Assembly (NCBI GenBank): GCA_902523535.1
Contig: CABYZQ010000005.1
Location: 1 to 64,000, forward strand
From: an uncultured Pelagibacteraceae bacterium
GTDB lineage: Bacteria; Pseudomonadota; Alphaproteobacteria; Pelagibacterales; AG-422-B15
Direction of reading: 5' to 3'
Length of the DNA: 64,000 nt
Below the pieces are notes generated by a model that ran no database searches, was not told where the DNA came from, and saw only the letters and a list, made by a program, of their open reading frames with translations. The position numbers were made by a program, and so were the translations under genes. Position 1 is the first letter of the stretch. Every line of letters starts with the position of its first letter. This document shows, one piece after another, positions 1 to 64,000 of this stretch.

Positions 1-2
1 GT

Positions 3-158
3 TATAGGTTTATTTCATACGCTGCAAGTTTTGGTGGTAGAAAAAATAGTGGCTATGGACGAGAGAGCGGAGCTGAAGCAATAAGAGATATGCAATTAAG
101 AAAAACTATCTGGACCTCAACTGCAAGAGTAACAGAAGACCCATTTAAGATCAGATAA
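3..158 (+). CDS. Aldehyde dehydrogenase, C-terminal fragment (5' end outside window)
   Basis: Frame starting at base 3 reads YRFISYAASFGGRKNSGYGRESGAEAIRDMQLRKTIWTSTARVTEDPFKIR*, resembling the ALDH C-terminal FGGxKxSGxGRExG motif. Confidence 0.75.
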   Translation, partial: YRFISYAASFGGRKNSGYGRESGAEAIRDMQLRKTIWTSTARVTEDPFKIR

Positions 159-169
159 GTACTTTTATT

Positions 170-442
170 ATGTCTAGTAAACTTGAACAAGATATCTCAA
201 AACTTGATTATTTATTCAATCAAATAAAAGAACCAATAGTTTGTGTTAAATGCTCAGATGAATTAACTCAAGGCTTAACAGATGCAAAATCTATTCAAGA
301 TTATTCAAGAATCGATGTAGGTTTTACTGATCGAGGGCTTCAAATTTGGTGTCAAAGGCATCAATTAAATATTTGTCACATTAATTTTGAAGGAAAAATG
401 CCTGAAGCAGATTTCAGGTGCTTAGAAAAAAAGAATAAATAA
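170..442 (+). CDS. Hypothetical protein, 90 aa
   Basis: Intact ORF between the ALDH end and sbcB, abutting the sbcB start. Confidence 0.6.
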   Translation: MSSKLEQDISKLDYLFNQIKEPIVCVKCSDELTQGLTDAKSIQDYSRIDVGFTDRGLQIWCQRHQLNICHINFEGKMPEADFRCLEKKNK

Positions 443-1867
443 ATGAAATATATTTTTTGGGATTTAGAGACATCAACATTGAACGCAGCTTATGGATCCA
501 TTGTTCAAGCAGCTGCTATATGCACGGATGAAGACTTTAATATCATTGACCAATTTGATTTGAGAGGTCGAATGAAGAGGGAATATCCTGTTCCTTCAGC
601 AAAGGCTTTGTTAGTTAATGGTGTTTCCATTGATCAATTAAAGAATCATGAAAATTCAAACTTTAGTTTAATTGCTCAAATACAAACTAAATTATTATCT
701 TGGGGTGAGTGCCTTTTCATAGGATATAATTCAATTTCATTTGATGACATGCACCTAAGGCAATCTCTTTATCAATCAGCTTTACCACCTTACATCACAA
801 ATACGAATGGCAATAAAAGAGGCGATGCAATGAAACTTCTTCATTCTGCAGCAGCAGTTTATCCAAACGCGTTTGTGAGACCGCTTGATGATAATACTGG
901 TAAAATTACTTTTAGATTAGAAAAGTTTGCTGCAGCTAATGGTATAGAACATTCAAAGGCCCATGACGCTCTATCAGATGTTGAAGCAACATTGGGTGTT
1001 TGTAAGCTTATAAAAGACCGATGCAACGATGTATGGGAAAGTTCATTAAAAACTGCATCAAAACAAGACCTCTATAAATATGTTGATCAAGAAAAAGTGT
1101 TTTGTGCGAGTAGGTTCTTTAGAGGAAAAGAATATACGCACGGCCTTGCCTACATTACCAAGGATCCTTCATATGAAAATCATGTTTACTGTTTTGATTT
1201 GTCAATCGACCCAGATTATGTTTTTGATTTAGATAGGGCAGAGCTAAAGAAGATGTTTAAGGGTAAAAATAAGTGTTTTCATATGATCAAAGCGAACGAA
1301 CAGCCGATTTTATTAGATGAAGATTATCTCTTTAGGTCAGAAGATTATAAAGATCTTTCACCCGAAATCGTAAATGAGCGTATGAAAAAAATAAGAGGTA
1401 ATAAAAATTTTATAGAAAAATTTACTAACCTTCTTTTAGACAAAGGTGAAGATAGAGAACTTAGCCAGGACCAAACTGAAAAACCTGTTGAAGAGCAAAT
1501 TTATAATGGTTTTCCTAGTTCAAAAGACAATTATTTGATGTCTGATTTTCATGCCGCTGAGTGGGATAAGAAGTATGAAATTGCACAAAAAATAACTGAC
1601 AATCGCTCAAAGGAATTTGCAAAAAGAGTAATTTACAATGAAAAACCTGAGTTTTTACCAGAACAAGAAGTTAAGAATCGCGATAAAATAATAGCTGAGA
1701 AAGTACTCTCAATGGACAAATGTTCATGGAATACAATTCCAGGAGCGATGAGTGAAATTGATGATCTAAGAGAAAGTGAAGATGAAATTGATATGGATCG
1801 TTTGGAAGAAATTGATACGTATATTCAAGAACTGGATACATATCATAGGGGAAAGTTAGATGGATAA
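443..1867 (+). CDS. sbcB: Exodeoxyribonuclease I
   Basis: N-terminal DEDD exonuclease signature (FWDLETSTLNAAYGSIVQ, GYNSISFDDMHLRQ, HDALSDVEAT) and ExoI-like C-terminal part. Confidence 0.85.
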   Translation: MKYIFWDLETSTLNAAYGSIVQAAAICTDEDFNIIDQFDLRGRMKREYPVPSAKALLVNGVSIDQLKNHENSNFSLIAQIQTKLLSWGECLFIGYNSISFDDMHLRQSLYQSALPPYITNTNGNKRGDAMKLLHSAAAVYPNAFVRPLDDNTGKITFRLEKFAAANGIEHSKAHDALSDVEATLGVCKLIKDRCNDVWESSLKTASKQDLYKYVDQEKVFCASRFFRGKEYTHGLAYITKDPSYENHVYCFDLSIDPDYVFDLDRAELKKMFKGKNKCFHMIKANEQPILLDEDYLFRSEDYKDLSPEIVNERMKKIRGNKNFIEKFTNLLLDKGEDRELSQDQTEKPVEEQIYNGFPSSKDNYLMSDFHAAEWDKKYEIAQKITDNRSKEFAKRVIYNEKPEFLPEQEVKNRDKIIAEKVLSMDKCSWNTIPGAMSEIDDLRESEDEIDMDRLEEIDTYIQELDTYHRGKLDG

Positions 1868-2858
1868 TTTAACAGGTCTTGTTCTATTTAGTTGTGGCCT
1901 AATCATTGGTGCAGCAATTACTTACTTTTTATTGCAACGGAAAAAATCAGATGATGACAATGATAAAAGTCTATCTGATGTAAAAGAAATAGTTAAAGAC
2001 CTCAGTAATCAAATTTCTCTAAAAGAAGGAAAAGATGAAGAGCGCTATGATTTAATTAACAAGCTTACAGCAGCATTTACAGGAGGTTCAAAGAAGCAAG
2101 GAATTGCAGGAGAGATTTTATTATTGAATATTTTACAGCAGTCAGGTTTTAGAGAAGGCAAAGATTTTGAAGTACAGAAGAAATACGATGATGAAATTGA
2201 TGGAGAGTTCAAAAAAAAATATCCAGATATTATTTTACATTTACCTGATGATAGAGATTTAGTTATTGACTCAAAAATATCACTGAGTGCATGGCAAGAT
2301 TATTGTAATGCAGATGATGAAACTACTAAGATTGATGCACACAAAAGACATATTCAATCAATAAGAACACATATTAAAAAATTAAGTGAAGCAAATTATC
2401 AAAAAATTTATGAGATCAAAACACTTGATGCTGTGGTGATGTTCATGCCTTACGAAAGTGCTTTTGATTCAATGCTAGATAAAGTTGAAGAGGTAATTAT
2501 TGAAGCTAATAAATTTAAAATTATTTTAGCAAGCCCTTCAACATTGATCTCTGTACTGAAAATAATTGATAACATGTGGTCGATTAATGAGAGAAACAGG
2601 AATGCTGATTCTATTGCAAGCACTGCATTAGAAATTTATGCGCAAGTTGAAAAAGTTTATTCTGCCTTTGAAAATGCTGGACATGAACTTAATAAATCCA
2701 TGGGTTCAATTGAGACAGCTAAATCAAGATTGAGGGATGGAAAGGGGAGTTTGGTATCCAGAGTTAAGAAAATGCTCAAATTAGGTGGCTTGAAACCAGA
2801 TAAGGAAATTCCTGACTTTGAAGAAAATGAAGTTACAAAAATAAAAAAAATTAAGTAA
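1860..2858 (+). CDS. rmuC: DNA recombination protein RmuC
   Basis: N-terminal TM plus RmuC core (GIAGEILLLNIL, PDIILHLPDDRDLVIDSKISLSAW); overlaps sbcB by 8 bp. Confidence 0.85.
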   Translation: MDNLTGLVLFSCGLIIGAAITYFLLQRKKSDDDNDKSLSDVKEIVKDLSNQISLKEGKDEERYDLINKLTAAFTGGSKKQGIAGEILLLNILQQSGFREGKDFEVQKKYDDEIDGEFKKKYPDIILHLPDDRDLVIDSKISLSAWQDYCNADDETTKIDAHKRHIQSIRTHIKKLSEANYQKIYEIKTLDAVVMFMPYESAFDSMLDKVEEVIIEANKFKIILASPSTLISVLKIIDNMWSINERNRNADSIASTALEIYAQVEKVYSAFENAGHELNKSMGSIETAKSRLRDGKGSLVSRVKKMLKLGGLKPDKEIPDFEENEVTKIKKIK

Positions 2859-2896
2859 ATTCAATAGGTTAATAACTTTTTTAGCGGCCTTTAACC

Positions 2897-2925
2897 TTGA
2901 CTTTAGGCCTCACCGTACTTACATT
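2897..2925 (+). promoter_or_regulatory. Putative sigma70-type promoter of trxA
   Basis: TTGACT (2897-2902), 17-bp spacer, TACATT (2920-2925), then AAGGA ribosome-binding site and ATG at 2952. Confidence 0.55.
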
Positions 2926-2951
2926 ACAGTCAACTTAAGAAAGGAATTACT

Positions 2952-3275
2952 ATGGCTACGAAAAATATTACAGACGCAACTTTTGAGGAAGAAGTTTTAA
3001 AATCTGATAAACCTGTTGTACTTGATTTTTGGGCACCATGGTGTGGTCCTTGTAAAATGATTGGTCCATCTTTAGAAGAAATCTCAGACGAAATGGCTGA
3101 TAAGATTACTGTTGCTAAAGTTAACATTGATGAGAATCCAGAGACGCCAACTAAATATGGTGTAAGAGGGATCCCAACAATGCTTGTATTTAAAAATGGT
3201 GAAGCTGCAGCAACTAAAGTTGGAGCAGTATCGAAGACAGCTATTGTTGAGTGGATTGAAGATTCAATCGCTTAA
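2952..3275 (+). CDS. trxA: Thioredoxin
   Basis: 107 aa with WAPWCGPCK active site and RGIPTMLVF. Confidence 0.97.
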   Translation: MATKNITDATFEEEVLKSDKPVVLDFWAPWCGPCKMIGPSLEEISDEMADKITVAKVNIDENPETPTKYGVRGIPTMLVFKNGEAAATKVGAVSKTAIVEWIEDSIA

Positions 3276-4558
3276 TTAACTTCTAAAACTTTTCCAGCAA
3301 GATAGAGTGAACCGCAAATTAATATGCGCGTATTCTCATTTGCTTCATTAATACTTTTTACTGCTTCAGAAATTGAACTTGAGACTGCAATTTCGGCACA
3401 TTGATCTTTAAGTTTATTTTTGAGTTCATCTGCTGGAATTGCATTTTCCTCGCTTGGAATCGTTATTGTTGTAATCGAGAAGCAATTGCTAAATTGTCTG
3501 ATATAGGCTGCAGGATCTTTTGTATTAATCATTCCAATAATGATGCATAACTTTTTTTCTGGCAAATTTTTGAGTGTGTTATTAAGATTAAATGCAGCAT
3601 CAACATTATGTGATCCATCTAAGTAAAGTTCATTTGATGGTTTCATTTTTGAACATAACTTACCATCCTCTATTTTTTGCATTCGGCCAGGGAAATAAAT
3701 AGATTTATGTTTTTGATCTTTTAAGAATTCTCTTACTTCTATGTTTGGTAATTGAGATATTGCAGCAATTGCAAGCCCAATATTTTTCTTTTGAAATTCA
3801 TTTTGATCATCAAAATTAGAGAACTCTAATGTACTTGCATTGTCTTCATAAATGAGGGTGCCATTTTGTTCCGTTATGTTCCAGTGTATTCCATGAGCAA
3901 AAATAGGAGCTTCATTGTGCTCTGCTTGATTTATCAACATCTCTTTTGCTTCAGGATAGGGTTGAAAGCCAATGATTGCTGGAATTTTATTTTTAATAAT
4001 ACCGGATTTTTCAAATGCAATTTTCTCAATACTATTTCCCAGGAAATCCTGGTGATCGAAAGATATTGATGAAATTATTGAGATCAATGGCTCTATAACA
4101 TTACTGCTATCAAGTCTTCCGCCAAGTCCTACCTCTAGCAGAGTATAGTCAGTATGTGATTTTGATGCAGCCTCAAAAAATGCCCCAGAAGTACTTTCAA
4201 AAAATGTTATTTCTGAACCTTCATTTATGTTTTTAATTTTTTTTAAAAGATTAAATAATTCGTCATTTGTTATTTGTTTATCATTAAATTCAAAACGTTC
4301 ATTAAATCTGACCAGATGAGGAGATATATAGGCATTGGTAGACTTATTATTGTATCTGAGTATTTCTTGAATAAATCTTAGTGTAGAATATTTCCCATTA
4401 GTACCTGCTATATGCAATATATTGTTAATTTTGTTTTGTGGATTTCCTAACTTATTTAAAAGTATTTTAATTCGATCTAAAGAAAGATCGATTTTCTTAG
4501 GGTGTAGTTTTAATAATTCTTCTAAAAGATTATCGATTTGAACATTAGAGATACTCAA
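3272..4558 (-). CDS. folC: Bifunctional folylpolyglutamate synthase/dihydrofolate synthase
   Basis: Mur-ligase-like motifs (HIAGTNGKYST, EVGLGGRLDSSNVI, LDGSHN); conserved position after accD. Confidence 0.92.
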   Translation of the reverse strand: MSISNVQIDNLLEELLKLHPKKIDLSLDRIKILLNKLGNPQNKINNILHIAGTNGKYSTLRFIQEILRYNNKSTNAYISPHLVRFNERFEFNDKQITNDELFNLLKKIKNINEGSEITFFESTSGAFFEAASKSHTDYTLLEVGLGGRLDSSNVIEPLISIISSISFDHQDFLGNSIEKIAFEKSGIIKNKIPAIIGFQPYPEAKEMLINQAEHNEAPIFAHGIHWNITEQNGTLIYEDNASTLEFSNFDDQNEFQKKNIGLAIAAISQLPNIEVREFLKDQKHKSIYFPGRMQKIEDGKLCSKMKPSNELYLDGSHNVDAAFNLNNTLKNLPEKKLCIIIGMINTKDPAAYIRQFSNCFSITTITIPSEENAIPADELKNKLKDQCAEIAVSSSISEAVKSINEANENTRILICGSLYLAGKVLEVN

Positions 4559-5413
4559 TTAAGCAACTCGTTTTAATAACAGTGAAATAATTTGAGATAA
4601 TTTATCTTTTAAATCTTTTCTATGTACTACCTGATCTATAAATCCATGATCAAGCAAATATTCAGATCGCTGGAAACCATCTGGAAGAGTTTCACCTACA
4701 GTATTAGATATAACTCTGGGTCCAGCAAAACAAATTAGTGCATTCGGTTCAGCCAATGTAACAGATCCAAGAGATCCAAATGAAGCAGTTACACCGCCAC
4801 TTGTAGGATTAGTATTAACTACGATGTAAGGTAATTTAGCGTCCTTAACCATTTGACAAGCAATGGTTGTCTTTGGAAGAGATTGAAGTGAGTGTTGATT
4901 TTCATCCATTCTTGCTCCACCTGAGCAGGTAAAAACAATTAATGGTGTATGATTTGTTACTGAATGCTCTGCAGCTTTTATCATAGCCTCTGCAGCGGAA
5001 GCCCCAACGGAGCCCCCCATGAAATGAAAATTCTGAGCGGCAATTGTTACATTCAAATTATCTATTTTACCAAACCCGATCAAAAAGCAATCATCCATAT
5101 CTGTTTTAGAGCGAGCCTCATTAAACCTTTCTTTGTATGTTTTGAGAGCTTTGAAATTTAATGGGTCACTAAAACCTGAGGGATATTTAATTTCCTCAAA
5201 AACTCCACCATCAAAAAGACCTTTAAACCTAGTACGGGGATGAATTTGTAAATGCTCATCGCAATTGGGGCATACAAATAATGTTGACTCCAGATCACTT
5301 GAATAAAGCATAGTTTGGCACTGTGGACATTTAATCCAGGAATTCTCTGCGATATCTAGACTTTTCTTCTTACGTGGAAAAACTTTTGATATTGTTCTGG
5401 TAAGCCAATTCAT
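4559..5413 (-). CDS. accD: Acetyl-CoA carboxylase carboxyltransferase subunit beta
   Basis: Zinc ribbon CPQC..CPNC and carboxyltransferase motif TCSGGARM. Confidence 0.95.
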   Translation of the reverse strand: MNWLTRTISKVFPRKKKSLDIAENSWIKCPQCQTMLYSSDLESTLFVCPNCDEHLQIHPRTRFKGLFDGGVFEEIKYPSGFSDPLNFKALKTYKERFNEARSKTDMDDCFLIGFGKIDNLNVTIAAQNFHFMGGSVGASAAEAMIKAAEHSVTNHTPLIVFTCSGGARMDENQHSLQSLPKTTIACQMVKDAKLPYIVVNTNPTSGGVTASFGSLGSVTLAEPNALICFAGPRVISNTVGETLPDGFQRSEYLLDHGFIDQVVHRKDLKDKLSQIISLLLKRVA

Positions 5414-6204
5414 GATTTCAATTTATTTGTAAGTTTTTTAACCATTGCACCAATATTGGTAGCTGGATTCTGTCCCTCATTCACTGACTTAGATATTTCC
5501 CTGCATAAAGCAGATCCTACAACACAAGCGTCAGTGTCCTTAAAGTCTGCAATTGTTTCTTCAGTGATACCGAATCCGATAATGCATTTTTTCTCAGGTG
5601 CTATTGTCTTAATTAAATTAAACCTGTCCTTTATTTCATTTGGACTCACTTTTAATTTTTGCCCAGTGGTTGATAACATAGAAATATAATAAACAACATC
5701 ATGAGCATCGTTCAAAATTAATTTTAACCTTTCCTCATTTGTTGTAGGACAAAGTAGTTGAATGAAATCTATATTATTGTTTTTACATTTAGCTGCAAAA
5801 TTAAGGTTAAGAGGCCATGGCCAATCCACACAAATAATTCCAGCTACCTTGCTCTCTACACACTTGCTTAAAAAACTATCTTCACCGTATGACATTATTT
5901 TATTTTGATAAGTCATTATGATTACATTTGTATCAAACTCATCTCTTAATGTTTTAATTATATCAAATACGTCATCTGTTTTTATGCCATTAGAAAGAGC
6001 TCTGTACGTACCATCTTGAATTGCCCCTCCATCACCAATATTCGCACCGTGACCTAAACCACACTCAATAATATCAACACCTGATTGGGCTATTTCCCTG
6101 AAAATTTCAAGAGAAGTCTCTTTGTTTGGATCTCCACCTACTGTATAAGTTAATAAAGCTGCATTACTTTGATGAAAAGCATTTAATAGCGGCGATCCAG
6201 TCAT
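5410..6204 (-). CDS. trpA: Tryptophan synthase alpha subunit
   Basis: TrpA motifs (DIIECGLG, GIICVDWP, YYISMLSTTG, IGFGI); operon position. Confidence 0.93.
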   Translation of the reverse strand: MTGSPLLNAFHQSNAALLTYTVGGDPNKETSLEIFREIAQSGVDIIECGLGHGANIGDGGAIQDGTYRALSNGIKTDDVFDIIKTLRDEFDTNVIIMTYQNKIMSYGEDSFLSKCVESKVAGIICVDWPWPLNLNFAAKCKNNNIDFIQLLCPTTNEERLKLILNDAHDVVYYISMLSTTGQKLKVSPNEIKDRFNLIKTIAPEKKCIIGFGITEETIADFKDTDACVVGSALCREISKSVNEGQNPATNIGAMVKKLTNKLKS

Positions 6205-7433
6205 ATCTTATATCCTAAACGTTCAGCTATAATTCTTGAATCTTTCGCGGAGTCTCCGCAAGAGTCAACTACAATGATAGTATCTTTACTTGAAGATGGA
6301 GCAATTTTTATTGCTTCAGCAAAGGCATGAGAAGGCTCTAATGAAGGACTTACAAAACCTTCCATTCTGCTAACCAATTGAAAAGCATCAATTGCTTCTT
6401 CATCAGATGCCGATGTATACCTAGCTCTTCCAGTTTCTTTAAGAAAACAGTGCAGTGGAGAAACACCTGGATAGTCTAATCCTGCGCTAATAGATGCTGT
6501 TTCTTCAATCTCTCCCTGATTATCTTGAATTACATATTGTGTTGCCCCGTGAAGAACTCCTAAAGGAGAATTGTTAGTAAGAGGGGCTGCATGCATTGAA
6601 GACCCTTCAGGTCCACCAGCTTCTACTCCAATTAATTCAACATTATCATGATCTATCCATTCATTCCAAAACCCAGCTGCAGAGGATCCTCCTCCAACAC
6701 AGTTAATCAGTTTCATGTCTTTAGGGATCTCACCAAATTCATCAATCACTTGTTTTTTCATTTCCCGAGAAATTTGCGCAGTAGACCATGCACATATTTT
6801 TACAAATATTGTTGGTCCAACCGTACTGCCAACACACATGTGCGCCTGCTCGTTTTCACTAGTCCACCATCTCATACATTCTGAAACAGCATCCACAAGT
6901 GTTTGAGACCCTGAATCAACAGGAATAACCTCGGCACCATAACTTCTCATTGAAAATACATTGATCGATTGTCGCTCAATATCTTTAGAACCCATAAATA
7001 TTTTACATTTCAAATTGAATTTTGCAGCAGCCATACTCAACATCTTTCCTGCATAACCTGCACCTGTATCTCCACCAATATAAGTTTTTCCTAATCTCTT
7101 ACAGATGAGACTATGAACTACGGCGTTATATGCTTTATGTGCTCCACCAGTAGCTTTTGAAACAAGCTTGCAATAAATTTGTGCTCCACCAAGGTGTTTA
7201 GTAAGGTTTTCTAGTTTTATGAAAGGAGTTGGAGCACCTATAAAGTTTTTAAAATAAAAATCTCTCTCAGCAATGAAGGTTTCGTCATTTCTCAGTTTTT
7301 CAAACTCTCTAGTTAATTCCTCAATTGGGTGATTCAAACTTTCTGCAATCTGATTTCCACCAAACTTTCCTCCCCAGTAACCGTTTTCATCATGCTGATC
7401 AATAAGTGGAGTGCCCTTTTGTAATTCGATCAT
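6201..7433 (-). CDS. trpB: Tryptophan synthase beta subunit
   Basis: PLP lysine motif TGGAHKAYNA, GGGSSAAGFW, HAFAEAI. Confidence 0.96.
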   Translation of the reverse strand: MIELQKGTPLIDQHDENGYWGGKFGGNQIAESLNHPIEELTREFEKLRNDETFIAERDFYFKNFIGAPTPFIKLENLTKHLGGAQIYCKLVSKATGGAHKAYNAVVHSLICKRLGKTYIGGDTGAGYAGKMLSMAAAKFNLKCKIFMGSKDIERQSINVFSMRSYGAEVIPVDSGSQTLVDAVSECMRWWTSENEQAHMCVGSTVGPTIFVKICAWSTAQISREMKKQVIDEFGEIPKDMKLINCVGGGSSAAGFWNEWIDHDNVELIGVEAGGPEGSSMHAAPLTNNSPLGVLHGATQYVIQDNQGEIEETASISAGLDYPGVSPLHCFLKETGRARYTSASDEEAIDAFQLVSRMEGFVSPSLEPSHAFAEAIKIAPSSSKDTIIVVDSCGDSAKDSRIIAERLGYKI

Positions 7434-8068
7434 ATAATATTTTTTGTTTTATTAATAAATTCGGTAATTAATTGTTTATCTTTTATACCCTCTGAATCCT
7501 CAACACCAGAACTAACATCAAAATAACTAGTCTTTTTAAGGTTTATAGCTGAGATTATATTGTCTTTATTAAGTCCTCCTGAAAGAAAAAAGTTCTTAGT
7601 TATTGATAAATTCTCAATTATTTTCCAATCAAATCTATGGCCAGTCCCGCCTTGAACATTAGATTGAGGAGGTGAATCAAGTAAGAAATATTCTACAAAT
7701 GGTTCATATTTAACTAATTCATCTAAGTCATTAGAGGAAGAAATTCCAAAGGCTTTAATAATCTTAAAACCAAACTTCAATTTTATTCTTTCGACCATTT
7801 CAAGAGTTTCGTGACCATGTAGTTGAATATATTGAAAACCAATTCTCAATAAATCATCTAATAAATTAACATCTGGATTAACTGTAACAGCAACAGGTAT
7901 GGTTTGATCTTTTATTTTAGACAAAATTTCCTTGCAATTTTCAACAGTAATGTTTCTGTGGGATTTTTCATAAAAAATAAACCCTATAAAGCTTGCACCA
8001 GCATCAATTGCATGCTGTGCAATTTCTTTATTTTTAACACCACAAATTTTAATTTTAAGATCACTCAC
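7430..8068 (-). CDS. trpF: Phosphoribosylanthranilate isomerase
   Basis: KICGVKN start, QLHGHE, GGTGHRFDW, LSGGLNKDN, DVSSGVE. Confidence 0.94.
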   Translation of the reverse strand: MSDLKIKICGVKNKEIAQHAIDAGASFIGFIFYEKSHRNITVENCKEILSKIKDQTIPVAVTVNPDVNLLDDLLRIGFQYIQLHGHETLEMVERIKLKFGFKIIKAFGISSSNDLDELVKYEPFVEYFLLDSPPQSNVQGGTGHRFDWKIIENLSITKNFFLSGGLNKDNIISAINLKKTSYFDVSSGVEDSEGIKDKQLITEFINKTKNII

Positions 8069-8757
8069 GTAATTTCTGAATAAATATTTTCAGCTGCTTT
8101 AGCAGGATCTTTAGCATCTGTTATTGGCCTGCCTACAACTAAAATATCAGCCCCTGCGTCAATCGCTTCCTTTGCTGAAAGTGTTCTTTTTTGATCATTT
8201 ACTGCATTCTCTTTACCCCTAATTCCTGGAGAAATTATCTGTAGTTTGCTTTCATGAGTATTTTTTACTTCTGAAATTTCTAGGGGACTACAAACAATGC
8301 CATCCATACCACAATTGACAGCAAGTTGAGTTAGCTGTTTTACATTCTCATTAACTGATTTCTCAATGCCAATCTCTGAAATTTTTGCATCATTAAAGCT
8401 GGTTAGCATAGTTACACCGATTAATTTAGTTCTACTTTGAAGTTCGTTTTTTGCTTTTACACACTCAGTAATCATTTCCGAGCCACCTGAAAGATGTAAA
8501 GTAGTATATTCTGGTTGAAACTGTAAAATATTGCTAAGCGCTTGTTTTACTGTATTGGGAATATCGTATAATTTTAGATCAATAAAAATCGGAATTTCAA
8601 ATTTTTTTATTTTTTCCATTCCCAGAAGACCACATGACGTAAAAAATTCTAATCCTAATTTAATCCCCCCTATATGAGGGGAAATTTGATCAACTAATGC
8701 TACTGCCTTATCAATATCGCTTGTATCGATAGCACAAAAAATAGGATTATTATTCAA
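8065..8757 (-). CDS. pyrF: Orotidine 5'-phosphate decarboxylase
   Basis: FIDLKLYDIPNTV motif, VVGRPIT. Confidence 0.95.
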   Translation of the reverse strand: MNNNPIFCAIDTSDIDKAVALVDQISPHIGGIKLGLEFFTSCGLLGMEKIKKFEIPIFIDLKLYDIPNTVKQALSNILQFQPEYTTLHLSGGSEMITECVKAKNELQSRTKLIGVTMLTSFNDAKISEIGIEKSVNENVKQLTQLAVNCGMDGIVCSPLEISEVKNTHESKLQIISPGIRGKENAVNDQKRTLSAKEAIDAGADILVVGRPITDAKDPAKAAENIYSEIT

Positions 8758-8771
8758 AACAAAATTATAGT

Positions 8772-9092
8772 TTAATTTTCTTCTTCTTGTGAAATAGAGC
8801 TATTATTTTTTGAATTTAATTTAAGTCTTAATTCTTTGCCTGTTTTAAATCTTGGAATATACTTTTCATCAACTTGAACTGCTTCTCCAGTTCTTGGATT
8901 TCTACCTGTTCTTTCTCTTCTGTGTTGAACCGAAAATGCTCCAAAGCCCCTTAACTCTACTCGTTTACCTTCAGCTAAAGATTGGGTAATTTCATTGAAT
9001 ATTGTATTTACTATTCTTTCTACATCCCGAACAAACAAGTGTGGATTAGCTTCAGTAATATTTTGTATTAGTTTAGATTTTATTAAGCTCAT
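8772..9092 (-). CDS. ihfB: Integration host factor beta subunit (HU/IHF family)
   Basis: [22 protein letters not shown] signature; downstream of rpsA. Confidence 0.92.
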
Positions 9093-9146
9093 ACAATAAT
9101 TATATGATATTAAGACTTAATGTAAATAATTGAATGTAAAGAATAT

Positions 9147-10844
9147 TTAGTCTTCTTTTTTGTCGCGTCCCAAGGCCTTGCCTAAAATAGCGCCTAAAGA
9201 TGCACCAGAGTCTTTAGAGCCATATTTTTCCATTGCTTCACGTTCAGTCGTTTCTTCCATCGTTCGTACAGATAGACTAATTTTATAATTTGATTGATCT
9301 ATGTTTGTTATTGATGCATCAAGTTTATCGTTTTTTGCCCACCTCTCAGGCCTAGCATCAGATTTTCTAAGAGCTAATTCATTTCTTTTAATAATTGATA
9401 AAGGACCTTTATCACCAACGCGTACTTTCAAACCAAAATCACCAGTTTCTATAACATTGCATGTAACGATATCACCCTTACTTTTATCTTTTAATTCATC
9501 AAATGGATTTCCATCAATTTCTCTTATGGAAAGAGATACTTTATCATTTTCATTTGTAATAATTTTAGCCTTAATATCGTCACCAACTTTATATTTTTTA
9601 ATCTCTTCCTTTGGATCCGCATCCCATGAGAGATCTTTACTAAATATTGCTCCGTCTATGTCGCCTTCAAGATTACAGAAAATAATACCATCCTTTATAT
9701 TAGTTATATTTACATCCAATATACTTCCAATGGGATTTGCTTCATTAAATCTATGCCAAGGGTTTGGAGATAACTGCTTTATACCCAGACTTAGTCTTCT
9801 TTTTTCGTGATCAATTTCTAATATTTGACAATCTACAGCCTGAGATCTTGCATAAAGATTGCCTGGCTTAGAATTTTGCTTTTGGCTCCATGTAAGCATA
9901 TCTTTATGACACAAACCTTCAACCCCGTTCTCAATTTCGATGAATATGCCATAGTCAGTGACATTAGTAACGACCCCTTTAACTTTATCATCTACATTGA
10001 ATTTTTCTTTAACTTGAAGCCAAGGATCATCTTCAAGTTGTTTCATTCCGACCGAAACACGATTTTTTTCTGGATCAACTTTAATTATCTTAACTTTTAC
10101 TTGCTGATCTATTTTTAAGACTTCTGAGGGGTGTCCTATTCTTTTATAAGTTATATCACTACTATGAAGTAGTGAGTCATATCCACCTAGGTCAACGAAA
10201 GCTCCATAATCAGTGATAGCTTTAATTTTGCCTTCTACCACATCTTCGAGTTTTAATTGCAAAAACCTCTCTTCTCTTACTTCTTTATGCATTTCTTCTA
10301 AAACAGCTCTGCGACTTACAACAATGTTATTTCTTTTCAGATCCATCTTTAATATTTTGAACTTTTGAGGAACATCAATTAAATGACTTACATCTCTTAC
10401 AGGTCTTGTATCAATTTGACTGCCAGGTAAGAATGCTGTGACGCCAATTTCACAAGATAATCCTCCCTTAACTTTTCCAGTAATTACTCCTTCAATTAAT
10501 TCTCCAGCTTCAAAAGATTTTTCAATTTCAGCCCAAATTTCTTTAGACTTAGCTTTGGAGCGTGAAAGGATGCAGTCTCCATTATGATTTTCAATCTTAT
10601 CTAAATAAACGTCAATTTCATCACCAACCTCGAGTTCTTTTTGATCTTTTCGAAATGCAAATTCTCGTTTTGATATTCTACCTTCAACTTTTGCGCCAAT
10701 ATCAACTATGACAGCTTCATCTTCAATTTCAGCAATAGTACCTTTGATAATAGTTCCCTCTTTTAATTTTGAGTTACTAATTGATTCAGCTAGGATTGAG
10801 TCAAACTCTGTTAGTTGATTATTATTAATAGACTCTTGATTCAT
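9147..10844 (-). CDS. rpsA: 30S ribosomal protein S1
   Basis: 565 aa with repeated S1 domains (VKAITDYGAFVDLGG, VTNVTDYGIFIEIENGVEGL). Confidence 0.96.
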   Translation of the reverse strand: MNQESINNNQLTEFDSILAESISNSKLKEGTIIKGTIAEIEDEAVIVDIGAKVEGRISKREFAFRKDQKELEVGDEIDVYLDKIENHNGDCILSRSKAKSKEIWAEIEKSFEAGELIEGVITGKVKGGLSCEIGVTAFLPGSQIDTRPVRDVSHLIDVPQKFKILKMDLKRNNIVVSRRAVLEEMHKEVREERFLQLKLEDVVEGKIKAITDYGAFVDLGGYDSLLHSSDITYKRIGHPSEVLKIDQQVKVKIIKVDPEKNRVSVGMKQLEDDPWLQVKEKFNVDDKVKGVVTNVTDYGIFIEIENGVEGLCHKDMLTWSQKQNSKPGNLYARSQAVDCQILEIDHEKRRLSLGIKQLSPNPWHRFNEANPIGSILDVNITNIKDGIIFCNLEGDIDGAIFSKDLSWDADPKEEIKKYKVGDDIKAKIITNENDKVSLSIREIDGNPFDELKDKSKGDIVTCNVIETGDFGLKVRVGDKGPLSIIKRNELALRKSDARPERWAKNDKLDASITNIDQSNYKISLSVRTMEETTEREAMEKYGSKDSGASLGAILGKALGRDKKED

Positions 10845-10849
10845 AAAGT

Positions 10850-11485
10850 TTAATTTTTAAATATAATTTTCTTTAATGCATTAAAAGCCTGTTCTATATC
10901 AATATAACTGGTATCTAGCAACACTGAATTTGCAGCTGGCATCAAGGGGGCTATTTTTCTCGTCAAATCCTTTCTATCTCGTGCATTAATTTCGCTGAAA
11001 ATTCTTTTAAAGCTTGCTATTTTCCCACTTTTTATAATTTGTTCATATCTTCTTCTTGCTCTGATTTCCGGATCAGCCCAAAGAAAAATTTTATAATCTG
11101 CATCAGGAAAGATAACTGTCCCAATATCTCTACCCTCAACTATCGCAAATTCACTTCCCCTCCCATATTTTTTTGGAAAGTTTTTTTGGAACATGATTAG
11201 TTTACTCCTTAGTTTTTTCTTTGATGAAATAATGGAAGATAAATTGTCTACTTCACTTGAGTAAAGTTCCTTAGAATCTAACCTATTTAAATCAATGCAG
11301 TCTACACACCTAAGAATATTTTGAATATTATTAGGATCAGACTTTCTTTTTATCAATTCTAATGCTACTGCCCGATATAATCTGCCACTAAATAATATTG
11401 GTGATTTATATTTTTTAGCTAACTTTTTTGCTAATGTCGATTTTCCAACTGAGGCAGGCCCATCAATTGTTATTATTTTATACAT
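10850..11485 (-). CDS. cmk: Cytidylate kinase
   Basis: P-loop ITIDGPASVGKSTLAKKLA, EGRDIGTVIFPDAD. Confidence 0.95.
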   Translation of the reverse strand: MYKIITIDGPASVGKSTLAKKLAKKYKSPILFSGRLYRAVALELIKRKSDPNNIQNILRCVDCIDLNRLDSKELYSSEVDNLSSIISSKKKLRSKLIMFQKNFPKKYGRGSEFAIVEGRDIGTVIFPDADYKIFLWADPEIRARRRYEQIIKSGKIASFKRIFSEINARDRKDLTRKIAPLMPAANSVLLDTSYIDIEQAFNALKKIIFKN

Positions 11486-12777
11486 TAATATAATATTGAC
11501 AGTGTTTCTAAATGACTTTTAAAATCTGGATAACTTATTGAAATGCACGACTCATCATCAATGATTAATTTATTTCCATAGAGCAAACTTAAGATCGAGA
11601 AAGACATTGCAATTCTATGGTCACCGTATGTTTTTATTTTTACTCTATTTGTAATACTAATTTTTTTTGAACCTTTAATAATTATATCATCTTTCTTAGA
11701 AATTGCGTGAAATCCTATTTTAGAGAGATTACTTATAATACTTTTAATTCGATCACTTTCTTTGTGTCTAAGTTCTGATAATCCTTTCATAGTTGTAAGG
11801 CCTTTAGCTTGAGACGCGGCTACTGAAAGTATTGGATATTCATCAATTAAATAAGGTGATGAAGTTGAACTAATTTTTATTCCTTTAAGCAAGCTATGTA
11901 TCACATTAATCTCACCTACATCCTCACCAGATAATGTTTTAGTCTTTTTTATTTTTATTTTTCCGCCCATTTTTTTAAGTACATCAATAAAAGCAATTCT
12001 AGTCTTGTTAAGTGCTATATTTTTAAGTGTAATATTAGACTTTGGAATAATAAGAGCGCCCACTATAAAAAAAGCCGCACTAGATGGATCGCTTGCGACA
12101 TTAATATTCCTCGGTTTTATTTCATACGGGCCATTAAGTTCAATTGATGTAGAATTTTTGTTCAGGACCTTTTTCTTAAACTTAACTTTCAAATAATCCA
12201 TTAGTTTTTCTGTATGATCTCGTGTATTCCTCTTTTCAATTATTTTTGTTTTGCCCCTTAAATTTAACGCTGACAATATTAACGCAGACTTTACCTGTGC
12301 TGATGCTTTTTGCATAACGTGTTCCATTGGAAGTAAATTCATGTCTCCTTTAATGTGCAATGGCAAAAAGTCCTTTTTTGTGAGTTCAATTTTTGCTCCC
12401 ATTTTCTCAAGATACACTGACAACCTTGACATTGAGCGTTTGCTTAAAGAATTATCTCCAATAAAAGTACACTTTATTGGATTTGATGATACTGCCCCGA
12501 TCATTAGCCGTGAAGTAGTTCCGCTATTACCACACTGAAGAGCCTGATTAGGCTGAATATAGCCTCCAGTTCCATTTCCAAACACAAGCCAATTTTTATC
12601 TTTTTTCTCAATTTTTATCCCTAACTCCCTAAGAATTTTAAGTGTCCGCATCACATCATCTGACTCTAGTAAATTAGCAATTTTAACCTTCCCAGTGCAA
12701 AGTGAAGCAAAGATTAGCGCCCTATGCGAAATGGATTTGTCTCCAGAAATCTTAATTGAACCTTTTAATTTAAACAC
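11485..12777 (-). CDS. aroA: 3-phosphoshikimate 1-carboxyvinyltransferase
   Basis: GDKSISHRALIFASL, CGNSGTTSRLM, LRHKESDRI. Confidence 0.95.
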   Translation of the reverse strand: MFKLKGSIKISGDKSISHRALIFASLCTGKVKIANLLESDDVMRTLKILRELGIKIEKKDKNWLVFGNGTGGYIQPNQALQCGNSGTTSRLMIGAVSSNPIKCTFIGDNSLSKRSMSRLSVYLEKMGAKIELTKKDFLPLHIKGDMNLLPMEHVMQKASAQVKSALILSALNLRGKTKIIEKRNTRDHTEKLMDYLKVKFKKKVLNKNSTSIELNGPYEIKPRNINVASDPSSAAFFIVGALIIPKSNITLKNIALNKTRIAFIDVLKKMGGKIKIKKTKTLSGEDVGEINVIHSLLKGIKISSTSSPYLIDEYPILSVAASQAKGLTTMKGLSELRHKESDRIKSIISNLSKIGFHAISKKDDIIIKGSKKISITNRVKIKTYGDHRIAMSFSILSLLYGNKLIIDDESCISISYPDFKSHLETLSILY

Positions 12778-12876
12778 TTTTTATATTGTCAATTTAATAA
12801 GTTAGGATATCTTATATTACTGTAAATTTTTTAAATTACCAAAATTTTAACCATTTAATTATTTAGAGATTAATAT

Positions 12877-13239
12877 ATGCCAAAACCCGAGTTTGGAAAA
12901 AAAGTAATTTGTAGCAATTGTGGTGTAAAATTTTATGACCTCAATCGTAAACCAGCAACCTGTCCTAGCTGTGGAACAGAATATATTGAACCTTCAAATG
13001 AAACTATGGCAACGACAGCTAAGCAAGTATTCGTTGATGATGTTGATACAGTTACCGATGATAATTTAGTTGGAAGTGATGCAACGGAATCAGTTGCTGA
13101 TGTGCCTGACTTAAGTCTAGATGATGATACGATTAGCCTTGAAGAGACAGAGGCAGACGATCAAGTCATATCTGATGATGTAGATGTAGATATTGATATT
13201 GATATTGATAATGATCAATCGAATGTAGATGAAAATTAA
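12877..13239 (+). CDS. TIGR02300/FYDLN_acid family zinc-ribbon protein with acidic tail
   Basis: ICSNCGVKFYDLNRKPATCPSCGTEY followed by an Asp/Glu-rich tail. Confidence 0.9.
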   Translation: MPKPEFGKKVICSNCGVKFYDLNRKPATCPSCGTEYIEPSNETMATTAKQVFVDDVDTVTDDNLVGSDATESVADVPDLSLDDDTISLEETEADDQVISDDVDVDIDIDIDNDQSNVDEN

Positions 13240-13243
13240 GATT

Positions 13244-13319
13244 GGGGCTGTAGCTCAGCTGGGAGAGCATCAGCATGGCATGTTGAGGGTCACCGGTTCG
13301 ATCCCGGTCAGCTCCACCA
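13244..13319 (+). tRNA. tRNA-Ala (anticodon GGC)
   Basis: Cloverleaf read by eye: GGGGCTG/CAGCTCC acceptor, TCAGC-ATGGCAT-GTTGA anticodon arm, ACCGG-TTCGATC-CCGGT T-arm, encoded CCA. Confidence 0.95.
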
Positions 13320-14072
13320 TCAAAATTTGAAAGTGTCGCCTAAATAAAATTTTCTTGCTTCTTTGTTGCCAAGTATTTTATCACTTGTTCCATGGGCTAT
13401 TATTTCACCACTAAAAAGAAGATAGCTATAATCACTAATATCCAATACCTCTCTGACTTGGTGATCGGTTATAATAACTGATATACCCTTTTTCTTCAGC
13501 CTGTTGATTTCAGACTTGATATCGTTAATAGAAATAGGATCCAGTGCCGAGAAAGGTTCATCAAATAAAACATAAGATGGGTTGGTGCCAAGTAATCTTG
13601 CACATTCACATTTACGTCTTTCACCACCTGATAATTGATGAGGCATAGCACTTCTTAAGTGTGTTAAGTTAAATTCAGCTAATAGTTCCTCAAGCCTATT
13701 TACTCTTTGATCTAGATTTAATTTAGTAGTTTCTAGAATAGCCATTATATTATTTTCTATACTTAGTCCTCTAAAGATACTTGGTTGTTGAGGTAAATAG
13801 CCGAGTCCTGCTTGAGCTCTCTTCCACATTGGTAGTGTTGTAATATCGTTATTGTTTAATTTAATTTCTCCACTATCGCAGACTATGAGACCCATAATAC
13901 AATACAAAGCTGTGCTCTTTCCTGCCCCGTTTGGTCCAAGCAGACCTATCACTTTACCCTTTTCGACCTTCATTGAAATATCTCTTACAATCTGTTTTCC
14001 TGATAGTGATTTCCTTAAGTTATTCACTTCTAAACCTGAATTTGTAGAAATTAATTTTGGTTTTATTGTCAT
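13320..14072 (-). CDS. lptB: LPS export ABC transporter ATP-binding protein
   Basis: Walker A GLLGPNGAGKSTALYCIMG, signature LSGGERRKCECARLL, adjacent to lptA/lptC. Confidence 0.95.
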   Translation of the reverse strand: MTIKPKLISTNSGLEVNNLRKSLSGKQIVRDISMKVEKGKVIGLLGPNGAGKSTALYCIMGLIVCDSGEIKLNNNDITTLPMWKRAQAGLGYLPQQPSIFRGLSIENNIMAILETTKLNLDQRVNRLEELLAEFNLTHLRSAMPHQLSGGERRKCECARLLGTNPSYVLFDEPFSALDPISINDIKSEINRLKKKGISVIITDHQVREVLDISDYSYLLFSGEIIAHGTSDKILGNKEARKFYLGDTFKF

Positions 14073-14528
14073 CTAATTTTTATTTTCACTAATAATTAAA
14101 GCTTCAACTCTTGAATCAGAACCACTGCTTATAATACTTGATGAATTCTCTAGATCTACAACTATTTTATCACAAAAGATAATATTTTTATTTTGTAATA
14201 CCTCAACTTCTCCAAAAACAACTAGCTCATTCTTATTTGGATGATACTTTGCTTTATTTCCATGAATGGATAATTCTTCCCTTAATATTTTTACATTTCC
14301 ATGTGCACTGATTTCCTTCACTTCCTTTTCATCTTCGCTAGAAGTTAATATTAACCTTTCTGACCATATTTCTAAATTATCCTCTAATGCATAAACGTTC
14401 CCAGAAAAAATGGAGATATTTTCTGTTCTGACAATCTCTAGTTTATCAGATGTTATTTTTATTTGTTTAGCATTAGCAACGCTAATAAATAAAAAACACA
14501 GAAAACTAATTAAAATATTCTTAATCAT
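14073..14528 (-). CDS. lptA: LptA-family LPS transport periplasmic protein
   Basis: Signal peptide plus OstA-like repeats (IKITSDKLEIV...FSGNVYALEDNLEIWSERL); operon context. Confidence 0.85.
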   Translation of the reverse strand: MIKNILISFLCFLFISVANAKQIKITSDKLEIVRTENISIFSGNVYALEDNLEIWSERLILTSSEDEKEVKEISAHGNVKILREELSIHGNKAKYHPNKNELVVFGEVEVLQNKNIIFCDKIVVDLENSSSIISSGSDSRVEALIISENKN

Positions 14529-14531
14529 AAA

Positions 14532-15053
14532 TTAATCTAAATTATATAAAGTACTCACATTACCTTTATAGACAATGTGATTGAAATTATTTTTTATCTT
14601 TGTTTCATCGGCGATTATAATGCTACTTCCTCTCGCATGCTCAACGTTCTTTTTGAATTCAACTAAATCATCATTGATCGAAAAGAATGCCTTATCAGAA
14701 CGAAATCTATCTTGTTCATCAGTATAGAAGTTTATTTCTCCACTGAGTTCTATTAAGTTTTCTATTTGGTTAAAGTTACCCTTTTTAGCATTTATATATA
14801 TCCATGTGCCAGAGTCTGTTCTTAATTTTCCCTTAACAATAAATAATTCTAAATTATTCTCTCTCTGAATCCCTTTTTCAGCTTTTATTTCGTAGAGTCT
14901 ATTATCAAGTCCTTTTTCAGAAAATCTCGGATTATCTATTTCTATTCCAAGACTTTCACTAGATAACAGCCTTGTCTGAAATAAAATCAATATAAGTAAA
15001 AATGAAATAGATAATTTAGCAGTATGTTTAATTAACATATCGAATGCAATCAT
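14532..15053 (-). CDS. lptC: LPS export ABC transporter periplasmic protein LptC
   Basis: N-terminal TM plus LptC-like beta repeats; between kdsD and lptA. The second Met (ATG at about 15038) is an alternative start. Confidence 0.8.
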   Translation of the reverse strand: MIAFDMLIKHTAKLSISFLLILILFQTRLLSSESLGIEIDNPRFSEKGLDNRLYEIKAEKGIQRENNLELFIVKGKLRTDSGTWIYINAKKGNFNQIENLIELSGEINFYTDEQDRFRSDKAFFSINDDLVEFKKNVEHARGSSIIIADETKIKNNFNHIVYKGNVSTLYNLD

Positions 15054-15993
15054 GAATATGGATAATACCTATTGGTTTTCTTTCTTTTAAATTATTAATT
15101 ACAAATAAACATGTGATTTTATTTGCATTCATTTTTTCAAGTATGTTAATGACAAGTTCATCTTTGCATACAAGCATTGGTTTTGAGGACATAACTTCTT
15201 TTGCACTTACATCTAATAGTGCTTTTCTAATATGTCTTCTTAAATCCCCGTCTGTTATTATTCCTATTAGTCTATTTTTCTTATTTTTTACTGCTACGTG
15301 ACCAAATGATTTTTTTGTCATTTCGACAATAACAGATCTCATTGAGGAATTTTCAGAAACAATTGGCATTTTTCTTCCTGTATGCATTATATCCTCAACT
15401 TGAAGCAAGTTGGCACCTAATGCACCTCCGGGATGAATCTTTTTGTAATCTTTAAGCTTAAAATTTTTGACTCTCATTAAGGTTACACAAATTGCATCTC
15501 CTAAAATTAGTGACAAGGTAGTAGAAGTAGTAGGTGCTAGTCCAATAGAACATGCTTCTTTTGAATTTGGAATTAATAAGGGTATGTTACATAGCTTATA
15601 AAGACTACTTTTTGCATTTGATGTGATCCCTATAACAAAAACTTCATTTTTTTTTGCAAAATCTAATAAAGATTTAAATTCCGCACTTTTTCCAGAATTA
15701 GATATAATTATTATAGCATCATTTTTAGTAATTATCCCTAAATCTCCATGACTCATATCTGTTGGAGAGCAATATTGAGATAGTGTACCGGTTGAACTCA
15801 TCGTACTTGAAATTTTACTGGCTATATGACCTGATTTTCCTACACCTGTGACTATCACTTTCCCCTTAATTTTTGATAGTTTGTTAATTATTTTAGCAAA
15901 ATCTGAGTTGATTGTTTTAAATAGTTTTTTAGCCCCAGATATTTCTGTTTCTATAACTGATTTTCCGTAACTTTTTATTCTATTTGTGTTCAT
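15028..15993 (-). CDS. kdsD: D-arabinose-5-phosphate isomerase (KpsF/GutQ family)
   Basis: SIS domain (VTGVGKSGHIASKISSTMSSTGT, HGDLGII) plus tandem CBS domains. Confidence 0.93.
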   Translation of the reverse strand: MNTNRIKSYGKSVIETEISGAKKLFKTINSDFAKIINKLSKIKGKVIVTGVGKSGHIASKISSTMSSTGTLSQYCSPTDMSHGDLGIITKNDAIIIISNSGKSAEFKSLLDFAKKNEVFVIGITSNAKSSLYKLCNIPLLIPNSKEACSIGLAPTTSTTLSLILGDAICVTLMRVKNFKLKDYKKIHPGGALGANLLQVEDIMHTGRKMPIVSENSSMRSVIVEMTKKSFGHVAVKNKKNRLIGIITDGDLRRHIRKALLDVSAKEVMSSKPMLVCKDELVINILEKMNANKITCLFVINNLKERKPIGIIHIHDCIRYVN

Positions 15994-16001
15994 CTATAAT
16001 A

Positions 16002-16613
16002 TTAACTGGAATGAGAAAAAATATCGTTTTCCCATCCTCTTAAATCGAGTTCAACTCTAATCGGTAGAAATTTAATGCACGATTCAACAAGTAGTTCTCT
16101 ATTTTGCCTTTTTAGAATTTCATCTAGTTTAATTTTTATGGCATGTAAGTGCATTACATCAGTTGCTGCATAATTAATTTGTTCTTTAGTTAAATCAGGA
16201 TTTGACCAGTCACTTGATTGCTGTTTTTTTGAAATATCAATGTTTAGAAGTTCCCTACATAAATCTTTATATCCATGACCTTGTGAATATGTTCGTGCAA
16301 TTTTTGAACTTAGTTTTGTGCAGTAAACGCTTTTAATCATAATATCTAGGTCGTGCTTTATCGCAGCTAAATCATGTCTTGCATAATGAAAAATGAATGT
16401 CTTATTACTACTCAGCAGTTTTTTAAGATTAGGAGCATCAAATTTTTTATCAATGAATTGAACTAAATGACAATCACCTTGACCATCATATAATTGTATG
16501 AGACATAAAGGATCTCTATCAGGCTGCAAACCCATCATTTCACAATCGGCAGCTATAAGATCTGAAAATTTAACATCATCAGCCAAATCGTTTTTATGTA
16601 AAATTGTTTGCAT
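16002..16613 (-). CDS. rnd: Ribonuclease D-like 3'-5' exonuclease, single-domain
   Basis: DEDDy exonuclease motifs (IAADCEMMGL, FHYARHDLAAI, YAATDVMHLH); no HRDC domain, 203 aa. Confidence 0.85.
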   Translation of the reverse strand: MQTILHKNDLADDVKFSDLIAADCEMMGLQPDRDPLCLIQLYDGQGDCHLVQFIDKKFDAPNLKKLLSSNKTFIFHYARHDLAAIKHDLDIMIKSVYCTKLSSKIARTYSQGHGYKDLCRELLNIDISKKQQSSDWSNPDLTKEQINYAATDVMHLHAIKIKLDEILKRQNRELLVESCIKFLPIRVELDLRGWENDIFSHSS

Positions 16614-16665
16614 TGTATGAAAATTAACTTATTTCAGAGAAGTACATAAGGTATATTTATCAAAT

Positions 16666-17571
16666 ATGAAGCAAAAAAAAATTACCATAATTGGAGGTTC
16701 CGGTTTTTTAGCCAAATATTGCATTTCAGAATTACTAAAACTCGGGCATAAATTAAAAATTATTTGCAGAAATACCCATCTTGCTGGAAATATTAGAATG
16801 ATGGGTCCCATTGATCAACTAGATATAATTAAGGGAAACATTAGATTTAAACATACAATTGCACCTCACATAATTGGATCAGACATTGTTATTAATTTTG
16901 TTGGCATACTTAATGAATCTTCAGGAGATCAGACTTTTAATAATTGCCATGCAGTTGGACCAAAAAATATTGCAGAAGTATGCTCTGAACACAAAATTGA
17001 ACGTTTAATTCACTTTTCATCTATAGGCGCTGATATTAATAGCGATGCAAAATATCAAGTATCAAAAGGTTTAGGGGAAAAAAATATTTTAGATATCTTT
17101 TCATCATCAACAATTATTAGACCATCAATTGTTTTTGGACCTGGTGATGGGTTTTTTACTTTGCAGTCAAAATTGTTGAAACTTCTTCCAGTTGTCCCTC
17201 TATTTAGCAATAACAAGTTTCAATGCGTATATGTTAAGGATATTGCTGAGGGGTTAATTAAAATTTTAGAAGATAAGGAGACAGCAGGAAAGATTTATGA
17301 ATTTGGTGGACCTGAGGTCATGACACTTAAAGAAATTTATCAATTAATTCTAAATACATTAAAAATTAAAAGAATTATCCTTCCTCTGCCCTTATCTTTT
17401 GCAAATGTAACCGCATTATTAATGAAATTATCACCATCTCCTATGATTACATTTGATCAAGTTAAGATGTTAAAGAAAGACAACATAGTATCTAATACTC
17501 CACATAATCTTAGTTCTTTAGGAATAAATGCAAAATCATCAAGAGATATCATCAGTAATTATATATCTTAA
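16666..17571 (+). CDS. Complex I NDUFA9-like NAD(P)-binding protein
   Basis: ITIIGGSGFLAKYCISELLKLGHKLKIICRN, HFSSIGAD, RPSIVFGPGDGFF. Confidence 0.85.
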   Translation: MKQKKITIIGGSGFLAKYCISELLKLGHKLKIICRNTHLAGNIRMMGPIDQLDIIKGNIRFKHTIAPHIIGSDIVINFVGILNESSGDQTFNNCHAVGPKNIAEVCSEHKIERLIHFSSIGADINSDAKYQVSKGLGEKNILDIFSSSTIIRPSIVFGPGDGFFTLQSKLLKLLPVVPLFSNNKFQCVYVKDIAEGLIKILEDKETAGKIYEFGGPEVMTLKEIYQLILNTLKIKRIILPLPLSFANVTALLMKLSPSPMITFDQVKMLKKDNIVSNTPHNLSSLGINAKSSRDIISNYIS

Positions 17572-17574
17572 TTT

Positions 17575-18369
17575 CTAAAGATAAATAAGGATAAGTGTTC
17601 CTATAACAATTCGGTAGATTACAAATGGTTTCATAGTATTTTTTTTCAACCATTTAAGTAAATAGTTGATTGAAATATAAGCTATAAAAAATGAGATCAG
17701 AAATCCAAACAAGCTAGATGAAATATTATCACTTGTTGGAGACTCTATGAGTTTAAGAATTGGTATTGCAGAAGAAATTAAAATTACTGGAATTGATAGT
17801 AAAATAGAAAGCTTTGCAGCTTCTATTCTATTTAAACCAATTATTCTTGAACCTGAATACACAACTCCCGCTCTACTTGCCCCAGGTATAATCGCTAGTA
17901 TTTGAAAAAGACCAATGATGAGCGCATTTTTTATTGATAATCTCTCAATGCCTTTAGTATTCGCATTAGTGTAACTATCAGAATAATAGAGAAGAAGTCC
18001 AAAAATTATTGTTGCTAGTCCAACAATTTTTATATTCCTTAAAATTTCAGCATAACCTGTAAGAAAAAGTAAGCCTCCAACAATCACAACAGGCAATGTT
18101 CCAACAATGAGACAGAAAGCTAAATTTTTCTCATCCTTATTTAATTTGATGCTGAATGGTAAAAGTAGAAAAACTAATACTTTAATATCATTTCTGAAAT
18201 AGATTATAACAGCCAAAAGAGAACCTAGATGCAGGCTTACATCCAACATCAGGCTTTCGGGAACACTCATTATTTCAGCTGCGACTAATAAATGTCCAGA
18301 ACTTGAAATAGGCAAAAACTCGGTAATACCCTGTATAATTCCTAGTAGTAGTATTGGTAAAAAAGCCAT
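17575..18369 (-). CDS. uppP: Undecaprenyl-diphosphatase
   Basis: GIIQGITEFLPISSSGHL and PGASRAGV. Confidence 0.95.
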   Translation of the reverse strand: MAFLPILLLGIIQGITEFLPISSSGHLLVAAEIMSVPESLMLDVSLHLGSLLAVIIYFRNDIKVLVFLLLPFSIKLNKDEKNLAFCLIVGTLPVVIVGGLLFLTGYAEILRNIKIVGLATIIFGLLLYYSDSYTNANTKGIERLSIKNALIIGLFQILAIIPGASRAGVVYSGSRIIGLNRIEAAKLSILLSIPVILISSAIPILKLIESPTSDNISSSLFGFLISFFIAYISINYLLKWLKKNTMKPFVIYRIVIGTLILIYL

Positions 18370-18423
18370 AAGAGTTAAAAAAATACTGTTTTACGCCATT
18401 TAGGCAAGAAAAACTTAAACTGT

Positions 18424-18438
18424 GTCATACTATATGAC
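18424..18438. promoter_or_regulatory. Dyad GTCATA-CTA-TATGAC upstream of gltD
   Basis: Perfect 6-bp inverted repeat with 3-nt spacer. Confidence 0.5.
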
Positions 18439-18493
18439 TATTATTATATATTTTAAATGTTATAAAAAGCTTAACTAAATGAGAGGAATCTAA

Positions 18494-18516
18494 ATATGTC
18501 ATGCATTGTGACATAT
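18494..18516. promoter_or_regulatory. Dyad ATATGTCA-TGCATTG-TGACATAT immediately upstream of gltD
   Basis: Perfect 8-bp inverted repeat with 7-nt spacer, ending 10 nt before the gltD ATG. Confidence 0.5.
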
Positions 18517-18526
18517 AAGAGACGTT

Positions 18527-19966
18527 ATGCTTAAATTTACTAATTTAAATCAAGAATACCCTGAAAAAAGGTCCTCAGAAAATAGAAAAAAAGATTTTGG
18601 GGAGATTTACGAGAACTTTATAAAGAACAGCGCTAAAGAGCAGTCAAGTCGTTGTTCTCAGTGCGGGGTTCCTTACTGCACCGTCCATTGTCCCTTGCAT
18701 AATCATATTCCTGATTGGCTTAAGCTTGCGGCGGAGGACCGACTTGAAGAGGCTTACCAAATATCTTCGAGTACAAATAATATGCCAGAGATATGCGGAA
18801 GAATTTGCCCGCAAGATCGATTATGTGAAGGAAACTGTGTTATTGAGCAATCAGGTCATGGTTCGGTCACTATTGGATCAGTAGAAAAATATTTAACTGA
18901 CAATGCGTTTGAAAAGGGATGGATTAAACCGATCAAAGTTCCTGAGTACTTAGAAAAAGAAAATAGCATTGGTATCATTGGTGCGGGTCCTGCAGGTCTT
19001 GCTGCCGCTGAGGAATTAAGAAAAAGGGGTTACAAAATTGATGTATATGATCGTTATGACCGCGCTGGAGGGTTACTGATTTATGGAATCCCAAATTTTA
19101 AACTGGAAAAAGATATTGTTCAAAGAAGAATGAAATACCTTGAGGACTCAAATATTAAGATTCATCTAAATACTGAAATTGGAAAAGATATTCATTTTTT
19201 GGATCTTCAAAAAAAACATGACGCTGTATTAATTGCAACGGGAGTCTATAAAGCGAGAGAAATTTCCCTAGAAGGCGATGCATCCGAAGTAGTTCCTGCT
19301 TTGGATTTTCTAACTGCATCAAACCGAAAAGGCTTGGGAGATAGCGTAGAGGCTTTTGATAATGGATTGCTCAACGCCAAAGGTAAGAATGTAGTTGTAA
19401 TTGGTGGAGGGGATACAGCTATGGACTGCGTAAGAACAGCTATTAGACAGGAGGCAAAATCCGTTAAGTGTCTTTACCGAAGAGATAAAGAGAACATGCC
19501 CGGCTCGGCAAGAGAAGTTAACAATGCTGAGGAAGAAGGAGTAGAATTTTTATGGCAATCTCTCCCAAAAAAAATTGAAAGAAATAATAATGGTAGCCTC
19601 TTAAACTGTATAAAAATGAAGTTAAGTGAACCAGAGTCCGATGGCAGAAGAATCCCTCAAGAGATAGCAGGTTCTGATTTTGAATTAGAGACCGATTTAG
19701 TAATTGCTGCTCTGGGTTTTTCTCCAGAAAATTTGCCAAAAATGTTTGAAGTCGAAGAACTTCCAGTCACTAAATGGGGTACGGTTCGTATAGGATTTAA
19801 TACCATGATGACCAGTCTTGAGGGCGTATTTGCTGCAGGAGATATTGTCAGAGGAGCTTCCCTGGTAGTTTGGGGAATCAGAGATGGGCGAGATGTAGCA
19901 AATTCTATTCATGATTATATTGAAGAAAAAAACATTGCAAAAAATATTAATACAAAAGCCTCATGA
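18527..19966 (+). CDS. gltD: Glutamate synthase small subunit
   Basis: CSQCGVPYCTVHCPLHNHIPDWL, GRICPQDRLCEGNC, GAGPAGLAAA. Confidence 0.96.
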   Translation: MLKFTNLNQEYPEKRSSENRKKDFGEIYENFIKNSAKEQSSRCSQCGVPYCTVHCPLHNHIPDWLKLAAEDRLEEAYQISSSTNNMPEICGRICPQDRLCEGNCVIEQSGHGSVTIGSVEKYLTDNAFEKGWIKPIKVPEYLEKENSIGIIGAGPAGLAAAEELRKRGYKIDVYDRYDRAGGLLIYGIPNFKLEKDIVQRRMKYLEDSNIKIHLNTEIGKDIHFLDLQKKHDAVLIATGVYKAREISLEGDASEVVPALDFLTASNRKGLGDSVEAFDNGLLNAKGKNVVVIGGGDTAMDCVRTAIRQEAKSVKCLYRRDKENMPGSAREVNNAEEEGVEFLWQSLPKKIERNNNGSLLNCIKMKLSEPESDGRRIPQEIAGSDFELETDLVIAALGFSPENLPKMFEVEELPVTKWGTVRIGFNTMMTSLEGVFAAGDIVRGASLVVWGIRDGRDVANSIHDYIEEKNIAKNINTKAS

Positions 19967-22900
19967 TAAATGAATTAAAAAGATATTTAAAAAATAAAAA
20001 AAATTTAGAGGATGCCTTTTTATATAATCCGGGACATGAACATGACTCTTGCGGCGTAGGTTTTGTAGCATCTACAGATGGCAAACAAAGACGTGAAGTT
20101 GTCCAAGGTGGTATTGATGCCCTCAAGGCTGTATGGCATCGAGGTGCCGTTGATGCTGACGGAAAGACTGGTGACGGAGCAGGCATACTTACTCAGATTC
20201 CTTATAATTTTTTCGACGATGAGATAGCTAAGACAGGCCATGAAAAAAGAGATGAAACTCTCGGTATTGGCATGATGTTTCTTCCAAGGAATGATTATGC
20301 CGCACTAGAAAAATGTAGAACAATTATTGAGTCCGAACTGCTAGATCATGGTTATTACATCTATGGTTGGAGACAGGTTCCAATAAATAACAGTGTAATT
20401 GGGGAAAAAGCAAACTCGACTCGTCCTGAGATTGAACAGGTCATGTTCGTAAATAACATAGAAAGAGATAAAGACTTTGATTTTGCAAAAGAGTTGTATC
20501 TTGTGAGAAGAAGACTTGAAAAAAGAATAGCTAAGCAGCAAATTAATGATTTCTATGTTTGTTCATTAAGTTTCGAGTCAATTATCTACAAAGGACTTTT
20601 CTTAGCCGAACAACTATCAATTTTTTATCCTGACTTAGCGAATGAAGAATTTATTTCATCTTTTGCCGTATTTCATCAAAGGTACTCAACAAATACTTTT
20701 CCGTCTTGGGGTTTAGCTCAGCCTTTTAGACTGTTAGCTCATAACGGTGAAATTAATACAATATCAGGAAATACTAACTGGATGAGGAATCACCAAACAA
20801 GAATTACCACTGAAATTTTTGGAGATGACAGTGAGCAAGTTAAACCAATTATTGAAAAAAACGTTTCAGACTCATCGGCCTTAGACGCAGCTTTTGAGCT
20901 GTATGTAAGGGCGGGAAGATCAGTTCCTCTTGTAAAAACTCTTTTAATACCGGAAGCCTGGTCAAAAAGAAGCGAGCTTATGCCAATTGAGCATAGAAAT
21001 ATGTATGAATTTTCAAACGCTATTGTTGAACCTTGGGATGGTCCTGCTGCAATAGCAGCAGTTGATGGAAATTGGATCATTGGAGGTATGGACAGAAATG
21101 GATTACGGCCTATGAGATACTCAATTTCCCGAGATAATCTTATATATGTAGGTTCTGAAACAGGGATGGTGACAGTCGATGAATCTAAAATAATAGAAAA
21201 AGGTAAACTAGGACCAGGTGAAATTATCGGTATCAATCTTAAAGAAGGTAAAATATTTAGAGATCATGAAATGAAGGAACGATTGGCATCTGAAGCGCCA
21301 TATGAAGAGTATGTCAAAAAAATAATACGATTAGATAAACGAGTTAAAATTTCTAAAGAATCAACGGTTACTGATCAAGCCAAGTTAAGAAAGAAAATGA
21401 TTGCTGCTGGGTATACCATGGAGGAACTTGAACTCATCCTGCACCCAATGGTTTCGGATGCGAAAGAATCTACGGGCAGCATGGGCGATGATACGCCAAT
21501 AGCAGTATTGTCGGATAAGTACAGACCATTGTCACACTTTTTTAGACAAAAATTTAGCCAAGTGACAAATCCTCCCATCGACAGCCTAAGAGAGCAAAGT
21601 AGGATGAGTTTAAAAACGAGATTTGGAAATCTTCAGGATATTTTGAATCCAAATCCATATGAAGAAAATGTTTTTGTAATAGATAGTCCATTTATTACTA
21701 ATGGCTTTTTTAAAAAAATTTCATCACGCGGTCAACAGACAACAACAAATATTGATTGTACTGTAGAAAAAAAGTCATTTGATTTAAAAAAAGAAATTAA
21801 GCGTATTCAGTTAGAAGCTGAAACTGCAGTACTAAGTGGAAAGTCTCACATAGTCTTATCAGATATTAATGCCGATGAAGAAAAAATTGCATTACCATTA
21901 ATTCTCATTACTGCTGCAGTTCATACAGATCTTACTCGAAAAGGAATAAGATCATTTGTTTCGTTACATGTCAGGTCTTCAGAATGCATTGATACTCATT
22001 ACTTCGCTGTATTAATTGGCGTTGGGGCAACAACTGTAAATCCTTATTTGGCGCAAGACTGTATCTATGAGAGGCACCAGAAAGGGTTATTTGGTGAGAT
22101 GTCCTATGAAGAATGTGTTGATCGATATAAAAAAGCCATTGATCAAGGACTCCTAAAAGTAATGTCGAAGCTGGGTATATCCGTTATTAGTGCGTATAGA
22201 GGTGGTTTTAATTTTGAAGCAGTTGGTCTTAGCCGTTCTACGGTAAATGAATATTTCCTTGGTGTGCAAAGCCGAATGTCGGGAATAGGCCTTACTGGAA
22301 TTGAGAAAAAACTTATTGAATTACATGATTACGCTTATTCAGATACCGTTCAAACACTTCCTATAGGTGGAATATATCGATATCGAAGTGGAGGAGAAAC
22401 ACATGCTTATGAAGGTAAATTAATACACCTTCTTCAAACATCAGTAGCCGAGGACTCTTATGATATGTATAAAAAGTACTCAAGCTCAATGGGGAATTTT
22501 GCGCCAATCAATATAAGAGACCTTCTTGAGTTTAAAGAAGCAGAAAATGATTTAGATCTTTCAGAAGTTGAGTCCATAACATCAATTAGAAAAAGGTTTG
22601 GAACAGGAAGTATGTCCCATGGCGCTTTGTCAAAAGAAGCCCATGAAACACTCGCGATTGCAATGAATAGAATTGGAGGAGCGTCTTGCTCTGGTGAAGG
22701 TGGCGAGTCAATTGAACGATCATATCCACTTGAGAACGGGGATAGTGCAAATTCAAGAGTTAAACAAGTAGCCTCTGCAAGGTTTGGGGTGACTACAGAA
22801 TATCTTAACAATTGTGAAGAAATTGAAATTAAGATTGCACAAGGGGCAAAGCCTGGTGAGGGAGGTCAATTGCCAGGGTTTAAAGTCACAGCGGAAATTG

Positions 22901-24483
22901 CTAAATTAAGACATTCAACTCAAGGAGTAACATTAATTAGTCCTCCTCCACACCACGATATCTACTCGATTGAAGATCTTGCACAACTTATTTATGACTT
23001 GAAACAAGTAAACCCTAATGCAAGAGTATGTGTAAAATTAGTTGCTTCTTCTGGCATAGGAACAATTGCTGCGGGTGTTGCTAAGGCAAAAGCTGATGTA
23101 ATTCTTATTTCTGGTCACAATGGGGGCACTGGAGCGAGCCCACAAACAAGCATTAAATATGCTGGCATTCCTTGGGAAATGGGCTTGACGGAAGTAAATC
23201 AGGTTCTGACATTAAATGGCTTGCGTCAGAACGTAGTACTCCGAACAGATGGTGGAATTAAGACTGGTCGAGATGTAGTAATTGCTGCGATGATGGGAGC
23301 TGAAGAGTTTGGAGTTGGCACAACTTCTCTAGTGGCTATGGGATGTATTATGGTTAGGCAATGTCATTCAAACACATGCCCAGTAGGTGTTTGTACGCAA
23401 GATGATGATTTGAGAGCGAGATTTTCAGGTAGCCCAGAAAAAGTGGTTAATCTGTTTAGCTTTATAGCAGAAGAGGTCAGAGAAATTTTAGCTGACTTAG
23501 GTGTTAAAAGTTTAAATGATGTTATTGGAAGAACAGATTTATTGTATCAAATATCAAGGGGATCAACTCATTTAGATGATTTAGATTTGAATTCACTTTT
23601 AATTCAAGCTGAGAAGGATCCAGATGTTGAGTACTTCAATCACTCTACAATTAATGACGCAGGCTCTACTCTTGATGAAAAAATTATTCAAGATGCCTCG
23701 AAATTTTTACAGACTGGACAGAAAACTGAATTAAATTATCCGATTAAAAATACTGATAGAGCGGTAGGTACTAGATTATCATCAACTATTTACCGAACAT
23801 TCAAAAATACTGAAGTTAATAAGGAACATTTGACTATCAATCTCACCGGATCAGCTGGACAATCACTTGGCGCTTTTGGGATTAAAGGATTAAAGATAAG
23901 CCTTTTTGGAGATTCAAATGACTATGTTGGAAAAGGGTTATCAGGTGCTACAATTTCCATTAGGCCACACAAAAATAGTTCATTAATTAGTAATGAAAAT
24001 ACAATCATTGGAAACACTGTACTTTACGGTGCAACATCTGGCGAATTATATGCTGCTGGTGAAGCGGGTGAAAGGTTTGCTGTTAGAAACTCAGGTGCAA
24101 CAACTGTAGTGGAAGGATGTGGTTCAAATGGATGCGAATACATGACTGGTGGTACTGTTGTAATTTTAGGAAAAACAGGAGACAATTTTGGGGCTGGAAT
24201 GACTGGCGGCATGGCATTTATATATGATGAGGATCAAAATTTTAATTTAAGAGTAAATCCAGAGACCTTAATCTTTGATACAATTTCCTCGGATTATTGG
24301 ACAAATGAGCTTTACCAAATTATTCTTAGTCACCATCAAAATACATTAAGTTTGCACGCCAAAAATATATTAGATAACTGGGAAACAGAAAAATTAAAAT
24401 TTATTCACGTATGTCCAAAAGAGATAGCCAATATATTAGTTCAACCTCTGGGTTTCGAAAAAAAATTGAAGCAGGTCAATTAA
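19963..24483 (+). CDS. gltB: Glutamate synthase large subunit
   Basis: HDSCGVGFVA glutaminase start, HQRYSTNTFPSW, GTGSMSHGALS, GAKPGEGGQLPG; 1506 aa. Confidence 0.97.
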   Translation: MINELKRYLKNKKNLEDAFLYNPGHEHDSCGVGFVASTDGKQRREVVQGGIDALKAVWHRGAVDADGKTGDGAGILTQIPYNFFDDEIAKTGHEKRDETLGIGMMFLPRNDYAALEKCRTIIESELLDHGYYIYGWRQVPINNSVIGEKANSTRPEIEQVMFVNNIERDKDFDFAKELYLVRRRLEKRIAKQQINDFYVCSLSFESIIYKGLFLAEQLSIFYPDLANEEFISSFAVFHQRYSTNTFPSWGLAQPFRLLAHNGEINTISGNTNWMRNHQTRITTEIFGDDSEQVKPIIEKNVSDSSALDAAFELYVRAGRSVPLVKTLLIPEAWSKRSELMPIEHRNMYEFSNAIVEPWDGPAAIAAVDGNWIIGGMDRNGLRPMRYSISRDNLIYVGSETGMVTVDESKIIEKGKLGPGEIIGINLKEGKIFRDHEMKERLASEAPYEEYVKKIIRLDKRVKISKESTVTDQAKLRKKMIAAGYTMEELELILHPMVSDAKESTGSMGDDTPIAVLSDKYRPLSHFFRQKFSQVTNPPIDSLREQSRMSLKTRFGNLQDILNPNPYEENVFVIDSPFITNGFFKKISSRGQQTTTNIDCTVEKKSFDLKKEIKRIQLEAETAVLSGKSHIVLSDINADEEKIALPLILITAAVHTDLTRKGIRSFVSLHVRSSECIDTHYFAVLIGVGATTVNPYLAQDCIYERHQKGLFGEMSYEECVDRYKKAIDQGLLKVMSKLGISVISAYRGGFNFEAVGLSRSTVNEYFLGVQSRMSGIGLTGIEKKLIELHDYAYSDTVQTLPIGGIYRYRSGGETHAYEGKLIHLLQTSVAEDSYDMYKKYSSSMGNFAPINIRDLLEFKEAENDLDLSEVESITSIRKRFGTGSMSHGALSKEAHETLAIAMNRIGGASCSGEGGESIERSYPLENGDSANSRVKQVASARFGVTTEYLNNCEEIEIKIAQGAKPGEGGQLPGFKVTAEIAKLRHSTQGVTLISPPPHHDIYSIEDLAQLIYDLKQVNPNARVCVKLVASSGIGTIAAGVAKAKADVILISGHNGGTGASPQTSIKYAGIPWEMGLTEVNQVLTLNGLRQNVVLRTDGGIKTGRDVVIAAMMGAEEFGVGTTSLVAMGCIMVRQCHSNTCPVGVCTQDDDLRARFSGSPEKVVNLFSFIAEEVREILADLGVKSLNDVIGRTDLLYQISRGSTHLDDLDLNSLLIQAEKDPDVEYFNHSTINDAGSTLDEKIIQDASKFLQTGQKTELNYPIKNTDRAVGTRLSSTIYRTFKNTEVNKEHLTINLTGSAGQSLGAFGIKGLKISLFGDSNDYVGKGLSGATISIRPHKNSSLISNENTIIGNTVLYGATSGELYAAGEAGERFAVRNSGATTVVEGCGSNGCEYMTGGTVVILGKTGDNFGAGMTGGMAFIYDEDQNFNLRVNPETLIFDTISSDYWTNELYQIILSHHQNTLSLHAKNILDNWETEKLKFIHVCPKEIANILVQPLGFEKKLKQVN

Positions 24484-25595
24484 TTAAAGGTAGTAATTAT
24501 GAAAAACTTGATCAACTAATCAAAGAAAATGGTTTTGATGTTTTTGGAGTTGTACCAGCAAGCTCTGAATTAGATTTTAAAAAACAGCTTAATGAATTTT
24601 TAGATAACAATCATCATGGTGATATGAAATGGATGTATGAAAGATCACATCTGAGATCTAATCCAAAATCACTTTGGGACAAAACAAAATCAATAATAGT
24701 ACTTGGAGTAAATTATAATTTTAATTGTAATTCACTTGAGCTTTTATCAAATAAGGAAAAAGGAATTGTATCAGTATATTCAAGAAATAACGACTATCAT
24801 AAAATTATCAAAAAAAACTTAAAACATTTGTCAGTACAAATTTCAGATTTGTATGATTGTGATTATAAATACTTCATTGATACAGCGCCAGTAATGGAAA
24901 AACCTATAGGTATGTTAGGAGGAATTGGTTGGCAAGGAAAGCACACAAACCTAGTTTCAAAAGACTTTGGATCATGGCTGTTCCTCTCAACAATATTTGT
25001 CGATAAAAAAATTGTATTTTCAGAACCTGAGGTAAATCATTGTGGCTCCTGTTCGGATTGTATAGACATATGTCCTACTGGCGCAATACTTGAACCTTAT
25101 AAGCTAGATGCAAGAAAATGTATTTCCTATCTCACCATAGAACATAAAGGTAAAATAGATAAAAATTTGAGATCTCTAATAGGAAATAGAATTTATGGAT
25201 GTGATGACTGTTTAGCTGTGTGCCCGTGGAATAAATTTGCCAAATTATCCAATGAAAAAAATTTTCATCCTAAAGCAGAACTAATAGAACCTGATCTCAA
25301 ATCCTTTATCAAACTTGATGATGCGCAATTTAGAAAGAAATTTAGTGGATCAAGTATAAAAAGGATTGGAAGGGATCGATTTATTAGAAATGTATTGATT
25401 GCAGTGGGAAATAGTAAAAATAAGGTTTTTATTGATGATGTAAAAGACCTTCTTCATGATGAGTCAAGCTTAGTTAGGTCAATGGCCGTGTGGGCTCTTA
25501 AACAAATATCAGATACTTATGATTTCAATAATTATAGAAAAGAGCATATATCTTTAGAGGTAGATAAAGATGTAAAAGCAGAATGGTTAGATTAG
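24411..25595 (+). CDS. queG: Epoxyqueuosine reductase
   Basis: Two [4Fe-4S] motifs (CGSCSDCIDICPTGA, CDDCLAVCPWN) and C-terminal HEAT-like region. Confidence 0.93.
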   Translation: MSKRDSQYISSTSGFRKKIEAGQLIKGSNYEKLDQLIKENGFDVFGVVPASSELDFKKQLNEFLDNNHHGDMKWMYERSHLRSNPKSLWDKTKSIIVLGVNYNFNCNSLELLSNKEKGIVSVYSRNNDYHKIIKKNLKHLSVQISDLYDCDYKYFIDTAPVMEKPIGMLGGIGWQGKHTNLVSKDFGSWLFLSTIFVDKKIVFSEPEVNHCGSCSDCIDICPTGAILEPYKLDARKCISYLTIEHKGKIDKNLRSLIGNRIYGCDDCLAVCPWNKFAKLSNEKNFHPKAELIEPDLKSFIKLDDAQFRKKFSGSSIKRIGRDRFIRNVLIAVGNSKNKVFIDDVKDLLHDESSLVRSMAVWALKQISDTYDFNNYRKEHISLEVDKDVKAEWLD

Positions 25596-25599
25596 CATC

Positions 25600-26442
25600 A
25601 TGATTTTTATTTATGGATATGGTTATACTTCTCAACATTTGTGTAAGCTATTAATTAGTAACAAGATAATTGCAACTTCTCGAAGCTGTGAAGAGAAAAA
25701 ATCAATCTATGATAATGTTGAACTGATTGCGCCGAGTGAATCAAATTTAATAATAAAGGAATACAGTGATAAAATAACCCATCTATTGATTTCAGTCCCA
25801 CCCAGTGATGATGGGGATCTGTTTTTGAATAATTTCAATAAAGATTTACAATCTCTTAAAAATTTAAAGTGGGTTGGATATTTATCAGCTACAAGTGTGT
25901 ATGGAGATCATAAAGGTGAATTTGTAAATGAGAACTCTGAACTTCTTACAAGGTCCACTAGAGGTATCAATAGAAAACTTGCAGAAGATCAATGGATTGA
26001 CATTTCAAATAAATATAATCTTCCTCTTCATATATTTAGGATTGCAGGCATATATGGACCGCAAAGAAGCATTATAGATAGAATGAGTTCAGGAAATTTT
26101 ATTAATGTAATTAAAGATAATCATTTTTTTTCGAGAATTTATATTGATGACTTGGTAAATGTAATTAATGCTTCAATGAATAAACCAAATCCCATAAGTA
26201 TTTACAATGTTGCTGATGATTTACCATCATCTTTAAATGATGTTGTTAGATATATATCTGAGAAAACAGGAATAACAATTGATCGAGAAATGCAATACTC
26301 AGAATTAAGTGAAGATAAAAAAAGAGAAAGTTTCTTCACTGAAAATAAAAAGGTTAATAATAAACTAATAAAGGAGGAATTAGGCGTAATATTAAAGTAC
26401 CCAACATATATTGAGGGCTATAATAAAATTATTAAATGTTAA
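25600..26442 (+). CDS. NAD-dependent epimerase/SDR family oxidoreductase
   Basis: IYGYGYTSQHL, YLSATSVYGDH, FRIAGIYGPQRS. Confidence 0.85.
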   Translation: MIFIYGYGYTSQHLCKLLISNKIIATSRSCEEKKSIYDNVELIAPSESNLIIKEYSDKITHLLISVPPSDDGDLFLNNFNKDLQSLKNLKWVGYLSATSVYGDHKGEFVNENSELLTRSTRGINRKLAEDQWIDISNKYNLPLHIFRIAGIYGPQRSIIDRMSSGNFINVIKDNHFFSRIYIDDLVNVINASMNKPNPISIYNVADDLPSSLNDVVRYISEKTGITIDREMQYSELSEDKKRESFFTENKKVNNKLIKEELGVILKYPTYIEGYNKIIKC

Positions 26443-26446
26443 TTTC

Positions 26447-27337
26447 TTAAATTCCAGAATTTGTTTCAACTTGTAAACGGCTTATTGCGATACCAATCAC
26501 GACTAAAATAACCCCAATTAATAGTGAAAATTTCAAAGGTTCGTTCATCAACGCCCACCCGTAAAATATCCCAAAAACAGGTATTAAATAAGCAACTTGC
26601 ATCATGAATGTGGTGCCTGCAGAGCGGATTAAAACTTGCCTTAAGCTAAAAGCTAAACCTGTTGGTATAATTCCTAAATAAATAACAGCAGTTATTGCTG
26701 CTGTATTTAACTCATAACTCATTGGTTGCGCATAAAAGAACATAAACGGAATAAGCCAAATGCTTCCCCATGCTAGCGTATTCATTGTTACCATGTCAGA
26801 AGGCAAGTCTGAAACTTTTCTGATAATTAAATTTGATACCACATATGAACAACCTGCCAGATATATAGCAAGGGCACCAATAAAACTCGACATGTCTGTA
26901 ACAAAAACCTGCACACCTACAGCAAAAATGACTCCTGAAAAGCCTATAATTGTACCAATTGTTTTCCTTAAATTAAGTTTTTCATCTTCAGTAAAATAGT
27001 GGGCGAGTACAAGGGCTAGGAAAGGATTAGCAGACATAATAATAACTCCAATATTACTTGGCAGCGACATAAGCCCATACGGAATTAATGTAAATGGTAT
27101 TGCTGCATTAAATAATCCTATGATTGCATAAGTAAATGAATTTTTCTGAAAGAGTTCTAAATTTCCTGAACGAAAAAGGACAGCTAATAATAATATTAAA
27201 GCGCCAATAAAGGTTCTAAAAAAACCAACTTCAATTGGGTTAAACATTAAATTACAAAATTTTATTGCAACAAATGATGCGCCCCATACAGCACCTAAAA
27301 AGATTAGTAGAAAATAATTATTTAATGTGGAATTCAC
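26447..27337 (-). CDS. EamA/DMT-superfamily transporter
   Basis: About ten predicted TM helices, LGAVWGASFVAIKF start, duplicated EamA-like organisation. Confidence 0.85.
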   Translation of the reverse strand: MNSTLNNYFLLIFLGAVWGASFVAIKFCNLMFNPIEVGFFRTFIGALILLLAVLFRSGNLELFQKNSFTYAIIGLFNAAIPFTLIPYGLMSLPSNIGVIIMSANPFLALVLAHYFTEDEKLNLRKTIGTIIGFSGVIFAVGVQVFVTDMSSFIGALAIYLAGCSYVVSNLIIRKVSDLPSDMVTMNTLAWGSIWLIPFMFFYAQPMSYELNTAAITAVIYLGIIPTGLAFSLRQVLIRSAGTTFMMQVAYLIPVFGIFYGWALMNEPLKFSLLIGVILVVIGIAISRLQVETNSGI

Positions 27338-28083
27338 AGAGCTAACTCAGTGATTGTTTGGAATAATATTTTTAGATCCTGATCTCTAGACAAACTATGA
27401 TCACCATCTTCAATTATATTCAATTGTTTATTTTCACTTTCGATCTTATTAATAATTTTTTCTGATGTCTCAAAACTTACAACTTGGTCTAGTCGCCCAT
27501 GAAGCAATCTTATAGGACACTTTATTTTAATTGGCTCGTGTAATATCATATTCTTCTTGCCGTCTTCTAAGAAATTATAAGTTATCGTATAATCTTCTGA
27601 ATATTTGTCCCAATTGATAATGATTTTTCCATCTTTTTTAATTTGAGTTTTTTGCTCTTTACTCAACCTATTCCACTCTCCAACTACAAAGTCAGGAGCC
27701 GATGCGATGCCTATTAATCCATTGATCGTTAAGGGATTTCTCTTAGCTACTATTAGAGAAATCCAACCCCCCATACTTGACCCAATAATTATATTAATCT
27801 TTGATTTACATAAATTGAAAATCTCATGAGCTTCCTCTGACCACTTGCTAATACCTCCATCTTCAAACGCACCCGCTGATGATCCATGACCTGAATAATC
27901 GAATCTTATGAAATTTAAATTATTCGTTTTACACCATGCACTTAAAGCAGTTGCTTTTGTTCCAGTCATACTGGAGCTATAGCCTCCAAAAAAAAATATT
28001 GAGATCTCTGAATTCTGATTCTCATGCAAATATGCAATTTGATCGTTTAGAGATGATTTATGATATTTTATATTATTGAGCAT
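27334..28083 (-). CDS. Alpha/beta hydrolase
   Basis: FDYSGHGSSAG and nucleophile elbow IIGSSMGGWISL. Confidence 0.88.
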   Translation of the reverse strand: MLNNIKYHKSSLNDQIAYLHENQNSEISIFFFGGYSSSMTGTKATALSAWCKTNNLNFIRFDYSGHGSSAGAFEDGGISKWSEEAHEIFNLCKSKINIIIGSSMGGWISLIVAKRNPLTINGLIGIASAPDFVVGEWNRLSKEQKTQIKKDGKIIINWDKYSEDYTITYNFLEDGKKNMILHEPIKIKCPIRLLHGRLDQVVSFETSEKIINKIESENKQLNIIEDGDHSLSRDQDLKILFQTITELAL

Positions 28084-28123
28084 AATGATTTACTATTAAG
28101 CATTTAACTATTAGAAATAGTAT

Positions 28124-29263
28124 ATGCAATCAAAAATTTGTGTATTGCAAGTTATACCTAATCTTGACGTTAGTGGGGCTTCACAAGGTTGTGTAGATGT
28201 TGCAAATTATTTGACAGAAAAAAATTATAATTCCTACATTGCAACAAATTCAGGACAAAATATAATGAAAGTTAGTGAACATGAAACTAAAGTCATAAAA
28301 GTTCCCGTACATTCAAAGAACCCTTTAATCATAATTTTGAATATCTTTAGGCTTGCAAGGATTATTAAATTATTTGGTATAAATATTCTTCATGTACGAA
28401 GTAGGGCGCCTGCATGGAGTTCGTATTTTGCTTGTTTAATGACGCGCACTAAATATGTTTCTACTTTTCATGGAACCTATAATTTTAATAATGTTTTGAA
28501 AAAATATTATAATTCAGTCATGCTAATGACTGATGGCACAATCGCGATTTCCGAATTTATATATAACGAGATTAAGACCAAATATCAAAAAATGCCAAAA
28601 GTAATTAAAATAATTCCAAGAGGCATTGACTTAGAATTTTTCAATGTAGCATCTATAGATCAACAAATCAAAAATGACATTTTAACAGAGTTTAAAATAA
28701 ATAAAGATGCTATCAAAATAATGTTACCTGGGAGAATGACAGAATGGAAAGGTCATTTACTATTACTAAAAGCGTTTGAGCAAGTAAGCCAACAAACTGA
28801 AAAAAAACTTGAATTATTAATGGTAGGGCCTGACGACAATACTTCACTTAAAGAAAGATTAACGACTTTTGTTCATGAAAAAGATATTGAAGGTAATGTG
28901 CATTTTATCAGTGCAAGAAATGATATTAATAACTTTTACAGCATTGCAGATATAGTTGTCTCACCATCTACAGATCCCGAGGCTTTTGGTAGAATTTCTG
29001 TTGAAGCGCAAGCAATGGGCAAATTTGTTATAGCCTCTAATCATGGGGGTTCAACTGAAACTATTATTAATAATGAAACAGGTTACTTATTTAATAACGC
29101 CGATGAGAATGATTTATCTGCTAAAATATTAAAAGCAATTAATGAAGATAAACACTGCTCAGAAACAGTTAGACAGGCATGCATAACAAATGTTCAAAAA
29201 AATTATTCAGATAAAAAAATGTGTGACTCAACTTTAAATTTTTATAATGAAATAATCGGATAA
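28124..29263 (+). CDS. Glycosyltransferase family 4 (GT-B)
   Basis: IPNLDVSGASQGCVDVANYL, HVRSRAPAW, PSTDPEAFGRISVEAQAMG. Confidence 0.88.
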   Translation: MQSKICVLQVIPNLDVSGASQGCVDVANYLTEKNYNSYIATNSGQNIMKVSEHETKVIKVPVHSKNPLIIILNIFRLARIIKLFGINILHVRSRAPAWSSYFACLMTRTKYVSTFHGTYNFNNVLKKYYNSVMLMTDGTIAISEFIYNEIKTKYQKMPKVIKIIPRGIDLEFFNVASIDQQIKNDILTEFKINKDAIKIMLPGRMTEWKGHLLLLKAFEQVSQQTEKKLELLMVGPDDNTSLKERLTTFVHEKDIEGNVHFISARNDINNFYSIADIVVSPSTDPEAFGRISVEAQAMGKFVIASNHGGSTETIINNETGYLFNNADENDLSAKILKAINEDKHCSETVRQACITNVQKNYSDKKMCDSTLNFYNEIIG

Positions 29264-30190
29264 ATGACCAACAAGATTTTAGTAATAAAACATGGATCGT
29301 TTGGTGATATTATACAAATTAATGGATGCCTGAGAGATATACGAGAAAATTATATTGATAATGAAATTTATATTCTTACTACACCTGCGTTCAGATCTTA
29401 TTTTGAAAGATGTCCCTACATTGATAAAGTTATAGTTGATGAAAGAAAATCTAGGTGGAATATTTTTTATTTACTAAAGATTAAAGATATAATTATAAAC
29501 TTAAAATTTCAAAAAATATTTGATTTACAAAATTCACGTAGAACAGAGTTCTATAGAAAATATTTATCGAATTCGATTGAATGGATTTCTTCAAGAACAA
29601 TATTAAATCCAAATGAAAGAAAAGAAGAGTTTGATAAAAAAAGTATACTTGAGAGATTTAACATACAATTATCTAGAGCTAATGTGAATGTACAATTTAC
29701 ATATAAACCTCAAGTTACATGGATGATTGATCAAGAATTTGCTATACCCTCATCAATAAAGAAAAATTATATTACACTTTTTCCATTTTGTTCCATTAAG
29801 CATCGTCAGAAATTATGGCCTCATTACCAGGATTTAATCACTAAATTAAAAATAAAATATCCAGACATCGATATCATTATTGTTCCAGGGCCAGGAGAAT
29901 ATGAAAAAGCAAGAAATTATGACGTCAAAATATTAATGAATAACAAAGATCATACAAATTTCTTTCAATTATCGAAGATATTGGCTGGCTCAAAATATGT
30001 AATCTCAAACGACACTGGACCTGCACATCTTGCGGCCCATTTGGGCTGTAAAGGCTTAGCTATATTTGGAAGTCATACATCTCCTGAGAAAGTAAGTATT
30101 CAGACAGATAATTTTCATAGTATTTCCAGTAAAAATTTACATGAACTCACTCCTGACATGGTCATTGAGAAAATAGATTCTCATTTGTAG
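29264..30190 (+). CDS. Glycosyltransferase family 9 (heptosyltransferase-like)
   Basis: LVIKHGSFGDIIQINGCLRDI and VISNDTGPAHLAAHLGCKGLAIFG. Confidence 0.9.
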   Translation: MTNKILVIKHGSFGDIIQINGCLRDIRENYIDNEIYILTTPAFRSYFERCPYIDKVIVDERKSRWNIFYLLKIKDIIINLKFQKIFDLQNSRRTEFYRKYLSNSIEWISSRTILNPNERKEEFDKKSILERFNIQLSRANVNVQFTYKPQVTWMIDQEFAIPSSIKKNYITLFPFCSIKHRQKLWPHYQDLITKLKIKYPDIDIIIVPGPGEYEKARNYDVKILMNNKDHTNFFQLSKILAGSKYVISNDTGPAHLAAHLGCKGLAIFGSHTSPEKVSIQTDNFHSISSKNLHELTPDMVIEKIDSHL

Positions 30191-30208
30191 ATAGATGATA
30201 TAGTAGTT

Positions 30209-31957
30209 ATGTCCTTTATGGAAAATGAAGAAAAATTTATAGAAACATTACGTCACGATACGGCCCATGTTCTTGCCATGGCTGTTCAAGAGTTATTCCC
30301 TGAAACACAAGTCACTATTGGACCTGTTATTGAGAATGGGTTCTACTATGACTTTGATCGCAAAGACCCTTTTACTGATAAAGACCTTAGTGTCATCGAA
30401 AAAAAGATGAAAGAAATTGTGAATAGAGATGTGAAGACGTCATTTAAAGTAATGAAAAGAGAAGATGCAATTAAATTATTTTTAGATAAGGGTGAAAAAT
30501 ATAAAGTTGAAATTATTAAAGATTTGCCTGAAAGTGAAGAGTTAAAAGTATACTACCATGGTGATTGGTTTGATTTATGTAAAGGTCCACACTTAGAATC
30601 AACTGGAAAGATTGGTAAGGCTTTTAAGCTAACAAAAGTCGCAGGAGCATATTGGAGGGGTGACTCTAATAATCCAATGTTGCAAAGAATATATGGCACG
30701 GCATGGGAAACTGAAGAAGAATTAAAAAACTACTTAATGCTTTTAGAGGAAGCTGAAAAAAGAGATCATAGAAAACTTGGTAAGCAACTTGATTTGTTTC
30801 ATTTTCAAGAAGAAGCTCCAGGGTCTGTTTTCTGGCATGCAAAAGGATGGACCTTATTCAGAACTTTAATCGATTACATGAGGCATCGCCAAGAGGAAGC
30901 TGGTTATGAAGAGATTAATACTCCTGATATTATGGACAAATCTCTATGGGAACTTTCAGGACATTTAGAAAAATTTGGCGACAACATGTTCACCACTGAA
31001 GCAAGGGAAGATAGAGTTTATGCATTAAAGCCAATGAATTGTCCAGGGTGTGTTCAAGTATATAAGCAGGGATTGAAAAGTTATCGAGATTTGCCATTAA
31101 GAGTTGCAGAATTTGGTAAAGTGCACAGATATGAACCATCTGGAGCCCTGCATGGTTTGATGCGAGTTAGAGCATTTACCCAGGATGATGCTCATATATT
31201 TTGTACTGAGGATCAAATTACTGAAGAAAGCAAAAAAGTTTGCGACCTTGTTCTCAGTATTTATAAAGATTTTGGATTTGATAAAGTTTCAATTAAATTT
31301 TCTGATAGACCTGAGAAAAGAGTTGGCAGTGATGCAATATGGGATAAGTCCGAAGAAGCTCTTCGACAAGCCATGGAAGCTACAGGATTAGAATATTCAT
31401 TGAATCCAGGTGAAGGGGCATTTTACGGTCCAAAGCTTGAATTCATTCTTAAAGATGCAATAGGTCGTGAATGGCAATGTGGTACTTTGCAAGTTGATTT
31501 GAATATGCCTGAAAGATTAGGTGGACATTTTATTGCTGAGGATGGACAAAAATATAATCCAGTAATGCTGCACAGAGCACTCTTTGGATCATTAGAGCGT
31601 TTCACAGGAATATTAATAGAACATTATGCTGGTGCTCTCCCACTATGGCTTTCACCAGTACAAGCGGTCGTTACACCAATAACTACTGAAATAAATGAAT
31701 ACGGTGAAGAAGTTTATGAAAGTTTAAAAAACGCGGGAATAAGGGTTGAAAAAGATCTACGTAACGAAAAAATTAGTTATAAAATTAGAGAAAATTCACT
31801 TAAAAAAATTCCATTTCAATTAATTCTTGGAAAGAAGGAAATTGAAGAACGTTCTATAACAATGAGAGCGTTTGGAAGCGACAAACAAGAAAAAATAAAG
31901 TTTGAAAATTTAAATGATTTTTTTATAAAAAAATGTATGATGCCATCACAACAATAG
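30209..31957 (+). CDS. thrS: Threonine--tRNA ligase lacking the N-terminal TGS domain
   Basis: Starts at the editing domain ([21 protein letters not shown]); class II motifs [25 protein letters not shown]. Confidence 0.96.
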
Positions 31958-31972
31958 ATATAGGAGATTAAA

Positions 31973-32521
31973 ATAGCACTTCAAAAGAAAAATAATAGAT
32001 ACAATCAATCTACTAAAGGCCCAAAATTCCGAATTAACGAATTCATAACCACTTCCACAGTTAGACTAATTGATGAAAAAGGTAACAACCTTGGAGTTGT
32101 TGATACCGATGAAGCTGTTAAAAAAGCTTTAGAGGTAGGACTAGATCTTGTTGAAGTATCCCCACAAGTTGACCCGCCGGTATGTAAAATTCTAGACTTT
32201 GGAAAATTTAAATATGAGGCTCAAAAAAAAGCTAGTACTTCGAAGAAAAAACAAAAGGAAGTTACAATAAAAGAAATAAAAATGCGGCCAGGGATAGATG
32301 TTCATGATTATGATTTTAAAGTAAGAGCGGCACAAAAGTTTATTTCTGCTGGAGACAAAGTAAAATTTACCATTAGATTCAAAGGGCGTGAATTCGAGCA
32401 TCACGATATCGCCGAGAACTTGATGGAAAGAATAAGGGAGACTATGGGATCAACCAGTAAAATTGAGCAAGAGCCCAAACTAGAAGGTAGGCAATTTACA
32501 ATGATTTTTACTCCTAACTAG
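31973..32521 (+). CDS. infC: Translation initiation factor IF-3 with apparent ATA start codon
   Basis: Reading from ATA 31973 gives (M)ALQKKNNRYNQSTKGPKFRINEFITTSTVRLIDEKGNNLGVVDTDEAVKKALEVGLDLVEVSP...; in frame with ORF 32282..32521; AGGAG at 31962-31966. Confidence 0.9.
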   Translation: MALQKKNNRYNQSTKGPKFRINEFITTSTVRLIDEKGNNLGVVDTDEAVKKALEVGLDLVEVSPQVDPPVCKILDFGKFKYEAQKKASTSKKKQKEVTIKEIKMRPGIDVHDYDFKVRAAQKFISAGDKVKFTIRFKGREFEHHDIAENLMERIRETMGSTSKIEQEPKLEGRQFTMIFTPN

Positions 32522-32557
32522 CCTATTTTTTCATATTCTCTTCAATTATAAAAACCT

Positions 32558-32586
32558 TTGATTTTTTCCTATCCAGGGGATATAAC
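32558..32586 (+). promoter_or_regulatory. Putative sigma70-type promoter of rpmI-rplT
   Basis: TTGATT (32558-32563), 17-bp spacer, TATAAC (32581-32586); ATG at 32601. Confidence 0.45.
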
Positions 32587-32600
32587 CCTGCTCATTCATT

Positions 32601-32798
32601 ATGACAAAACTCAAAACAAAAAAGGGCGCTAATAAGAGGTTCAGAGTTACTGCATCTGGGAAAGTTAAATCTTACCAAAGTGGCAAAAAGCACGGCATGA
32701 TTAAAAGGACTAATAAGCAGATAAGGAATCAGAGAGGGTCAACTATTCTGTCTGATCAAGATGCCCGCATTGTTAAAAAGTTTCTACCGTACGCATAG
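32601..32798 (+). CDS. rpmI: 50S ribosomal protein L35
   Basis: [21 protein letters not shown]. Confidence 0.97.
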
Positions 32799-32811
32799 AT
32801 AGGTTTTTATT

Positions 32812-33168
32812 ATGGCAAGAGTTAAAAGAGGAGTTACTGCACACGCAAGACACAAGAAGGTGATCAAGCAAGCTAAAGGTTACCGAGGTCGACGAAAAAA
32901 TACCTTCAAAGTAGCAAAGCAGGCAGTCGAAAAATCTCTACAATATGCATATCGTGATCGCCGAGCCAAAAAGAGAGACTTCAGGTCTCTATGGACTCAA
33001 AGAATAAATGCTGGGGCAAGAGAGTGCGGTATATCATACTCAGTTTTTATAAGCGGATTGAAAAAATTGAATATCTCACTCGATAGAAAGATCCTAGCTG
33101 ATTTAGCAATGAATGAACCATCGTCGTTTAAGCATTTAGCCGAACAAGTTCAATCTGCCGCTAAATAA
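32812..33168 (+). CDS. rplT: 50S ribosomal protein L20
   Basis: [28 protein letters not shown]. Confidence 0.98.
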
Positions 33169-33239
33169 CTAGCTTATTAGCCTTTACACAAATATATTCT
33201 TATTACAGAAAAAACTAAATCTGATATTGTTGTATTGTT

Positions 33240-34310
33240 ATGGTTGATTTTACAAAACTAGAGCAAGAAATTACAAATTCTTTATCTAAAGTTAAAGATT
33301 TAGAAAGCTTGAATGAATGTCGTATAAAATATCTTGGTAAAAAAGGAGAGATATCTCTTTTAATGAAGGAGCTTGCTAATCTCTCAGGCGAAGATAGAAA
33401 AAAACAAGCTGAAATACTAAATACTCTTAAAAATAAAACATTGAGTCTTATAGAAGACAAGACAGAAGAACTAAACGATAGGAATTTAAATGAAAAACTA
33501 TCATCTGAGACACTCGATGTAACATTACCAGTATCAAGTTCTTTGGGATCAATTCACCCTATAACTCAAGTTATTGAGGAAGTAGTCACAATATTTGGCG
33601 ACTTAGATTTTTATGTTGCAGAGGGGCCAGAAGTCGAAACGGACTATAATAATTTCACTGCGCTAAATACATCAGAACATCATCCGGCAAGGCAAATGCA
33701 TGATACATTTTATGTAGAAACGCAAACAGACAGTATGCAGAATGTGTTAAGAACGCATACATCACCTGTACAAATCAGGAGTATGCTTCAGCATAAACCT
33801 CCTATTAGACTGATTGCTCCTGGGAAAACATTTAGATGCGATAATGACCAAACACATTCTCCAATGTTTCATCAAGTTGAGGGATTAGTAATCGATCAAG
33901 AAAGCAATATGAGTCATCTCAAGGGATGTCTTGAAATATTTCTTAAAACTTTTTTTGAAACAGATAAACTTAAAATGAGATTTCGACCAAGTCATTTTCC
34001 GTTCACAGAGCCGTCAGCAGAGGTTGATATAGGTTATACTAAAAAAGGGAATCAATTAGTTATTGGTGAAGGCGATGACTGGCTAGAAATATTAGGCTGC
34101 GGGATGGTGCACCCAAAAGTTCTACAAAATGTGAATATTGATCCGAATAGTTTTCAAGGGTATGCCTTTGGGATGGGCATAGAACGCCTTGCAATGCTTA
34201 AGTACGGTATAAGTGATTTAAGGACCTTTTTTGAGTGCGATTTAAGATGGAATAAGCATTATGGCTTTTCTCCACTGAACTTTCCTTCTCTCATCAGGGA
34301 CTTAAGCTAA
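33240..34310 (+). CDS. pheS: Phenylalanine--tRNA ligase alpha subunit
   Basis: HPARQMHDTFY, RTHTSPVQIR, FGMGIERLAMLKYGI. Confidence 0.97.
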   Translation: MVDFTKLEQEITNSLSKVKDLESLNECRIKYLGKKGEISLLMKELANLSGEDRKKQAEILNTLKNKTLSLIEDKTEELNDRNLNEKLSSETLDVTLPVSSSLGSIHPITQVIEEVVTIFGDLDFYVAEGPEVETDYNNFTALNTSEHHPARQMHDTFYVETQTDSMQNVLRTHTSPVQIRSMLQHKPPIRLIAPGKTFRCDNDQTHSPMFHQVEGLVIDQESNMSHLKGCLEIFLKTFFETDKLKMRFRPSHFPFTEPSAEVDIGYTKKGNQLVIGEGDDWLEILGCGMVHPKVLQNVNIDPNSFQGYAFGMGIERLAMLKYGISDLRTFFECDLRWNKHYGFSPLNFPSLIRDLS

Positions 34311-36697
34311 TGAAGTTCACTTACTCATGGCTAAAAGAGCATCTAGAAACAGAGCATCAATATAATGAAGTAGTTGATAAATTAACGGCAATTGGATTGG
34401 AGGTAGAGAGTGTTCAAGATACAGGCCTAGCCTATAAAGACTTTATTGTTGGACAGGTTTTGGAAGAAGAAAAACACCCTAATGCAGATAAACTAAAATT
34501 ATGCAAAGTAGATATCGGTAGAGAAAAAGTTGATGTAGTATGCGGAGCTCCCAATGTTACAAAAGGGATGAAAGTTGTTTATGCACCTGTTGGATGTGTC
34601 ATTCCTGTAAACCAAATGAAAATAAAAGCAGCAAAGATTCGTGGCGTAGAGTCTTATGGAATGATGTGTTCTGAGTATGAACTCGGAATTTCAAATGAGC
34701 ACGACGGTATTATCAGTTTAGAGCAAGATACAGAGGTTGGCAGTTCATACGCAGACTTGTCGGGAATGAATGACATTTTAATTGAAATAGGTATTACTCC
34801 CAACCGTCAAGACTGTTTGGGGGTTTTGGGAGTTGCACGGGATTTAGCTGCAGCAGGTGTTGGGAAGTTAAAGAATCGAGAGTTCAAGACAGAAAAAGGT
34901 TCGTTCGAGTCCCCAATTAAAATTGAAATACAAGATAATGATATATGCCCAGCATTCGCAGGAAGCTATATTAAAAATGTAAAAAATGTAGCAAGTCCTG
35001 ACTGGCTACAAAAAAAATTAAAGTCAATTGGCTTAAGGCCCATTTCCGCTTTAGTCGATATTACAAATTATGTAATGTTTGACCAAAATAGACCATTGCA
35101 TGTCTACGATGCTGATAAAGTTAAAGGAAAAATTATAGTGCGATCAGCTCAAGACGGTGAAAGCTTTAAAGCTTTAGATGAAAAGATCTATGATTTAAAA
35201 AAGGGTATGTGCACAATTTCAGATGAAGAAAAGGTTTTAGGTCTGGGAGGCATTATGGGCGGTGAAAGCACAGGGTGTAATTTTGATACCATTAATGTCC
35301 TTTTAGAATCTGCACTTTTTGACAAAGTAAATACAGCAAGAACAGGGAGAGATTTATCTATATTGAGCGATGCAAGATACAGATTTGAAAGAGGAATTGA
35401 TCCAAGGTCAACTTTAGAGGGGATTCACTTTGCAACTCAACTAATACTTGAAATATGCGGAGGTGAATGTAGTGAAATTGTATTAGCTGGAAAAATATCT
35501 GAAACTCCTAATACAATTGATATTTTAGGTAAAAATATAGTTAAAAGATTGGGATTAGAGATCACAGATGATGAAATTATTTCAATTTTGAGCTCTTTAG
35601 GCTTTGGTGCAAAGAAAAGTGGTGAGAATATTCACTGTACAATTCCATCATGGCGGCAGGACATCCATGGAGAAGCAGATATAAGTGAAGAAATTATTCG
35701 CATTAAAGGGTATGAAAATATTCCAACTTCAAATATTAGAGCTATCAGTAAGGTCAACAAAGATATACTAAATAGTACTCAAAAAATTATTTCAAAGGCA
35801 AAGCATTTCATAGCGTCAGAGGGATATAATGAATTTATTACATTCTCTTTTTCAGATTCTAAGAAAAGTAGTTTTTTTGGCGAAATTGAAAAATTAAAAA
35901 TAATCAATCCGATATCAGAGGATTTAGATATATTAAGACCTAGCCTTATTCCCAACTTATTAGCATCAATTAAAAAAAATACAGCACGTGGAATTGATTC
36001 TTTATCTGTTTTTGAAGCTGGCGGTCAGTACAGTTCAACCACTCCTGAAGATCAAATAAATTCAATATGCGGCGTGAAATATGGCTTAAGCAATAGTAAG
36101 ACTTGGAGAAGCGAAAAAAAAGAATTTGATATTTTTGATGTTAAAAATGATCTATTAAACGTTATAAATTATTTAGTACCAGGAAATAAGAAAATTTCAA
36201 TCTCTGATGAAGCCCCTTCATGGTATCACCCAGGACGCTCAGGTAAGATTATCCTAAACAAGAAAATAGAGATTGGTTACTTTGGCGAATTACATCCAAG
36301 AATTGCAAATAAATTTAAAATAAAAACAAGAGTAAACTTATTTGAGTTATTGATAGATAGTGTTCCCTTGACCGAAAAGAAGACCACGAACAAACCACTA
36401 CTAATTCTAAGTGATTTTCAAAGTGTAACGAGAGATTTTGCGTTTATACTTGATAAGGATGTTAAAAGTAGTGATTTAATCAAAGCTGCATTAAATGTTG
36501 ATACAAAAATAATAAAGAGTGCAGAAATATTTGACTTATTTGAGGACAAAAGTTTGGGAGATGATAAAAAATCAATGGCAATCAAAGTTGTTTTGCAGTC
36601 TGAAGAAAAGACATTAGATGAAAATGATATTAATAGCTTGAGTTCAAAAATAGTTGAAGCTATTGAAAAATCTACTTCTGGAACTGTTCGATCCTAA
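34310..36697 (+). CDS. pheT: Phenylalanine--tRNA ligase beta subunit
   Basis: [12 protein letters not shown], tRNA-binding domain, B3/B4 and FDX-ACB regions. Confidence 0.97.
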
Positions 36698-36710
36698 AAA
36701 TTTATATTTT

Positions 36711-38510
36711 ATGACTGGAACCAAAAATATCAGAAACTTCTCAATTATTGCGCACATTGATCACGGTAAATCTACACTTGCAGATAGATTAATACAATTT
36801 TGTGGCGGTCTGTCAGAAAGAGAGATGAAGTCCCAAGTACTTGATTCAATGGATATTGAACGAGAAAGAGGGATTACTATTAAAGCACAGACAGTCCAAT
36901 TAAAGTATAAGGCTAAGGATGGTGAAATCTATACATTAAATATCATAGATACCCCGGGCCATGTTGATTTCAGCTATGAAGTTAACCGCTCACTCTCAGC
37001 GTGTGAAGGCTCACTTCTTGTTGTTGATGCGAGTCAAGGCGTAGAAGCTCAAACACTTGCAAATTTATACCAAGCCGTTGAGAATGATCATGTTATTATT
37101 CCTGTCTTAAATAAGATTGATTTACCTGCAGCAGATCCTGAGAGAGTAAAAGGACAAATTGACGATATTCTTGGAATCGATACAAGCAATGTTTTAGAAA
37201 TTTCTGCAAAATCTGGAATAGGCATAGAAGAGGTACTTGAAACTATTGTAAATGATCTCCCAGCTCCTGTTGGGAGTATAACGGAACCTTTAAAAGCATT
37301 ACTCGTTGATAGTTGGTACGACGCTTACTTAGGTGTTGTTGTTTTGGTAAGAGTTATTAATGGCACATTGAAAAAAGGCATGGAAGTCAGGTTCCATCAA
37401 ACTGATACCAAGCATTTAATTGAAAGAATTGGATGCTTTACCCCCAAAATGATTATCAATGAAGAGATCAAGACAGGTGAGCTCGGATTTATTACTGCTG
37501 CAATTAAAGAGGTTTCTCAAACAAAAGTCGGGGATACTATCATTTTATCAAATGATAAAAAAACACAGCCATTACCTGGCTTTAAACCCAGTCAACCTGT
37601 AGTATTTTGTGGTCTTTTTCCAACTAATGCAGCAGATTTTAAATTCTTAAAAGATGCTCTTGCAAAATTAAAGCTAAATGACTCAAGTTTTCATTATGAG
37701 CAAGAAACCTCAGCTGCATTAGGTATGGGCTTTAGGTGTGGTTTCTTGGGACTGCTTCATCTTGAGATTATTGTTGAACGATTAGACAGAGAATTTGATT
37801 TAGATTTAATCACAACAGCCCCAAGTGTCATTTATGACATAGTACTTACTGATGAAAGCAAAATTGAGCTCCATAATCCTGCTGATATGCCTGAGATAAT
37901 GAAAATCAAAACAATTTCTGAGCCTTGGATTAAAGCAACGATAATATGTCCAGATGAATATTTAGGTAGTATCATTTCACTTTGTGAGGATAAACGGGGT
38001 ATTCAGAATGAACTTACGTATTCAGGGTCAAGAGTAATACTTGCTTATAAGCTACCCCTTAACGAAATTGTTTTTGATTTTTATGACAAACTAAAATCAA
38101 TATCAAGCGGATATGCAAGTTTTGATTATGAAATTGATCAGTATATGGAAAGTGATCTTGTTCGTTTAAGCATTCTAGTTAACGATGAGCCTGTTGACGC
38201 CTTGTCAATTATTGTTCATCGAAATTTCTCAGAGAAAAAAGGTAGAGCAGTATGCGAAAAACTGAAGGAATTAATACCTAGACATCAGTTTCATATACCT
38301 ATTCAAGCTGCAATAGGTGGAAAAATTATTGCTCGAGAAACTGTACGAGGATATAGAAAAAATGTTATTGATAGAATACATGGTGGTGGAGCTACAGATA
38401 GAAAAAGAAAACTTCTTGACAAACAAAAGAAGGGCAAGCAAAGATTAAGAACTTATGGTAAAGTTGATATCCCACAAGAAGCATTTATAGCAGCATTAAA
38501 GGTTGAATAA
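36711..38510 (+). CDS. lepA: Elongation factor 4 (LepA)
   Basis: [45 protein letters not shown] track starts at 36654 (TTG), but ATG 36711 gives the expected N terminus. Confidence 0.95.
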
Positions 38511-38516
38511 AGAAAA

Positions 38517-39299
38517 ATGATTTTTTATTTAATAATTCTCTCGCTCTTTATAAATTTATTACTTATTTTTTTAATAAATAGAAAAAAGATTAAAAAAATT
38601 ATATATAGAAGCAAAATACAATCTGTAAATTTAGAGAAATTAGATAGTATTTTTATTAATAATCAAATTGATACAAATTTGTTTGGGCCAAAACAGGAAG
38701 TAATAGTAAAAAACTTCTGTATAGCATCTGGCAATAATATTGTTGGCATGACTTCAGATTATGAAGCTTGGATAATTTCATCATTAAGTAAAATTAGTAA
38801 TAAGATTTTTGAATTTGGAACTTGTAGCGGTAAGACGACATATCTTATGGCACTTAATTCTCCGAAAAATGCTAAAATAACTACATTAACCCTTGGCCCT
38901 CAAAATCTTTCAGATCTTAAAAAAAATAAATTAGATAATAAAATATCATTTAGAAACATAATAAATGAGAGCATTTATGAAAAATTTCTATTTTCAGGAA
39001 CTGAATATGAAAATAAAATTAATGTGATTTTTGAAAATTCAATTAACTTTAATGAAAATAATCATATAAATACTTTTGATCTAATTTTTATTGATGGAGG
39101 TCACACTTATTCAATAGTCAAAAATGACTCAGAAAAATCTTTTAAAATGCTAAATGCAAATGGAGTAATTCTTTGGCATGACTTTGTTCCTGCAAAAGAG
39201 TCTGCTAAAAATATAGTAAAATATATTAATAGCATTTCAAAAGAAAAAAAAATATTTCATATTAAAAACACTTCACTTTGTTATTATAGAAATAATTAG
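38517..39299 (+). CDS. Membrane-anchored class I SAM-dependent methyltransferase
   Basis: N-terminal hydrophobic helix, then [18 protein letters not shown] and [21 protein letters not shown]. Confidence 0.75.
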
Positions 39300-39303
39300 T
39301 TCA

Positions 39304-39393
39304 GGAGAGGTGGCCGAGTGGTTGAAGGCGCACGCTTGGAAAGCGTGTATGCGGGTGACCGTATCGTGGGTTCGAATCCCATCCTTTCCGCCA
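39304..39393 (+). tRNA. tRNA-Ser (anticodon GGA)
   Basis: GGAGAGGTGGCCGAGTGGTTGAAGGCG..CACGC-TTGGAAA-GCGTG..GTGGGTTCGAATCCCATCCTTTCCGCCA; long variable arm, encoded CCA. Confidence 0.96.
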
Positions 39394-39406
39394 TTTTTTT
39401 TGAAAG

Positions 39407-39550
39407 CTATTTATCTAGCTTATTTTCAATGTAATCCAACTTTATATTCAATTCTTCAACTTTAGATTTAATCTTTATAGTATTTAAAAAGTTTAAATAA
39501 ATAATCAATATCAATAAAAATATCAGTATAATGATAAGTGTATTCAGCAT
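39407..39550 (-). CDS. Small hypothetical membrane protein, 47 aa
   Basis: Read by eye: [47 protein letters not shown]; one TM helix plus short coiled-coil-like tail; not in the ORF track. Confidence 0.5.
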
Positions 39551-39606
39551 TTAATGAATTTATTTTAAATAAAATATTAAAAACTATTTAATATCGATAG
39601 TATCTT

Positions 39607-39771
39607 TTATAAACCACCAGTTATTAGTCCGACCATTCCAAGGATTAGCCATAATATAAGCATTGCTTTTTCATCAAATTTCTTTGTACTTTCTATACCT
39701 TTGATTTGCTTTCTAACAAATAAGCTAAGAAGGAGTGCAAGGACTATTAGATATACTATTGTAAACGCCAT
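39607..39771 (-). CDS. Small hypothetical membrane protein, 54 aa
   Basis: Read by eye: MAFTIVYLIVLALLLSLFVRKQIKGIESTKKFDEKAMLILWLILGMVGLITGGL*; two hydrophobic helices; not in the ORF track. Confidence 0.55.
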   Translation of the reverse strand: MAFTIVYLIVLALLLSLFVRKQIKGIESTKKFDEKAMLILWLILGMVGLITGGL

Positions 39772-39820
39772 TAGTGATTAGTGTAGCAAGTAAGTAATAT
39801 TTGTATATAAAATATATCTA

Positions 39821-41023
39821 ATGAAAATTTTTAGACATTCTTCTTCTTTATTAGTAATAGTTGGTGGCTGTGTTCTTTTATTAGTTTCTTTTGGTATAAG
39901 ACACTCATCAGGTTTGTATTTAATACCTATTTCAGATCATATTCAGACTGGACGAGAAGTGTTTGGCTTCGCTATTGCAATTCAATTCCTTATGATTGGG
40001 ATTGGATCTCCAATCTTCGGAGCTATTGCTGATAAATATGGTTCATCTATCGCTGGCCTTTATGGAGCAATATTTTTCTTAATTGGTCTCTATATGATGT
40101 CTCTTGTAGAAGGATCAGGTCTCCTGATAGTTTCACAAGTAGTTTTCGGTTTTGGTTGCGCCGGATGTGGAACAGCAGTAATTCTAGGAGCTGTAGGAAA
40201 AGCGGTTACAGGAAAATACCAAACGTTGTCGTTGGGTATTGTGATGGCTGCAGGTTCTTTGGGGCAATTCTTAATTGTCCCACTATCAGGATTTATGATC
40301 GAAGCAACTGATTGGCAAAAATCAATCGTCTACCTTTGTTTTATATCCTTAATAATGATTTTATTTGCTCTAACTCTGACAAAATCTTCTTTTAATTCAG
40401 GAAAGGATGATCAAGCTGCTCAATCATTAGCATCTGTACTCAATGAAGCTTTTGTAAATAAAAGCTATGTGTTGTTAACAGTTGGTTTTTTCGTATGTGG
40501 CTTTCATGTTTCATTTGTAGCAACACATTTACCAGCTTATTTAACTGACCTCTCATTACCTTTGTGGATTGGTTCTTGGTCGCTTGCTTTGATTGGTTTA
40601 TTCAATGTTTTTGGGACATTATATTTTGGTCATTTAGGTGATCAAAATTCTAAAAAAAATCTTCTAGTTATTTTATACACACTTCGTGCACTTTTATTCT
40701 TAGTATTTATTTTTCTTCCTAAAACTGAGATAACAGTACTAATTTTCTCTGCATTACTCGGTATTCTTTGGCTTTCAACTGTCCCTCTTACCAGTGGTAT
40801 TATTTCTGTAATTTTTGGGACCAAATATATGTCTATGCTGTATGGCTTTACATTCCTTTCACATCAAGTTGGTTCATTTATGGGCTCTTGGTTTGGAGGT
40901 CGTTTTTATGATTTTTATGGTTCATATGATATCATGTGGTGGGTATGTGTAGTTCTTGGTTTTGTGTCTGCATTAATGCATTTTCCAATTACTGAAAAAC
41001 CAATCAAAAGAAAAATTGCTTAA
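39821..41023 (+). CDS. Major facilitator superfamily transporter
   Basis: About 12 TM helices; GAIADKYGSSIAGLYGA; GRFYDFYGSYDIMWW. Confidence 0.88.
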   Translation: MKIFRHSSSLLVIVGGCVLLLVSFGIRHSSGLYLIPISDHIQTGREVFGFAIAIQFLMIGIGSPIFGAIADKYGSSIAGLYGAIFFLIGLYMMSLVEGSGLLIVSQVVFGFGCAGCGTAVILGAVGKAVTGKYQTLSLGIVMAAGSLGQFLIVPLSGFMIEATDWQKSIVYLCFISLIMILFALTLTKSSFNSGKDDQAAQSLASVLNEAFVNKSYVLLTVGFFVCGFHVSFVATHLPAYLTDLSLPLWIGSWSLALIGLFNVFGTLYFGHLGDQNSKKNLLVILYTLRALLFLVFIFLPKTEITVLIFSALLGILWLSTVPLTSGIISVIFGTKYMSMLYGFTFLSHQVGSFMGSWFGGRFYDFYGSYDIMWWVCVVLGFVSALMHFPITEKPIKRKIA

Positions 41024-41072
41024 GCAAATATTAAATTTATTAATTATTTTATTGATTCTATTACTAAATAAG

Positions 41073-41089
41073 TTTTCCACTTATCCACA
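41073..41089. promoter_or_regulatory. DnaA-box pair: TTTTCCACT overlapping by 1 bp a consensus TTATCCACA
   Basis: Exact TTATCCACA at 41081-41089, flanked by about 55 bp of nearly pure A/T (41097-41155). Confidence 0.4.
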
Positions 41090-41164
41090 AGTTAAGAAAT
41101 ACAAATAATTTTTTTTATTTAATAATTTTTTTTTAATAAATTATTATTTATTTATCGGTACAAC

Positions 41165-41263
41165 AAAGATCGAAAGCCTTTCGGGGAGTTTGTTCAGAGT
41201 TAGACCGGAATTTCGGGGCGATATAGAGACCTTTCGGGGTATTCGTAGCGCCCCGTTTTTTTT
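41165..41263 (+). ncRNA. Candidate structured RNA or leader with three (C/A)UUUCGGGG repeats and intrinsic terminator
   Basis: Repeats at 41178-41186, 41210-41218, 41231-41239; stem CGGGGCG (41214-41220)/CGCCCCG (41249-41255) followed by T8. Confidence 0.4.
41214..41263 (+). terminator. Intrinsic terminator upstream of lysE-like gene
   Basis: Perfect 7-bp GC stem CGGGGCG/CGCCCCG followed by TTTTTTTT (41256-41263). Confidence 0.65.
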
Positions 41264-41298
41264 GTGCTTTGTGTCTAAAAATCGGATACTAATTTCAT

Positions 41299-41925
41299 AT
41301 GTTTTTAGACTTTACCCTCCTTTATTTTTTTATTCCTTTGTTTTTTGTTATTTCTATAACTCCAGGTCTTTGCATGACTCTTGCTTTAACTATGGGTATT
41401 ACCATTGGCCTTAAAAATACGATGAAGATGATGGTTGGGGAACTCATAGGCGTACTAATAGTTGCTGGAAGTGCAGTTATTGGTGGTGGGGCAATTATTT
41501 CATCATATCCAATGACATTTCTCTTTTTTAAATATGGAGGAGGAGTTTATTTGATGTTTGTAGGCTATCAAATGTTCAATTCAAGAGGATCATTAGCATT
41601 AAACTTAGACGGAACACATTCTTTTGAGATTAATTTTTTAAAGCTAGCAAGCCAGGGATTTATTACCGCAGTTGCAAACCCTAAGGGATGGGCTTTTTTT
41701 ATTGCTATGGTACCCGCATTTATCAATTATGACTTAGCGCTCATGCCTCAGATGTCAGCATTGGTCGTCATCATTTTAATAATAGAATTCATATCTTTGA
41801 TGATTTACGCAACTGGCGGACAGATGCTTGGAATTATCTTGAAGAAACAAAAAAATATTCAATCTATAAATCGTTTAGCTGGTTTACTAATGGTAGGCGT
41901 TGGAATTTGGTTAGCTCTTAGTTAG
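41299..41925 (+). CDS. LysE family amino-acid exporter
   Basis: FFVISITPGLCMTLALTMGITIGLKNTMKMMVGELIG; NPKGWAFFIAMVPAFI. Confidence 0.9.
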   Translation: MFLDFTLLYFFIPLFFVISITPGLCMTLALTMGITIGLKNTMKMMVGELIGVLIVAGSAVIGGGAIISSYPMTFLFFKYGGGVYLMFVGYQMFNSRGSLALNLDGTHSFEINFLKLASQGFITAVANPKGWAFFIAMVPAFINYDLALMPQMSALVVIILIIEFISLMIYATGGQMLGIILKKQKNIQSINRLAGLLMVGVGIWLALS

Positions 41926-42657
41926 ACTCTGTTTAAAAAGCATCCCAGGTCCTTTTGTTGATTCATTTCCTGAACCACGAAACATATGCCATATCATTGC
42001 CTGGTTTGAAGATACAACAGGTTTATTCAGTACGCGTTCTGCTTCATCTATTATTTTAAATGTTTTCAAATTTGTGCATGAAATAAATACTGCATCACAA
42101 TCATTTTTTCCAATTTCTAATATTGCTTTCAAACTATCTCTTTCAGATATTCTTGCCACTACTGTGTCATCAGACTCATTAAATGATTTCTCGTTTGATA
42201 TATTAAAATTATCACTCTGAAGATTTTGTTTGAGTTTTTGAGTTACAGATTGCTCATAGGGTGAAACAAATGCAATATTCTTGCATCCAAAGCTATTAAG
42301 CGCTTCCTTAACCGCTCTTATTGGATCTGTTATAAAAGCATTTTTATGTTGCTCTTTAATTAATTTATTTATTTTTTCAGAGCCAATTACCGTTGCGCCA
42401 GAGGTACATGCATATCCAATACTGTTAAAGTCAATTTTTGGGAGTAGGTCCACTGCAATTGGCAAATCATTTTCCATTTTTGCAAGATTTTCATTATTGA
42501 CAGATTGGTCACAGGGAATCCTTGAGTGATAAATGGCAACACTCTCATCAAGTGTGCTTCTTATCTCTTGCTCAATTGTCTCATCACTTTGCAGTACGAT
42601 TAATCCAAATCTCATACTGTAATAGTCTGGATCATCTAGCTTAAAATTCTTCTCCAT
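41911..42657 (-). CDS. Asp/Glu racemase superfamily protein (maleate isomerase/EutA/arylmalonate decarboxylase-like)
   Basis: Two Cys motifs GYACTSGATVIG and ISCTNLKTFKIIDEAERVLNKPVVSSNQAMIWHMFR. Confidence 0.8.
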   Translation of the reverse strand: MEKNFKLDDPDYYSMRFGLIVLQSDETIEQEIRSTLDESVAIYHSRIPCDQSVNNENLAKMENDLPIAVDLLPKIDFNSIGYACTSGATVIGSEKINKLIKEQHKNAFITDPIRAVKEALNSFGCKNIAFVSPYEQSVTQKLKQNLQSDNFNISNEKSFNESDDTVVARISERDSLKAILEIGKNDCDAVFISCTNLKTFKIIDEAERVLNKPVVSSNQAMIWHMFRGSGNESTKGPGMLFKQSLTKS

Positions 42658-42662
42658 AAAAT

Positions 42663-44171
42663 TTATCTCGCTGCTTTTAATATTACACTTCTAGTTTCTG
42701 CAGGATCAATTACTGCATCAATTTCAAGGTGAGCTGCAGCTTCAATTGCTTTTCCTTTTTCATACAATTGATCGACTAACTTATTAAAAAGTTCTTCTCT
42801 TTTTATTTCATCTTTTATTTCATCAAGTTCTTTTTTGAACCCAAGCTTGATGGCACCTTCTAATCCCATTGCCCCAAATTCTCCAGTAGGCCATGCAGCC
42901 GAGTATACTGGTTGATGAAAGCTTCCTCCAGCTAATGCTTGTGCACCCAGTCCATAGCCTTTTCTTAAAAAAATTGTGATCAAAGGTATTTTTATTTGCG
43001 AACCTACTTTAAAAAGAGCAGACATTCTTCTAACTGCCCCTTCTTCTTCACTATCGGGTCCAACCATAAAACCAGGTGTATCGACTAGAGAAATGATAGG
43101 AAGATTTTGAAGATTGCAAAGCTCAATAAAATTTGCAGCTTTATCAGCTGATTCTGAATCGATTGCCCCACCTAAGTGTTGACTGTCACTTGCCATCAAT
43201 CCAAATGATTTTCCTTCAATGCGTATAAATCCTGTTACGATACTCTTCCCATACATCTGTTTGAGTTCTATAAAGGTATCTTTATCAGAAATGATATTAA
43301 TAATATTTCTGATTGGATAAGACCATTTTCTATTTTTTGGCATGATATCTTTTAATTTAGCCTGATCTTCAACTTTCCAATCAACTAAATCACCTTGAAA
43401 GTAAGAAAGTATTTTCTTTGCAAAATCTGTTGCTTCGGCTTCATCTTTAGCTACTAAATCAATAACACCATTTTTTTCATTTACTTCTGATGGACCTATT
43501 TCTTTTGGGCTATAGGATCCAAGACCACCTCCCTCAATCATTGCAGGGCCTGCCATACCAATCCATGAATTTTTAGTAGCTATTCTAATATCTGCACAGC
43601 CAAATAGAGCAGCATTGCCTGCAAAACAGAATCCATTATTTATGGCAATTCGTAAGCACCTTCCAGTGAGACTTCCCCATAGAGCAAAAGTAGGGACATG
43701 CAATCCTGCTATACTTGTATTGATGTCTGTATCGCCTGGTCTACCACCTCCACCCTCAGTAAATATAACAATAGGTAGTTTGTATTTTTTTGCTTTCTCG
43801 CAAATTCGATCAAGCTTCATATGATGGAAATAACCTTGTGTTCCTGCTAAGACAGAATAATCGTATACAATAGCAACAGCATCAGTTGACTCATTGTTTA
43901 TTATATTACTATTAATTTTACAGAAACCAGTGATAACGCCATCACCAGAAGTTTCCATCAAAAGTTCTTCTTTGTTTTTACGACTTTTTTGAGCCGCCAC
44001 AGCAAATGCTCCATACTCAAGAAAGCTGTCTTTATCGATAAGATCAGAAAGATTTTCTCTTGCAGTTCTTAAATTTAGTTTATGTCGTTTATTTTTTGCA
44101 TTCTCTCGAAAATCATCAGTTGTCTTGTGTAGCCGTTCAATAAATTCAGCAAAGTTTTTTTTGTCTTCCAT
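42663..44171 (-). CDS. Acyl-CoA carboxylase carboxyltransferase subunit
   Basis: FTEGGGGRPGDTD, ISLVDTPGFMVGPDSEEEGAVRR, GAMGLEGAIKLGFKKEL. Confidence 0.88.
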   Translation of the reverse strand: MEDKKNFAEFIERLHKTTDDFRENAKNKRHKLNLRTARENLSDLIDKDSFLEYGAFAVAAQKSRKNKEELLMETSGDGVITGFCKINSNIINNESTDAVAIVYDYSVLAGTQGYFHHMKLDRICEKAKKYKLPIVIFTEGGGGRPGDTDINTSIAGLHVPTFALWGSLTGRCLRIAINNGFCFAGNAALFGCADIRIATKNSWIGMAGPAMIEGGGLGSYSPKEIGPSEVNEKNGVIDLVAKDEAEATDFAKKILSYFQGDLVDWKVEDQAKLKDIMPKNRKWSYPIRNIINIISDKDTFIELKQMYGKSIVTGFIRIEGKSFGLMASDSQHLGGAIDSESADKAANFIELCNLQNLPIISLVDTPGFMVGPDSEEEGAVRRMSALFKVGSQIKIPLITIFLRKGYGLGAQALAGGSFHQPVYSAAWPTGEFGAMGLEGAIKLGFKKELDEIKDEIKREELFNKLVDQLYEKGKAIEAAAHLEIDAVIDPAETRSVILKAAR

Positions 44172-44179
44172 AACTAACT

Positions 44180-44710
44180 CTATAGCATTTTTCTCAATAT
44201 CTTATCCTTTTGAAAAACATGATGATATATGACGGCACTCAAATGAATAGAAAAAAGAATTAATAGAAAATAAGCTGACAACGCGTGGATTGCATAAAAT
44301 CTGTCAGCAAGATCAAAGTTGTAGTAATCTATTGATACTTTCATAATGATAAAATTGACTTCCTCACCAGATAATAAAAGTTTACCTATGCCACTTATAG
44401 TGATGACTAATAAAGTCATATAAAAAAGACCATGCACAACTCGAGAGGCAATAATCTGAATTTTGCTAATCGATGCATTATCAATGGGTTTTGTATTAAT
44501 TGATTTCCATATCAATCTTAGAAGAGTTAGGTAAAAAATAGTCATGCCAATGATTATATGAATATTCTCAATGGAGAGTTTGAATTCTGAAAACTCAAGA
44601 TTATCTAAATATATTCCTAAAGGCAGTTGTAACAATAATATAACAAAAGTAATCCAGTGAAAAAAACGTGCAAGTAATCCATAAGAATTAGTGTCATTTG
44701 TAATTTTCAT
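44180..44710 (-). CDS. Cytochrome b561 family protein
   Basis: YGLLARFFHWITFVILLLQLPLGIYL; four TM helices with conserved His. Confidence 0.85.
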   Translation of the reverse strand: MKITNDTNSYGLLARFFHWITFVILLLQLPLGIYLDNLEFSEFKLSIENIHIIIGMTIFYLTLLRLIWKSINTKPIDNASISKIQIIASRVVHGLFYMTLLVITISGIGKLLLSGEEVNFIIMKVSIDYYNFDLADRFYAIHALSAYFLLILFSIHLSAVIYHHVFQKDKILRKML

Positions 44711-44727
44711 ATTATATAATTAAGTGC
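44711..44727. promoter_or_regulatory. 17-nt divergent intergenic spacer with palindromic -10-like ATTATATAAT
   Basis: Perfect palindrome 44711-44720 containing TATAAT on both strands. Confidence 0.4.
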
Positions 44728-45180
44728 ATGATTAATTTTTTCCAGTTTCTTGTCTCCACAATTCTATCGATATTACTCTTAATTGTAATTGCTTTTGCAG
44801 ACGATCATGGAAATATTATTAAGGAGAGAAAGTCACTATTTAAGCAGAATTATAGTCATGCTAAGAGAATGAGCGCTGAAATTACGAAAGGGAATAATGA
44901 GAAAGTGATTGAGCTGTCACAAAAGATGAGTGCAAATTATGACAAGCTTTTAGATTTATTTCCGGATAACACCAAAACAGGCTACGATACAGAGGCTTTG
45001 CCAACGATATGGCTACAAAAAGAAGAGTTTAATGCTCTAATGATAGAGACTTCAAATAAAGTAAAAGAGTTTACAGTCCTTGCATCCGAACTTACTGGGG
45101 ATGAGTTAAAAGATGCCCAAAAGAAACTAATCTGGTCAAGTTGTAAGACTTGTCACGATAAGTTTAGAATGCCTCATTAA
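44728..45180 (+). CDS. Cytochrome c'/c556-like protein
   Basis: Signal peptide and C-terminal CKTCHDKFR haem-binding motif. Confidence 0.85.
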   Translation: MINFFQFLVSTILSILLLIVIAFADDHGNIIKERKSLFKQNYSHAKRMSAEITKGNNEKVIELSQKMSANYDKLLDLFPDNTKTGYDTEALPTIWLQKEEFNALMIETSNKVKEFTVLASELTGDELKDAQKKLIWSSCKTCHDKFRMPH

Positions 45181-45182
45181 AC

Positions 45183-45617
45183 TTAAGCTACAATTGTCAT
45201 ACTAATTATTCTTCTTATGCCAGGATCATTGTTTTTATAACGATGTTCAAAAATAAAAACTCCTTGCCATGTTCCCAAATCAAGCTTTTTTTCTTTGATA
45301 GGTATATTAATGCTTGTATTTGTTAAAGCTGACTTTATGTGGGCTGGCATATCGTCAGGCCCTTCTTCCTTGTGTGCGTAATTTTCTGACTCAGGGACTA
45401 CACGATCAAAAAAATCTATTATGTCCTTCAGAACATTTGGGTCAGCATTTTCTTGAATAATAAGTGATGCTGAAGTGTGCTTAATAAATAATGTACACAA
45501 ACCTTTTGCTATTCTGTGCTTTGCAATAGCCTGGTTTATTATTTCAGTGATATTATAAAGCCCTTTGCCATCAATAGTTATTTCGAGTTCTTTTTGGATT
45601 AACATTTTAGATATCAA
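45183..45617 (-). CDS. YjbQ family protein (secondary thiamine-phosphate synthase family fold)
   Basis: LCTLFIKHTSASLIIQENADPNVLKDI, GPDDMPAHIKS, LGTWQGVFIFEHR. Confidence 0.92.
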   Translation of the reverse strand: MISKMLIQKELEITIDGKGLYNITEIINQAIAKHRIAKGLCTLFIKHTSASLIIQENADPNVLKDIIDFFDRVVPESENYAHKEEGPDDMPAHIKSALTNTSINIPIKEKKLDLGTWQGVFIFEHRYKNNDPGIRRIISMTIVA

Positions 45618-45647
45618 TAATTAAGAATTTAAATTAAATTTAAAATA

Positions 45648-47111
45648 ATGATAAATCATAATGAGTCATTTTCAAATATTGGATTGAATCTTAAGGCAAC
45701 TTATACCCAATTGCCTGAGATACTTTTCTCTAAATTAATGCCCATAAGTGTTAAAGACCCCAAAACTGTGGTCCTTAATAACGAATTATCTTTTGAGCTA
45801 GGAATAAATTTTTCAGACTTATCCAGTAAAGACCTCTCTAATTTTTTATCTGGTAACACAATACCCAGTGGGATTGGTCCTTTCGCGCAAGCATACGCTG
45901 GTCATCAATTTGGAAATTTTACAATTCTTGGTGATGGAAGAGCTCTAACCATAGGAGAGCAAAGCACTCCTAAAGGCGAAATTTATGACATTCAGTTTAA
46001 AGGATCTGGGAGAACACCATACTCTAGGGGAGGTGATGGAAGAGCGGCTCTTGGTCCTATGCTTCGTGAATATTTAATTAGTGAAGCTATGTTTCATTTA
46101 AATATTCCCACCACAAGAAGTCTTGCTGTTGTTGAGACGGGAGAAAAAGTTTTTAGAGAGACACCTTTAAAAGGAGCTATCCTAACAAGAGTTGCAGCTA
46201 GTCATGTTAGATTTGGTACATTTCAATTCTTAGCAGCTCACAAAGACATTGATGCTATGTCAAAATTACTTGACTACTGCATTAAAAGACACTTCCCAGA
46301 AATTTTAGATAGTTCAAATAAAGTAATTAAATTTATAGAGTTAGTGATGTCAAAACAAATTGATCTAATAGTAAATTGGATGCGGGTTGGATTTGTACAC
46401 GGTGTTATGAATACAGACAATTCAACCATTTATGGAGAAACTATAGACTACGGTCCATGCGCCTTTATGGATCAGTATGATCATAAAGCGGTGTTCAGTT
46501 CTATCGATTTTAAAGGAAGGTACGCCTATGGCAATCAACCTGCGACTATTCATTGGAATTTAATTAGACTTGCTGAAAGCTTGCTTCCTTTAATTGATAA
46601 GGATGAGACAAAATCATTAGAAATTGCCCAGAAAACAATCGACTCTTTCAGTGAAATATTTAACGAAAAATGGCAAATGATGATGAGATCAAAACTTGGA
46701 ATAACTGATAGAAGTAGAGAGGATGAAGTTTTAATTAAGGATTTGCTGACATGGATGCAATCAAAAAAACCAGACTTTACTAATACTTTTTGTAATTTGA
46801 TGGATAGCAATCATGCAAAAGATGAAGATTTTGAAGATAATGATTTTGTGATCTGGAAAAAAAATTGGAAAGAAAGGGTCAATAACAATGATTATCTAAA
46901 TATTATGAAAAAAACTAATCCCATTCTAATTCCTAGAAATTATTTAGTTGAAGAAGCTTTAGCTGAAGCTGAAATAGAAGGCAAATTCTCTAAATTTAAT
47001 GAACTACTTGTAGTTTTGTCAAAGCCATACGAGCAATTAGACATTGATGAAAAATATTCGAAAACTCCTCAAATTCAAGCTGAGCCTTATAAAACTTTCT
47101 GCGGAACATAG
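45648..47111 (+). CDS. selO: Protein adenylyltransferase SelO (YdiU family)
   Basis: YAGHQFGNFTILGDGRA, QFKGSGRTPYSRGGDGRAALGPMLREYLISEAM, C-terminal YKTFCGT. Confidence 0.95.
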   Translation: MINHNESFSNIGLNLKATYTQLPEILFSKLMPISVKDPKTVVLNNELSFELGINFSDLSSKDLSNFLSGNTIPSGIGPFAQAYAGHQFGNFTILGDGRALTIGEQSTPKGEIYDIQFKGSGRTPYSRGGDGRAALGPMLREYLISEAMFHLNIPTTRSLAVVETGEKVFRETPLKGAILTRVAASHVRFGTFQFLAAHKDIDAMSKLLDYCIKRHFPEILDSSNKVIKFIELVMSKQIDLIVNWMRVGFVHGVMNTDNSTIYGETIDYGPCAFMDQYDHKAVFSSIDFKGRYAYGNQPATIHWNLIRLAESLLPLIDKDETKSLEIAQKTIDSFSEIFNEKWQMMMRSKLGITDRSREDEVLIKDLLTWMQSKKPDFTNTFCNLMDSNHAKDEDFEDNDFVIWKKNWKERVNNNDYLNIMKKTNPILIPRNYLVEEALAEAEIEGKFSKFNELLVVLSKPYEQLDIDEKYSKTPQIQAEPYKTFCGT

Positions 47112-47138
47112 ACAAAAATTGCTATAAATTGTTACAAT
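47109..47138 (+). promoter_or_regulatory. Putative cspA-like promoter with long 5' UTR
   Basis: TAGACA (47109-47114), 18-bp spacer, TACAAT (47133-47138); ATG at 47262. Confidence 0.4.
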
Positions 47139-47261
47139 ATCGCAAGTAAATAAAATTTGCTTTTTTATTAGATATCACTATAAGATCGACTTAAAGATTG
47201 AGTGCTTGTTCCTGATTGGACTTGAACTAAGTCTAAATTTAAAAAAAGGAATAAGAATAAT

Positions 47262-47468
47262 ATGGCTACTGGTACTGTTAAATGGTTTAATCCAAAAAAA
47301 GGTTATGGTTTTGTTGCACCTGATGAAGGTGACAAAGACATTTTTGTTCATATCACTGCTGTTCAAGCAGCTGGTATCAACAGATTGGATGAAGGCCAAA
47401 AAATAAGCTACGAAGCTGAAGAAAAAAATGGAAAAGTATCTGCAGTTAATTTGCAGATTTCTGAATAA
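47262..47468 (+). CDS. Cold-shock protein (CspA family)
   Basis: [32 protein letters not shown]. Confidence 0.97.
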
Positions 47469-47470
47469 AT

Positions 47471-47848
47471 CTAAGCAGCTTTATAAATCATATCTAGCCA
47501 CATAGTGAATTCGTCTATTAATTCACTTGAGGGCTGGATGATTTTAACTCTTTTATCCTTTGTACTGACTTGAGTTGTAAGTGACCCCTTACTTATTTCA
47601 TCATTAATGAAGTTTATTATGGTGGCTCTTGATGCTAAATCAGCCATGTTTTTTGTTAAATATTCTTTAGTGCATTCAATTTTATTTATATCTTCATCGA
47701 AATGGAATTTCATAATCTCAAAACAAATCCTGATCCCATAAACAGAGCGTCTAAAATGGCTCAATCTTCCAAAGATTTTTTTATCTCCAGCAGAGTCAAA
47801 AACCTTAATTTGCTGATTAACGCCTTTAAAGATGTTTTCTGATTTCAT
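47471..47848 (-). CDS. Hypothetical protein, 125 aa
   Basis: Intact ORF, possibly helix-turn-helix-like; no family recognised. Confidence 0.6.
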   Translation of the reverse strand: MKSENIFKGVNQQIKVFDSAGDKKIFGRLSHFRRSVYGIRICFEIMKFHFDEDINKIECTKEYLTKNMADLASRATIINFINDEISKGSLTTQVSTKDKRVKIIQPSSELIDEFTMWLDMIYKAA

Positions 47849-47984
47849 TTTCTTTTTCCTTTATTAAACTTGATAATCATATTATTTTTTATAGATAATA
47901 ATTAACTATAATTGGTTGCCATATTGGCGCTTTTATTCGATCGAGACTAATTGGCTGAAAACATACTAATTATTTGTTTCATAT

Positions 47985-48212
47985 ATGAACAAAGATAACT
48001 CATCTATAATTTGGCAGCTTATTCAAGAAACTGGTGATAATCTAAAAGGTAAACTACCAGCACACCCTAACCATCCGAAAGGTCGAAACCCATACGCTCA
48101 TGTGGCTCTGATGGTCAAAAATCATTTTGGAATGTCATATAAAGATGTTTCTGATGATAAAATAGAGGAATTAAAAGAATACCTAAACTATCTGAGAGAG
48201 AATCCTGAATGA
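47985..48212 (+). CDS. Hypothetical protein, 75 aa
   Basis: Intact ORF with motif LPAHPNHPKGRNPYAHVALMVKNHFG. Confidence 0.6.
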   Translation: MNKDNSSIIWQLIQETGDNLKGKLPAHPNHPKGRNPYAHVALMVKNHFGMSYKDVSDDKIEELKEYLNYLRENPE

Positions 48213-48216
48213 GTAA

Positions 48217-49074
48217 CTAACTTTTTGGTTTCCACTCTGGCGTACCAAAAAAAGACAAAAGTTTACTTTTAATTCCCTTGGATTTTTTGAAGTCCTTATA
48301 CATTGAATGCCAGAACATAAAGGTAATTTTTAGAGGATTGAAGGTATTAACATTTTCTCGAATTCCATACCTAACTTCTTCTTGTTCCGCTGCATAGGTT
48401 CCAAATAGTTTGTCCCATATAATTAAAAGGTTTCCATAATTTTTATCAATATAAACTTCATTACTGCCATGGTGCACTCTGTGATGCGAGGGCGTGATGA
48501 ATATATATTCAAGAATACCAAGTTTATTAACCCATTTAGTATGAGTTAGTAATCCGTAAAGGGTAGATACTGCGCCTGCTATAGCAGTTATAATTGGATC
48601 AAAACCTATAAGAGGCATTACTGCAAAAAAGGGAACTTTTGTCAAAGGACCAAACCATGCTTGTCTTAGAGCGACTGTGAAATTCATTTCTTCACTTGAG
48701 TGGTGGTTCATATGTACAGCCCATAAAAACCTAATTCTGTGCGAACATCTATGATACCAATAATATATTAGATCGATGACTATAAATGTCATCAACCATA
48801 CTAACCAAGTGGGCAAGAGTTCGTTAATTGTAATAAATTTGTATTGATAGAGAAAAAGGGAGAAAAAGAAAATTGAACTCTTGGTCAAAAGTGAAACTGA
48901 AACATTGCCAAATAATAGGCCAAATCCAGCAAGAGAGTCCTTTAGCTTATAATATCCAAGATTATTTATGGTTGAATATGTCACCTCAGCCGCAATAAGC
49001 GTTAGAACTATAGGTACACCGTACAAATATATATCTAATTCATTCATATTTATTTCTATTGAAATATATATCAC
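48217..49074 (-). CDS. Sterol desaturase/fatty acid hydroxylase family protein
   Basis: His boxes HRCSH, HMNHH, HHRVHH and TM helices. Confidence 0.9.
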   Translation of the reverse strand: MIYISIEINMNELDIYLYGVPIVLTLIAAEVTYSTINNLGYYKLKDSLAGFGLLFGNVSVSLLTKSSIFFFSLFLYQYKFITINELLPTWLVWLMTFIVIDLIYYWYHRCSHRIRFLWAVHMNHHSSEEMNFTVALRQAWFGPLTKVPFFAVMPLIGFDPIITAIAGAVSTLYGLLTHTKWVNKLGILEYIFITPSHHRVHHGSNEVYIDKNYGNLLIIWDKLFGTYAAEQEEVRYGIRENVNTFNPLKITFMFWHSMYKDFKKSKGIKSKLLSFFGTPEWKPKS

Positions 49075-49094
49075 TAGATTTAAATGATTAAAGT

Positions 49095-49658
49095 ATGAAA
49101 AATATATTTATCCTATTATTTGTGACTTTATGCCTTAATTTTGCAGCATTTGCAAAACAGGATGGTGGTGGTAGCTCCGGTGGTCAAGGAAGTTCAGGAG
49201 GCAGCTCAGGAGGCAGTTCTGGAGGTAGCTCCGGTGGTAGTTCAGGCGGTGAGTCTGATGGAACAGGTTATCAAGGATCAACAGGCTATGATGGTGAGTT
49301 AAAGAGGATATTATTCGAAATTGAAAAAAATGAAAACTATGAAGGAGCTCTTAGAGATCTAGAAGTTTATGTTTACGAAAACCCTCAAAATGCTAATGGG
49401 TGGAGCTTAATAGGTTTCGCAAGCAGAAAGCTTGGTAAGTATGAAGATTCAGAACTTTATTATAGCACTGGATTAGAAATTGATCCAAATCACGATGATA
49501 TTTTAGCATATCAAGGAGAACTGTTTCTTGAAACGGGTAGATACGAAAAAGCACTTCTTAATCTTGAAAAATTAACTGAGATATGCGTTTTTAATTGTGA
49601 TGAGAAAAAAGAATTAAGTGAAGCAATTGCAAAGTATGAAAGTGAAAATAATCTCTAA
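49095..49658 (+). CDS. Secreted TPR protein with N-terminal Ser/Gly repeat linker
   Basis: Signal peptide, (SSGG)n linker, TPR-like helices (WSLIGFASRKLGKYEDSELYYSTGLEIDPNHDDILAYQGELFLETGRYEKAL). Confidence 0.8.
   Translation: MKNIFILLFVTLCLNFAAFAKQDGGGSSGGQGSSGGSSGGSSGGSSGGSSGGESDGTGYQGSTGYDGELKRILFEIEKNENYEGALRDLEVYVYENPQNANGWSLIGFASRKLGKYEDSELYYSTGLEIDPNHDDILAYQGELFLETGRYEKALLNLEKLTEICVFNCDEKKELSEAIAKYESENNL
49164..49250 (+). repeat. Degenerate 12-bp coding tandem repeat (GGN GGN AGY TCN)
   Basis: Encodes GGGSSGGQGSSGGSSGGSSGGSSGGSSGG. Confidence 0.75.
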
Positions 49659-49710
49659 TAAGTTGATTTCTTCAAAAACCTAATTAAGCTCAAATATTAG
49701 GTAAATTATA

Positions 49711-49929
49711 ATGATTAAGTTTTTAGTATTTTTTGTAATGGGTGCAGCTACTCTGTATTTCATAATACGCGCATTCGTAAACAGTGAACCAGGCAAAGTA
49801 GGAAGATTTTTAAAGGTAATTTTTGTAGCAGCAATTCTTTTTGGAATTATTTATTTTTTATTTAGAGGTAATTTAGGCTTCCTTGCCCCGTTAATAGGTC
49901 TCGCTAGAAGACTGCTGGTTGGGTTTTAA
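49711..49929 (+). CDS. Small membrane protein, 72 aa
   Basis: Two hydrophobic helices, 52 nt after the TPR gene and 3 nt before the next ORF. Confidence 0.65.
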   Translation: MIKFLVFFVMGAATLYFIIRAFVNSEPGKVGRFLKVIFVAAILFGIIYFLFRGNLGFLAPLIGLARRLLVGF

Positions 49930-49932
49930 AAG

Positions 49933-51594
49933 ATGGAACAATTGTTTAGGAAAATTTCAATAATCATCTTCTTTTTTATTTCATCGATTATTTTCTTTAC
50001 TTCGTGTGATAATGGTTCTGATCAGTCAGCTGCTTTTACAGGTGTTAGGGTTATAGATAATTCTTATTCTCCACCCGTTGTTCGAATAAATCCTGGTGGT
50101 AAAGTTCGGTTTAATAATTGGGGCAACAACCCTCACAATGTTATTGCTGTTGATGAAAGTTGGGGCTCCCTAGCAGAAATTCCTAAAGGGGATTATCTAG
50201 ATATAAATTATGAAAATGAGGGGTTATATAAATATTTATGCTCATTCCATGCTTCACCAGACGGAAAATGGGGCATGGTTGGTTCTGTTGTTGTAGGTGA
50301 TATAAATTATGAAGATTATACTAACTTTTCAAAAAAAGATGTGGTTTCTAGATTTACAGGGAATGTTAGGCATGTACCTGATAAATACGAAACTATTCAA
50401 GATGCTGTAAACGCTTCAAACCCAGGTGATCTTGTTTTAATCAAACCAGGTATTTATTACGAGGAAGTTGTTGTAAATGTTCCTTCAATCACGATAAGGG
50501 GTTGGGATAGAAATACAACAATCATCGATGGGGAGTTTGAAAGAGGTAATGGCATTTTAGTGGCTGGTGTCGATGGAGTAGTTATAGAAAATCTAACTGC
50601 AAGAAATGCATTACTGAATGGTTTTTATTGGGCGACAGTAAAAGGTTATAGGGGCTCTTATTTAACAGCGTATAATAATGGTGATTATGGTGTATACGCA
50701 TTTGACGCTGTCGACGGGGTTTTAGATCATTCTTATGCATCTGGCTCACCAGATGCAGGTTTTTATATTGGTCAATGTTATCCATGTGATGCAATCGTTC
50801 ATGATGTTATTTCTGAAAATAATGGACTCGGCTATTCAGGAACAAACTCGGGTGGATCTCTATATATTATAAGTTCAGTATTTAAAAATAATAAAGGTGG
50901 ATTAGCGCCCAATACTTTAGACTCGGAACTTTTACCACCTGAAAGAGAAACTTTTATTATTGGTAATCTTATTGAAAACAATAACAACACAGATGCCCCT
51001 GCAACCCAAGCAACTAACTTATCTCTTGGAAATGGAGTAGTTATTGCAGGAGGTAATAACAATATTATTAAAAATAATGTTATAGCCAATCACGATCTTT
51101 ATGGTGTTATTATAACAGCCACTGCAGATGTGAATTACTGGCCTGCGCATGGCAATCGGGTTGAAAGTAATTTGATTATAAATTCTAAAAGGGCTGATAT
51201 CGCATCTAGTGGCCTCTCTAATTTAGGTAACTGTTTTGAAAATAATTATTTCAACACTTCAATTCCACCCGGCTTACAAACACTCAACAAATGCGACTCT
51301 TCTTTCTATCCCTTAAGTGCAGATTTATCGGGTATGTGGTCATCTTTAGCGCGTGTAATTCAGACAAGTGATGGAAACTATGATCAAGGTGATTGGCGTA
51401 CATTTGAAGCACCCACTAACCAACCCAATATGCCCATTATGGATGAATTAATAAGTCTTGATTATAATAAAACATCATTGCCTGTTACAAAAATTTGGAG
51501 CTCAGTTAAGCCTGCAGTTGAGGTTTTTAGTCAATATGATTATGTTTTAGAAGAAATAGAGCTACCACAAGAAGCTAGAAACTATTTGAACTAA
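49933..51594 (+). CDS. Lipoprotein-like cupredoxin fused to NosD-like right-handed parallel beta-helix
   Basis: FFTSCDN lipobox-like start; NPHNV...YLCSFHASPDGKWGM type-1 copper ligand pattern; YETIQDAVNASNPGDLVLIKPGIYYEEVVV NosD-like helix. Confidence 0.85.
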   Translation: MEQLFRKISIIIFFFISSIIFFTSCDNGSDQSAAFTGVRVIDNSYSPPVVRINPGGKVRFNNWGNNPHNVIAVDESWGSLAEIPKGDYLDINYENEGLYKYLCSFHASPDGKWGMVGSVVVGDINYEDYTNFSKKDVVSRFTGNVRHVPDKYETIQDAVNASNPGDLVLIKPGIYYEEVVVNVPSITIRGWDRNTTIIDGEFERGNGILVAGVDGVVIENLTARNALLNGFYWATVKGYRGSYLTAYNNGDYGVYAFDAVDGVLDHSYASGSPDAGFYIGQCYPCDAIVHDVISENNGLGYSGTNSGGSLYIISSVFKNNKGGLAPNTLDSELLPPERETFIIGNLIENNNNTDAPATQATNLSLGNGVVIAGGNNNIIKNNVIANHDLYGVIITATADVNYWPAHGNRVESNLIINSKRADIASSGLSNLGNCFENNYFNTSIPPGLQTLNKCDSSFYPLSADLSGMWSSLARVIQTSDGNYDQGDWRTFEAPTNQPNMPIMDELISLDYNKTSLPVTKIWSSVKPAVEVFSQYDYVLEEIELPQEARNYLN

Positions 51595-51634
51595 TCCTCT
51601 AATTGTTTAACCTATAATTAGGAGATAATAATAA

Positions 51635-51955
51635 ATGCCTGGAGTTACTTTTTTTCCGTTAGAGGATGTTCCTTTCTTATCGCTCTTCTTTAATTTTTAT
51701 GGATATTACCTTCCAATCTTCTTGTATGCCACTTGGACGGCAACAGCCTTATTTGACTTACACATTGGAAAATATAGAAGTATTCCATCTAAAATAACTT
51801 GGACACTTATTTTAATGTTCATTCCTTTAGTTGGTCCACTTATTTATCATATGTTTGCAGCTAGGGAATTAGATGTTGTTATTAGAGCTACGATGATTTT
51901 TGGAGGTATTGCTGTTATGACAATCGTTTTTCTTTACCTTGGTTTCGCGCTTTAA
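51635..51955 (+). CDS. PLDc_N domain-like membrane protein, 106 aa
   Basis: IPSKITWTLILMFIPLVGPLIYHMFAA motif. Confidence 0.65.
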   Translation: MPGVTFFPLEDVPFLSLFFNFYGYYLPIFLYATWTATALFDLHIGKYRSIPSKITWTLILMFIPLVGPLIYHMFAARELDVVIRATMIFGGIAVMTIVFLYLGFAL

Positions 51956-51961
51956 ATAAAA

Positions 51962-52792
51962 GTGAAGTTCGACTCTCGTATAACGCCTATCAGAAGTAAT
52001 TTAGCTGCTTCTTCATATAAATATATTGTTAAAAGAGCAAAATATTCTAAAGGTACAAAATATACAGTGGCCTGTTCATTTGCACCCTTATATTCAGACA
52101 AAAAATCTAAATTAAGTACCCAACTTTTATTTGGAGAAGAGTGTATTGCTTATGAAGTATCCAAGGATTGGTCTTGGGTCCAATCATTAAGGGATCAATA
52201 TGTTGGATATACACCAACAGCTAATCTATCTAGAAAATTATTTAAGCCCACTCACAAAGTAACATCTCTTCGAACTTACATTTACAAAGAGCCTAATATC
52301 AAAAGTAAAGCCCTGTTTCACTTAAGCTTTAATTCAGTTTTAGAAGTAAAAAAGATTAAAGGAAAATTTTCACTCGTCAATGGAGTTGGCTGGTGTCCGA
52401 CAAGTGATTTATCTGCTATTGAACAGGAAGGTTTCAATAGGGTGGAACATGCAAAGCAGTATTTAAATACTCCTTACTTATGGGGAGGTCGAGACTCTTT
52501 GGGGGTAGACTGCTCGGGACTTATTCAAAATTTAGTACAAATTAATAATAAAATCTTTCCAAGAGATACTGATATGCAAGAAATTTTCATAACCAAAGAG
52601 ATTATGCATGAAAAAAAACTTAAGGCAGGAGATCTAATTTTTTGGGATGGCCATGTAGCTATGATGATTGATAATAAGAATATCATCCATGCTAATGCTT
52701 ATCACATGAAAACAGCAACAGAGTTATTAAGCGCTGCTAAAAAAAGAATATTCAAAACAAATGGAAAAATAAAAAAAATGGGAAGACTTTAG
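51962..52792 (+). CDS. NlpC/P60 family peptidase with SH3b-like N-terminal region (GTG start)
   Basis: YLWGGRDSLGVDCSGLIQ catalytic Cys; GDLIFWDGHVAMMID; GTG at 51962. Confidence 0.88.
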   Translation: MKFDSRITPIRSNLAASSYKYIVKRAKYSKGTKYTVACSFAPLYSDKKSKLSTQLLFGEECIAYEVSKDWSWVQSLRDQYVGYTPTANLSRKLFKPTHKVTSLRTYIYKEPNIKSKALFHLSFNSVLEVKKIKGKFSLVNGVGWCPTSDLSAIEQEGFNRVEHAKQYLNTPYLWGGRDSLGVDCSGLIQNLVQINNKIFPRDTDMQEIFITKEIMHEKKLKAGDLIFWDGHVAMMIDNKNIIHANAYHMKTATELLSAAKKRIFKTNGKIKKMGRL

Positions 52793-52793
52793 A

Positions 52794-54125
52794 CTAACTA
52801 AAGTTAAATTTATTTCTTATAAACCAGAGAAGTATTAGTGAAGGTATTACCATTAAGGCAGTAATTATAAAGAATGTTCCCCAATCACCCTGCAGCCAAT
52901 CTACAAGTGAACCTGATGAGGATGCCATAAGGGTTCTGCCAGCAGTTCCAAGAGAGGCAAGAAGGGCATACTGTGTCGCAGTATAAGTACGGTCAACAAG
53001 TAAAGAAATAAACGTAACAAAAGCAACGGTTGCAAACGCAGCAGCAAGGTCATCAAGAAGTACAGCAGCAGCAAATAATAATTCAGACTTATCTGACCAT
53101 GCCATAAAGCTGAACATTATATTTGTGATAGCCATTGCTATGCCTGATATAAATAAGGCTTTTACAACTCCAGATTTAATGGCAAACCATCCTCCCAAAA
53201 GAGTAAATGTGATAGTTGTAATCCATCCGAGACCTTTTGAATAAATTGCAATATCGGATTTTGAAAATCCCATCTCGTCATAAAATATAATGGACATTCT
53301 TCCAAGAAAAGCCTCACCAATTTTAAAAAGGAAAATGAATCCAATAATTAAGAAGCTAATGGTCACACCATTTTTTTTAAAGAAGCTAGTTAGTGGACTG
53401 ATAATTGTGCTTAAAAACCAAGCTGATAATCCAGCTGCTTTAAATTTATCTTGATCTTGCTTTTGGGCATTTTGTCTATCATTAGATGTGTCTTCGGGAA
53501 TAAAAAGTAATCCAATATTAAATAAAAGAATTAATAGGCAAAGAAATATAAAAGTGAGCTGCCAGTAATTTGTAAATCCAACCACTTCTAAATAATCGGC
53601 AACAAATAAAGTTAACATTCCTCCAATTTTATAACCTGTCCACCATCCAACTACAGCAATCGATGCGCCTGCAGCCATTGATGCTTTTTCATTTGCAGAT
53701 ATTTGTTCAATTCTAAGAGCGTCAATTGTAATATCTTGTGATGCTGACGAAATTGCAATTAATAACCCCAAGAAAATAATAACTTCAAGATTATTTATTG
53801 GACTGAGAAAACTCCAACAAATAAGACTGCATAAGATTATTAGTTGAAGAGATATTATCCATGATTTTCTATGACCTATTTTATTTGTTAGAAATGGAAT
53901 TTTTATTCTATCAATTAAAGGAGCCCACAAAAAGTTAATTGCATAAACTCCAAAAATTAAACCTGCCCATCCAATAGTACTTCTTGAAAGTTCAAAGTCT
54001 TTTAACCAAAGTGACAGCGCACTGCCAATTATTACCCACGGAAAACCACTGATAGCACCCAAAAGTAAAATGCGAAGCATTCTGTTATCAAAATAAATTG
54101 ATAAGCTAACATTTTCTTTTGTCAT
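52794..54125 (-). CDS. AmpG-like MFS transporter
   Basis: LLLGAISGFPWVIIGSALSLWLKD; SASQDITIDALRIE. Confidence 0.85.
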   Translation of the reverse strand: MTKENVSLSIYFDNRMLRILLLGAISGFPWVIIGSALSLWLKDFELSRSTIGWAGLIFGVYAINFLWAPLIDRIKIPFLTNKIGHRKSWIISLQLIILCSLICWSFLSPINNLEVIIFLGLLIAISSASQDITIDALRIEQISANEKASMAAGASIAVVGWWTGYKIGGMLTLFVADYLEVVGFTNYWQLTFIFLCLLILLFNIGLLFIPEDTSNDRQNAQKQDQDKFKAAGLSAWFLSTIISPLTSFFKKNGVTISFLIIGFIFLFKIGEAFLGRMSIIFYDEMGFSKSDIAIYSKGLGWITTITFTLLGGWFAIKSGVVKALFISGIAMAITNIMFSFMAWSDKSELLFAAAVLLDDLAAAFATVAFVTFISLLVDRTYTATQYALLASLGTAGRTLMASSSGSLVDWLQGDWGTFFIITALMVIPSLILLWFIRNKFNFS

Positions 54126-54187
54126 ACTAAATGAGAATAAGGTTTAGAGCCTACAGCAGTCAATTAATATATTAGGTAATTATTAAT

Positions 54188-54742
54188 TTATTCAATCGGA
54201 GCAGGATTATCGCTGAAACTTCTTAAATAAAGAATAACATTTGCTCGGTCTTTAGCTTTCTTCAGTCCAACAAATGACATTTTAGTCCCTTGAATATATT
54301 TTTTCGGATTGATCAAATAACTATTTAATTGTTCGAATGTCCAATCACCCTCAAAAGCTGCCATCGCGCTGGAATATTTATAATCATCTTTTGAACCAAT
54401 ATCCTTATTAACAATATTCCATAGTCCTGGACCAATTTTATTAGCGCCACCTTTTTCCATAACGTGACACTGTGAACATTTTTTAAAAACTTTTTTACCC
54501 TTATCTAGATCAGCGCTAGCAAGAAGAACTTGAATAGGGTCTTCTGTGGGAGCTTGGACAACTGCCTCGGTTGATGTTGCAGCTGCATCCATTAATATTT
54601 CATCGCCACCTTCTACTTGATAAGCCGCTACCTTCGGTTTTTCAACGTGATAGAGTATTTCACTAAAGTTAGCCAGGCCAATAAATACAAGCGCTACAAC
54701 TAAAACGCAGGCAACAATTTTATTAATTTCAAATGAATCCAT
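54188..54742 (-). CDS. Membrane-anchored class I cytochrome c (CycM/c552-like)
   Basis: N-terminal TM anchor; CSQCHVMEKGGANKIGPGLWNIVN; GTKMSFVGLKK. Confidence 0.9.
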   Translation of the reverse strand: MDSFEINKIVACVLVVALVFIGLANFSEILYHVEKPKVAAYQVEGGDEILMDAAATSTEAVVQAPTEDPIQVLLASADLDKGKKVFKKCSQCHVMEKGGANKIGPGLWNIVNKDIGSKDDYKYSSAMAAFEGDWTFEQLNSYLINPKKYIQGTKMSFVGLKKAKDRANVILYLRSFSDNPAPIE

Positions 54743-54832
54743 AATGTTTTTTTCGCAGAATATATGATATTAATTAAACATTATTCTAATTTATTCAAGT
54801 TATTATGCGTCTTCTAGTCGCATAAAATCATT

Positions 54833-55573
54833 ATGATTACACAAGAAAATACAGCAATTATTATACCTGCAAGACTTCAAGCAAGCAGACTTCCAAATAA
54901 ACCTTTACTTGAAATCCATGGCAAACCAATGATTCAACATGTTTGGGAAAAAGCTGTTTTATCTCAGCTTGGTGAGGTTCTTGTCGCTACGGATAGTCAA
55001 GACATTAAAAATTTAATTGAGGGTTTGGGGGGCAATGCATGTATGACATCAGCAAAACATACATCTGGTACCGATCGAATATATGAGGCCTTAAATAAAT
55101 TTGATCTAGATCAAAGGATAGAATTTATAATTAATTTACAAGGTGATCTTCCAACAATAAATTCAGAAGCCCTCAGTAATGTGCTCAGTTTAATTGAAGA
55201 AGAGGGATCTGAAATGGGTACATTAGCATCCGTTTTTAAGGATAAGTCAGAAATTAAAAAAAACCAGGTTGTTAAAGTATTTTGTGACTATAAAGAAAAT
55301 GTAAATTCTACTCTGGCTTTAAACTTCATCAGAAAGAATGATAATTATGATGAAAATAAATTATATCACCACATTGGAATTTATTCTTTTAGAAGAGAGA
55401 CACTTAAAAAGTTTGTTACTTTATCTCAGACTGAAAGAGAGAATAATGAAAAGCTCGAACAATTAAGAGCTTTAGATAATAATATAAAAATAAAAGTTGG
55501 TTTCATTGACTTTTTTCCTTTGGGAGTTGATACTCCTGATGATTTAGAGGAAATTAAAAAGATTATAAAGTGA
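54833..55573 (+). CDS. kdsB: 3-deoxy-manno-octulosonate cytidylyltransferase
   Basis: IIPARLQASRLPNKPLLEIHGKPMIQHVWE; NLQGDLPTI. Confidence 0.95.
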   Translation: MITQENTAIIIPARLQASRLPNKPLLEIHGKPMIQHVWEKAVLSQLGEVLVATDSQDIKNLIEGLGGNACMTSAKHTSGTDRIYEALNKFDLDQRIEFIINLQGDLPTINSEALSNVLSLIEEEGSEMGTLASVFKDKSEIKKNQVVKVFCDYKENVNSTLALNFIRKNDNYDENKLYHHIGIYSFRRETLKKFVTLSQTERENNEKLEQLRALDNNIKIKVGFIDFFPLGVDTPDDLEEIKKIIK

Positions 55574-56406
55574 TGAAAAAAATATCTTACCAAGGTGAAT
55601 TAGGCGCTTACTCGCATTTAGCATGCAATGAAGCTATGGCAGACTATGAGTCGGTACCCTGTCGAACTTTTGAGGCAGCATTAAATTGTGTTAGAGAAGA
55701 GGAAGCAGATTTAGCAATGATACCAGTTGAAAACTCAGTTGCTGGTCGTGTAGCTGATATTCATTACTTACTAGGAGATTACGATCTCAAAATTTATGCT
55801 GAACATTTTCAGGAAGTAAAGCATCAGTTGCTTGCTAAAAAAGGAACTTCCATTGATGAAATAAAATTTGTAAGAAGTCATTCAATGGCAATTGGCCAAT
55901 GTCAGACAGCAATACAAAGATTAGACCTTAAGCCCATTGTTATGGCTGATACCGCTGGGTCTGCCAAATATATAAGTGAGACGGGTACGAATGAGGACTC
56001 TGCGATCGCCTCCCATTTAGCTGCAGAAATTTATGGATTAGAGATTTTAGAGTCAGATATTCAAGACATGAAGCATAACACAACACGATTTCTCGTTATG
56101 TCAAAAGGCGCACAGCAGAAAAGAGATGTAAAAAAATCATATTTAACTAGCTGTATTTTTGAAGTTAGAAGTGTTCCTTCAGCTTTATATAAAGCCCTTG
56201 GAGGCTTTGCAACTAACGGAGTGAACTTAACAAAGCTCGAGAGCTTTATTGTTGATGGTGATTTCAACAAAGCACAGTTTTATATCGATCTTGATGGTCA
56301 CGTTGATGACAGTTCTGTTAAAGGAGCTCTTGAAGAGTTGTCATTCTATACAGAAAAACTTCAGGTTCTTGGCGTTTACCCAAAACATTCTTACAGGAAC
56401 CAGTAA
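55570..56406 (+). CDS. pheA: Prephenate dehydratase
   Basis: YQGELGAYSHLA; HNTTRFLVM; ACT domain with LTKLESF. Confidence 0.94.
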   Translation: MMKKISYQGELGAYSHLACNEAMADYESVPCRTFEAALNCVREEEADLAMIPVENSVAGRVADIHYLLGDYDLKIYAEHFQEVKHQLLAKKGTSIDEIKFVRSHSMAIGQCQTAIQRLDLKPIVMADTAGSAKYISETGTNEDSAIASHLAAEIYGLEILESDIQDMKHNTTRFLVMSKGAQQKRDVKKSYLTSCIFEVRSVPSALYKALGGFATNGVNLTKLESFIVDGDFNKAQFYIDLDGHVDDSSVKGALEELSFYTEKLQVLGVYPKHSYRNQ

Positions 56407-56407
56407 T

Positions 56408-57331
56408 TTATTTACTGTGTAACCATTCAACAATAAGTTGATGTGCTACAGCCATAGCGGGAGGAATCCAGATTCTTTCAGGACTCTTGCCAACAAAAAT
56501 TCGATTTATATCTTCGCGAGATAACCAAACTGCATGTTCAATCTCATCTTCATCTAAATTAGTTTTGTCATCATCTACATTTGAAAAACATCCGATCATC
56601 AATTGTGAAGAAAAAGGCCATGGCTGCGTAAATTTGTACTCAACACTATTTACATTAAGGCCTACCTCTTCTTTCACTTCCCTTATAACTGCATCTTCAA
56701 TAGTTTCTCCAGGTTCGAGAAAGCCAGCCAGAGCAGAGTACATTCTTGGGGGAAAAATCGACTGACGTCCTAAAAGACATTTTTCATTATAAATGGGTAG
56801 CATGATAACAACAGGGTCCACGCGAGGGAATAATTCGGTCTTGCATTTAACACAAATTTTTTTAGAGCCAGCATCGACTGTTTTAAGTTTTGAATTTTCA
56901 CACCGAGTACAAAAAATATTAACAGCATTCCACTCCACCATTGATTTGGCTTGAGCAAGAATTCCTGTATCTTCAGGTGATAGGCTTTGTGCAATAGATC
57001 TTAAATCGATAAATTTACATCCAATAAAAACTTCTATATCAAAATGACTACGCTCCCTAGTAATATCTATAGCATAATATTTTATATTTTTCATTTCACC
57101 GAGAAAGATAATCTGACAGGCTTCAAAGTGTTTCTTAATCGAGTCGAACTTAGCTAAATATATTGTAGAATTACTTCCTGGTTCTTTGCTTACTTGAATG
57201 AGAGGCTTGCCAGAGTCAAAAATAATATATCTCGCATCAGAGCTGCTCATTGAGGTTTTTTGCCACTCTTTATCACTTCTAATACTAGACATTCTATCTA
57301 GAGGATTATTTGCAAATACAATTTTACTCAT
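56408..57331 (-). CDS. nudC: NADH pyrophosphatase (Nudix)
   Basis: Zn ribbon CTRC..CVKC and Nudix box GFLEPGETIEDAVIREVKEEVGL. Confidence 0.95.
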   Translation of the reverse strand: MSKIVFANNPLDRMSSIRSDKEWQKTSMSSSDARYIIFDSGKPLIQVSKEPGSNSTIYLAKFDSIKKHFEACQIIFLGEMKNIKYYAIDITRERSHFDIEVFIGCKFIDLRSIAQSLSPEDTGILAQAKSMVEWNAVNIFCTRCENSKLKTVDAGSKKICVKCKTELFPRVDPVVIMLPIYNEKCLLGRQSIFPPRMYSALAGFLEPGETIEDAVIREVKEEVGLNVNSVEYKFTQPWPFSSQLMIGCFSNVDDDKTNLDEDEIEHAVWLSREDINRIFVGKSPERIWIPPAMAVAHQLIVEWLHSK

Positions 57332-57372
57332 GATTTTATTTATTTAATAAACAACATTTAATGATCGTATGC

Positions 57373-57378
57373 TACAAT
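57373..57378 (+). promoter_or_regulatory. Putative -10 element (TACAAT) of the SRP RNA gene
   Basis: TACAAT about 6 nt upstream of the predicted RNA 5' end. Confidence 0.4.
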
Positions 57379-57382
57379 ATTT

Positions 57383-57474
57383 TGGGAGATTGAGTAGACA
57401 AGTTATTCGCCAATCCGGTCAGGTCTGAAAAGAAGCAGCCGCAACGATGATATTTGGGTTACTTTAATCTCCCA
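57383..57474 (+). ncRNA. ffs: Bacterial small signal recognition particle RNA (4.5S type)
   Basis: Canonical core GGTCAGGTCTGAAAAGAAGCAGCC and terminal pairing GGGAGATT/AATCTCCC; directly upstream of dnaX. Confidence 0.92.
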
Positions 57475-57492
57475 CAGAATTAATATAAATAG

Positions 57493-58764
57493 ATGTCAGA
57501 ACAAATAAACTTACCAATCCCTCTAAAATATCGGCCATTAAAGTTTAGTGAACTTATTGGTCAAAACCTCATGTCTCAAACTATTCAAAAAGCAATTGAG
57601 ACAGACCGTATTGCCAATGCGTATTTGCTTACAGGCGTGAGAGGTGTTGGAAAAACTACAACAGCAAGGATTATTGCTAAATCATTAAATTGTATGAAAA
57701 TAGATTCAAATGATGAAAAAGAACCATGCGGTGTTTGTGAAAATTGTATTGCTATAACAGAGTCCAGGAGCGTTGATGTATATGAAATGGACGCAGCATC
57801 TCGAACAGGTATTGCTGACATTAGAGAGTTGATCGAAGGCGTCCAGTACTCACCTGTATCTTCGAAGTATAAGGTTTATATAATTGATGAAGTTCACATG
57901 TTATCTACAGCAGCTTTCAATGGCTTGCTTAAGACTTTAGAAGAGCCACCGCCACATGTTAAATTTATTTTTGCTACAACTGAAGTAAGAAAGATCCCAA
58001 CAACAATTTTATCTAGATGTCAAAGATATGATCTTAAACGAGTTGAACCTGAAGAATTGGTTGTATTCCTAAAAAAGATTTGTGATATGGAAAGTGTGCA
58101 ATTTGACAATGGATCTTTAAAAATTATTGCACGAGCAGCTGATGGCTCAGTTCGAGATGGATTATCAATTTTAGATCAATCCATTACATTTTCTGATAAA
58201 GAGTTAACAGAAAGCAAAGTAAAAGAAATGATAGGGTTGAATGATCCTACAGAAATAATTGATTTTATAAAATTGCTGACTTCAGGTGAGACCATCAAGT
58301 GTATTGAAATGATCAATTCTTTTTATGATAATGGAGCTGATCCATCTGTAATTGTTCGTGATCTAATTTCATCCGTTCATGATATCTCAATGGTAAAAAT
58401 AAGTGCTGATCAAGGTGTTAAAAACTCGCTGACTGAAGCGGAGTATAAAGAAGTTAAGGAAATAGCAGATAATGTTGATTTACCGACACTTTCAATGTTT
58501 TGGCAAATGCTAAATAAAGGACTGGGTGAGGTATCAGAATCATTTTCTCCAATTTCTGCTCTCGAAATGCTGATAATTAGAATTATTTATTTAAATGATA
58601 TTCCTAAACCCGATCAGCTGATTGGAAATTTAAACAATTTGGTTGAAAATGAGGCCAATAACATAGAGAGTATAAAAGTTAGAGAATCTAAAGAAATGGA
58701 CCCAAAACTGAGGGAAATCGTTGATTTTTTTCCTGGCACGAAGGTGGAGAATTTAGAAGAATAG
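57493..58764 (+). CDS. dnaX: DNA polymerase III subunit DnaX, short (423 aa)
   Basis: YRPLKFSELIGQ, GVRGVGKTTTARI, CGVCENC, DEVHMLS, LEEPPPHVKFIFATTE. Confidence 0.95.
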   Translation: MSEQINLPIPLKYRPLKFSELIGQNLMSQTIQKAIETDRIANAYLLTGVRGVGKTTTARIIAKSLNCMKIDSNDEKEPCGVCENCIAITESRSVDVYEMDAASRTGIADIRELIEGVQYSPVSSKYKVYIIDEVHMLSTAAFNGLLKTLEEPPPHVKFIFATTEVRKIPTTILSRCQRYDLKRVEPEELVVFLKKICDMESVQFDNGSLKIIARAADGSVRDGLSILDQSITFSDKELTESKVKEMIGLNDPTEIIDFIKLLTSGETIKCIEMINSFYDNGADPSVIVRDLISSVHDISMVKISADQGVKNSLTEAEYKEVKEIADNVDLPTLSMFWQMLNKGLGEVSESFSPISALEMLIIRIIYLNDIPKPDQLIGNLNNLVENEANNIESIKVRESKEMDPKLREIVDFFPGTKVENLEE

Positions 58765-58768
58765 AAGC

Positions 58769-59092
58769 ATGAATAATTTTAACAACATGATCAAGCAAGC
58801 CCAAGAGCTTCAACAGAAAATGGCAGACGCACAACATAAAGTTGAGACACTTGAGGCAGAAGGCGTTGCTGGTGGAGGAATTGTAAAGGTTACAATTAAT
58901 GGAAAGAACAATGTAACCTCAATCAACATCGATGACAGTGTCATTGATAAGAATGAAAAAGAAATATTAGAAGATCTTATTATGGCAGCATTTAATGATG
59001 CTAAAGAAAAAATACAAAAGAAGATAGCTGATGAAATGAGTTCAGTTACTGGAGGATTAAAGCTTCCCCCAGGAATGAAACTACCTTTTTAA
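58769..59092 (+). CDS. ybaB: YbaB/EbfC family nucleoid-associated protein
   Basis: MNNFNNMIKQAQELQQKM; between dnaX and recR. Confidence 0.94.
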   Translation: MNNFNNMIKQAQELQQKMADAQHKVETLEAEGVAGGGIVKVTINGKNNVTSINIDDSVIDKNEKEILEDLIMAAFNDAKEKIQKKIADEMSSVTGGLKLPPGMKLPF

Positions 59093-59093
59093 A

Positions 59094-59699
59094 ATGCGAT
59101 CCCGATCATCGAATCCAGAAATTGATAAACTGATATTATTAATAAGTAAGTTGCCTGGCTTTGGCCCAAAGTCAGCAAGTAGGGCTGCTTTACACCTTTT
59201 GAAAAAAAAGGAACAGTTAATGATACCTCTGGCGGAGTCACTTCTATCATCCAGCGAAAAAATTATCACGTGTGAAGTATGTGGCAACATCGATCTGCAT
59301 AGCCCATGTAGTATTTGTAATGATGAAAAACGTTCAAAAAAAGAAATTTGTGTAGTAGAGAATATTGCTGATCTATGGGCACTAGAAAAAGCGGAAGTGT
59401 TTAATGGGATGTACCATATTCTTGGAGGCAATCTATCTGCAATAAATAGTATAGGCCCTGAAGATCTTAATTTAAAAAAACTAATTGACAGGGTGAGTGG
59501 TGATGAAGTGGAAGAAATAATCTTAGCTCTAAGTGCAACCGTGGATGGCCAAACTACAGCGCATTATGTTGCAGATACTTTGTCTCAAAAAGATATAGTT
59601 GTAAGCCGTTTAGGACATGGTGTTCCAGTAGGTGGGGAACTGGATTATATGGACGAAGGCACTATCGCAGCTGCTTTAAGCGCTCGCCAGAAAATTTAG
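59094..59699 (+). CDS. recR: Recombination protein RecR
   Basis: LPGFGPKSASRAALHLL; CEVCGNIDLHSPCSIC; YHILGGNLSAINSIGPEDLN. Confidence 0.96.
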   Translation: MRSRSSNPEIDKLILLISKLPGFGPKSASRAALHLLKKKEQLMIPLAESLLSSSEKIITCEVCGNIDLHSPCSICNDEKRSKKEICVVENIADLWALEKAEVFNGMYHILGGNLSAINSIGPEDLNLKKLIDRVSGDEVEEIILALSATVDGQTTAHYVADTLSQKDIVVSRLGHGVPVGGELDYMDEGTIAAALSARQKI

Positions 59700-59734
59700 T
59701 TGTGTCAGTTTTCCAATCATTTTTCTATTCAATC

Positions 59735-59763
59735 TTGACCTTGTAACTAAGTTAGCCTATCAA
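59735..59763 (+). promoter_or_regulatory. Putative sigma70-type promoter of def, possibly leaderless
   Basis: TTGACC (59735-59740), 17-bp spacer, TATCAA (59758-59763); ATG at 59770. Confidence 0.45.
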
Positions 59764-59769
59764 AGTTTT

Positions 59770-60306
59770 ATGGCTATAAAGAAAATCCTTACTGCTCCAG
59801 ATCCTTTTTTAAAGCAGATATCTACTCCGGTGAAGGAAGTGACTAAAGATATCCAAGTATTAATGGATGACATGCTTGATACTATGTATGACGCTCCTGG
59901 TATTGGTTTAGCCGCTGTACAAATTGGATTTCCTTTGAGAGTAATAGTGATGGATATCAGCTGGAGAAATGAAGACGGAAAGAAAGAACCATATTTCTTT
60001 GTTAATCCTGAAATCAAAGTAAAGACGAAGATTACTTCAACTTATGAGGAGGGGTGCCTTTCAGTTCCTGATCAGTATGCTGAAATTGATAGACCAGAGG
60101 AATGTGAAGTAAACTACTTAGACTACAATGGGCAGAAATCAACATTACATGCTGAAGGACTTCTCGCTACCTGCATTCAACATGAAATGGATCATCTTGA
60201 AGGCATTTTATTTATTGATTATTTATCAAATTTGAAAAAAAATATGATTGTAAAAAAATTAATCAAGTCAAAAAAACAATCAAGTAAAGAGCGTATCGTC
60301 GCTTAA
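59770..60306 (+). CDS. def: Peptide deformylase
   Basis: GIGLAAVQIG, EEGCLSVP, QHEMDHLEGILF. Confidence 0.97.
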   Translation: MAIKKILTAPDPFLKQISTPVKEVTKDIQVLMDDMLDTMYDAPGIGLAAVQIGFPLRVIVMDISWRNEDGKKEPYFFVNPEIKVKTKITSTYEEGCLSVPDQYAEIDRPEECEVNYLDYNGQKSTLHAEGLLATCIQHEMDHLEGILFIDYLSNLKKNMIVKKLIKSKKQSSKERIVA

Positions 60307-60311
60307 TCAAA

Positions 60312-61232
60312 ATGACTAATTTTAGAATTCTTTTTATGGGGACAGCCCCTTTTGGTATACCTACCTTAAAAAAGATATCTACGAGCGGGCATGATCTTAC
60401 AGGTGTCTACACATCACCTCCCAAAAAAGCTAATCGTGGAATGAAAATTTCTAAGTCACCAGTAGCCCTTTATGCAGAGGACAATAATTTAAATGTATAC
60501 TCACCAAAAGAGTTACGCTCAATTGAAGAAATGAAGTTCATAAAAGAAATGAATCTTGATTTTATAATTGTTATTGCCTATGGACTTATACTGCCTGAGG
60601 AAATTCTTAATCTTCCAAAATATGGTTGTTACAATCTCCATGCCTCTATTTTACCAAGATGGAGAGGGGCGGCGCCTATTCAAAGGTCGATGATTGAGGG
60701 AGATGAAGCAACTGGAGTGACTATTATGAAGATGAATAAGGGTCTTGATACAGGAGATATAGTTTTACAAGATAAGCTTAAAATTAATATTTCAGAGAAT
60801 TATACAGAATTGGAAACAAGACTTTCAGTAGCTGGAGCCGAATTATTTCATGTATTTTTTAAAGAATCATCATTTCAAAAAAAGATGCAGAAGCAAGATA
60901 ATAGTTTGTCATGTTATGCAGACAAAATATCAAAACAAGAAACCAAAATAGATTGGAAAGAAGATGCAATAAAAATAGTAAGACGCATTAATGCTTACAA
61001 TCCTAATCCGGGTGGCTGGTTTATATGGAATAATAAAAGAGTAAAAATATTAAAAGCAATCGAAGTTGATATTGATGCTGAACCAGGAAAAATTGTTAAA
61101 GAAGATCTCAGTATTGGTTGTGGGAATAAATCAATTAGACCATTAACTTTAAAAGTAGAAGGTAAACAAAGTTGTGGTATAGATGAATTTTTACTGGGTA
61201 ACAAAATATCAGTAGGTTCAATACTTGAATGA
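60312..61232 (+). CDS. fmt: Methionyl-tRNA formyltransferase
   Basis: LFMGTAPFGIPTL; NLHASILPRWRGAAPIQRSMIEGDEATGVTIMKM. Confidence 0.97.
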   Translation: MTNFRILFMGTAPFGIPTLKKISTSGHDLTGVYTSPPKKANRGMKISKSPVALYAEDNNLNVYSPKELRSIEEMKFIKEMNLDFIIVIAYGLILPEEILNLPKYGCYNLHASILPRWRGAAPIQRSMIEGDEATGVTIMKMNKGLDTGDIVLQDKLKINISENYTELETRLSVAGAELFHVFFKESSFQKKMQKQDNSLSCYADKISKQETKIDWKEDAIKIVRRINAYNPNPGGWFIWNNKRVKILKAIEVDIDAEPGKIVKEDLSIGCGNKSIRPLTLKVEGKQSCGIDEFLLGNKISVGSILE

Positions 61233-61969
61233 AACGATACAAAATTAAAATTGAGTATGATGGCTCCCCATTTATTGGTTGGCAAAGACAAGAAAATGGT
61301 CAATCGATACAAGGGGCAATTGAAGATTCAATTAAAAATATATTCGGTGAAACTATAACCATATTTGGAGCTGGAAGAACTGATGCGGGTGTTCATGCTA
61401 TGGGGCAAGTTGCCCATTTTGATATTAATAACAAAGAGCTTGAACCGTTTGTTATTAAAAATGCACTCAATGACCATCTTCGCCCTTTTCCAATAGCTAT
61501 CTTGGATGTTGATGAAGTGGATAATCAATTTCATGCTCGTTTTAATGCGATCCAAAGAAAATATTTATACCGAATAGTTAACCGTAAATCTCCCCTAACA
61601 ATTGAAAAGGGGAGAGCATGGCATGTACATAAGGATATAGAAGTTGATCCGATGAAGGAGTGTATTTCATTAATTGAAGGAAAGCACGACTTTACAACTT
61701 TTCGATCTGCTCATTGTCAATCGGACAGTCCTATAAAAACAATTGATAGTCTTAAAATTACAAAATCAGATGAAAATATTTATTTTGGATTTACTGCAAA
61801 ATCTTTTTTACATCATCAAGTCAGATCACTTGTTGGCAGTCTTAAGTTAGTTGGTGAGCAAAGCTGGTCAGTAAATGACTTTAGTGATGCCCTTAGCTCA
61901 AAAGAAAGATCTCGTTGTGGGGCTGTTGCTCCTCCAGATGGATTATATTTTATGGAAGTAAAATATTAA
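61229..61969 (+). CDS. truA: tRNA pseudouridine synthase A
   Basis: IEYDGSPFIGWQRQ; GAGRTDAGVHAMGQVAHF. Confidence 0.97.
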   Translation: MKRYKIKIEYDGSPFIGWQRQENGQSIQGAIEDSIKNIFGETITIFGAGRTDAGVHAMGQVAHFDINNKELEPFVIKNALNDHLRPFPIAILDVDEVDNQFHARFNAIQRKYLYRIVNRKSPLTIEKGRAWHVHKDIEVDPMKECISLIEGKHDFTTFRSAHCQSDSPIKTIDSLKITKSDENIYFGFTAKSFLHHQVRSLVGSLKLVGEQSWSVNDFSDALSSKERSRCGAVAPPDGLYFMEVKY

Positions 61970-61971
61970 GT

Positions 61972-61998
61972 TTTAGAGGCCTTTCTCAGACCTCTAAA
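61972..61998. terminator. Bidirectional terminator-like hairpin between convergent truA and transglutaminase genes
   Basis: Perfect 8-bp inverted repeat TTTAGAGG (61972-61979)/CCTCTAAA (61991-61998). Confidence 0.55.
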
Positions 61999-62820
61999 TT
62001 ATTGGGGGGAATTCTCAATTGTCTGAACACTTATTTCTAAGTTTTCATTGCTATTTCCATAATAAACACCTCTGATTGGAGCTGCAAAACTTGCATCAAG
62101 TCCACAAGAAACTCTGATGTATCTCTCATCTGGGGAGCAGCGATTTGTAGGATCAAATCCAACCCAACCAAGATCATTTACATAAACTTCAGCCCAGGCA
62201 TGAGTTGCTTGAAATTCAGAATCATTTTCGTTTTTGTGCATATAGCCGCTTACATATCTTGAGGGTAAACCAATTGATTTAGCAGCAGAGATCATGATAT
62301 GAGCCTGGTCTTGACACACTCCTTTTTTTTGTTCCATGGCCATTGCAGCAGTAGTTTGTGTATTTGTAGTATATGGAACATAATCAATTTTTTCAGAAAC
62401 AAGTCCAAGAATGTTATGTGCCATTTTTAAAATTTCGTCATCGCTACAGGTCTTTCTTGCCTCTAAACCAAGCTCATAAATATCACTGTTAGGCTGAGTA
62501 AGTCTTGTATTTCTCATGTAAACCAAAGGATTAATTTTATCATTAGTACTTTTGTAAATACCATCAGTATTAAATGTCTCCACAATCCCTTTCACAAGAA
62601 AGTAAACATTAGTTTCTTTCTCTTCACTTTTAAAATTAACAACATTGTTTCCTTCTGCATCTCTAAAGATATCACCACCCTTCTTTTCATTTCTTGTAAC
62701 CTCCCAATCAATGATTTTTAAACCATTGTATGAAGAAGGTATAAGTTTAGTGGTTTGAATTAATCCTAAAAGATTATCATCATAGTGGTAATTTGTTGAA
62801 TGATTAACAGTGAGGTGCAT
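61999..62820 (-). CDS. Transglutaminase-like family protein
   Basis: KKGVCQDQAHIMISAAKSIGLPSRYVSGYM; ATHAWAEVYVNDLGWVGFDPTNR. Confidence 0.93.
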   Translation of the reverse strand: MHLTVNHSTNYHYDDNLLGLIQTTKLIPSSYNGLKIIDWEVTRNEKKGGDIFRDAEGNNVVNFKSEEKETNVYFLVKGIVETFNTDGIYKSTNDKINPLVYMRNTRLTQPNSDIYELGLEARKTCSDDEILKMAHNILGLVSEKIDYVPYTTNTQTTAAMAMEQKKGVCQDQAHIMISAAKSIGLPSRYVSGYMHKNENDSEFQATHAWAEVYVNDLGWVGFDPTNRCSPDERYIRVSCGLDASFAAPIRGVYYGNSNENLEISVQTIENSPQ

Positions 62821-62821
62821 A

Positions 62822-63757
62822 TTATCTAAAAAAATGTGATTGAATTTGATTATCTAAAAACGATATTTTGGAAACAAAATTAGTTACATACTCATGCAAT
62901 CCAAAACTTATTATCGTGTCAACAGTTTCTGTTTTGACTGAGTCATGAACGTCTTTCAGTCCCATATATATATCTGTGATTTTTTCTGGACTGCATTTTA
63001 GACTATTTAAATGATAGACAATATTATTAATACAGAAACTAAGCGACCTTGAGCAGTCATTGTTGAGTATAAAAAAATGAGCAATTTTAGTTGATGTTAC
63101 GTCTCCATCATAAGCCCAACGAAATGCCCTAAAAGAGGATAATGACCTCAAAAGTATAATCCATTGTAAATTATCAAGATTACCTCCAATGTAATCAGCT
63201 GTTGGCAAAAGAACAAAATACTTTACATCAAGTAATCTTGCTGAATTATCTGCTCTTTCAATGAATGTTCCGAGAAATATAAAATGATAACCATCATTCC
63301 TAAGAAGTGAATTTGCTGATCCTCGAAACATATTTACCTGTTGTATTGTCCACTCCGTAAAGTTTGGCAAGTCTGATCGAGAATATTTATTTTTCTTAAA
63401 TCCAATCATTTCTTGATAGGACTTATTTATGGCCACCCAAGCCTCAGGTGTAAAAGCTGTTCGTACAACTAAAGCGTTGTTTCTTGCTTTTAAAATACAG
63501 CTGTAAACCGAAGATGGGTTATCCTCGTCAAAAAAAAGATAATCCTCTACATTCTCTTGATTAATTTCATTATATTTTTGAAAATATCCTTGAGAAGCCC
63601 CTGCAGCTGATAAAACAGAGTCCCATTCATTATGATACCCTTTTGGGTTTGGAAATAGTGACATTCGATACCCCACGTCTAATAGACGCGCCATTGTTTC
63701 GGCCCTTTCCATGTATCTACTTATCCAATATAAATTCTCTGCAGTTCTACTTAACAT
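62822..63757 (-). CDS. Alpha-E domain-containing protein (DUF403)
   Basis: MLSRTAENLYWISRYMERAETMARLLDV. Confidence 0.93.
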   Translation of the reverse strand: MLSRTAENLYWISRYMERAETMARLLDVGYRMSLFPNPKGYHNEWDSVLSAAGASQGYFQKYNEINQENVEDYLFFDEDNPSSVYSCILKARNNALVVRTAFTPEAWVAINKSYQEMIGFKKNKYSRSDLPNFTEWTIQQVNMFRGSANSLLRNDGYHFIFLGTFIERADNSARLLDVKYFVLLPTADYIGGNLDNLQWIILLRSLSSFRAFRWAYDGDVTSTKIAHFFILNNDCSRSLSFCINNIVYHLNSLKCSPEKITDIYMGLKDVHDSVKTETVDTIISFGLHEYVTNFVSKISFLDNQIQSHFFR

Positions 63758-63762
63758 CTTAA

Positions 63763-64000
63763 TTAATCAGCAAGAACCCAAGTGTCCTTGACGCCTCCCC
63801 CCTGTGATGAATTTACAACGTATGATCCTTTATTAAGCGCAACTCTTGTGAGGCCACCTGGGCATAGTTGAGCTTGCTTACCTATTAAACAGTATGGTCT
63901 CAAGTCAACACGTCTTCCGGTTATTTCATTATCAATGAGAGTAGGCGATGACGAAAGATCCAAAGTCGGTTGGGCAATATAGCCTTTTGGGTTATTTTTT
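63763..64000 (-). CDS. Circularly permuted ATP-grasp protein, C-terminal part (continues beyond window)
   Basis: Minus strand reads ...[36 protein letters not shown]...[30 protein letters not shown]; frame stays open to the window edge. Confidence 0.9.

Follow-up and report, generated by a model that had tools for sequence, protein, structure and literature searches.

A conserved RNA of about 110 nt, probably a stand-alone sRNA gene, behind a tandem DnaA-box-type motif in SAR11-type bacteria

A conserved element of about 110 nt, located at positions 41154-41263 (+ strand) of the window, i.e. of the whole 64-kb stretch of DNA which was analysed, is very probably a stand-alone gene for a trans-acting sRNA, provided with its own promoter and terminator, probably controlled by a protein binding an upstream sequence motif, and independent of Hfq. 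Comparison of related genomes supports its conservation, structure, terminator, independence from the neighboring lysE gene and linkage to the motif, and no Hfq was detected in its relatives. Set against known RNAs, it represents a new family, absent from Rfam, of a kind already known, that of the stand-alone sRNAs.

The preliminary description had placed the element at 41165-41298 and characterized it by three UUUCGGGG repeats, two UUCG-capped stems and a terminator. The repeats were found again where they had been located: the 64-kb window contains TTTCGGGG at 41179, 41211 and 41232, always on the + strand and within 61 nt, and has no further copy on either strand. Both capped stems are present, CCU-UUCG-GGG in the first repeat and ACCU-UUCG-GGGU in the third, as is the perfect 7-bp terminator, formed by CGGGGCG (41214-41220) and CGCCCCG (41249-41255) and followed by U8 (41256-41263), whose end lies 35 nt before the ATG of lysE (41299). 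While the element itself proved to be real, its borders had to be moved: it starts at 41154, about 11 nt further upstream, and ends with the U-tract at 41263, the 35 nt between the U-tract and lysE being outside the conserved unit. The G+C content of the stretch is 48%, against 34% for the window. Its folding energy is unremarkable when compared to that of shuffled sequences (z = -1.0), and for this reason the structure was assessed through comparison; by that measure it is conservation and covariation, not folding energy, that set the stretch above chance.

By BLAST, 34 genomes of the genus, that of the window included, gave a single match to the stretch each. By using a covariance model, the RNA was detected in 40 of the 43 genomes of the genus, the other three being 55-64% complete, and in two of the three genomes of the sister genus, with one copy per genome. 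The model did not find it in the other two genera of the same family, nor did it match in the genomes searched of the Pelagibacter-type Pelagibacteraceae (group f2); a search with relaxed filters on g7, g9 and f2 genomes produced only matches with E of at least 0.8. No copies were found in phage records and in IMG/VR. The RNA is therefore most likely specific to one family of SAR11-type bacteria, as judged from these searches. A class-wide search on 385 Alphaproteobacteria returned a single weak match (28.4 bits, E = 0.003 for one genome), which was judged to be due to chance, and model matches on the minus strand were interpreted as the palindromic terminator read from the opposite side. The stretch matched no Rfam family, either at the gathering threshold or with a relaxed E-value, in keeping with the initial impression that it belongs to no recognizable riboswitch class. 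In the papers searched on sRNA or Hfq in SAR11, nothing was found on this RNA family.

Conservation begins sharply at ATCGG (41154) and stops at the U-tract. When the window is compared to its more distant relatives, identity is 65-83% within the element, 30-51% in the stretch from the terminator to the ATG and 28-60% in the preceding spacer; in example comparisons, the element reaches 76-77%, while the stretch from terminator to ATG has 31-35% and the preceding spacer 28-60%. The flanks are less conserved than the element in all cases, except in the comparison with a close sister. From the abrupt onset of conservation, transcription would be expected to start at about 41154.

Individual folds of most sequences show two domains, a 5' stem-loop and a long terminator hairpin, although one subclade has a local hairpin in competition with the closing stem of the 5' domain. 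The latter domain (41156-41207) includes a closing stem CGGU/ACCG (41156-41159 with 41204-41207), an inner stem AAC/GUU (41162-41164 with 41199-41201) and, as a cap, the near-invariant hairpin CGAA-AG-CCU-UUCG-GGG-AG-UUUG (41171-41192), in which the sequence GAAAGCCYUUCGGGGAGUUUG is retained even at unpaired positions. The 3' domain (41214-41263) is an intrinsic terminator with a long bulged hairpin, made of the CGGGGCG/CGCCCCG stem, the apical ACCU-UUCG-GGGU and U8; in all members a U-rich tract follows the 7-bp stem, which shows covariation.

Covariation was evaluated on an alignment (A5) of 25 distinct sequences, guided by the model and used because the MAFFT alignment (A4) misplaces the terminator arm of the sister genus. 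In A5, 94-98% of the cells pair, and the cells changed on both sides are more numerous than in all 500 shuffles and in all slid versions; these counts lean towards the proposed structure, since A5 was fitted to part of it. The most telling changes can be read straight from the sequences. Among relatives, terminator pair 67-98 occurs as G-C, G-U, U-A and C-G, and pairs 69-96 and 77-88 likewise vary on both sides. In the 5' domain, U6-A51 of the window is replaced by A6-U51 in its closest sisters, and G+C-rich pairs take the place of the inner stem AAC/GUU in the sister genus. At locus L035 the tetraloop changes from C(UUCG)G to C(CUUG)G, while the stem is intact. The stems are thus backed by compensatory changes in the homologous intergenic regions.

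The same data bear on the possibility, first raised from the competing pairings of the repeats, that the RNA is an attenuator or riboswitch of lysE, in which the CCCCG arm would have an alternative partner, in competition with the terminator, and read-through would depend on a signal such as an amino acid. The mutually exclusive folds proposed in the preliminary description, where this arm pairs with the first or third repeat, are 9-16 kcal/mol worse and show no covariation. Pairing with the first repeat is almost invariant across the alignment and is therefore uninformative; pairing with the third has its outer pair broken in about one third of the sequences and is lost in the sister genus. 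Conservation of the terminator speaks for this reading, but no riboswitch match was obtained.

Genomic context weighs further on this question. The downstream gene (41299-41925, + strand), which is not counted in the RNA gene, encodes a LysE-type exporter (Pfam LysE, E = 1e-20), and is the downstream neighbor of the RNA in most genomes, but not in all. In the main clade, i.e. the genus of the window, lysE begins about 25-36 nt past the terminator in nearly every genome, even where the upstream MFS gene is displaced, and this close arrangement favors a cis-acting role, as does the presence of another conserved hairpin before a LysE-family gene in Pelagibacteraceae. However, the RNA is kept without lysE downstream in three genomes, which belong to two genera. 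In G020 it follows the MFS gene and the next gene is convergent; lysE is found at a distance of 5.4 kb and is not preceded by the RNA. The two sister-genus genomes have an aldehyde dehydrogenase gene (G062) or a cytochrome c-like gene (G080) ahead of the RNA, and in both a convergent gene comes next. A cis-acting element of lysE would not be expected to survive such rearrangements, whereas a stand-alone gene does. Candidate TACTAT-like -10 sites, seen by eye between the terminator and the lysE ATG, also speak against control of lysE by the RNA. Of the three readings originally offered, the free-standing sRNA is the one favored by the comparative evidence, and an attenuator or riboswitch is now very improbable.

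Less improbable, though still unlikely, is a dual role, in which the main clade would also use the sRNA as lysE leader, the level of lysE being set by a constant proportion of read-through. The close and stable spacing in that clade agrees with it, and separate promoters of lysE are no more than candidates; on the other side, the RNA persists elsewhere without lysE, and U8 behind a 7-bp G+C stem is the design of a strong terminator. With lysE so near to the terminator, some effect of read-through on its expression may nevertheless occur in the main clade, next to the stand-alone function.

Two observations concern the lysE surroundings. In the window, lysE has no evident Shine-Dalgarno sequence (41264-41298), and several relatives have a TACTAT- or TACAAAT-like site just before its ATG; taken together, these features suggest that lysE may have its own promoter and a leaderless mRNA. 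In part of the genus (loci L016-L034), the MFS gene ends further from the RNA, at about -430 or -1250, and the intervening stretch apparently holds an extra short gene, while motif, RNA and lysE remain together.

The motif is a tandem, TTTTCCAC followed by TTATCCACA, located at 41073-41089 (+ strand), its two copies being 8 bp apart; the second matches the DnaA-box consensus perfectly. In all the 36 elements inspected, either TTATCCACA or ATATCCACA, a perfect or one-mismatch box, is found at the same distance upstream of the RNA, the distance to the RNA start being 73-75 bp in every copy. The other copy, 8 bp earlier, reads TTATCCAC, TTTTCCAC or a weaker form. In an alignment anchored on the box, the motif bases show little or no variation, in contrast to the neighboring ones. 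The spacing is constant even though the upstream gene varies, encoding an MFS transporter, an aldehyde dehydrogenase or a cytochrome c-like protein.

A strict tandem pattern has matches in 22 genomes, one in each and always at the promoter of the RNA; it was absent from the 23 f2 genomes searched, and its reversed control was never found. With a looser pattern, allowing one mismatch, one extra site away from the RNA was detected in each of G080 and G066. These two sites, G080:C12:8553-8569 (L260) and G066:C19:6386-6402 (L256), share the variant tandem motif TTTTCCACATATCAACA, both genomes being of the sister genus. By these pattern searches, the tandem motif is almost unique to the RNA promoter in each genome. 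Between motif and RNA, a candidate sigma-70 promoter, TTAATA-17-TATTAT, matches the consensus at 9 of 12 positions (41119-41147, + strand); its hexamers are ordinary consensus matches, no commoner than in shuffled sequences. A consensus box at a fixed position near the candidate promoter is what would be expected of a DnaA-regulated promoter, although a single such box is not rare; since the box sequence is that of DnaA, this protein would be the simplest candidate regulator.

The combination of a DnaA-box consensus, an A+T-rich spacer and an adjacent ncRNA also recalls a replication origin, and the nearest precedent for an alphaproteobacterial ncRNA gene beside DnaA boxes is indeed CcnA at the Caulobacter origin (PMC8959179). 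CcnA, however, lies inside oriC, is putatively activated by CtrA and acts through a CCCC loop, while the conserved loop of the present RNA is UUCG and skew does not place its locus at the origin. Along 400 kb of G059, where the skew is noisy, G+C skew is mostly positive over the 150 kb or so left of the element, and the cumulative minimum falls about 220 kb from it. Moreover, only two overlapping boxes, and no cluster, are found in 300 bp, and the unit has a different gene neighborhood in the sister genus. An origin was rejected on the basis of G+C skew and box density, and scarcely deserves consideration as an explanation of the locus.

A profile search for Hfq (PF17209) gave no match in 59 relatives of the order, some with incomplete genomes, while the controls were positive; the RNA would therefore not fall within the Hfq-dependent sRNAs, whose hosts encode Hfq. 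No Rfam 6S RNA was matched, with strict filters and with positive controls, in the 59 genomes of the order, which leaves the slot open for a highly diverged 6S RNA of the lineage. The present RNA is a poor candidate: it consists of about 110 nt in two hairpins, rather than of a rod of about 185 nt with a central bubble, and the covariance model of Rfam 6S (RF00013) found no similarity in it, so that such an identity appears extremely unlikely. Potential targets were sought by scanning start regions for 9-mer complementarity in 400 kb of one relative, and the 2 matches observed are no excess over shuffled sequences, with a mean of 3.2.

According to the favored reading, that of a stand-alone sRNA gene, transcription would start from the candidate promoter of the RNA, probably under the control of a protein, with DnaA as the simplest candidate, bound to the tandem TTATCCAC motif at -82/-74, and would end at the intrinsic terminator. 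The mature RNA would consist of the 5' stem-loop, with its near-invariant UUCG-type cap, and of the long terminator hairpin, with a short U-rich linker between the two. Acting presumably in trans and without Hfq, it could base-pair through the linker and internal loops or bind a protein through the near-invariant hairpin, which is equally compatible with a protein-binding site and with a pairing seed. In the ocean, SAR11-type bacteria count among the most abundant cells, and their protein regulators are few. A strongly conserved sRNA family with a motif nearly confined to its promoter, in a lineage where no Hfq was detected, would make RNA regulation in streamlined genomes accessible to testing in a concrete case, and would possibly link DnaA to gene expression. 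It is conceivable, but still speculative, that transcription of this Hfq-independent sRNA is coupled to DnaA through the dedicated, near-unique tandem box, making it a growth- or replication-linked regulator in a regulator-poor lineage of streamlined ocean bacteria.

Among known RNAs, the best sub-threshold Rfam match was the mmgR/suhB sRNA (RF00519), likewise an alphaproteobacterial sRNA with a terminator; membership was rejected, the score being 17.1 bits where the gathering cut-off is 41, and the match being limited to the terminator half and the U-tract. Published candidate RNAs of the order include the rhtB and SAR11_0636 elements (Meyer et al. 2009, PMC2704228). The SAR11_0636 element resembles the present RNA in having been proposed as a free-standing SAR11 ncRNA, because its flanking genes vary; it differs in forming, according to that paper, a three-stem junction, and the present models have no match in the f2 genomes searched. 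The rhtB element of 'Candidatus Pelagibacter ubique' is a conserved hairpin region adjoining a LysE/RhtB gene in the same order, with a U-tract in about half of the cases (PMC2704228), but is a single bulged hairpin, as opposed to the two-domain RNA described here.

Upstream of the LysE genes of f2 genomes the sequence GATAGTCC...GGACTATC is found, on which the model of the present RNA (R1) scores 11.9 bits at best (E = 0.38, not significant). At loci L184-L193 and L196 of this group, a conserved hairpin, GATAGTCC...TAGCCATCTTTAGCTCCCGG...GGACTATC, immediately precedes a LysE-family gene. It is consistent with the rhtB element as published, with which it is equated by description only. Homology of the present RNA to the Pelagibacter rhtB element, known here by its description, was rejected, as the sequence of the f2 hairpin is unrelated and matches R1 without significance. 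That two unrelated RNAs should stand ahead of LysE-type genes within one order is curious.
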